Shown: positions 1-33,947 of the stretch, one piece after another | Layout: each line of letters starts with the position of its first letter | How positions within the stretch are numbered: the first letter of the stretch is position 1 | Source: Anaeroplasmataceae bacterium | Lineage (GTDB): Bacteria; Bacillota_I; Bacilli_A; Acholeplasmatales; Anaeroplasmataceae | Direction of reading: 5' to 3' | Assembly (NCBI GenBank): GCA_029057785.1 | Contig: JAIDZC010000021.1 | Location: 69,209-103,155 of the forward strand | Length of the DNA stretch: 33,947 bases | The notes under the pieces: model-generated | The model's input: only the letters and a program-made list of their open reading frames with translations | What the model was told of the DNA's origin: nothing | Database searches by the model: none | Program-made: the position numbers and the translations under genes

Positions 1-475
1 ACTTTTCATGAATATATGGAGGGAGTGGCATAGAACCTAAACGGTCCAATATTTCTACCAAAATTCCATCATATATAAGCTCAAATTTGCAGATGCCCAT
101 ATCCTCTTTTGCAATACATTTGGCCTTAAGCTCTCCATTTCCAAAAGAGATGATTGAGCCTATTTTAACTCTTCTTTGGGGCTTAGCCAGAGTTTCCCAA
201 CAGTTATTTCCTAAATCTTTTAAAAGTAAGAGTTCTATGACTGCTTGAGTTTCTTCCTTTACCCCGATAATTCTTGCAGGGATTACCTTCGTATCATTAA
301 AAACTAAGACGTCATTTTCATCAAATAAATCAACAATATCTGAAAAAACCTTGTGCTCAATGGTTTGATTTTTTCGGTTTAATACCATTAGACGAGATTC
401 ACTTCTATTTTGAAGAGGTGTTTGAGCAATCAATTCCTCTGGTAGGTAATAATCATAATCACTCGTCTTTATCAT
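1..475 (-). CDS. queA: S-adenosylmethionine:tRNA ribosyltransferase-isomerase QueA (5' part only)
   Basis: QueA transfers and isomerises the ribosyl group of S-adenosylmethionine onto 7-aminomethyl-7-deazaguanine at tRNA position 34, the penultimate step of queuosine synthesis in the cytoplasm. I translated this stretch directly: it is open from an ATG at 475 to the left edge (158 codons). It opens with [18 protein letters not shown] and contains the family block [14 protein letters not shown] near residues 57-70, then [11 protein letters not shown] near the edge. The ATG overlaps the ruvB stop as ATGA, so translation is probably coupled. ruvA-ruvB-queA is a widespread Bacillota order. The gene is cut by the window edge; nothing suggests it is broken. 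Confidence 0.95.
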
Positions 476-1479
476 GAAAACAACCCCTTTAAATATGGTA
501 TACCAAGCTCTTCATATGCTTTTTCTGTAGCTACTCTTCCTCTACTAGAGCGTTTGATATAACCTTCCTGTAAAAGATAAGGCTCATACACATCCTCAAT
601 TGTAGAAACCTCTTCAGAGATAGTTGCTGCAATAGATTCAACTCCTACTGGTCCACCCTTAAAGGTATGAATGATTGCCTTTAAATATCTATGGTCTGTA
701 TAATCTAGACCATTTTTATCTATTCCAAGCTTAGACAGAGTTTCTGTGCATATATGAAGGGTAATTCTACCTTCATTCTTTACATCAGCAAAATCACGAA
801 CACGTCTAAATAGACGATTTGCAATACGAGGTGTACCTCTGCTTCTACTTGCAAGCTCTTCTAAAGCTTCGGCATCAATTTCGGTTCCATAGACACTAGC
901 TGTTCTACTTACAATTTGCTTCAATTCTTCTAATGTGTAATACTCTAATCTTAAAACAACACCAAAACGATCTCGTAAAGGTGCAGATAAATCTCCAAAA
1001 CGAGTAGTTGCACCAACTAAAGTAAATGGAGGTAAATCCACCCGAATACTTTTTGTATTACTATCTTTTCCTACCATAATATCTAGGACATAGTCTTCCA
1101 TTGCACTATATAAAACTTCTTCTACATAACGAGGCAAACGATGAATTTCATCAATAAATAAGACATCCCCCTCGTTTAGAGTAGATAAGACTGCGGCCAA
1201 ATCACCACTGCGTTCAATAGAAGGACCTGAAATCACCTTTAGGCTTGTTCCTAGCTCATTAGCTATAATCTGAGCAAGCGTTGTTTTACCTAAGCCAGGA
1301 GGCCCATATAAAAGAACATGATCTAGGGATTCATTTCTCTTTAAGGCAGCCTGTATATAGACATCGAGCATTTCCTTAGCAGAAGCTTGTCCAATGTATT
1401 CACTTAAGCTTTGAGGACGTAAGGATAAAGTATCTTCTTCCTCTACAACCTCCGGACTCACAATTCTTTCATCTTCCAC
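472..1479 (-). CDS. ruvB: Holliday junction branch migration ATPase RuvB
   Basis: RuvB is the hexameric AAA+ motor that, with RuvA, drives branch migration of Holliday junctions in recombination repair. The 335-residue product has the usual family length. Walker [10 protein letters not shown] lies at residues 59-67, Walker B FIDEIHRL at about 108-115, sensor 1 LVGATTR at about 155-161, and the arginine-finger region APLRDRFG at about 167-174. The C-terminal third is the winged-helix DNA-binding domain (GPVGVESIA). The start is GTG with AGGTG six bases upstream. It follows ruvA by 9 bases and overlaps queA by 4 bases, so the three form one unit. Confidence 0.98.
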
Positions 1480-1488
1480 TTTTTACAC

Positions 1489-2049
1489 CTACTTTACTAA
1501 TGCCTTTAAGGCTTGTTTTACTAAGGCACCCTCATCAAGAGTTTGATCAAGCTTTGGTAAGACCTTAGCAATTTCTTTTTTATTATATCCTAAAGCGAGT
1601 AATGCCTGTTCAACATCCTCTAGCTTTGTATTTTTAATCATAATTTCTTCACCAAGGTTTAATTTACCTTGTAAATCCAATATGATTTGTTGACTTGCCT
1701 TAGCACCAATGCCAGGGAATTTTCTTAAATAAGCATCATTTCTTGCTTCAATAGCTTTTACAATTTCAGAAACTGTTCCAGTTGCAAGAATAGATAGAGC
1801 ACTTTTAGGACCAATTCCACTTACAGAGATTAGTTTTAGGAATAAATCCTTTTCATCCTCACTAATAAAACCATATAAATCTATGACATCTTCTCTTACG
1901 TATTGATAAACATAAACCTTGTAATCTTTGTTCAAAGAAAAGTTATAAGGATTACTTACAATAAGTAAATATCCAATACCTTGATTTTCTACTATTATAT
2001 TTTTAGGTGTTACCTTAGTAACAACTCCTTTTATATATCCATACATCAT
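1489..2049 (-). CDS. ruvA: Holliday junction DNA helicase subunit RuvA
   Basis: RuvA binds the four-way junction as a tetramer and loads RuvB. The 186-residue product has an N-terminal OB-fold (YGYIKGVVTKV), tandem helix-hairpin-helix motifs (LISVSGIGPKSALSIL near residues 73-88 and LRKFPGIGAKASQQIILDL near 108-126), and a C-terminal RuvB-contacting domain (VEQALLALGYNKKEI). There are two consecutive ATG codons; GGTGAT lies 2 bases before the first and 5 before the second, so either could be used. It is the first gene of the ruvA-ruvB-queA unit. Confidence 0.97.
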   Translation of the reverse strand: MMYGYIKGVVTKVTPKNIIVENQGIGYLLIVSNPYNFSLNKDYKVYVYQYVREDVIDLYGFISEDEKDLFLKLISVSGIGPKSALSILATGTVSEIVKAIEARNDAYLRKFPGIGAKASQQIILDLQGKLNLGEEIMIKNTKLEDVEQALLALGYNKKEIAKVLPKLDQTLDEGALVKQALKALVK

Positions 2050-2064
2050 TAATCACCATTTTAT

Positions 2065-2073
2065 ATCATACCA
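2065..2073 (-). promoter_or_regulatory. Possible extended -10 promoter for ruvA
   Basis: On the minus strand TGGTATGAT is an extended -10 element (TGn plus a five-of-six match to TATAAT). The -35 region is poor (TTTCAT at 17 bases). The predicted transcript would begin about 9 bases before the ruvA ATG, a very short leader. It is the only promoter-like element between the upstream terminator and ruvA. Confidence 0.35.
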
Positions 2074-2123
2074 TATTCTTACAAAAAATGAAAGAAAATT
2101 TCAAAGGGTTTTAAATATATATT

Positions 2124-2151
2124 TAAAAAAGGAAAATCTGCAGGATTTTCC
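2124..2151 (-). terminator. Intrinsic terminator after the LysM gene
   Basis: On the minus strand an 8-bp stem GGAAAATC/GATTTTCC with a 5-base loop is followed directly by six T. It abuts the LysM stop codon and separates that gene from ruvA. Confidence 0.9.
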
Positions 2152-2595
2152 TTAGTTTCTAGTATAGGGATTTTTAGGTGGAAGTATCCCTGGATATGGT
2201 CTTCCTTTTGGCTTTGGTTCTACTTTTTGTGAAGCCTCTTCAATTGGAGGAATTGCTTCATTTGGAACAGTAACTGAAGTTTCTACAGGTTCTTCAAGGT
2301 CTCTTTTTTGAATTTCAGGCCCTTCTACTTTGGTAATTTCTCTTTCCTTTATTTGAGGTCTTTCTTCATAAAGTGCATTTACCTTTGGATAATACTTCTG
2401 TACAAAGCTTTCGGTATTTTCTAAGATTTGCTCAATTTCATTATGAATTAAGGGAACCTTAATTTTCATTCCGCTTGCTAAGTTATAAAAATCTGTAATA
2501 TGCAAGTTTAATCCTTTAAGTTCTTCTAACTCGATATGATACATATTTAAAATATCATGAATTGTTTCCCCATTTTTAACGATATGTTCTAGCAT
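2152..2595 (-). CDS. SafA-like single-LysM protein, possible spore morphogenetic protein
   Basis: The 147-residue product starts with one LysM domain (residues about 1-49: HIVKNGETIHDILNMY, ending in GMKIKVP). A charged, proline-rich low-complexity tail follows, ending RPYPGILPPKNPYTRN. There is no signal peptide or membrane segment, so it should act in the cytoplasm of its producer. Bacillus SafA has the same plan (LysM at the extreme N-terminus, no secretion signal, disordered tail) and in B. subtilis lies beside ruvA-ruvB-queA, as here. That synteny is recalled knowledge, and the SafA assignment is my inference; the tail is much shorter than in B. subtilis SafA. The gene follows the methyltransferase by 15 bases with GGTGATT before the ATG. 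Confidence 0.7.
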   Translation of the reverse strand: MLEHIVKNGETIHDILNMYHIELEELKGLNLHITDFYNLASGMKIKVPLIHNEIEQILENTESFVQKYYPKVNALYEERPQIKEREITKVEGPEIQKRDLEEPVETSVTVPNEAIPPIEEASQKVEPKPKGRPYPGILPPKNPYTRN

Positions 2596-2610
2596 ACAAT
2601 CACCAATATA

Positions 2611-3201
2611 TTATATGCGCTCTAAAACCAAAATATCTCCTTTTTGTTCTATGATTTTCATATTTAAATTCCAGTAAGAAAGAGTAGACCTTCTAATAAA
2701 GCTAATATGAGTTATATCTCTAAAATACCACCAATGCTCTAGGTCAACATCATCATAGGTCTTGGTAACTATGATGATTCTTCCTTTTGATTTAAGCATA
2801 TTCTGTAGCTTTAAAAGTTCATCATAAGGCTCATAAAGATGTTCAAAAACTTCAATTAAAAAAATTGTGTCATAGGTTTTATCTAAAAGCATAGGATAAT
2901 AATGCAAATCATAGTAGTCAGCTTGGATACCATTCTGATTGAGTAGATCCGCTAAGATGTGTATCTTTCCACAGCCATAATCTAGTGCGGTAGGTCCTTT
3001 TATATACTCTTTTAGTTTTTCAAATAGTCCTTTCATATACTGGATATAGCCTGCATCACATATATGAGCATCATATCTTTTTCTTTCCTCTTGAAAGGAA
3101 ATTTTGGAATCTTTAGTAATTAAACCGCACTTTGGACATATCATTGTAGAGACACCTTGGATTTTTTCTTCTCTTAAAGGGATTTTACAACAACATTTCA
3201 T
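2611..3201 (-). CDS. Class I SAM-dependent methyltransferase with N-terminal zinc-ribbon-like cysteines
   Basis: The substrate is unknown. The 196-residue product has an N-terminal cysteine cluster (C3-C4-C5 and CPKCG at residues 22-26) that looks like a small zinc ribbon. A Rossmann methyltransferase domain follows: motif I ALDYGCGKIHIL at about 72-83, an acidic residue after strand 2 (YYDLHYY), FLIEVFEHLYEP as motif IV region, and a post-motif KGRIIIVTKTY. The overall plan is Methyltransf_11/23-like. It is the first gene of a two-gene unit with the SafA-like LysM gene, which weakly suggests modification of a cell-envelope or spore component; the sequence does not prove this. AAGGATGG lies 7 bases before the ATG. 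Confidence 0.8.
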   Translation of the reverse strand: MKCCCKIPLREEKIQGVSTMICPKCGLITKDSKISFQEERKRYDAHICDAGYIQYMKGLFEKLKEYIKGPTALDYGCGKIHILADLLNQNGIQADYYDLHYYPMLLDKTYDTIFLIEVFEHLYEPYDELLKLQNMLKSKGRIIIVTKTYDDVDLEHWWYFRDITHISFIRRSTLSYWNLNMKIIEQKGDILVLERI

Positions 3202-3221
3202 AAATAATCCATCCTTTTTCT

Positions 3222-3250
3222 TTGACTATTATTAAAAATAATTATATAAT
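3222..3250 (+). promoter_or_regulatory. Sigma-A promoter for the coiled-coil gene
   Basis: TTGACT at 3222-3227, a 17-base spacer and TATAAT at 3245-3250 give a near-consensus promoter. Transcription should start near 3257, about 32 bases before the ATG at 3289, which is preceded by an AGAAAGAGG ribosome binding site. Confidence 0.88.
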
Positions 3251-3269
3251 AGATTAGATGGCGAAACAA
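3241..3269 (-). promoter_or_regulatory. Divergent promoter for the methyltransferase-LysM unit
   Basis: Read on the minus strand, TTGTTT (3264-3269), a 17-base spacer and TATAAT (3241-3246) form a promoter. Its -10 overlaps the -10 of the plus-strand promoter through the palindrome TTATATAA. The -35 is weak (three of six matches). Confidence 0.6.
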
Positions 3270-3288
3270 GATAGAAAGAGGGGTTAAT

Positions 3289-6200
3289 ATGGCTATTTTA
3301 GAAATTATTGATAATTTTAAAATGGAATATAAAAAAATCATTCAAGATTTTTCTGTTATAGACAAAAATGACCCCATTACTTCTTCTAAGCTTGGCGATT
3401 TAGATAATTCCCTTAATGCATGGACATCTACATTAAAGGATTTATTTGTTAAAAACAACAGGCATGAAGCAGATTATGAGAAGAAAAATCTATCTCATTT
3501 CACAAAATATCAACAAAAAATAAAAATTTTAAATGATTCTTTAAATAAAAACATCAAAAGTATTACTAAGGATTATATTGATGCTTGTCAAAAATTAAGA
3601 CAAAAAATTGAAATTGCCAAAAAAGATACAAACTATAGGATTGAACAATTTGAAGTCGAACTAGACTATTTTTTAGCTACGTCTGAACAAAACAAAATTA
3701 TTCTTACAAATGATTTTCAAGATGCAAAAAAAAGATTTGATTATCAAAGAGATGAGGCGAAAGAATCCTATCTTGAAATTGTCAAAAAAAATAATGCGAT
3801 TCTTAAGCAGATTAAAGAACAACTCTACGAGCATTACAAGAGAGATATCGATGAATTATTAAGCAAGCAGGCTGAGGAATTAGAAAAGCTTAAAAAATTC
3901 GTTGAAATACAAGAAATGGAGCTTTCTTCTATTACAGCTGCATTAGAAAATGAAAAAAGTAATATGAAGGAAAAATATAGACAAGAAAGTGCCAATTTAA
4001 ATGAGAACATCAAGAAGATTGCTGATGAGAAAAATAAACTGATTGATACTGCTAGGGGCCAATATACAAAGTCTATGAATGATGCTAATATTGAAAAAGA
4101 AAATAAAAAGGCAATATATCAAGCTCAAGCTCAGGCCCTATTAAAGGAATTTGTTACCAAAATCAATGTGATAGATGAAAATACTTCTTTAATTAAAAAG
4201 GAGTTTGAAAAGAAAACCAATGATATAAAAAGAGAATACTATTCTGATGTATATCAAAAGACAAAGGTATTCCATCAGCAGTTAGAACAAATTTATAATG
4301 CTACTTCTGCCTTAGATAAATATACAAGTCATGTCGTGCGTTTTAAGAATAAGCAACATCAAATGAATATCTTCATAACGAAAAAGGAAAAGGAGTTAAT
4401 ATTACTTGATTTAACTAGAGATAACACAATTAAGGTTTTAAGTAATCGTAATGATAAAAACTTCTTAGAAATAGATAAAAATTATGCCATAAAAAATATT
4501 AACGATCAAGAACAATTTGATAATAAATATTATCAGGAAAATGATAATATTTATGGAAATGATTTTAACTATACAGTAAAAAATGCAAACTATAGATTCT
4601 CTCAACAAGCGAATCTTCTTCGCTGTCAATCTCAAATACGTACAAAGCTATTAGAAAGAAATTATGATGGAATTAGTGCAAACTATTATAAGAAAATTGA
4701 AACTATCCAAAACAAAATCAATAGCTATAAATTAGCGATTGACGCAACACAAAAATTAAATACTATCGTTATCCAATATTTAGAAGAGAGCTATAAAACC
4801 CAGCTTCACCATGAAGAAACAAATAATCTTTTGGAAATTGAAAAGAATAAATTGTTAAAGGAATATAATCGTACGCAATATGAACATAATATACAAAATA
4901 TAACTCTTGCAAAGGAATATGGCTTTAAAAAGATAGATTTAGAGAATCAAAAGGCTTTAGAACAAAAGAATTTAAGAATTGTCTTAGAAAACTTGATTCT
5001 AGAAAAAAATAGTGTATCTGCTATTTATTCGATTAAACGTGAAGAATTGAATGAGCATTTTGCAAAAATTAAAACGCAAATTATCAACAACAATGATTTA
5101 AGAGTATCTAAAGAGGAATATGTTACGAATTTACTAGATAATGATGTATATTATTTAGAAAATTTAGTGCATTCTTATTCTACGTTCTTTAATTCTTTAA
5201 AGCGTAATTATTTGAATATTATTGGGGTTGTCTTAGAAGATGTATTTCCTAATGATGAAAACTATCATTACTTAGAATCCTTATTGAATAAGTTTTTAGA
5301 GTTATTTTTGATTTTCATCAGAAATGTTATACAGGATTTCCAAGAAACAATCACTTCTGTTTTAACAGAGAAGATGGACTATATTTATTCATTTAAGTAT
5401 AAGTCATCTTTTGATTCTTTGGAAGAACAGCATGAAAAGGATATCACCGAAATTAAGGAAAAGAAAAATAATATTTTGGATGAAATCGATAGTTCAAATA
5501 AAACAATTGAAAACTTTAGACAAAAAATTTACACTTTGATTAATGATAATGAAATGTTAATTCATAATAATCAGCAAAGAAAAAAGAAATTAGATTCTGC
5601 CACACAAACAATCCTGAAACAAACAGAACTCAAAATAAAGGATTATAAAGAAAAAATTGAGGATTTTTCAAAGATGATTCATATGCACAATGATGATTTG
5701 TCTGATTTAAATCAGCAGCTTTCTTCTAAGAATGCAGAGTATAAAAATGAATTACAAAAGATTCAAAAAATGTTTAAAGCTGATATTAAGATATATGTGG
5801 ATTATAAAAATGCAATCGAAGCCAATTTAAAAGCAATTGATCTTCAACTTCAGGACTTCCTAAGTAACCACTTAATGCAATCTACTTCTTCTAAGAAATT
5901 TTTATCTGAGACGGAGCAGTCTCAAAAGAGAATTCAAAGAATTATGTTAAATGCTAAAAATATAGTTCTTAAGGATCTAGATTCCTTTATCAGGGAAAGT
6001 CAATTAGATACCGAAAAGAGAAAATTGGATTGTGCTCAAGAATTTAAAAATGAAGTCAAAGAATTTAACCAAAAATATAATAAGGCTACTTATGATTATC
6101 AGACTGAGTATCATGAGACTATTGCTACTCATGAGAAAAAAATTGAAGAACAAACCATATTCCTTAATCAGATGATGAATCTATATGACCATAAACTAGA

Positions 6201-6735
6201 TATTGCCAATCAAAACTTTCAAAATGATAGTAACATATTAGATGCCTATCAACAACAGCTTAGAAATCAATTCTTCGCTTCTTACTATGCGTTAGATGAT
6301 AACTATCAAAGAATAATGGATTATCACCAAAATTTAAATTCTGAAAAAGAAAATAAATTTAAAAGGGATAAGGAATTGATTCAAAAGAACAGAACTGATC
6401 AATTGAATCAATTGAATTTAAAACTAAAGAAATTCATTAAAACAAAAAATGAAGAAATTGAACATCTTCCAATTGCATTCAAATTTAATTCTAAGATGCT
6501 CAATAAAGAAACAAAAAAGAAAAATATTCAGCTTCATGAGGATATGAAGGTTGCTAAAACAGAATATAATCTTCAAAATAAACACATTGAAAAGAATATT
6601 AGAAGCCTAAAGGCACATTTGGCACAGGATAAATTCCAAAATGAAATTAATCAAAAAAGAAATATTGCCAAAGAAAAGAAAAACAATATTGTGAATTTAA
6701 GACAGTCCATAAAAAGCATTAAAATCAATTTATAA
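3289..6735 (+). CDS. Giant coiled-coil protein of unknown function (1148 residues)
   Basis: I do not recognise this protein. Nearly all of its 1148 residues are charged heptad-like helix (K, E, Q, N, I and L rich), with no signal peptide and no Walker or other catalytic motif. Around residues 620-705 the pattern breaks into a less charged, more hydrophobic stretch (FFNSLKRNYLNIIGVVLEDVF, then LELFLIFIRNVI) that could be a hinge-like or membrane-touching helical module between two long coils. The gene is alone in its transcript with a near-consensus promoter and a terminator. It is the only recognised gene on the plus strand and converges on ftsZ. SMC-like proteins have coil-hinge-coil plans but need ATPase heads, which are absent here. 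A structural or scaffold role is plausible but unproven. It is intact from a good ATG. Confidence 0.85.
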   Translation: MAILEIIDNFKMEYKKIIQDFSVIDKNDPITSSKLGDLDNSLNAWTSTLKDLFVKNNRHEADYEKKNLSHFTKYQQKIKILNDSLNKNIKSITKDYIDACQKLRQKIEIAKKDTNYRIEQFEVELDYFLATSEQNKIILTNDFQDAKKRFDYQRDEAKESYLEIVKKNNAILKQIKEQLYEHYKRDIDELLSKQAEELEKLKKFVEIQEMELSSITAALENEKSNMKEKYRQESANLNENIKKIADEKNKLIDTARGQYTKSMNDANIEKENKKAIYQAQAQALLKEFVTKINVIDENTSLIKKEFEKKTNDIKREYYSDVYQKTKVFHQQLEQIYNATSALDKYTSHVVRFKNKQHQMNIFITKKEKELILLDLTRDNTIKVLSNRNDKNFLEIDKNYAIKNINDQEQFDNKYYQENDNIYGNDFNYTVKNANYRFSQQANLLRCQSQIRTKLLERNYDGISANYYKKIETIQNKINSYKLAIDATQKLNTIVIQYLEESYKTQLHHEETNNLLEIEKNKLLKEYNRTQYEHNIQNITLAKEYGFKKIDLENQKALEQKNLRIVLENLILEKNSVSAIYSIKREELNEHFAKIKTQIINNNDLRVSKEEYVTNLLDNDVYYLENLVHSYSTFFNSLKRNYLNIIGVVLEDVFPNDENYHYLESLLNKFLELFLIFIRNVIQDFQETITSVLTEKMDYIYSFKYKSSFDSLEEQHEKDITEIKEKKNNILDEIDSSNKTIENFRQKIYTLINDNEMLIHNNQQRKKKLDSATQTILKQTELKIKDYKEKIEDFSKMIHMHNDDLSDLNQQLSSKNAEYKNELQKIQKMFKADIKIYVDYKNAIEANLKAIDLQLQDFLSNHLMQSTSSKKFLSETEQSQKRIQRIMLNAKNIVLKDLDSFIRESQLDTEKRKLDCAQEFKNEVKEFNQKYNKATYDYQTEYHETIATHEKKIEEQTIFLNQMMNLYDHKLDIANQNFQNDSNILDAYQQQLRNQFFASYYALDDNYQRIMDYHQNLNSEKENKFKRDKELIQKNRTDQLNQLNLKLKKFIKTKNEEIEHLPIAFKFNSKMLNKETKKKNIQLHEDMKVAKTEYNLQNKHIEKNIRSLKAHLAQDKFQNEINQKRNIAKEKKNNIVNLRQSIKSIKINL

Positions 6736-6762
6736 GAGCTATGATTCATAGCTCTTTTCTCT
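6734..6762 (+). terminator. Intrinsic terminator of the coiled-coil gene
   Basis: A 10-bp perfect inverted repeat, AGAGCTATGA/TCATAGCTCT with a minimal loop, overlaps the stop codon and is followed by TTTCTCTTT. Confidence 0.88.
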
Positions 6763-6980
6763 TTAGAACAAAAGGAATAAAAATATTCCTCTAGAGGTTA
6801 AAAACCTCTAATTTAGTGATCCTATTAGTTATTCTATATTCCTATAGTTTAACCTTTACTCTACTTGGGTTTGTTAGCCCTCTCCACATAAAGCCTATAT
6901 TTAGACTTATTTGTGTTACTTTTATATTTCTTTATTTTTATTCTTATAATGATATTTTCAAATAGAATTTCCTAAGACAT
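6763..6980 (-). other. Gene-free region between convergent units; possible small RNA on the minus strand
   Basis: No convincing coding frame. Read on the minus strand it holds a run of small hairpins: CTATA/TATAG near 6834-6847, AGAGGTT/AACCTCT at 6793-6809, and AGGAATA/TATTCCT at 6773-6790 followed by TTTTGTTCT, which looks like an intrinsic terminator. A TTGAAA lies near 6956 but lacks a good -10 partner. The region could encode an RNA of about 170 bases, or simply be read-through spacer. It did not match a known RNA family that I can recognise by eye. Confidence 0.3.
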
Positions 6981-7013
6981 AAAAAAAACTCTATCAAGTA
7001 AAATTGATAGAGT
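6981..7013 (-). terminator. Intrinsic terminator of ftsZ
   Basis: On the minus strand a 10-bp stem ACTCTATCAA/TTGATAGAGT with a 6-base loop is followed by eight T, just after the ftsZ stop. Confidence 0.93.
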
Positions 7014-7021
7014 AAATTGCA

Positions 7022-8293
7022 TTATTTTTTTAACCAAGATGGGAATTCTTTGCGCTCTTTAGGTTCCTTTTGCTCACTTACACCGAACCTAGCTTCTTCC
7101 TTTTTCTTACGCTTTTCTTCTTTTAAGCGAAGTTTTTCTTGCTTTCTGGTTGATTTTATATCAAAAATTTCTTTAGTCTTATTGAAAGTAGAATCCTCTT
7201 CCTCATCAAAATCGTCTATTTCTTCTTCCTCATCACTGATATGTGTATGATTTAATCCCTCATATTCGATGTTATTTTCAGAAACATTCTTATAGATTTC
7301 AGAAGCTAATTCATCATAACCATTATTTTGTGCCTTAAGCTCATATCCTGTGGCAATTACAGTTACAATCATTTCATCACCTAGATCATTATTATAAGCT
7401 GTACCATAAATAATGTTTAAGTCCTTATCACAATTGTTTCTTATTTCAGCCAAAGCAATCTCAATTTCTTTAGCAGCAAGATTTTCAGAAGCAGTAAAGT
7501 TAACAATGGCATCAGTTGCTCCATCAATTGTAACCTCAAGTAATGAAGAACGAATCGCATTTCTTGCAGCCTTTAATGCACGATCAGGTCCAGTTGCAGC
7601 ACCAATACCCATTAGGGCAGTACCTGAGTTAGCCATAACATGGCGCACATCGGCAAAGTCGACGTTAATCATACCTGGAATAGATATGATCTCAGAAATA
7701 CCCTGAACACCTTTTCTTAAAACATTATCTGCTTCACGATATGCTTCTAGCATAGGAGTTGATGGGTCAACAATTTGTAATAATCTTTGATTTGGAATAA
7801 CAATCAAAGTATCAACATATTCTCTTAAAGCTGTAAGACCAGCTACAGCATTATTCATACGTTCAGGTCCCTCAAAAAGGAATGGTTTTGTACAAATACC
7901 AATAGTCAAGCAGCCATTTTCACGGGCACACTTAGCAATGACAGGCGCAGCACCAGTACCAGTACCTCCACCCATACCACAGGTGATAAATACCATATCT
8001 GCTTCGCTAACCATTTCACGAATTTCATCTTCACTTTCTAAAGCTGCCATACGACCAACATCAGGATTTGCACCTGCTCCATGTCCACGAGTAGTATGAC
8101 GACCAATTAAAAGACGATTTCTAGCTTTGGAATATTTTAAATCTTGAGCATCTGTATTCACAGCAATAAATTCCACGCCATGTACTTCATTCTCAATCAT
8201 ATGATCTATAGCATTTTTTCCTGCACCACCAACACCGATAACCATTATCCTTGTTCTCGCAGCTTCTAGTGAGTCAAGTTCATCAAAAATCAT
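7022..8293 (-). CDS. ftsZ: Cell division GTPase FtsZ
   Basis: FtsZ is the tubulin-like GTPase that polymerises into the division ring at midcell. The 423-residue product carries the nucleotide-binding GVGGAGKNA near residues 20-28, the tubulin signature GGGTGTGAAP at 108-117, and the T7 synergy loop with NVDFADV. The globular part ends near residue 340. The last 80 or so residues are an unusual linker: an acidic block (SDEEEEIDDFDEEED) followed by a Lys/Arg/Glu-rich helix-like block, ending in FPSWLKK, which should be the conserved C-terminal peptide that binds membrane tethers. The ribosome binding site is GGAGGG. It lies downstream of murG-murB but has its own promoter and terminator. Confidence 0.98.
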   Translation of the reverse strand: MIFDELDSLEAARTRIMVIGVGGAGKNAIDHMIENEVHGVEFIAVNTDAQDLKYSKARNRLLIGRHTTRGHGAGANPDVGRMAALESEDEIREMVSEADMVFITCGMGGGTGTGAAPVIAKCARENGCLTIGICTKPFLFEGPERMNNAVAGLTALREYVDTLIVIPNQRLLQIVDPSTPMLEAYREADNVLRKGVQGISEIISIPGMINVDFADVRHVMANSGTALMGIGAATGPDRALKAARNAIRSSLLEVTIDGATDAIVNFTASENLAAKEIEIALAEIRNNCDKDLNIIYGTAYNNDLGDEMIVTVIATGYELKAQNNGYDELASEIYKNVSENNIEYEGLNHTHISDEEEEIDDFDEEEDSTFNKTKEIFDIKSTRKQEKLRLKEEKRKKKEEARFGVSEQKEPKERKEFPSWLKK

Positions 8294-8334
8294 TTCTATC
8301 CCTCCATCTAAAAAAATTCGGAAACTCCTTATTT

Positions 8335-8363
8335 ATTTTACATTAAACGCCATTTTTTTTCAA
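8335..8363 (-). promoter_or_regulatory. Sigma-A promoter of ftsZ
   Basis: On the minus strand TTGAAA (8358-8363), a 17-base spacer and TAAAAT (8335-8340) form a good promoter. It is in the murB-ftsZ gap and predicts a leader of about 35 bases, letting ftsZ be expressed apart from murG-murB. Confidence 0.8.
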
Positions 8364-8400
8364 TATGGAAGTGATAAAAAAATTATTTTTTTTTAGTAAA

Positions 8401-9285
8401 TTAAACAATTGTTATTTCATACTTCAATTTAATGCCAAATTCTAGTTCTGCACGTCGCTGAATTAGCTCAATTAAATTTAAAATTTCACTGCTTTTTGCG
8501 TTCCCTGTATTGATAATAAAATTTGCATGCTTTGCACTTACTGTTGCATCATGGAAATGAAATCCTCTCATCCCTAAAGCATCAATTACCTTCCATGCTG
8601 GAATCAAGGGATTATTTTTGAAAATAGATCCCATATTTCTGCTTTCCAAAGGTTGAGCAAGTTTTCTTGCCATAGTTCTTCTTTCCAATATTTCCAGTGT
8701 TTTCATTTTCTTTATGTTAAATCTAGCACTAAGAATGATTCCATCAATGAAATGAAATATGCTCTTGCGATATGAAAATGCACAATCCTTATTGTTGATT
8801 GTTATGATTTTGCCAGCACTATTGATGTAGGTTACATCAATCAAGTGATTTTTAATTTCATCTTTATAGGCACCACTATTGTTATATATTGCCCCACCTA
8901 AAAGACCGGGAATGCCGCCCAAAAAGGATAAATCTCCCCATTCTTCCTTACCTAAATCGTAGGCTAATTTGGTGGTTGGATAAAAAGCACTGCAGGTCAA
9001 AATATTATCTTTAATCTCATACTGATAGGGAATTTTTCTTAAGTGGATTACAATTCCTTTATAATCTTCATCTCTTGCTAGTACATTGCTTCCATTTCCA
9101 AGTAAGAAATAGGAAAGCTCATGGTCAATAATATAGGCAAAAGCCTTTTGTAAGGAAGAAATACTATTTGGTGTATATAGCAGTTCTATTCTACCTCCAC
9201 AACCAATTGTTGTTAATTCCTTAAAGGTATAGTTTTTTTCTAGAATACCTAAATTATTCTCTAGGATATATGCTTCGAAATTCAT
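8401..9285 (-). CDS. murB: UDP-N-acetylenolpyruvoylglucosamine reductase MurB
   Basis: MurB is the FAD- and NADPH-dependent reductase that turns UDP-GlcNAc-enolpyruvate into UDP-MurNAc, the second committed step of peptidoglycan precursor synthesis. The 294-residue product has the FAD-binding part (TTIGCGGR near residue 25; FLLGNGSNVLA near 60; SFLGGIPGLLGGAIYNNSGAY near the middle, quoted here in two joined parts) and the MurB C-terminal domain with RNMGSIFKN, containing the catalytic serine, and VSAKHANFIIN. Length fits the Gram-positive short type. It starts one base after the murG stop, so the two are coupled. Confidence 0.95.
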   Translation of the reverse strand: MNFEAYILENNLGILEKNYTFKELTTIGCGGRIELLYTPNSISSLQKAFAYIIDHELSYFLLGNGSNVLARDEDYKGIVIHLRKIPYQYEIKDNILTCSAFYPTTKLAYDLGKEEWGDLSFLGGIPGLLGGAIYNNSGAYKDEIKNHLIDVTYINSAGKIITINNKDCAFSYRKSIFHFIDGIILSARFNIKKMKTLEILERRTMARKLAQPLESRNMGSIFKNNPLIPAWKVIDALGMRGFHFHDATVSAKHANFIINTGNAKSSEILNLIELIQRRAELEFGIKLKYEITIV

Positions 9286-9286
9286 A

Positions 9287-10231
9287 TTATTTCCCTATCT
9301 CTTCAATTATTTTTTCACAGCTATCAGTTACTACTAGATTACGTTGATTTGCAATCATCTTTTGCATCTTCTCCTTATCATTCAATAAATAGTCAATATA
9401 GGAATCAATATTGTTTTCTAACTCCTTTTCTTTCATTAGCTTACAACACCCATGTTCTTCAAAATATATTGCATTTAGATATTGATGGTTTTGGCTTGTA
9501 TTTAGGCTTGGAACCAATATACATGGTTTGCCAATACTAAATATTTCATAGGTTGTTGAAGCACCTGCACGAGAGATGATAAGCTTGGATTGAAGCATAA
9601 AATTAGGCAAATCATTTATATATTCATAAACTTTCACATTCGGTAAATCCTTATATTCATCATAATATCTTCCAGCAATCAAAGAAACTGTGTAATATTG
9701 ATTCAACTGCTTGGCTAAATTACAAAGTGGTCTTGAGCCTAACGATCCACCAATAATTAAGATATCTGTAGATAAGCTCACATATTTTTGATAGGACAGG
9801 TTTTTTGTCAATGTAGGAAGTCCTGTCACTATATACTTTTTCTTCATGTTTTCTAAGGGATATGTTAAAAAGACTTTCCTTGCAAATCTTCCAAAAAAAC
9901 GATTTGTTTTTCCTAATATGACATTTTCTTCTAGAAGATATATGGGAATTCTTTTAAATATTCCATAGAGTAGAACTGGGAAGCTGACATATCCACCTGT
10001 AGAAATAATGGCCGTAACATTTTTCAATTTCAGCTTTAAAAAGCATTTTAAGATTCCTAAAATATGATTGTTTTTTAGATTCATTCCATAAAAATGGATA
10101 TCATGCTTCTGGCAAAGACGCTCTTCTAAGGAATTATAGGCACCAACATAACAAACATCAGAAAGCTTTTTTGATAAAGCCAATAAGGGCATAATATGCC
10201 CACCCGTTTTTCCACCAGTTAAAACAATCAT
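9287..10231 (-). CDS. murG: MurG, UDP-GlcNAc:lipid I N-acetylglucosaminyltransferase
   Basis: MurG adds GlcNAc to lipid I on the inner face of the membrane, making lipid II. The product is a GT-B fold glycosyltransferase. The first glycine loop is LTGGKTGGHIMPLLAL at the N-terminus, IISTGGYVSFPVLL follows near residue 80, LIIGGSLGSRPL marks the C-domain, and SRAGASTTYEIFSIGKPCILVP is the donor-binding block (split here after GKP in the family profile). I chose the ATG at 10231: GGTGAT sits 4 bases upstream and the glycine loop then starts at residue 5, as usual. An ATG at 10243 with a poorer site is the alternative. At 314 residues it is shorter than typical MurG of about 360, though all key blocks remain. 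Confidence 0.93.
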   Translation of the reverse strand: MIVLTGGKTGGHIMPLLALSKKLSDVCYVGAYNSLEERLCQKHDIHFYGMNLKNNHILGILKCFLKLKLKNVTAIISTGGYVSFPVLLYGIFKRIPIYLLEENVILGKTNRFFGRFARKVFLTYPLENMKKKYIVTGLPTLTKNLSYQKYVSLSTDILIIGGSLGSRPLCNLAKQLNQYYTVSLIAGRYYDEYKDLPNVKVYEYINDLPNFMLQSKLIISRAGASTTYEIFSIGKPCILVPSLNTSQNHQYLNAIYFEEHGCCKLMKEKELENNIDSYIDYLLNDKEKMQKMIANQRNLVVTDSCEKIIEEIGK

Positions 10232-10263
10232 TGATATCACCATTAAAACCTATGAATAGACTT

Positions 10264-10290
10264 AAAAAAAAATACCCAATTTCTTGGGTA
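10264..10290 (-). terminator. Intrinsic terminator of the efp-CBS unit
   Basis: On the minus strand a 7-bp stem TACCCAA/TTGGGTA with a 4-base loop is followed by nine T. It lies between the CBS-domain gene and murG. I could not find a strong separate promoter for murG beyond it, so murG-murB may rely on read-through or on a weak promoter. Confidence 0.92.
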
Positions 10291-10297
10291 ATTCCTT

Positions 10298-11704
10298 TTA
10301 TTCATCGTCTTCCTTTTGATATCGTTCAATCTCTTCTGCTGTTGCATCACGTACAATAACTTTTATTCTTTGAATTCTTCTACCATCAACTTCTGCTATT
10401 GAAATGTCTAAGGCTTTAGCATAATCCTCATATTCTTCAGTTTCTTCACTTGTCATTGTATAACAAGCAATATAGGTCATTGTAAAGCCAACCTCTGGTA
10501 TGCTCTCACATTTTGCAAAAAGCCATCCAGAAAGTTTAGAAGGAACATCCTCGGGTATATCACCAACATGTAAACGTTCAAATAAATCATCTACATACAT
10601 TTCAGCATCAACAAGATAGGTATTTTCTGCTGTTTGGTCAAAGAAGATATCATCCTCACCCGCAATATCATGCTCATCGTAGATCTCACCTACGAGTTCT
10701 TCTAAGGCATCCTCCATTGTTACTAAACCTGCAACATCACCATATTCACCACTAACTATAGCAATCATAGTCTTAGATTTTTGAAGCTCAACAATTAAGT
10801 CATCTGCTTTCATTTGACTAGAAACAAATTTCACGGGACGAATCAATTTTTTCCAAGATAATCTTGGATTTTTTATCAATGCTGGAAAAAAGTCACGAAC
10901 ATATAAGATACCTATGATATGATCCTTATCCTTTTTAAAAACAGGAAAGCGAGAATAGTTCACTTCCATAAGGAATTGCTTGACCTCTTCTAATGTAGAA
11001 CTATAATCGATGGCTAACATATCAATACGTGGAACCATTATATCTGAGACGGAGCGTTCCTTTAAATCTAAAACATTTTTAATGATGCTCGCTTCATCAT
11101 CTTCTATTGTTCCACTTTCTTCCATCTCATCGATTAAAATATTAAATTCTTCTTCATCAAATGTTTTTTTATCATCTTCAGAGCCCTTTTTAGAAACCAA
11201 CCATTGCAATCCCTTGAAAAACAATACAAGTGGATAAAATATCAATTGCAAAACATATATAATATAAGCAACCTTAACCACTACGGCTTCTGGGCTGTTT
11301 TTGGCGATAGTTTTAGGTAAAATCTCACCAAAAATTAATAATACTACTGTTACAACTAATGTGGAAATTAAACTTACCCAATCCTCTGCAACGCCTAGTT
11401 GGATAAAGAATAAAACTGCAATAGTAGATAACGCAGTATTTACAATGTTATTCCCAATGAGTAATGTTGTTACAGTTTTATCAAAATTCTCTGTCATTTG
11501 AAGCGCCTTTTTTGCTCCACGCTTTCTATCTTCCACTAAGCTTTTCAATTTGACCACATTTGCACTTGAAAATGCTGTCTCAGACATAGAAAAGAATGCT
11601 GATAAAACGATGCAGATTAGCATCAATATGAAAAATAAAGTATTAAAAGGATTGCTAGCTGCATCCATTTTATTTACTAAGAAAACCGACCTTTGTATAT
11701 CCAA
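10298..11704 (-). CDS. CNNM/CBS-domain membrane protein of the HlyC/CorC family (possible Mg2+ efflux)
   Basis: Members of this family are membrane proteins with a CNNM (DUF21) transmembrane domain, a cytoplasmic CBS pair and a CorC_HlyC C-terminal domain; several are implicated in Mg2+ export or homeostasis. Here residues about 20-165 hold hydrophobic helices (LFFILMLICIVLSAFFSMSE; GEILPKTIAKNSPEA is the conserved intracellular motif). The CBS pair spans roughly 215-335 (VSDIMVPRIDMLAID; RFPVFKKDKDHIIGILYVRD). The end (about 355-440) is CorC_HlyC-like. The total of 468 residues is normal. The start is TTG at 11704 with AGGAG 9 bases upstream; an in-frame ATG 12 codons later has no binding site. 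It follows efp by 19 bases. Confidence 0.9.
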   Translation of the reverse strand: MDIQRSVFLVNKMDAASNPFNTLFFILMLICIVLSAFFSMSETAFSSANVVKLKSLVEDRKRGAKKALQMTENFDKTVTTLLIGNNIVNTALSTIAVLFFIQLGVAEDWVSLISTLVVTVVLLIFGEILPKTIAKNSPEAVVVKVAYIIYVLQLIFYPLVLFFKGLQWLVSKKGSEDDKKTFDEEEFNILIDEMEESGTIEDDEASIIKNVLDLKERSVSDIMVPRIDMLAIDYSSTLEEVKQFLMEVNYSRFPVFKKDKDHIIGILYVRDFFPALIKNPRLSWKKLIRPVKFVSSQMKADDLIVELQKSKTMIAIVSGEYGDVAGLVTMEDALEELVGEIYDEHDIAGEDDIFFDQTAENTYLVDAEMYVDDLFERLHVGDIPEDVPSKLSGWLFAKCESIPEVGFTMTYIACYTMTSEETEEYEDYAKALDISIAEVDGRRIQRIKVIVRDATAEEIERYQKEDDE

Positions 11705-11723
11705 TTTGCTACACTCCTATAAA

Positions 11724-12281
11724 TTAAGCTCTACTAGAATATTTCCCAGTTTCAGTAGAGATGATAATATGTTCTCCTTCTTCAATAAACATAGGAACCT
11801 TAACTAATAAACCAGTTTCAACATATGCATCCTTTAATGCATTTGTCTTAGTATCTCCTTTAACCGCAGGATCACACTTAGTAACTAAAAGTGTAACCTT
11901 ATCTGGTAAAATAATACCTAAGATTTCCTCACCAAATTTTTCAATTTCAACGCTCATATTTTCAACTAAGAACTTTCTTTCTTCTTCAACTAGAGCATGT
12001 GGGATTTCAATTTGCTCATAGGTTTCCATATCCATAAATACTAAAGCACTACCAGAGTCATATAAGTATTGCATAGTTACCTTATCAATAATTGCCTTTT
12101 CCACCTTTTCAGCAGCGTTAAAGGTAAAATCGATAACTGCACCTGTTCTTAAATCTCTAAGCTTAGTTTTAACGAATGCTCCACCCTTACCAGGTTTAAC
12201 ATGCATGAACCATAAAATTTTGTACATATGACCATCATATAAAATTGTCATACCATTTTTAAAATCATTACTTGATACCAT
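11724..12281 (-). CDS. efp: Translation elongation factor P
   Basis: EF-P binds between the P and E sites of stalled ribosomes and speeds peptide bond formation at polyproline stretches. The 185-residue product has the three beta-barrel domains of the family. The tip loop is KPGKGGAF with lysine at position 32, the residue that is modified in many bacteria. No modification enzyme gene is adjacent, so the modification state cannot be told. The C-terminal signature region VTKCDPAVKGDTKTNALKDA is intact. It has its own near-consensus promoter and an AAGGAG ribosome binding site, and forms a unit with the CBS-domain gene. Confidence 0.98.
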   Translation of the reverse strand: MVSSNDFKNGMTILYDGHMYKILWFMHVKPGKGGAFVKTKLRDLRTGAVIDFTFNAAEKVEKAIIDKVTMQYLYDSGSALVFMDMETYEQIEIPHALVEEERKFLVENMSVEIEKFGEEILGIILPDKVTLLVTKCDPAVKGDTKTNALKDAYVETGLLVKVPMFIEEGEHIIISTETGKYSSRA

Positions 12282-12313
12282 AAAATTCTCCTTAAAAAAA
12301 TGTTCTATTTAGT

Positions 12314-12342
12314 ATTATAGCATATTCTTTACTAATTTTCAA
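12314..12342 (-). promoter_or_regulatory. Strong sigma-A promoter of efp
   Basis: On the minus strand TTGAAA (12337-12342), a 17-base spacer and TATAAT (12314-12319), with TGC just before the -10 as an extended element. The -35 lies in the 3' end of the upstream GNAT gene, so efp is promoted from within its neighbour. Confidence 0.9.
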
Positions 12343-12925
12343 GAATTCCAGTTGAGAGAGCAGTTTTATGATACACTAAAGTAAGTGCGTCATATCTTCT
12401 ACCATTTACCTCACGAAATTCTTTTCGAATATGACAAGTCTTAAATCCAAGCTTTTCTGCAACTTTCAGCATACGAATATTTCCAGCCCAGGTTTGAGTA
12501 TGTATTTCTTGATATCCCAAATTCAAATAATATCTTAAGAATGCTTCAAGAGCATTCGTACCTATTCCCTTAGACCAAAAATCATTTTCGCATATATTAA
12601 TTCCTATAGCTCGTCTTGCTTCCTTTGAAGCAATATCACTTGCAATCCATTCATAATTCTCATCTATAAGATAAGAACTTACCCAACCAAGATGCTTACC
12701 ATTAACTTCAATTTCAAATTTCCACCGCAAAGTATCTTCTGAAAGGTTTCTGACTTCATTATAATATTCTGTCCAGCTCTTCTGTGTTGATTCATCTGGT
12801 TCTATGGGCTCCCAAGGAGCGTCAAATTTTGCCCATTCTGTTTGAACTGTAAACCATCTGACATAATCCTCTATGTCCTCTTCAATCATATCCCTAAGAA
12901 TAATATTCTTATACTGCATTTGCAT
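12332..12925 (-). CDS. GNAT-family N-acetyltransferase (RimJ/RimL-like)
   Basis: The acyl acceptor is unknown. The 197-residue product fits the Acetyltransf_3 branch: an N-terminal IILRDMIEEDIEDYVRW strand-helix start, a central GWVSSYLID strand, the acetyl-CoA-binding region FWSKGIGTNALEAFLRY near residues 116-132, and NIRMLKVAEKLGFK near 149-162. This branch includes ribosomal-protein alpha-N-acetyltransferases and some aminoglycoside acetyltransferases, so resistance is possible but not indicated. It is the last gene of the mutS-mutL-miaA-aroK-aroQ operon, 9 bases after aroQ, with GAGG before the ATG. No terminator separates it from efp. Confidence 0.85.
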   Translation of the reverse strand: MQMQYKNIILRDMIEEDIEDYVRWFTVQTEWAKFDAPWEPIEPDESTQKSWTEYYNEVRNLSEDTLRWKFEIEVNGKHLGWVSSYLIDENYEWIASDIASKEARRAIGINICENDFWSKGIGTNALEAFLRYYLNLGYQEIHTQTWAGNIRMLKVAEKLGFKTCHIRKEFREVNGRRYDALTLVYHKTALSTGILEN

Positions 12926-12934
12926 AATATACCT

Positions 12935-13360
12935 CTACAAAATGCTTTTCAAATAACGAATGGCTTCTAGATAACTATTCTCATGCTTACCTTGGAAGCA
13001 TTTATCGCACACATCTCTTACTAAATTAACCCTCCTAAATGTCTCACGCTCATCTACTTTAGATAGATGAATTTCTAGTTTAATTCCAGAGCACATTTCT
13101 AATGCGTCTCTTATCCCCACACTAGTATGCGTATAACCTGCAGGATTAATTATAATAGCATCATAGGAGATTGCCTGCTGTAGCTTGGTGATAAGCTCAC
13201 CTTCAGAATTACTTTGGAAAAATTCCAAATCAAAATGACCATTATTTTCTTCTATTATCTTTTGATTGATTTCATCTAAAGTTAAACTTCCATAATGCTC
13301 CTTAGGTCTTCTTCCTAGCATATTTAAATTAGGTCCATTGATGATTAATACCATTTTCAT
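12935..13360 (-). CDS. aroQ: Type II 3-dehydroquinate dehydratase
   Basis: AroQ catalyses dehydration of 3-dehydroquinate to 3-dehydroshikimate in the shikimate pathway; the type II enzyme is a cytoplasmic dodecamer. The 141-residue product has the full signature: INGPNLNMLGRRPKEHYG with the catalytic tyrosine at 23, INPAGYTHTSVGIRDAL with the catalytic histidine, and LEIHLSKVDERE. The ATG overlaps the aroK stop as ATGA. Lying next to shikimate kinase it supports chorismate synthesis in this organism. Confidence 0.97.
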   Translation of the reverse strand: MKMVLIINGPNLNMLGRRPKEHYGSLTLDEINQKIIEENNGHFDLEFFQSNSEGELITKLQQAISYDAIIINPAGYTHTSVGIRDALEMCSGIKLEIHLSKVDERETFRRVNLVRDVCDKCFQGKHENSYLEAIRYLKSIL

Positions 13361-13839
13361 AACTTCAACTCCTCAATGATTTTATCTATAGTTTGAGTTA
13401 ATTCAATATTTTCAATTTCAAATGTTTGAAACTCTTGGTAAGCATCTTTTCTTTCTAAATAAAGATCTTCTAATTTCTTACTTACTAGTAGAGGTCTTTC
13501 TATGGTTTGACCATCAATTCGGCTTTGAATGGTGTCGAGACTTGCTTTTAAATAGATACAAGGTCCATCCATATAGTCCTTATTCTTTTTTGTTTTAATG
13601 ATGCCCCCACCACAGGAAACAACAATATTCTCTTTACAAGAAACTTCCTTCAAGCAATTAGATTCTAAAGCTCTAAAATATTCTTCTCCATAGAGATGAA
13701 AGATTTCATCAACAAATAGCATCGCCTGTTGCTCAATATAGGTATCCAAGTCAATGAAGGTATACCCTAATCTCTGAGCTAGTTCTTTACCAACTGTAGA
13801 TTTGCCTACACCAGGTAAGCCTATAAAATATATCTTCAT
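13357..13839 (-). CDS. aroK: Shikimate kinase
   Basis: AroK phosphorylates shikimate at the 3-hydroxyl using ATP. Walker A is GLPGVGKST at residues 7-15, DLD at 30-32 contributes the Mg2+/substrate aspartate, VVSCGGGII forms the shikimate-binding glycine motif, and RPLL lies in the lid. I place the start at the ATG at 13839, which overlaps the miaA stop as ATGA and puts the P-loop at the usual distance; the longer frame from GTG at 13851 would add four residues. The product is 160 residues, near the family norm, and is coupled to aroQ by another ATGA overlap. Confidence 0.95.
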   Translation of the reverse strand: MKIYFIGLPGVGKSTVGKELAQRLGYTFIDLDTYIEQQAMLFVDEIFHLYGEEYFRALESNCLKEVSCKENIVVSCGGGIIKTKKNKDYMDGPCIYLKASLDTIQSRIDGQTIERPLLVSKKLEDLYLERKDAYQEFQTFEIENIELTQTIDKIIEELKL

Positions 13840-14729
13840 TCTTTCAACCACCTATCTATATTCGCTTCTATACTTTGATAAACTTCTTCTAGTCGATCTA
13901 ATTCTATTTTATAGAAATGACTATGCATTTGATTTTTAAACCATGTAGCTTGACGCTTAGCTAAATGTCTTGTGTTTTTCTTAATCTCTTCCACAGCCTC
14001 ATCATAGCTTATTTTTCCTTCAAAATAAGAAACCCATTCTCTATAACCAATCCCTTTTGGGTATATGCTCTTTTCTGCAAGGTCTTTAACCTCAGCAAAT
14101 AAGCCTTCCTCTATCATTTGGTCAACTCTTTGATGAATCCGTTCATATAAAAGTTCTCTTTCCATATCCAAATATACAATAAAATAATCATATAAGGCTT
14201 CATCTTGATGGTTAAAGCTATGTATAGAGGTGCCTAAATCTTCATATACCTCTAAAGCTCTTAATACTCGTTTTCGATTATTAGGATGAATTTTTGTCTC
14301 ATCAAGATTCTTATCTAGCGTTTTAAGTAGGGTATAAAGCTCTTCATTTGAATAATTCTCATATCGTTCTTGAAGGTGTGCATCTCTCTTTTTTGAATGA
14401 AATTCATAGTTGAAAAGAGTAGCCTGAATGTATAAACCAGTACCGCCACATATCAAAGATAATGTTCTTTTGTCTATAATAGCGCGTGCTTGCTTCTGGA
14501 AATCGGCAACACTATAGTCCTCTTCTGGATTTAAAATATCAATAAGATGGTGCACCACACCATCCATTTCTTCTTTTGTTGGCTTTGCAGAGCCTATATC
14601 AAGACCTTTATATACTGCAATACTATCTCCACTGATAATCTCTATACCATATCTTTTGGCAAGTCTAATCGAAAGCTTGGTCTTACCAACAGCTGTAGGT
14701 CCTACAACAACAATCACCTTATTTTTCAT
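13836..14729 (-). CDS. miaA: tRNA dimethylallyltransferase MiaA
   Basis: MiaA attaches a dimethylallyl group to N6 of A37 in tRNAs reading codons that start with U. The 297-residue product has GPTAVGKTKLS at residues 10-20 (P-loop), ISGDSIAVYKGLDIGSAKP (substrate and catalytic aspartate region), HHLIDILNPEEDYSVADF, GGTGLYIQA and NNRKRVLRALEVYE. It overlaps mutL upstream and aroK downstream by ATGA at both ends. The mutS-mutL-miaA order is common in bacteria. Confidence 0.97.
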   Translation of the reverse strand: MKNKVIVVVGPTAVGKTKLSIRLAKRYGIEIISGDSIAVYKGLDIGSAKPTKEEMDGVVHHLIDILNPEEDYSVADFQKQARAIIDKRTLSLICGGTGLYIQATLFNYEFHSKKRDAHLQERYENYSNEELYTLLKTLDKNLDETKIHPNNRKRVLRALEVYEDLGTSIHSFNHQDEALYDYFIVYLDMERELLYERIHQRVDQMIEEGLFAEVKDLAEKSIYPKGIGYREWVSYFEGKISYDEAVEEIKKNTRHLAKRQATWFKNQMHSHFYKIELDRLEEVYQSIEANIDRWLKE

Positions 14730-16519
14730 GATTGTATCCTTTCAAACATTTTCTCTAAATCTGTTGAACTGAATTCAATGATTGTAGGTCTTCCGTGGGG
14801 ACAAGTGTATGGGTTTTTACAAAGCTTTAATTGTTCTAATAAAGAATCAATTTCTACCCTGCTTAAGGCATGATTTGCCTTTATAGAGCCTTTACAGCTA
14901 ATCTGTTTGGCAATGGAATCTCTAAAGGTAATCACATCTACCTTTTTATTTTCTATCAGTATTGCAAAAATTTTTGAGATGATATTCTTAGCATCATCTA
15001 GCTTTGCCCATAAAGGAACTTCTCTTAAAACATAATCCACTTGTGACATAGGTTCTAAAAGAAAACCAATTCTCTTAAATTCATCTAAATGATCTTCTAT
15101 GAATAAAGCTTCACTCTTTGTAAAATTAAATAAGATTGGAACCAAAAGCTCTTGAGTAGGTTGATTTTCTTTTCCTAGGAGCTCATAATTTTTTTCATAG
15201 TTGATCCGTTCTGCTGCTGCATGCTGGTCCATCAAATACATTCCTTTTTCATTTTGGAAAATAAGATAGGTTCCAAAAACCTGTCCTACATATTCTAAAT
15301 ATGGAAGTTTTTGTTGAACTTCTTCAATAGGTTCTTTTTTAGGAATATAAGGGGTAGGTTCATCCTTCAAGAGGAAAGAAGGTTTTTCTTCTTTTTTATC
15401 CATAGAAGGTGGGGATGGGATTTCTTCCTCAGGTTTTTCTTCTAAATTCCTTGTTCTAGGAAGCTCAAAAATGTTTACCTTCTCATAGCCTACATTGGTA
15501 TCCTTTGTATAGATTTGTCTTGTAGGAATTAAGATGGTAGATTCTAAAGCCTTATGAATGGAGTCTGTAAGCTTAGCAATAATTTGTTCTTCATTAGATA
15601 TTTTGATTTCTGTTTTGCTTGGATGAACATTTACATCAACTAGCATCGGATCAATTTCTAAATACAAAACAACAATTGGATATTTTCCAATAGGTAAGTA
15701 GGTTCTAAAGCTTTCTACTATAGCATTAGTAATATTATAATTTTTTACATATCTTCCATTCACAAGTAAAGTAATCTCTAGCTTATTTGCTCGGTAGATT
15801 TCAGGCTTAACTAAGATGATTTTTCCCTTTACACCATCTGTAATAAAGCTCTCTTCTAACAAAGATTTAGCTACCTCAAACCCATAAATCTCTCCCATTA
15901 AAGATGAGATTTGATTTGACGCAGTTGTAGAAAGGTAGGTCTTATTATCATTTGTTAGCATAAACCTGATTTCAGGATGAGCTAAAGCGATTCTATCCAT
16001 AAGATAAGTTATACTTGCAAGTTCATTCTTTGCAGGCTTTAAGTACTTTAGACGAGCTGGTGTATTAAAAAACAAATTTTCAACAGTTACTGTAGTTCCT
16101 TGATTAGAAGGGATTGGACCTGAGGAAAGCATGCAGCCTGCCTGATAGGTCACCTGATAGCCACCTTTTCCATTCATACTAGAAAGAATCTGCATCTTAC
16201 TTACTGCCGCAATAGAGGCAATAGCCTCTCCACGAAAGCCTAAGGATAGGATACGAGATAAATCATATTCTGTTTTAATCTTAGAGGTTGCGTGAGGCAA
16301 AAAGGCTAGACGAACATCTTCTTCGTCCATTCCCTCTCCATCATCTACTACCTTGATTTCTTTTAGACCACCTTCTTGTAAGAAAATACGAATATTTTTA
16401 GCTTTGGCATCAATTGCATTTTCAACAAGCTCTTTCACAACACTGCTTGGCTTTTCAACAACTTCACCAGCAGCAATCATATTTGCAAGATGAGGAGTCA
16501 TTTTGGTTATTTTTCCCAT
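14726..16519 (-). CDS. mutL: DNA mismatch repair protein MutL with endonuclease motif
   Basis: MutL couples mismatch recognition by MutS to strand removal. The GHKL ATPase signatures are ELVENAIDA at residues 30-38, DDGEGM at 59-64 and GFRGEAI at 94-100. After a proline/glutamate-rich linker (about residues 345-400) comes the dimerisation domain. It contains DQHAAAERINYE near residue 430, matching the DQHA(X)2E(X)4E nuclease motif, with later SCKGSIKA and CPHGRP metal-binding motifs. This is therefore the nicking type of MutL found in bacteria without MutH, as is normal in Bacillota. GGAGGAG precedes the ATG; mutS ends 12 bases upstream. Confidence 0.98.
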   Translation of the reverse strand: MGKITKMTPHLANMIAAGEVVEKPSSVVKELVENAIDAKAKNIRIFLQEGGLKEIKVVDDGEGMDEEDVRLAFLPHATSKIKTEYDLSRILSLGFRGEAIASIAAVSKMQILSSMNGKGGYQVTYQAGCMLSSGPIPSNQGTTVTVENLFFNTPARLKYLKPAKNELASITYLMDRIALAHPEIRFMLTNDNKTYLSTTASNQISSLMGEIYGFEVAKSLLEESFITDGVKGKIILVKPEIYRANKLEITLLVNGRYVKNYNITNAIVESFRTYLPIGKYPIVVLYLEIDPMLVDVNVHPSKTEIKISNEEQIIAKLTDSIHKALESTILIPTRQIYTKDTNVGYEKVNIFELPRTRNLEEKPEEEIPSPPSMDKKEEKPSFLLKDEPTPYIPKKEPIEEVQQKLPYLEYVGQVFGTYLIFQNEKGMYLMDQHAAAERINYEKNYELLGKENQPTQELLVPILFNFTKSEALFIEDHLDEFKRIGFLLEPMSQVDYVLREVPLWAKLDDAKNIISKIFAILIENKKVDVITFRDSIAKQISCKGSIKANHALSRVEIDSLLEQLKLCKNPYTCPHGRPTIIEFSSTDLEKMFERIQS

Positions 16520-16531
16520 AGTATTCTCCTC

Positions 16532-19081
16532 CTATTCTTCTTTAAGCTCATATAAAAGCTTTAATGCATCTAGAGGAGTTAAACAATTTAAGTCAATCTC
16601 ATCTAAACGCTTTTGGGTCTTCTCTGCACGTGTTTCTTTTTTCACTTCTTCCTTAGAGTCATACTCTAAGAAATTAAATAAATCCATTGAAATTCCCTTA
16701 TTTGTATTGGATTCTTCTTCTAATTGATTCAATATCATTTTACTTCTTGCTATAAGTGATTTTGGTAGACCTGCAAGACTTGCAACATTGATACCATAGC
16801 TCTTATCTGTTGGCCCGTCTAAAACCTTATGTAAGAAAGCAACCCCTTGTTCAGTTTCTTTTGCTTCAACGTGAACATTTTTTAATCGCTTCAGCTTTTG
16901 ATCTAATACAGTCAACTCATGATAATGTGTAGAAAATAAGGTTACACAGCCAATACGTTCATGAACATATTCTAAGATTGCTTGAGCTAAAGCCATACCA
17001 TCATATGTCGCTGTACCACGACCAATTTCATCAAAAAGAATCAAGCTATCCTTTGTAGCATTGGATATAGCGTAATTTGCCTCCATCATTTCTACCATAA
17101 AGGTAGACTGTCCAGAAACCAAATCATCTGAGGCTCCAATACGAGTATAGATTGCATCAAATATCATTAAATCAGCAAGCTTTGCCGGAACAAAGGAACC
17201 AATTTGAGCAAGAATCGCAATAGTTGCAAGCATACGCATATAAGTGGATTTACCACTCATATTTGGGCCTGTAATTAACATCATATTATAGGTATTAATT
17301 TCTACATCATTGACAATGTATCCAGATTTCATAATCATCTCTAAAACAGGATGACGTCCATCTACAATCGTGACTTTTCTATTTGTATTAAAGGTTGGTC
17401 TAACATAGTTTTGTTTTACGGCAACATCACTTAAAGCAATATAACAATCTATTGTTGCTAAATGATCTGCAAGATTTTGTAAAGATACGATATAGGAAGA
17501 TGCAATGGTTCTTAATTTACTAAAAATTTCATATTCTAAAGACACAATTTGTTCATTAGAATGAAGAACAATGTCCTCATATTCCTTTAATTCCTTTGAA
17601 ATAAAGCGTTCTGCGTTCGCTAGAGTAGCTCTTCTTTCATAGCCAATATCCTCAGGTAAATTAGCCAGTGCTCCTTTAGATACTTCGATATAATATCCTG
17701 TCACACGATTATAACCAACCTTTAAGGTTTTAATACCTGTGATTTCCTTTTGTCTTCGTTCGTAGTTTAATATCCATTCCTTACTATTAGTTAAAATGGA
17801 TTTGATTTCATCTAGCTTAGAATCAAAGCCTTCCTTAATCATTCCGCCCTCTTTGATAGATAAAGGGGGATTATCTACTAAAGCGTCAGATAAAATGCCA
17901 TATAGCTCCTGATGATCTAAAATTTCTTCTGCATAGGCTTTAGCACTTGCTAAGTCAAGTCCTTCTATCAAATTCTTGATTTCTGGAATATATTGTAAGG
18001 ATTTTCTTAGCCAAACCAAATCCTTTGCATTAGCATTACCAGAGGCAATTCGACCAATAATACGCTCTAGGTCATAGACACTTTTAAAATATTCCTTGAT
18101 TTGAGCCTTTTCAAGATAATGATGATTAAAGCATTCTACAAAATCTAATCTTTTTTGGATGGCAATGTGATCAAGAAGCGGCTTATCTAACCATTTATGA
18201 AGCATTCTTGAACCCATAGCAGTTTCACAATGATCCAAATGCCATAATAAAGAACCTGATTTATTGTTATATCTTAACGTTTCACATATTTCTAGATTCT
18301 TCTTTGTGAAAGCATCTAGATGAAGATATTGTTCATGAATGTAGTTTTGAATAGGCTTTAAATGGGATGGCATCTGTTTTTTTGTTTCAATGAAGTAGTG
18401 TAAAATTACTCCTATTGCAGGATGATATTCTTCTTCAATGTTTGAAACAATTCCTTCTAATTCAGAAGGAATAAGTGATTTTTCTACACGAGATAATACA
18501 ATTTGATTTTGTTTTACAAATTCAGATAGTCTTTGATTCATATATTTACTATCTATGACAATTTCCTTAATGTGTAAGGATAGGATTTCATTTGCAAGAA
18601 CCTCAAAATTATTTAATTTTGTGATATATCCTTCTCCTGTAGATAAATCACAGTAGCATAAAATAAAATCATTTTTGATTTGAAGAATTCCAGCAATATA
18701 ATTATTTTCTTTATCGTTTAATCCTGAGTCTAATGTACCAGGAGTAATAATCTTAACTACACCACGTTTTACAATACCTTTTGCAGCCTTAGGATCCTCT
18801 ACTTGCTCAACGATAGCTACTTTATAGCCCTTAGAAATTAATCTTTCAGCATAGGGTTCATAAGCATGAAAAGGGACGCCACACATTGGTACACGTTCCT
18901 TTACACCAGCATCCTTACCTGTTAGGGCAAGCTCTAGTTCTTTAGCACCAGTATGGGCATCCTCAAAAAACATTTCATAGAAGTCTCCAACTCTATAAAA
19001 TAATATTGTATCTGGATAGTCTTTTTTTATTTCTAAATACTGCTCCATCATTGGAGTGTACTTTACTTCTTTTTCTTTCAT
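16532..19081 (-). CDS. mutS: DNA mismatch recognition ATPase MutS
   Basis: MutS binds mismatches and small loops and starts repair. The 849-residue product shows the Phe-X-Glu mismatch-reading motif as FYE at residues 34-36 (in GDFYEMFFEDA), the lever and clamp regions, and the ABC-type ATPase with P-loop TGPNMSGKST near residue 605, FMVEMMEA, LILFDEIGRGTATYDG and FSTHYHEL. The C-terminal helix-turn-helix region ends the protein. It begins 9 bases after the acidic membrane-anchored gene with GAGGTAG as binding site, so its expression is tied to the two unknown genes upstream. Confidence 0.98.
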   Translation of the reverse strand: MKEKEVKYTPMMEQYLEIKKDYPDTILFYRVGDFYEMFFEDAHTGAKELELALTGKDAGVKERVPMCGVPFHAYEPYAERLISKGYKVAIVEQVEDPKAAKGIVKRGVVKIITPGTLDSGLNDKENNYIAGILQIKNDFILCYCDLSTGEGYITKLNNFEVLANEILSLHIKEIVIDSKYMNQRLSEFVKQNQIVLSRVEKSLIPSELEGIVSNIEEEYHPAIGVILHYFIETKKQMPSHLKPIQNYIHEQYLHLDAFTKKNLEICETLRYNNKSGSLLWHLDHCETAMGSRMLHKWLDKPLLDHIAIQKRLDFVECFNHHYLEKAQIKEYFKSVYDLERIIGRIASGNANAKDLVWLRKSLQYIPEIKNLIEGLDLASAKAYAEEILDHQELYGILSDALVDNPPLSIKEGGMIKEGFDSKLDEIKSILTNSKEWILNYERRQKEITGIKTLKVGYNRVTGYYIEVSKGALANLPEDIGYERRATLANAERFISKELKEYEDIVLHSNEQIVSLEYEIFSKLRTIASSYIVSLQNLADHLATIDCYIALSDVAVKQNYVRPTFNTNRKVTIVDGRHPVLEMIMKSGYIVNDVEINTYNMMLITGPNMSGKSTYMRMLATIAILAQIGSFVPAKLADLMIFDAIYTRIGASDDLVSGQSTFMVEMMEANYAISNATKDSLILFDEIGRGTATYDGMALAQAILEYVHERIGCVTLFSTHYHELTVLDQKLKRLKNVHVEAKETEQGVAFLHKVLDGPTDKSYGINVASLAGLPKSLIARSKMILNQLEEESNTNKGISMDLFNFLEYDSKEEVKKETRAEKTQKRLDEIDLNCLTPLDALKLLYELKEE

Positions 19082-19090
19082 AACTACCTC

Positions 19091-20011
19091 TTATTTAAAT
19101 GCATGTAGAATAGCAAAAATAGAGATAAAAACACCTAGGAAGATCATAACAGAAACCAAAGATAAAATCACAGGCTTCAAATGAAAATTCATTTTTCTAC
19201 TTCTATAGTATGGATTTTGTTCTAAAAGTGGAATATCCTTTTGGCTTTCATATGGTACATCCATGAGAGGTCCTGCTGGAACAGGAGGCATAAAATATTC
19301 TGGATCATTTGTTGGTTGGGGAAGCATTGCTTTTGGATAAGCATAATCTGATGCCATATATTCAGAAGGCATTTGATTATTTGTTTCAAGCTGAACTAAT
19401 GTTTCCATCATTTGTCTCATGCTGTCATCTGGATACTCATTATCATCAATTGGTTCTTCCAGTGCAACCTCGGGTTCAATAAATTCTTCTACATCTTCAG
19501 GCTCGAATTCTCTTGCATAAGTTTCATTTTCAAGATTTTCTAATGGTTCCTTTTCTACTTCTTCAACAGCTTCTTCTTTTGAATCCAAATCAAGTACAGG
19601 AAGTATAACCTCAGTATCATCAAATAAACTTGTATCTGAATTTTGATCAATACTATCTACAACAAAGGATTCTTCATTTTCTACGACAGAAGGTGCCTCT
19701 TCAATAGGTTGTGGCTCTTTTATTTCCTCTACAGTTTCTTCAAAGTCATCCTCTTCTGGTTCAAAATTATAGGAATTATACTCATCATTGTCATCATATT
19801 CCTCTTCTTCATCTTCATAAGTATTGATTTTTTGATTTGCATTGGATTCATAAACCTTAAGTGTAGGCTTTTGATATTCTTTTTTCTTAGGAGCAGCTTG
19901 AGGATAAAGAATTTTTTCTATTTTCTTCTCAGGCTGAACCTCCTTTTTAGGCTCATCAACCTCTTTAGGAAGTGGCTCTTCTTCCTTAGGAGTGAAGACA
20001 ATATTATCCAT
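19091..20011 (-). CDS. Acidic low-complexity protein with C-terminal membrane anchor; probable 3' part of a frameshifted gene
   Basis: Not a recognised family. From the ATG at 20011 the product is 306 residues: a lysine/proline-rich start, a long disordered Glu/Asp-rich middle (about 60-205), then a Tyr/Pro-rich stretch, RSRK and one membrane helix at about 281-305 (VILSLVSVMIFLGVFISIFA). The basic residues before the helix predict the N-terminal part to be cytoplasmic. The ATG has no Shine-Dalgarno sequence. The same frame stays open upstream without any ATG, GTG or TTG until 20167, through a coding-like 42-codon extension (KVDRRLVDEILEKIQSL), into the run of ten A in the preceding gene. It is therefore probably made as an extension of that gene. 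Confidence 0.7.
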   Translation of the reverse strand: MDNIVFTPKEEEPLPKEVDEPKKEVQPEKKIEKILYPQAAPKKKEYQKPTLKVYESNANQKINTYEDEEEEYDDNDEYNSYNFEPEEDDFEETVEEIKEPQPIEEAPSVVENEESFVVDSIDQNSDTSLFDDTEVILPVLDLDSKEEAVEEVEKEPLENLENETYAREFEPEDVEEFIEPEVALEEPIDDNEYPDDSMRQMMETLVQLETNNQMPSEYMASDYAYPKAMLPQPTNDPEYFMPPVPAGPLMDVPYESQKDIPLLEQNPYYRSRKMNFHLKPVILSLVSVMIFLGVFISIFAILHAFK

Positions 20012-20124
20012 CTTTAGAGTTCCATTGTCTCTAAGGCTTTGGATTTTTTCTAAAATTTCATCAACTAATCTTCTATCGACTTTTGTCGCTTTTTGTTCTT
20101 TAGGTGTTAAAGGAGATGGTTTAC

Positions 20125-21285
20125 TTAGTTCCTGCTCTTTTTTTTTTGCTGTACCACTATAGTTTTCTTAGTTGTGGAAGTCTTCTTTGGCTGTTGAACA
20201 GAGATGCCATGATTAATGGCAAGTCTTGCAGTTTCCTCATCAATATTTAAATATGGTAAAAGCTTTTGAATGACTTCTGTCACGATATCTTCTTGAGATT
20301 TCTTTTTCTTTGGTTTTACGATTTCTTCTTCAACGATTTCTTCAAGATGATCAAAATCATCAACCTCATCCTCTTCTAAATAGATTACCTTCTTCGCTTT
20401 TCCTCTCTTGAAATTATCAATAGCATCTAAATCTACTCTAAACTTTAGCGGAGCGGCAAAATCACTACCGATAATAGTTTTGGCTTCAATATGTGCAAAT
20501 TTGGCTTGTTTAACAAGGAATAAGAATAAATTAATAAGTTCTTCTTTTTTCAATACAGAAGAAATACCTAGACCTTGCAATTTACAAAATTCATTTAATT
20601 GAGTAATGGTCATATTGCTTAATTCTCTACCCAATAACAAGGTAAGCTTCTTTTTAGCTCTCATCATATCTCTTACGTATAAATAAAGATCTTCCTTCTT
20701 TAAACGTGCTGGGATATCAAATCCATACTTTATACCTAGCATACGGATTTCTTCTTGCGAGAATGAATCTCTTAATAATTCCTCTAATTTATTTATTGGA
20801 TAAGCATCAAATTCTTTTGAAAGATCTAAAGTCACACTAAAAATTGCTTTAGAATAGGATGAGAAGGTTTCTACTTTATATTTCTTCATATTGATTAAGC
20901 GAGTTACTTCACCATCCTGAAGATTAATGCCCATATGGTTGCGAATTAATAGCTTCCAAAGATTTTTGCGGTAAAGATAGTAATCCTCTTCTGAACCAAT
21001 TTTTTCAAATAAGCTTTGTAGTTGGAATTCTGTGAAAGATTCATAAGATTCTAAATTCGCAAAAGCATCCCTTGTTAGAGAATGTGAATCTAATGTCTTA
21101 ATTCTTTCATTCAAGGCACTTGTCAAAGCCATTGCATTAATTTTTCTTGGAATTTTTGTAGGACGTTCAGTAAAAAACTTTTTAGTTTGTTCTCCACTAA
21201 GTAATGCAAGCTTTGAAGCAATTGTTTCAAGCCCCATTCTCTTATTGAAAATAACTACGATTTCCTTATCAGTAATATATTCCAT
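20125..21285 (-). CDS. Unknown protein with two SAP/HeH-like helical repeats; 0-frame part of a possible frameshift pair
   Basis: I do not recognise the family. The 386-residue product is helical and soluble. Residues about 175-209 and 223-259 look like two related helix-extension-helix (SAP-like) units: each has a leading helix, a short link and a final LKKEDLYLYV or LKKEELINLF helix. SAP units often bind DNA or RNA, so nucleic-acid binding is a reasonable guess, not shown. Residues 301-325 are acidic, then a Lys-rich tail reaches a run of ten A and a stop 12 bases later. The start is an ATG with AAGG upstream and a good sigma-A promoter. It is the first gene of the operon leading to mutSL. 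Confidence 0.75.
   Translation of the reverse strand: MEYITDKEIVVIFNKRMGLETIASKLALLSGEQTKKFFTERPTKIPRKINAMALTSALNERIKTLDSHSLTRDAFANLESYESFTEFQLQSLFEKIGSEEDYYLYRKNLWKLLIRNHMGINLQDGEVTRLINMKKYKVETFSSYSKAIFSVTLDLSKEFDAYPINKLEELLRDSFSQEEIRMLGIKYGFDIPARLKKEDLYLYVRDMMRAKKKLTLLLGRELSNMTITQLNEFCKLQGLGISSVLKKEELINLFLFLVKQAKFAHIEAKTIIGSDFAAPLKFRVDLDAIDNFKRGKAKKVIYLEEDEVDDFDHLEEIVEEEIVKPKKKKSQEDIVTEVIQKLLPYLNIDEETARLAINHGISVQQPKKTSTTKKTIVVQQKKKSRN
20138..20147 (-). promoter_or_regulatory. Run of ten A with A-AAA-AAG slippery heptamer (candidate -1 frameshift or transcriptional slippage site)
   Basis: In the 0 frame the codons are CAA AAA AAA AAG AGC AGG AAC TAA. The heptamer A AAA AAG is in the correct register for -1 slippage, as in E. 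coli dnaX. The -1 frame opens at 20167 and the 0-frame stop is at 20125-20127, so any shift must happen in this window of about 43 bases. After a -1 shift the frame runs without a stop into the acidic membrane-anchored protein. I saw no convincing upstream Shine-Dalgarno stimulator and only weak hairpins downstream. A run of ten A can also cause RNA polymerase slippage, or be an indel artefact. Confidence 0.55.
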
Positions 21286-21322
21286 ACAATCACAACCTTT
21301 TTAAAAAATTACTTCTTATACT

Positions 21323-21351
21323 ATAATATAATAAAATGAGCAAAATTTCAA
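21323..21351 (-). promoter_or_regulatory. Sigma-A promoter of the mutSL-containing operon
   Basis: On the minus strand TTGAAA (21346-21351), a 17-base spacer and TATTAT (21323-21328). The predicted start near 21316 gives a leader of about 30 bases to the ATG at 21285. Confidence 0.82.
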
Positions 21352-21413
21352 TAACGAAACTTCTTTCTTTTCGAAAATATGCACATATTTTTGCATTTTT
21401 TTATCAAAAAAAG

Positions 21414-21442
21414 GAAAAAGTCAAGGGGTTCCTTGGCTTTTT
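21414..21442 (-). terminator. Intrinsic terminator of the pfl operon
   Basis: On the minus strand AAAAAG-c-CAAGG pairs with CCTTG-a-CTTTTT around a 4-base loop, overlapping the stop of the glycyl-radical domain gene and followed by more T. The A/T arms make it usable in both directions. Confidence 0.85.
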
Positions 21443-21671
21443 ACATTGCTTCATGAATGGTACGAGCAATAACATCATCTTGTTGTTCTTTCGTAAGTTT
21501 AATAAAATTTACGGCATAACCTGATACTCTAATAGTCAACTGAGGATATTTTTCAGGATGCTTTTGGGCATCTAAAAGTGTTTCTCGATTGAACACATTT
21601 ACATTTAAATGATATCCTCCATTGCCCATATAAGCATCTAGCATCTGTACTAAATTATCAACTCTAGACAT
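21441..21671 (-). CDS. Stand-alone glycyl-radical domain (C-terminal piece of pyruvate formate-lyase)
   Basis: The 76-residue product equals the C-terminal end of pyruvate formate-lyase. It contains [14 protein letters not shown] and the radical motif RVSGYAV with Gly51 as the predicted radical site, ending in [17 protein letters not shown]. The frame starts with ATG one base after the stop of the 676-residue body, shifted by one frame. AAGGA lies 11 bases upstream, inside the codons for GKEE of the body, so translational re-initiation is possible. E. coli GrcA (YfiD) is a precedent for an autonomous glycyl-radical domain that restores a damaged lyase, though it is longer (about 127 residues). 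Alternatively this is simply the tail of a gene broken by a one-base change or by a sequencing error. Confidence 0.85.
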
Positions 21672-21672
21672 C

Positions 21673-23703
21673 TTATACTTCTTCCTTTCCTAAGGATTGA
21701 GGTGTTACAGAAAAGGTATTCGAGATTCCATCCCTAGAATATTCATAAGGAAGCTTAGCTACGGATTCTAAGGAAGCAAGCGCTCCTTTTACGTCTCTTC
21801 CATGCATCGGATTAGCACCAGGAGCTAAAGGCTCTCCAGCCTTTCTTCCATCAGGAGTATTCCCGGTATTCTTTCCATAAACTACATTGGAAGTAATTGT
21901 TAAGATTGATGTGGTAGGAATAGATTCTCTATAAGTGGTATGCTTTTTAATTTTACTCATGAAGGTTTTCACAAGCCATACTGCTAGATGATCAACACGA
22001 TCATCATTATTCCCGTATTTTGGAAAGTCCCCTTCAATTCTAAAATCTACAATTATACCTTTATCATTTCTTATTGGATAAACCTTTGCATATTTAATAG
22101 CTGATAAGGAATCTGCTGCACAGGAAAGCCCTGCAATCCCTGTGGCAAAAAACCTTCTTACCTTTGAATCATGTAATGCCATTTCTAATGCTTCATAGGA
22201 ATATTTATCATGCATATAATGAATCAAGTTTAATGTATTTACATAAACTCCTGCAAGCCACTCCATCATTTGTTCATATTTGAGAATGACTTCATCATAG
22301 CATAATGGGCCATCGCCTTCTATTCCTTCAAAAAGCGGAGAAACCTGAAATGGTTCATTTGTTTTAGGATCTATAATAAGCTCATCTTTTCCTCCATTTA
22401 AGGCATATAACAGACATTTGGCAAGATTAGCACGAGCCCCAAAGAATTGCATATCCTTACCTACACGCATTGGAGAAACACAACATGCAATACAATAATC
22501 ATCTCCTAATTCTATTCTCATCAAATCATCTGATTCATATTGAATAGATGAGGTTTGAATAGAAATTTCTGCACAAAATCGCTTAAAGTTAATAGGTAAG
22601 TTTTGACTCCATAAAACAGTTAAATTTGGTTCAGGAGCAGGACCTAAATTGATTAGAGTATGTAAGATTCTAAATGCTGTTTTTGTGACTAGTGGTCGAC
22701 CATCTACTCCCATACCACCAATTGATTCTGTAACCCATGTTGGATCTCCTGAAAATAATTGATTATAGGATGAAATACGCATAAATTTAATAATTCTTAA
22801 CTTCATAATAAAGTGATCAATAAGCTCTTGTGCCTCATGCTCTGTAATTTTGTTGTTTTTCAGATCTCTTTCAATGTAGATATCTAGGAAAGTTGAATTT
22901 CTTCCTATTGACATTGCTGCACCATTTTGTTCCTTTGTGGCAGCAAGATAGCCAAAGTACAAGGCCTGAATAGCTTCTTGAGCTGTTTTTGCAGGTTTAG
23001 AAATATCACACTCATAGATTTCAGCAAGCTTTTTTAAATTCTCTAATGCTCTAATTTGCTCTGATAATTCTTCTCGATCTCTGATTTTGTCAGGAGTCAT
23101 GTCCCCATCAATTTCTTCTTTATCCAGCTTCTTATGGCGAATGAGCTCATCTACTCCATATAGGGCAACACGCCGATAATCGCCCACGATTCTTCCTCGT
23201 CCATAGGAATCTGGTAACCCAGTCAAAATATGGGCCTTACGACAAGCACGCATTTGACTTGTATAGGCATCATAAACACCATCGTTATGTGTCTTGCGAT
23301 ATTTCGTGAAAATCTCTTTTACTCTATCTGTGACTTCATATCCATACATTTGGCATGCTTGAACAGACATTTTGATTCCACCATAAGGTTGTAAAGCTCT
23401 TTTAAAAGGTTTATCTGTTTGTAAGCCCACAATTTTTTCTAGTTTCCGATCAATATATCCTGCAGAATGGCTTGTTTGACTAGAGATAATATCTGTATCT
23501 GCATCTAGTACTCCTCCTGCTTCACGTTCTTTTTTGGATAATTCTAAAATTTTATGCCATAAGGTAACTGTGGCTTTTGTAGGACCTTCTAAAAAACTAG
23601 AATCTCCTTCATATGGTTCATAATTTTTTTGGATGAAATCTCTGACATCTATTTCACCTTCACACCATCTTCCAGGCTTAAATCCTTCCCATGCTTCTAT
23701 CAT
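21673..23703 (-). CDS. pflB: Pyruvate formate-lyase (formate C-acetyltransferase) body lacking the glycyl-radical segment
   Basis: The enzyme cleaves pyruvate with CoA to acetyl-CoA and formate under anoxic conditions. The 676 residues begin with [20 protein letters not shown], the normal N-terminus, and hold the active-site cysteine pair in [11 protein letters not shown] near residue 408. They end at [10 protein letters not shown], where other lyases continue into the radical loop. Adding the following 76-residue ORF gives 752 residues, close to the 760 of the E. coli enzyme, so nothing else appears lost. The ATG overlaps the pflA stop as ATGA. Without the separate domain the protein should be inactive, because the radical glycine is missing. 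Confidence 0.93.
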
Positions 23704-24449
23704 TTTTCTTCCTCATTTCCATCTTGTATTCCTAGTACTTCTTTTGCAAAATTCATTTCTTCCTTGCTTGGTGGTAAAACAGTGTCTAAAGGATATTCAA
23801 TTCCTAAATTCTGATATTTTACTTTTCCCATGGTGTGGTAAGGTAAGGCTTCAATTTTTTCAACACCATTTAACGTATCAATAAACTGTCGTAATTTTTC
23901 CAAATAAACTTTATCTAAGGTTATTCCAGGTACGATGACATGCCTAATCCACATGGATTTGTGATGATCTGATAAGAATCTTGCAAATTCCAATATGTTT
24001 TCATTTTCTACCTTTGTCAATTTTTTGTGTTCTTCACTATCTATATGCTTGATATCTAATAAAAACAAATCAGTAACCTTTAAAAGTTCTAAATGCTTTT
24101 TAACATTTTCTTTATCTTTTTTATGAAAGGTCACGCCAGATGTGTCACAGGCAGTATGGATATTCAGCTTTTTTAATTGGGTAAATAGTTCAATGATGAA
24201 ATCTATTTGAAGAAGGGGTTCTCCACCAGAAACCGTCACACCACCATCCTCACCAAAATAGCTTTGGTATTTTACTATTTCTTCTAGTAGTTCTTCTACA
24301 GAATATAGTTTTGCGTTATCCTGAGTCCAAGTATCTGGATTATGGCAATACTGACATCTTAAAGGACAGCCTTTAAAGAAGATAACAAAGCGTATTCCAG
24401 GTCCATCTACCGTACCAAAGGATTCTAAGGAATGAATTCTTGCTTTCAT
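23700..24449 (-). CDS. pflA: Pyruvate formate-lyase activating enzyme (radical SAM)
   Basis: PflA uses a [4Fe-4S] cluster and S-adenosylmethionine to abstract a hydrogen from the lyase glycine. The 249-residue product has [18 protein letters not shown] then the cluster motif CPLRCQYC (CX3CX2C) near residues 29-36, [13 protein letters not shown] near 74-86 and the downstream LFLLDIKH region. The start is an ATG with AAAGGAG. It heads the three-gene pfl unit. In most bacteria pflA follows pflB, whereas here it comes first, so activator and lyase are coupled by ATGA in that order. I saw only a weak promoter-like sequence upstream. Confidence 0.97.
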
Positions 24450-24507
24450 AGGTACTCCTTTCTTTTTTAGTATGGACGAAATATAAAAAAATTAAACAAC
24501 TAGAAAA

Positions 24508-24543
24508 TAAAAACGTGATTCCCTAATAAAAAGAATCACGCTT
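24508..24543 (-). terminator. Intrinsic terminator of the BspA-like lipoprotein gene
   Basis: On the minus strand CGTGATTC/GAATCACG (8 bp) with an 11-base loop is followed by TTTTTATTTT. It separates the lipoprotein gene from pflA. Confidence 0.88.
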
Positions 24544-24562
24544 TTATTTATTTTAATCTATT

Positions 24563-26266
24563 TTAGTTAGTTGACTCCCATTGAGTTGGAACACCATTGA
24601 CATAGTGCCAATAATTGCCTGTCTTATCTGGTTCTACACTACTATACCAATATGCTTGTAATGCAAAATAGCTATCTGCCAAATTCCAATCTTCACTCCA
24701 AGAATCAGGCTTTGAAGGTGCTTCACAATATAGGATTAAACTACTCTTCCCCAAAAATGAGTTCATACAGCCATAAAATGCATCCTTTTCTATGCTCAAG
24801 ACAGTATCTGGAATGATTACTGCAGTAAGATTATTAAAGCCATAAAATTGATTTGTATTTATTTTGGTTATGATATCTGGTATTTTTATACTTGTGACTT
24901 CTTCCCATATGTAATCATTGTTTCTTAGATAAAAATGATTTGAATTATAAGAATAGAAAACTGATCCATCAAATACGATTCTACACCAATCTTCTATAGT
25001 ACCTTCATAATAAACCTCTGTTAGAGCGTAACACTTTTGGAAAGCATTCTTTCCTATTTTTGTTACACGATTTGGAAGTATTATGCTTGTTAACTTGCTG
25101 CACCCTTCAAAAGCACTCTCTCCTATGCTTTCTACACTATTTGGAATTATAATACTTGTTAACTGACTACATCCTTTAAATGTATTTACTTCTATGCTTG
25201 TTACACTATTTGGAATTACAATGCTTGTAAGGTTCTTACAATCAGTAAATGCACCCTCTCCTATACTCGTCACACCAGCTGGTATATTTATGCTCGTAAG
25301 GTTATTGCAGCCACTAAAAGCAACAGTACCTATACTTGTCACACTATCTGGAAGTACTATGCTTGTCAACCTACTACAATTGAGGAAGGCACCAATACCA
25401 ATACTTGTCCCTCCTGTAATAATGACTTCTTTTAAACTTTTTGGAACTTCTACTGAATTAGTGGCGGATCTATCTGCCCCAAAGATAAAACCAAAATGTG
25501 TTTTGTTTGAAGGAAGATTAGAGCCTACAAATGGCAAGGTTATACTTGTAAGGCTGGTGCATTCACTGAAGGCACAGTAGCCTATACTTGTCACACTGTT
25601 AGGTATAACAGCTGATGTAATATATTTAAATCCCCAGAATTGATAGCCTCCTATTCCTGTTACAGAATCTGGTAGTTCTATCTTTGTTACTTCCTCCCAC
25701 TGGCTATCCGTATTTCTCAAATAGAAATGCTTTGCTCTACACATAGGATTAGAATCATATGTTTCAAATCTTATATTACACCAGTCTTCTATTTTTCCTT
25801 CGTAGTAAACGTTTGTTAATTTGTCACTATTAAAGAAGGCATGTTTTCCTATCTCTTTAATACTTGTGGGTATAACTATGCTAATTAATTTATTGTATTC
25901 TTGTGAAAAAAAATCTTCAACACCAGCAATGCTTACAACGGGTAAGTTTTTATACATACTAGGAATAACAACACTATCTTTCTGACAAAGGATTGATGTA
26001 ATAGTATATCCTGTTTCTTCCTCATTTAATTCAAAATTTAAACCCTCTGTGCCTTTTTGAAAGGAGCATAGAGTGCATATATCTTCTTCAAAAGTATGCT
26101 CCCCTCTTTCAATTTCATCTAGACATTCTTCACATAATTTATAATGCTCCTCTTCACTTATTACCCATTCATAGGAATGCGTATGCTTTTGACATGATGC
26201 TAAAAAGACCATCATAACAATGCAAACAGATAAACTTACAAAACCTAATCCAATTCTTTTCTTCAT
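24563..26266 (-). CDS. BspA-like leucine-rich repeat surface lipoprotein
   Basis: Proteins of this type are surface-exposed in gut and oral bacteria and are thought to mediate adhesion; the ligand here is unknown. The 567-residue product starts MKKRIGLGF with a lipoprotein signal peptide and lipobox LASC (Cys25). A His/Cys-rich segment follows (HTH; CEEC at 45-48; CTLC at 64-67), resembling a small metal-binding module. Then come LRR_5 repeats, with a run of five 23-residue units, and the family-typical C-terminus with GNYWHYVNGVP. A 75-residue module (VYYEGKIEDWCNI to IPNSVTSI) occurs twice, at about 153-228 and 418-492. I chose the ATG at 26266 (AAAGGA upstream, signal peptide at the very start) over the ATG at 26302. 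Confidence 0.9.
   Translation of the reverse strand: MKKRIGLGFVSLSVCIVMMVFLASCQKHTHSYEWVISEEEHYKLCEECLDEIERGEHTFEEDICTLCSFQKGTEGLNFELNEEETGYTITSILCQKDSVVIPSMYKNLPVVSIAGVEDFFSQEYNKLISIVIPTSIKEIGKHAFFNSDKLTNVYYEGKIEDWCNIRFETYDSNPMCRAKHFYLRNTDSQWEEVTKIELPDSVTGIGGYQFWGFKYITSAVIPNSVTSIGYCAFSECTSLTSITLPFVGSNLPSNKTHFGFIFGADRSATNSVEVPKSLKEVIITGGTSIGIGAFLNCSRLTSIVLPDSVTSIGTVAFSGCNNLTSINIPAGVTSIGEGAFTDCKNLTSIVIPNSVTSIEVNTFKGCSQLTSIIIPNSVESIGESAFEGCSKLTSIILPNRVTKIGKNAFQKCYALTEVYYEGTIEDWCRIVFDGSVFYSYNSNHFYLRNNDYIWEEVTSIKIPDIITKINTNQFYGFNNLTAVIIPDTVLSIEKDAFYGCMNSFLGKSSLILYCEAPSKPDSWSEDWNLADSYFALQAYWYSSVEPDKTGNYWHYVNGVPTQWESTN
25055..25399 (-). repeat. Five tandem 69-base units encoding LRR_5 repeats
   Basis: Five back-to-back 23-residue units of the pattern G-x-x-AF-x-x-C-x-x-LTSI-x-(I/L)P-x-x-V-T-S-I. 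The DNA copies are related but not identical, as expected of old protein repeats. Confidence 0.85.
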
Positions 26267-26325
26267 AACTTTTTCCTTTCCTATAGACTCTCTTAAAATC
26301 ATTTTTTACTCTCTTGTTTGTCATT

Positions 26326-26354
26326 ATTATATATCATAATTATCAAATATTCAA
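26326..26354 (-). promoter_or_regulatory. Sigma-A promoter of the lipoprotein gene
   Basis: On the minus strand TTGAAT (26349-26354), a 17-base spacer and a perfect TATAAT (26326-26331), predicting a start near 26319 and a leader of about 50 bases. Confidence 0.85.
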
Positions 26355-26403
26355 TAAAATTCATAAATAATTTTAAAAAATTAATTCGGATTTATTCGAC
26401 ATA

Positions 26404-26433
26404 GAAAAAAAGGCTCTTAATATAATAAGAGCC
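26404..26433 (-). terminator. Second intrinsic terminator downstream of the DHH phosphoesterase gene
   Basis: On the minus strand GGCTCTTA/TAAGAGCC (8 bp) with a 6-base loop is followed by seven T. It lies about 45 bases beyond another terminator and 50 bases before the lipoprotein promoter. The space between the two holds no convincing gene. Confidence 0.85.
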
Positions 26434-26478
26434 GAAATACACTCTAATCAAAACTACCTGATTTATATTATTCTCCAT

Positions 26479-26513
26479 AAAAAAATCAGTTGTCCACAAA
26501 ATGAGGACAACTG
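26479..26513 (-). terminator. First intrinsic terminator downstream of the DHH phosphoesterase gene
   Basis: On the minus strand a 9-bp stem CAGTTGTCC/GGACAACTG with a 9-base loop is followed by A and seven T. Confidence 0.88.
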
Positions 26514-26554
26514 CCTAGAAATACATTTACTTCTTCGTTTAAGTATTTGTTCAT

Positions 26555-27490
26555 TTATTTTTTAAGAAGCCTATTGAAATCTTCAATAACTTGGTCAACT
26601 TCCTCCCAGCTATGAAGTGTTGCACCACAAGCTAGGTCATGTCCACCCCCACCATACTTTTTTGCAACCTCCACAATTGAAAGTTCTCTTGATCTAAATT
26701 CACCAATGATTACATTATTTTCTATATCTAAAGTGAAATTACACCAAATAGGAATCTCTAGAATTCCTGCCATAACACCAACCATGCCACGAGAAATATT
26801 AAAGAAATCTACATCAAACTTTTCAAAAACTTCCTTACCATTCTTTAAATAGGCAACACCTTCTTTTGTTGTCTTAAACTGTGTTCCAAACCAGTTTTTC
26901 ATTTGTCTATCTGCTAAAGTTTCTGTATAGATATTCTTATAGATAAACTCCTTATCTGCCCCTAAGTCAAGAAGTTTGCCTGCGGTTCTTAGGGTATCTC
27001 CCGTAGTTTCTCCATATTGAAATCTACCACTATCGGTAATGATACCACCAAATAAGGCGGTTGCAGCATCCTTAGGAATCATAAATCCTTTTTCTAAAAG
27101 TAATTCTGTGATGAGCTCACATACAGCAATTTTAGAAGAATCACAAATAATATTTTCTGTAATATCACTTAAATTCTTATGATGATCAATAATAAATACC
27201 TCTTTTGCAAGCTTGTATCGTTCATCTGAAACCATATAAGATACTGCCACATCGGTAATGATGACAAAAGCATTTTTGTATACTTCATCTGATATCTCAT
27301 CCATACCTCCTAAAAAGGCATAGCGTGCACTCATATCACCGACCATATAAATTTTTTTATTTGGATATGCATTCCTCAAGACAAGAGCTAAGCCTCTTTG
27401 ACTTCCTAAAGCATCTAAATCCGGTCTAGAATGTCTATGGAGAATAATCGTATCATATTCTTTAATTTTTTGAAAAAGTTTTTCTTTCAT
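26555..27490 (-). CDS. nrnA: DHH/DHHA1 phosphoesterase, NrnA-like (nanoRNase / pAp phosphatase)
   Basis: NrnA-type enzymes degrade short RNA (and in some species dephosphorylate pAp or cleave linear dinucleotides), finishing RNA turnover in the cytoplasm. The 311-residue product has the DHH metal-binding motifs: HRHSRPDLDALGS at residues 18-30, TDVAVSY, IIDHHKN in the middle, and the DHHA1 substrate motif GGGGHDLACGA near 280-290. Length matches the family. It is a single-gene unit between two terminated units, with GGTGAAG before the ATG. The exact substrate cannot be read from the sequence, and other DHHA1 phosphoesterases remain possible. Confidence 0.88.
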   Translation of the reverse strand: MKEKLFQKIKEYDTIILHRHSRPDLDALGSQRGLALVLRNAYPNKKIYMVGDMSARYAFLGGMDEISDEVYKNAFVIITDVAVSYMVSDERYKLAKEVFIIDHHKNLSDITENIICDSSKIAVCELITELLLEKGFMIPKDAATALFGGIITDSGRFQYGETTGDTLRTAGKLLDLGADKEFIYKNIYTETLADRQMKNWFGTQFKTTKEGVAYLKNGKEVFEKFDVDFFNISRGMVGVMAGILEIPIWCNFTLDIENNVIIGEFRSRELSIVEVAKKYGGGGHDLACGATLHSWEEVDQVIEDFNRLLKK

Positions 27491-27507
27491 ATTTCTTCAC
27501 CAAATCC

Positions 27508-27513
27508 ATTATA
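27508..27513 (-). promoter_or_regulatory. Possible -10 element of the DHH phosphoesterase gene
   Basis: A perfect TATAAT on the minus strand lies about 18 bases before the ATG. The -35 region falls in the T tract of the phoH terminator and is poor. Confidence 0.4.
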
Positions 27514-27524
27514 AAGGAAAAGTT

Positions 27525-27551
27525 AAAAAAATAAAAGGGCAAAGGCCCTTT
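27525..27551 (-). terminator. Intrinsic terminator of yqfC-yqfD-phoH
   Basis: On the minus strand AAAGGGC/GCCCTTT (7 bp) with a 4-base loop, then TATTTTTTT. It overlaps the phoH stop codon. Confidence 0.88.
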
Positions 27552-28506
27552 AATTTGTAATATTTGCAAACTTTTCAATGATTTTTCCTACAAGTGGATG
27601 ACGAACTACATCAAAGGTTTCAAATTCTAGAACAGCTACTTCTTTTAAATCTTTAAGCATTTCTGAGGCAATCTTTAAGCCTGAACGCTTTGATGAAGGT
27701 AGGTCAACTTGCGAACAGTCTCCAGTAACAATCATCTTGGAATGAAAACCTAAACGGGTTAAAAACATCTTTAATTGGTCTACTGTAGCATTTTGTGCCT
27801 CATCCAAAATGATAATTGCATTTTCTAATGTTCTTCCTCGCATATAGGCAAGTGGAGCAATCTCTAATACCTGCTTTTCTATTAAAGCATTCGTTCCTTC
27901 TACACCAAGCATATCATATAAGGCATCATATAAAGGTCTTAAATATGGATCAACCTTTTCCTTTAAGTCGCCTGGAAGAAAGCCTAGAGACTCTCCAGCC
28001 TCTACTGCAGGTCTAGTTAGGATGATTTTTTGAATGGCTCCTTTCTTTAGCTGAGTAACTGCATAAACTACAGCCAAATAGGTTTTACCAGATCCTGCTG
28101 AGCCTATAGAGAAAATCAAGTCCTTATGATCTAAAAATTTTAAGTATTCTGCCTGTTTTAAGGTCTTAGGATAAATCGGTTTATTGTTTTGGGTATATCC
28201 CACTGCTTTTCTTGTTTTTAAAAAATTAAGATACTCTTCCTTACGATTAGCTTCTATAATCTTTTTTAAATAGATGATATCTCGTGTTGTAATATGGACT
28301 CCTAGACTAGATATATCAATCAAGGCCTGCATAAAAACTTCAAGCTTATCAATTTGACTAAGGTCTTCTAGATCACACAAAACAGAATCCCCATGAACAT
28401 CAATTACACATCCAAAAAGCTCTTCTATTGTTTTCAAATTGTCGTTTTGAATTCCACATATATTTTTTGCATCACTAGCATTTTCAATTCTACAGCTGAG
28501 TTTCAA
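27550..28506 (-). CDS. phoH: PhoH-like ATPase
   Basis: PhoH-family proteins are P-loop ATPases or RNA-associated helicases whose exact role is unsettled. The product has a KH-like N-terminal part and the ATPase: Walker A SIGSAGSGKTYLA near residue 135, the family block RPAVEAGESLGFLPGDLKEK, YMRGRTLENAIIILDEAQN (Walker B) and GDCSQVDLP. The gene overlaps the yqfD stop. I prefer the TTG at 28506 (AGGAG 8 bases upstream) because at the GTG at 28515 the same AGGAG would abut the start. This gives 318 residues. yqfC-yqfD-phoH is the B. subtilis order. Confidence 0.94.
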   Translation of the reverse strand: MKLSCRIENASDAKNICGIQNDNLKTIEELFGCVIDVHGDSVLCDLEDLSQIDKLEVFMQALIDISSLGVHITTRDIIYLKKIIEANRKEEYLNFLKTRKAVGYTQNNKPIYPKTLKQAEYLKFLDHKDLIFSIGSAGSGKTYLAVVYAVTQLKKGAIQKIILTRPAVEAGESLGFLPGDLKEKVDPYLRPLYDALYDMLGVEGTNALIEKQVLEIAPLAYMRGRTLENAIIILDEAQNATVDQLKMFLTRLGFHSKMIVTGDCSQVDLPSSKRSGLKIASEMLKDLKEVAVLEFETFDVVRHPLVGKIIEKFANITN

Positions 28507-28511
28507 AAAAA

Positions 28512-29585
28512 TCACTCCTTTACACTTAATGTACCAATGGATTCATATTTCTTCACGATAAAGGTAAAGGTATAAGAATCCTCTGTTTCTACAGTCTTAG
28601 TATTTGTAATAGCAATGATTTTTTCTAAAGAATTACTGATGTGAGTGTCAAAATCCTCTTCAATTCTTTTCTTAGCCTCTTCTAAGGCAGTATCCATGCT
28701 ATACGTTTTAATTATAGCATTTTTTTTCGTTTCTGCAATTTTTTTTAAAGAAAAGAAATCAAATAAATTGAAAACCGAAGATTCTTCTTTATCAAAGAGA
28801 TCATAGGTTTGCTTTTTCCCGATGGAAAAATTCATATTAAATAAAGATAAATCATAATAGCTGGAGGTTTCATCTGTTACTTGTTCTAGGTTGATTTTTT
28901 TCATAATTTCAATTTCCATTTTATCATATGTAGTTGCCATCACAAGACCTCTTACGCTATTATTGCCTTCAATTAAAAGTTCTCCTTCTCTTACGTATTT
29001 ATTTTTAGAAACCATACTCTTACCACTATACACATAAAATACATCTACTACTCCATCCTTTTTGGCAACGATATCTCCAATAACAGGTGTATCTATGGTA
29101 TAGTTCGCTTCATCTACATTTGCAATGTAAACAGAGATGACATTGTTTTTACAGGAGACATTGATAAAAGGATATTCAAAATAAGTCTTTTGCATATCAC
29201 GTGAAAATTCCTTATAATTTAGGCTACAAAAGTCAAAGCACAATAATTTCTTATAGCTTGATTTAATTCGGTACTCAATATCACTATTGATTGGAGTTTC
29301 TCTATTAAACTCGATTTTCTTTACACGATAAATATTCATATAGAGGATAGAAAATAAAAATAGAATTCCTGCAATAAGAAGTCCATATCTAGAAAAAAAA
29401 CGAAGCACCTTAGACTTCATACTTTCTATAATCTTAAACTCATAGTTTGTCCGTTTTAAAATATTAAAAGATCCACCCTCAATTTCAAAGGTTACTTCAT
29501 CATCATTGATTACTAAGTTACTAGAAATAATCTTGTTACTGATTTTAAAGTAGTCATCCTTATTCATCTTAATCTTATAAACCAT
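28512..29585 (-). CDS. yqfD: Sporulation protein YqfD
   Basis: YqfD is a membrane protein made in the mother cell under sigma-E in Bacillus, where it is reported to matter for engulfment-stage sporulation. The 357-residue product has a short N-terminal cytoplasmic domain, one clear membrane helix at residues about 67-86 (YGLLIAGILFLFSILYMNIY), and a large outer domain containing the family block YTIDTPVIGDIVAKKDGVV and VREGELLIEG. It sits between a YqfC-like gene and phoH, exactly as in B. subtilis, which makes the call secure despite weak overall similarity. GGGAG precedes the ATG. No typical sigma-E promoter was evident upstream of yqfC. Confidence 0.88.
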   Translation of the reverse strand: MVYKIKMNKDDYFKISNKIISSNLVINDDEVTFEIEGGSFNILKRTNYEFKIIESMKSKVLRFFSRYGLLIAGILFLFSILYMNIYRVKKIEFNRETPINSDIEYRIKSSYKKLLCFDFCSLNYKEFSRDMQKTYFEYPFINVSCKNNVISVYIANVDEANYTIDTPVIGDIVAKKDGVVDVFYVYSGKSMVSKNKYVREGELLIEGNNSVRGLVMATTYDKMEIEIMKKINLEQVTDETSSYYDLSLFNMNFSIGKKQTYDLFDKEESSVFNLFDFFSLKKIAETKKNAIIKTYSMDTALEEAKKRIEEDFDTHISNSLEKIIAITNTKTVETEDSYTFTFIVKKYESIGTLSVKE

Positions 29586-29589
29586 ACCA

Positions 29590-29775
29590 TCATTCTCCCA
29601 TTTCTATTTTAACGATACCACCTTCAATTACAATACAGTCCTTATCGAGCCTTAATACCTTTAAATCATGTCCCACTATATTTATTTTTTCAAGTGATAT
29701 TAAATCACTATCTATTTGCTGAATTTGCCGATAATTGCTGATGGATAAAATATTTTTATAATATTCAAATTGCAT
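29590..29775 (-). CDS. yqfC: YqfC/YabP-family sporulation protein (short form)
   Basis: The 61-residue product resembles the C-terminal two thirds of YqfC: ILSISNYRQIQQID, an acidic/hydrophobic middle, and VIEGGIVKIEM matching the ending 'I.I.G.I..I.F' of the family. It is shorter than B. subtilis YqfC (about 93 residues) and lacks the N-terminal part. Its position 4 bases before yqfD supports the call. I take the ATG at 29775, because the GTG at 29784 lies inside the AGGTGAA ribosome binding site. The function of YqfC is unknown beyond its sporulation regulon membership in Bacillus. Confidence 0.7.
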   Translation of the reverse strand: MQFEYYKNILSISNYRQIQQIDSDLISLEKINIVGHDLKVLRLDKDCIVIEGGIVKIEMGE

Positions 29776-29799
29776 TCTTTTCACCTGCTTTTATAATAT

Positions 29800-29823
29800 G
29801 AAAAAAGGTGGTTAAGACCACCT
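29800..29823 (-). terminator. Intrinsic terminator of the lysR-rluA family unit
   Basis: On the minus strand AGGTGGT/ACCACCT (7 bp) with a 4-base loop, followed by TTTTTTC. It overlaps the pseudouridine synthase stop codon. Confidence 0.9.
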
Positions 29824-30454
29824 ACAAATGTAATGATTTATATTCAAAAGTCATAAGCTCGTTCTTTATAGGATGCTTAAACCTTAAGAAGTATGCCTCT
29901 AGAGGAAATTCATAAAAATCTATTTTATGGTGGCTTCCGTATTTGACATCACCATATAAAGGATGCCCAATACTAGAAAGCTGACATCTGATTTGATGAA
30001 ATCTTCCTGTTTCTAAGGTAATATCTAAAAGTGTCTTATCCTCTTTAAAGTCTATAGCTGTATAGCTAAGAATCGCTTCTGCTCCATTTAGATGAGGATA
30101 GCTCTTCTTCTCCTTTTCATTTTTTAGTAAGTAAGACTTTAAGGTTTTACTGCCCTCTAGCTTTCCTTCTACAATCGCTAAATATTTCTTCATAAAGGTA
30201 CGTTCCTTTACCTGCTGTGTGAGTCTAGAGGCCGCCTTAGAGGTTCTAGCAAAAACCATAATCCCACTTGTAAATAAATCCAACCTGTGTACAAGTCCCA
30301 AATACACATTTCCTGGCTTGTGATATTTTTCTTTAATATAGTCCTTTAAAAGGGTAAGCATATCCTCTTTATCACTTCCATCGGCCTGTGATAAAACACC
30401 CTTTGGTTTTATAGCAACAAGAACATGATTGTCTTCATATAAAATCTCTATCAT
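29822..30454 (-). CDS. RluA-family RNA pseudouridine synthase (no S4 domain)
   Basis: RluA-type enzymes isomerise uridine to pseudouridine in rRNA or tRNA; the target here is unknown. The 210-residue product begins directly with the catalytic domain (IEILYEDNHVLVAIKPKGVL). The motif HRLDLFTSG has the catalytic aspartate at residue 59. ETGRFHQIRCQLSSIGHPLYGD is the second conserved block (shown without a break it exceeds the family core; the core is GRFHQIR). I take the ATG at 30454, which overlaps the lysR stop as ATGA and has AAGGA upstream, rather than the longer frame from 30469. It is cotranscribed with the LysR-type regulator. Confidence 0.9.
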   Translation of the reverse strand: MIEILYEDNHVLVAIKPKGVLSQADGSDKEDMLTLLKDYIKEKYHKPGNVYLGLVHRLDLFTSGIMVFARTSKAASRLTQQVKERTFMKKYLAIVEGKLEGSKTLKSYLLKNEKEKKSYPHLNGAEAILSYTAIDFKEDKTLLDITLETGRFHQIRCQLSSIGHPLYGDVKYGSHHKIDFYEFPLEAYFLRFKHPIKNELMTFEYKSLHL

Positions 30455-31332
30455 TGACGTTCCTTCCACTTCTTTAAAACCTTAACTAAGGCTTTTAAGG
30501 TAGATTTATCAAAGCTGTTTTGGCTATAAACCAAATAGATACCTTGGTTTGCCTTAAAGTTCAAAAGATCCATGCGCTTTACATCCTTTAATTGGTCACA
30601 AAGCTCTGCATACATAAAGCCAATACCATCTTTACTTTTGATCAGTTCTCCTAAAAGAAAAGGGGAATTAGAATGAAAGGTAGGCACTTGAGAAATATTG
30701 ATATTACTATTTTTTAAATGATAGAGTGCGCCTTCGCACATTCCATTGTTTGGAGCACCTAAGATAATTGGATTATTCTTAATCATATCACGGGTGACTC
30801 TTTTAATTTCCTTAAACTTACCCTCTGTATAACAAACCGGAACGATAGACATCGTATCTAACAAAATTCCATCAAAGGCATCATCATCATAGGATCCATC
30901 TACTATCGCAAAATCAAGCTTTCCTTCTTTTAAGTAAGTGAAAATATCTGCAGAGGATAAAGTCATCAAATTGGCATTTGAATTATACACTTCAAATAAT
31001 AGGCTAAGCAAATTTTTCTTTGCGCATAAAGCGATAGCCTCATTTGTAATTCCTAAGGACAATGTCTTTTTTAAAGATAGGGAATCTGAAATGGCTTCTG
31101 TTAGTTCTCTGGACTGGTTCATCATTCTTCTAGCATATTCTACTAGGATTTGTCCCTGCTTGGTTAATTCAAAGCCTTTGTTTCCAGTAAATAATACAAT
31201 ATCATACTCTGTTTCCAAAGATTTAATATGATGGGTTACGGCAGGCTGAGTGATAAATAATCGCTGTGCTGTCTTCGTATAATTTTTTACTTGAACAAGT
31301 GTTAAAAGGGTTAACAATCTTGGATCATTCAT
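30451..31332 (-). CDS. LysR-family transcriptional regulator
   Basis: The 293-residue product has the standard LysR plan. An N-terminal winged helix-turn-helix spans residues 1-60 (LLTLVQVKNYTKTAQRLFIT, QPAVTHHIKSLE). A periplasmic-binding-protein-like effector domain starts at about 85 (LSLGITNEAIALC). The effector is unknown. I moved the start to the ATG at 31332: AGGTGAGG precedes it, while the longer frame from 31371 would begin inside the promoter -10. Many LysR genes are divergent from their targets; here the neighbour on that side, mraY, is codirectional, so the target cannot be guessed from layout. It overlaps the pseudouridine synthase gene by ATGA. Confidence 0.93.
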   Translation of the reverse strand: MNDPRLLTLLTLVQVKNYTKTAQRLFITQPAVTHHIKSLETEYDIVLFTGNKGFELTKQGQILVEYARRMMNQSRELTEAISDSLSLKKTLSLGITNEAIALCAKKNLLSLLFEVYNSNANLMTLSSADIFTYLKEGKLDFAIVDGSYDDDAFDGILLDTMSIVPVCYTEGKFKEIKRVTRDMIKNNPIILGAPNNGMCEGALYHLKNSNINISQVPTFHSNSPFLLGELIKSKDGIGFMYAELCDQLKDVKRMDLLNFKANQGIYLVYSQNSFDKSTLKALVKVLKKWKERQ

Positions 31333-31370
31333 TTGCCTCACCTCATAAATCAAATTTATAATATAAGGCA

Positions 31371-31399
31371 ATTATATAAATAAAATTTTAGTTTGTCAA
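31371..31399 (-). promoter_or_regulatory. Perfect-consensus sigma-A promoter of lysR
   Basis: On the minus strand TTGACA (31394-31399), a 17-base spacer and TATAAT (31371-31376). It lies just after the mraY stop codon. A/T-rich imperfect dyads downstream could be an operator for self-control, but I cannot define one. Confidence 0.92.
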
Positions 31400-31403
31400 C
31401 CCT

Positions 31404-32333
31404 CTATAATAGACAAATCGTAAGAATGACTAAAACAATTTGAATGATGTAAAAAATAAGATCTATTTGTAATTCTTTGAAACCACTAGCTTCCAAATGA
31501 TGGTGAAATGGAGCCATTTTAAATAATCTTTTTCCTTTTGTTTTCTTGAAATAGAAAACTTGTAAAATTACAGAAAGAGTCTCAAAAATAAAGAGTCCAG
31601 CCATAAGCACAAAGGCGGTTAAGGAATTTAAATATATACTGGTTATGGCATAAAATGCACCTAAGCCTAAGGCTCCAACATCTCCCATAAATAAGAATGC
31701 CTTTGGTAGATTAAAGCACCAAAACACAAATAGTGTGATATGAAGGGCAATCAGCATATATAAAATATCTACTTTTTGTTCCTTATAGGCAATGAGCATT
31801 AAGCCAATCCCAAACACGAGACTACAGCCTGCACATAAGCCATCGACTCCATCCATCAAATTCCAAGCATTAGAGCTTGCAAGCATTAGCCACAGAATAA
31901 CTAGACCAAAGAACCACTTGATATCAATTTTAAATTGAAATAGCTCTAGCGTTGTAGAGTTATTATCCTTCAAATAAAAGAAAAATAATACTCCTGCAAT
32001 AAGAATTTCAACTAGAATCTTCACTACTGCAGGAAGTCCATCATTCTTTTTCAGAATTACAATCAATAAATCATCGACTACTCCTAGGATGCCAAAACCT
32101 AGGGTTGCAAATAGAATCATAGTAGTTGTTTTCGAATAGGGAACAAAAAAAAGAGGGAGTACTAAAAAGATAATACCACCCATTGTTATTGTTCCATTCT
32201 TCTTTTTATGTGAATCTAGTCCTAAGGTTCTTTCTGTCTGAGATAACCTTTTAAAGCCTTTCACATATACACTATATAAGAATACTGATAAAAGAGATAA
32301 AGCCAACAGCTTAATGATTTCTAATCCATTCAT
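31404..32333 (-). CDS. mraY: Phospho-N-acetylmuramoyl-pentapeptide transferase MraY
   Basis: MraY makes lipid I by moving phospho-MurNAc-pentapeptide to undecaprenyl phosphate in the membrane. The 309-residue product is strongly hydrophobic with about ten helices. The catalytic motifs are LGVVDDLL (Asp87-Asp88), WNLMDGVDGL (158-166), FMGDVGALGLG (215-225, Asp218) and the HHH motif MAPFHHHLE (277-279). The usual family forms are NLTDGLDGL and MGDTGSLALG, so the threonine in the first and the Thr/Ser in the second are replaced here. GGAGG lies 6 bases before the ATG, which is inside the last codons of murE (23-base overlap). Confidence 0.95.
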   Translation of the reverse strand: MNGLEIIKLLALSLLSVFLYSVYVKGFKRLSQTERTLGLDSHKKKNGTITMGGIIFLVLPLFFVPYSKTTTMILFATLGFGILGVVDDLLIVILKKNDGLPAVVKILVEILIAGVLFFFYLKDNNSTTLELFQFKIDIKWFFGLVILWLMLASSNAWNLMDGVDGLCAGCSLVFGIGLMLIAYKEQKVDILYMLIALHITLFVFWCFNLPKAFLFMGDVGALGLGAFYAITSIYLNSLTAFVLMAGLFIFETLSVILQVFYFKKTKGKRLFKMAPFHHHLEASGFKELQIDLIFYIIQIVLVILTICLL

Positions 32334-33738
32334 GAATAACCTCCAAATCTGAATACGGATATTTTACACCTTTGATATCCATATATTTTTCACAGCCTTT
32401 TCCTAATACAAGCAAATAGTCCTTTTTCGATAAACTCTCTAAAGCGGTAATAATAGCTTCCTTTCGATCCGGAATGATTTCAACTTCTTTTTCTATGGCT
32501 GAATGAATATCTGAAATAATTGCCATAGGATCTTCAAATCTTGGATTATCTGTAGTTAAGATAATTCTAGCCTCAATAGAGTTTAAAAGAGCTCCAATCA
32601 TAAATCGTTTTTCCTTCTCTCTATTTCCACCACAGCCTAGCACAATATGCAAATTTCCTCTACATAGCCTTTTGGCTTCTTCAATAACCTTTTTTGTGGC
32701 CATATAGGTATGTGCATAATCTACCCATATTTGTTTCTCCTCATACCTGATGACATTCATTCTTCCATCTACAGGTTCAAATCTAGAAATAAAATCTTGA
32801 AATTTTTCAAAAGGAATATGAAATACATTACATAGACATAATATACTCAAACAGTTCATCACATTAAATTCCCCTAAGAGCTTTGTCTTAAACAGGATAT
32901 CCTTTGTATAAAAGGATATTCCATTTTCCTTTACAGAATGAATCGTTCCTAAAATATCTGCATGATCCTTTACTCCATAGGAAATCACATGTGCATCTGT
33001 AAACTTACTAAAGCTTTTAAAAGCTGAATCATCTGCATTTAGTATAGCATATGCAGTTTTTGGAAGCTTAATGAAAGGAATTAATTTACAGAATAAATAT
33101 CGATCAAGTGTTTTATGATAATCCAAATGATCTTGGCTAAAATTTGTGAAAATCAGACAGTTATAATCGATGCCATATATTCTATACTGATCGACTGAAA
33201 TTGAGGAAATTTCCATAAATACAGTAGATATTTTTTTTCTTTTGGCTAAAGAAAGGTATTGGTATATCGTCAATATATCTGGTGTAGTATTATCCAATTT
33301 ACCTTCAAATCCTTGATAGAAAACACCATTTGTTCCAATGAGCATACTATTTCTTCCTATAAAATTAAAAAAATTATAACCAATCGTTGAGGTCGTTGTC
33401 TTACCATTTGTTCCTATTATACCAATCATAGTTAACCTCTTAGATACATCATGATAAAAAAATTTGGCTAATTGAGCAAGAGTCTTTCTAATATGTTCTA
33501 CATAAACATAATTAACATCAGAGTCCTCTTCTTCTTGTTTGACTTCAGTTACAATTGTTTTGGCACCAAGCGCTATTGCATCCTTTATAAACTGATTTGC
33601 ATTTACACGATTGCCATGAATTGCAACAAACACAGAATCTTTCACACAATCTCTACTATCACAAGAAAGCTTACTTATCTTATGATTGATTTTTGCAAGA
33701 GGAAGACCTACTTTTTTTAATATTGTATTTACCTTCAT
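32311..33738 (-). CDS. murE: UDP-MurNAc-tripeptide synthetase MurE, meso-diaminopimelate type by motif
   Basis: MurE adds the third residue to UDP-MurNAc-L-Ala-D-Glu. The product (475 residues from the ATG at 33738) has SCDSRDCVKDSVFVAI near the N-terminus, the ATP-binding GTNGKTTT near 109-116, NTTPDILTIYQYL, SSISVDQYRI, FSQDHLDYHK with the conserved lysine region, and VDYAHT. The specificity motif DNPRFEDP near residue 396 has the arginine typical of meso-diaminopimelate ligases; lysine ligases differ there. I preferred 33738 to the upstream ATG at 33756 because GGGTGAT precedes it and the frame then starts MKVNTILKK. It forms a unit with mraY. Confidence 0.95.
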   Translation of the reverse strand: MKVNTILKKVGLPLAKINHKISKLSCDSRDCVKDSVFVAIHGNRVNANQFIKDAIALGAKTIVTEVKQEEEDSDVNYVYVEHIRKTLAQLAKFFYHDVSKRLTMIGIIGTNGKTTTSTIGYNFFNFIGRNSMLIGTNGVFYQGFEGKLDNTTPDILTIYQYLSLAKRKKISTVFMEISSISVDQYRIYGIDYNCLIFTNFSQDHLDYHKTLDRYLFCKLIPFIKLPKTAYAILNADDSAFKSFSKFTDAHVISYGVKDHADILGTIHSVKENGISFYTKDILFKTKLLGEFNVMNCLSILCLCNVFHIPFEKFQDFISRFEPVDGRMNVIRYEEKQIWVDYAHTYMATKKVIEEAKRLCRGNLHIVLGCGGNREKEKRFMIGALLNSIEARIILTTDNPRFEDPMAIISDIHSAIEKEVEIIPDRKEAIITALESLSKKDYLLVLGKGCEKYMDIKGVKYPYSDLEVIHEWIRNH

Positions 33739-33769
33739 CGGTATCACCCATATCATTTTATGTTGAAGC

Positions 33770-33801
33770 TAAAAAAAATATCCTACCTTTTGTAGAATAT
33801 T
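33770..33801 (-). terminator. Intrinsic terminator upstream of murE
   Basis: On the minus strand AATATTCTAC/GTAGGATATT (10 bp with one wobble pair), a 5-base loop and eight T. It ends the transcript of the gene at the right edge. Confidence 0.8.
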
Positions 33802-33814
33802 TTTGGGATTTATG

Positions 33815-33947
33815 TTATATGAAGTCATTTTTTACTAGAATGATGCTTGCTACCTTTATTAAATCCTCATATGAATCTTGGATTTGATTATTCTTTACAA
33901 GCATTAAAAGATATTCTAATACTCTAGGAATTTGGTGTGCTTGATAG
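33815..33947 (-). CDS. Unidentified gene, last 43 codons
   Basis: From the right edge the minus strand is open in one frame for 43 codons to a TAA at 33815, just before the terminator. The sequence YQAHQIPRVLEYLLMLVKN, then DLIKVASIILVKNDFI, is helical and I do not recognise it. It does not look like the end of RsmH, FtsL or a penicillin-binding protein, the usual genes before murE. Confidence 0.6.
   Translation of the reverse strand, partial: YQAHQIPRVLEYLLMLVKNNQIQDSYEDLIKVASIILVKNDFI

Follow-up and report, generated by a model that had tools for sequence, protein, structure and literature searches.

Slippage at a conserved A10 run ahead of mutS very probably yields soluble and membrane-anchored forms of one protein in an uncultured Mollicutes-type genus

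The closest published case to the locus described here is tssM of Citrobacter rodentium and Yersinia (PMC4256274). In C. rodentium an A11 run lies before a premature stop and, with no stimulatory elements, transcriptional slippage at ~20-25% adds an A and restores the frame (PMC4256274). A conserved A9 run in Thermus thermophilus dnaX gives products of two lengths by transcriptional slippage (PMC1088944, PMC5009743), a case in which the presence of two lysine tRNAs has been argued to favour slipping of the polymerase over that of the ribosome (review PMC5009743). In the editing of the Ebola virus glycoprotein, slippage on an A run selects between a soluble and a transmembrane form (PMC5009743).

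The locus analysed here lies wholly on the minus strand of the window, by which we mean the whole stretch of 33,947 nucleotides under study, taken from a genome of the Anaeroplasmataceae (G000). Its features are listed in Table 1. The 386-codon ORF ends with GTA CAG CAA AAA AAA AAG AGC AGG AAC TAA, and the ten-A run and the two stops on either side of it, as given in a previous sequence-only reading, were confirmed to the base. As the -1 frame is open only between the stops at 20168-20170 and 19091-19093, a shift into this frame is confined to 40 nt; the earlier reading had rightly placed the run within this interval, with a size of about 43 bases that is here corrected. Joining of the 0 and -1 frames gives 731 codons (2192 nt + 1), in agreement with the fusion length proposed before, and the junction peptide of the long form includes KKKEQELSKPSPLTPK. 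Counted from the ATG that begins at 20011, the second ORF has 306 residues with the N-terminus MDNIVF. The sequence ahead of this ATG (CAATGGAACTCTAAAG-ATG) indeed lacks a Shine-Dalgarno sequence, and the ATG is located 126 nt past the run. mutS lies directly downstream, with its start 9 nt beyond the long-form stop. Automated annotation would give two unrelated hypothetical proteins at this locus.

Table 1 Window coordinates of the features at the A10 locus and its surroundings
Feature	Position	Strand	Remarks
Short-form 0-frame ORF, 386 codons	20125..21285	-	predicted soluble; Rho_N/HeH/SAP-like module, K-rich tail
A10 run, C-A10-G, codons CAA AAA AAA AAG	20138..20147	-	one of 2 A>=10 runs in G000
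0-frame stop TAA	20125..20127	-	10 nt past the A10 run
Nearest -1 frame stop upstream of the A10 run	20168..20170	-	
-1 frame, 358 open codons, C-terminal part of the long form	19091..20167	-	stop 19091-19093
Conserved -1 frame segment VDRRLVDEILEKIQSLRDNGTLK	20012..20080	-	upstream of the sole early ATG; aligns with fused relatives
ATG, would-be start of the second ORF	20009..20011	-	without Shine-Dalgarno; missing in fused G001 and in split G007, G004 and G003
C-terminal membrane helix (predicted tail anchor) of the long form	19094..19177	-	
mutS	16532..19081	-	Shine-Dalgarno GAGG 19087-19090 directly after the long-form stop
Promoter-like TTGAAA-17-TATTAT	21323..21351	-	upstream of the gene; consensus match only, no commoner than in shuffles

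The gene very probably yields two proteins by slippage, one soluble and the other the same protein anchored in the membrane, because the A run is kept out of frame in at least six related species. Our preferred explanation, which we regard as probable, is that one ancestral gene has acquired a programmed slippage site and that RNA polymerase slips on the A10 run to provide two isoforms. The unslipped mRNA would encode the soluble 386-residue protein, and mRNA carrying one additional A (or a run of different length but equal phase) would encode a product of 731 residues whose N-terminal domain, the same as in the short form, would be tethered to the membrane through an extended acidic linker and a helix at the C terminus. 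Slipping by RNA polymerase, the usefulness of both isoforms and nucleic-acid binding by the N domain are what we infer from these comparisons. The slippage reading as such appears strongly supported by conservation, the comparison with dnaX being its weakest part. The locus is a conserved A-run slippage site yielding two isoforms, a known kind of system, here in a new gene family. A cellular slippage gene with phylogenetic conservation is thereby added for an uncultured Mollicutes-type genus, and the locus illustrates a way in which ten bases could make soluble and membrane-bound forms out of one gene.

Like tssM, the locus has an A run shortly before a stop, no Shine-Dalgarno-like element or structure, and two lengths arising from one interrupted gene. 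Unlike tssM, it encodes an unrelated protein, and whereas the truncated form of tssM lacks a C-terminal domain, the predictions here are a soluble short form and a tail-anchored long form; the RNA heterogeneity measured for tssM (PMC4256274) would be expected here. With Thermus dnaX it shares a conserved A run giving two lengths as well as two lysine tRNAs, but the gene is different and the in-frame product in the window is the short form. Only the logic is alike in the Ebola glycoprotein, which involves a viral polymerase and a secreted protein.

Eleven species of the genus, G000 and ten others, were compared. An out-of-frame C-A10/A11 run in the same phase is present in six of them (G000, G002, G006, G007, G004 and G003), with short-form proteins sharing 94% (G002), 90% (G006), 73% (G007), 72% (G004) and 65% (G003) identity with that of G000, and the split state is kept down to ~62-65% protein identity. 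The codons CAA AAA AAA AAG are identical in five of these six species, while the last codon is AAA in G003, a substitution that therefore results in A11 with an unchanged phase. In all six split species the 0-frame stop is located 6-19 nt past the run, and the -1 frame extends over 341-385 codons with the same membrane helix at its end. The sequence-only reading had named nine or eleven A in a close strain as a sign of one uninterrupted gene; a frame-restoring run length was sought in the split relatives and none was found, the A11 of G003 keeping the phase.

Four further species (G005, G010, G008 and G009) contain a fused ORF and no run. The ORF of G001 is also fused, yet it carries A10 in the other register (GAG AAA AAA AAA ACA), so slippage there would truncate the product and provide short and long forms with exchanged roles. 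This arrangement, the long form in frame and the short form by slippage, has the polarity of Thermus thermophilus dnaX. These are the fused homologues which had earlier been suggested as a check. In a tree built on MutS and the N domain, two inner nodes of which are supported at only 55 and 73%, the split species are distributed over a nine-member clade, which also includes G001 and G005+G010. The simplest history comprises a single origin, a single loss (G005+G010) and a single register change (G001). Since G005 and G010, inside this clade, have lost the run and become fused, the two isoforms are not indispensable. Sister species with the opposite register, or fused without a run, form an unusually clear natural series that serves as a built-in control.

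The earlier description of the locus as a fusion of two unknown proteins has to be revised: the two ORFs appear to be one ancestral protein interrupted by the run, because relatives outside the clade encode a single ORF. Of the genomes searched, 45 of 55 in the family and 119 of 160 in the order contain a homologue of the N domain, and the family gene is usually one uninterrupted ORF directly before mutS. It is located just before mutS throughout the genus and in three family outgroups; for 12 further loci of the family and order, mutS was in the stretch examined for nine and directly after the gene in eight. Attention is thereby drawn to an order-wide uncharacterised protein family directly before mutS. 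Most of these 12 loci encode a hydrophobic helix near the C terminus (missing in G054, G067 and G068), every fused family member taken full-length has a C-terminal helix behind an acidic stretch, and the -1 frame of the window encodes the same C-terminal helix as the fused relatives. Mean hydropathy near the C terminus is 2.3-3.4 in the fused relatives, with a maximum of ~1.1-1.2 in the short forms. A single, extreme C-terminal hydrophobic helix and no N-terminal signal are predicted for the long form, as expected of a bacterial tail-anchored membrane protein. The soluble and membrane-tethered forms that had been proposed are supported.

The Pfam model Rho_N (PF07498) scored 15.5 bits with the window protein, compared to a curated cut-off of 24.9, and matched 20 of 29 N domains at E <= 0.1 (best 3.2e-8). 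A confident AlphaFold model (pLDDT 88) is mostly helical and has no clear relative in the PDB; a Foldseek search of this model against the PDB gave nothing at E <= 0.001, and the top rows of VIA-align, with TFIID at Z 4.2 over 42 residues, consisted of short helical matches only. Haemagglutinin HA2 segments from a profile search of solved structures (E ~0.03) were discarded as chance matches. The most economical reading would be a nucleic-acid-binding domain that is either free or membrane-tethered. Homologues of 384-389 aa elsewhere in the order were considered as further splits and rejected, as they contain no A run over 7; two short homologues have neither a membrane helix nor mutS in the stretch examined, and another has its own C-terminal helix. 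The two former, of 384 aa (L168 and L169, in G067 and G068), are probably soluble paralogues and may show the role of the soluble form by itself. In G020, an 854-aa family ORF with two tandem copies of the N domain (L179 1593-4155) lies directly before mutS. A degenerate-pattern search of the named genome collection returned only two relatives.

Pattern search on both strands of G000 (1.76 Mb) gave 308 runs of exactly A8, 21 of A9 and 2 of A>=10, a drop of about fifteen-fold from A8 to A9 and then ten-fold to A>=10, which suggests that long A runs are selected against. Avoidance of long A runs, where slippage occurs, has been reported in many bacteria (Baranov et al., PMC1088944). The five other split species contain 2-4 A>=10 runs per genome, one of them at the slippage locus. 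With the residues QKKK fixed and local codon usage applied, the probability of an A>=10 run (CAA AAA AAA AAR) is 0.12-0.43 per species, and the product over the six split species is 1.5e-4 on the assumption of independence, which does not hold fully. The other A>=10 runs inspected in the genus were rejected as similar splits: most of them lie between genes, at the end of a contig or in frame, and the one on G003:C109 is in frame within a HAD phosphatase, next to which lies a normal gene. The sole other A>=10 run of G000 (L049, G000:C32:99131) is in frame in a 508-codon ORF resembling a membrane-bound serpin. An A9 run at G000:C30:3523-3533 (L098), only a few residues from the end of a 173-codon open frame, is a possible second slippage site; this frame is overlapped by one of 129 codons in another phase.

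A minor but real possibility is that the run merely tolerates or rescues an old frameshift mutation and that only the long form matters, which would be compatible with either slipping machine. A-run frameshifts of this rescue type have been described for insect endosymbionts. One fused ORF is found in all other family members examined, and G005 and G010 are back to an uninterrupted ORF, as such a rescue would have it; however, the run has remained out of frame across a clade of nine, where the insertion or deletion of one base would repair it, stretches of nine or more A are strongly avoided elsewhere in the genome, and G001 has retained its A10 in the opposite register.

The ribosome rather than the polymerase may be the slipping machine, although we consider it rather unlikely that the long form is made by programmed -1 ribosomal frameshifting at A_AAA_AAG, in a dnaX-like manner without stimulators and with the same two products. 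As in E. coli dnaX, the heptamer A_AAA_AAG is in the -1 register; it is perfect in five split species, G003 having A_AAA_AAA instead, and is always in the -1 phase, a constancy that would be natural for ribosomal shifting. Ribosomes, too, have been described as sliding on A runs (PMC4363877). Yet ten or eleven A are retained where the heptamer needs six, and G001 still has A10 after losing both the register and AAG. An upstream Shine-Dalgarno-like element was absent in five of the six split species including G000 (AAGGA was found only in G004), and no stable downstream structure was predicted in any of the six (z-scores -1.02 to 1.83, pseudoknots being outside the model). Upstream hairpins were dismissed as evidence, with z of -2 to -3.6 in G002, G006 and G001 but not in G000, G007, G004 and G003. 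Genes for both tRNA-Lys(CUU) and tRNA-Lys(UUU) are present in G000, with an identical CUU gene in G003, G004 and G006 and no full match to it in G002 and G007, the drafts of which are fragmented or incomplete; tRNA-Lys(CUU) should hold AAG firmly.

The dnaX-like ribosomal mechanism first proposed for the locus therefore keeps its heptamer but, unlike E. coli dnaX, lacks the upstream Shine-Dalgarno sequence, the downstream stem-loop and the single lysine tRNA, and the shift in the window leads to the longer product. Owing to these missing elements and the second lysine tRNA (CUU), transcriptional slippage, which had been named as a possibility, fits better, and slipping by the polymerase would be clearly preferred over ribosomal shifting.

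Changes in A-run length during replication could alternatively toggle membrane anchoring between cells, as phase variation at the DNA level. Oligo-A contingency loci are known in Mollicutes and provide a precedent, A10 is long enough, and G001 would be in the on phase. This is nevertheless improbable, given that six of the seven A-run species have the same phase (the probability of at least six of seven alike under random phases is ~0.02) and that the A11 of G003 arose by substitution with no indel.

It is very improbable that there are two separate genes, with translation of the second beginning at 20011 by re-initiation or from a ribosome binding site of its own. The ATG of G000 has a counterpart at the same position in G002 and G006, but it has no Shine-Dalgarno sequence and lies well past the run, and the segment ahead of it is translated in the -1 frame. 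Over the 42 codons from the run to this ATG, dN/dS in the -1 frame is 0.17-0.35 for pairs among G000, G002 and G006, compared to 0.75-4.1 for the same DNA in the other two frames; in these species the remainder of the -1 frame gave 0.21-0.24, the whole -1 part 0.22-0.24 and the N part 0.05-0.07. These values indicate that the -1 frame is under purifying selection ahead of its first ATG. VDRRLVDEILEKIQSLRDNGTLK, encoded before the ATG, aligns with IDKKLVDEILDKIQKLRQSNSLK of the fused G001. No ATG, GTG or TTG occurs in the -1 frame after the run for 453 nt in G007 and for 401 nt in G003, and the relatives are fused. With start codons absent over these distances in the two species and the ATG lacking a Shine-Dalgarno sequence, re-initiation cannot supply the conserved protein and slippage must. 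Homologues of the second protein with an independent start were looked for and not found, and the sequence-only reading is borne out both in its fusion of the two frames by slippage at the run, supported by the conserved out-of-frame run and the selection on the -1 frame, and in its view that the second ORF is not started on its own.

Although the assemblies are draft metagenomes and homopolymers are error-prone, a sequencing or assembly error or a decaying pseudogene is hardly credible, as the phase is common to six separate genomes and the second frame is open for 341-385 codons under purifying selection; judged on these genomes, the A10 run is not a private sequencing error.

Beyond the two isoforms given by slippage, we find it scarcely likely that expression of mutS is set by the A run as well. 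Translation of slipped mRNA would bring ribosomes up to mutS and couple them to it, because the long-form stop abuts the mutS Shine-Dalgarno sequence (TAAGAGGTAGTTATG), and the unslipped mRNA would have ~1 kb untranslated ahead of mutS. Mismatch repair stabilises A runs, so the site, if this coupling is true, could form a feedback switch on mutation rate.

Two neighbouring genes of the window, both on the minus strand, may be mentioned. Pyruvate formate-lyase (21441-23703) is encoded by two coupled ORFs of 676 aa and 76 aa, a known kind of split. The 676-aa ORF is without the glycyl-radical end, and the 76-aa ORF, which starts 1 nt past its stop, contains RVSGYAV and scores just under the cut-off of NCBIfam GrcA3 (NF038360); a separate small glycyl-radical ORF is present in nine species of the genus. 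At 24563-26302, a 579-aa lipoprotein-like ORF with BspA-type leucine-rich repeats (SVTSIG...AF.GC..LTS) is likely to encode a surface protein.
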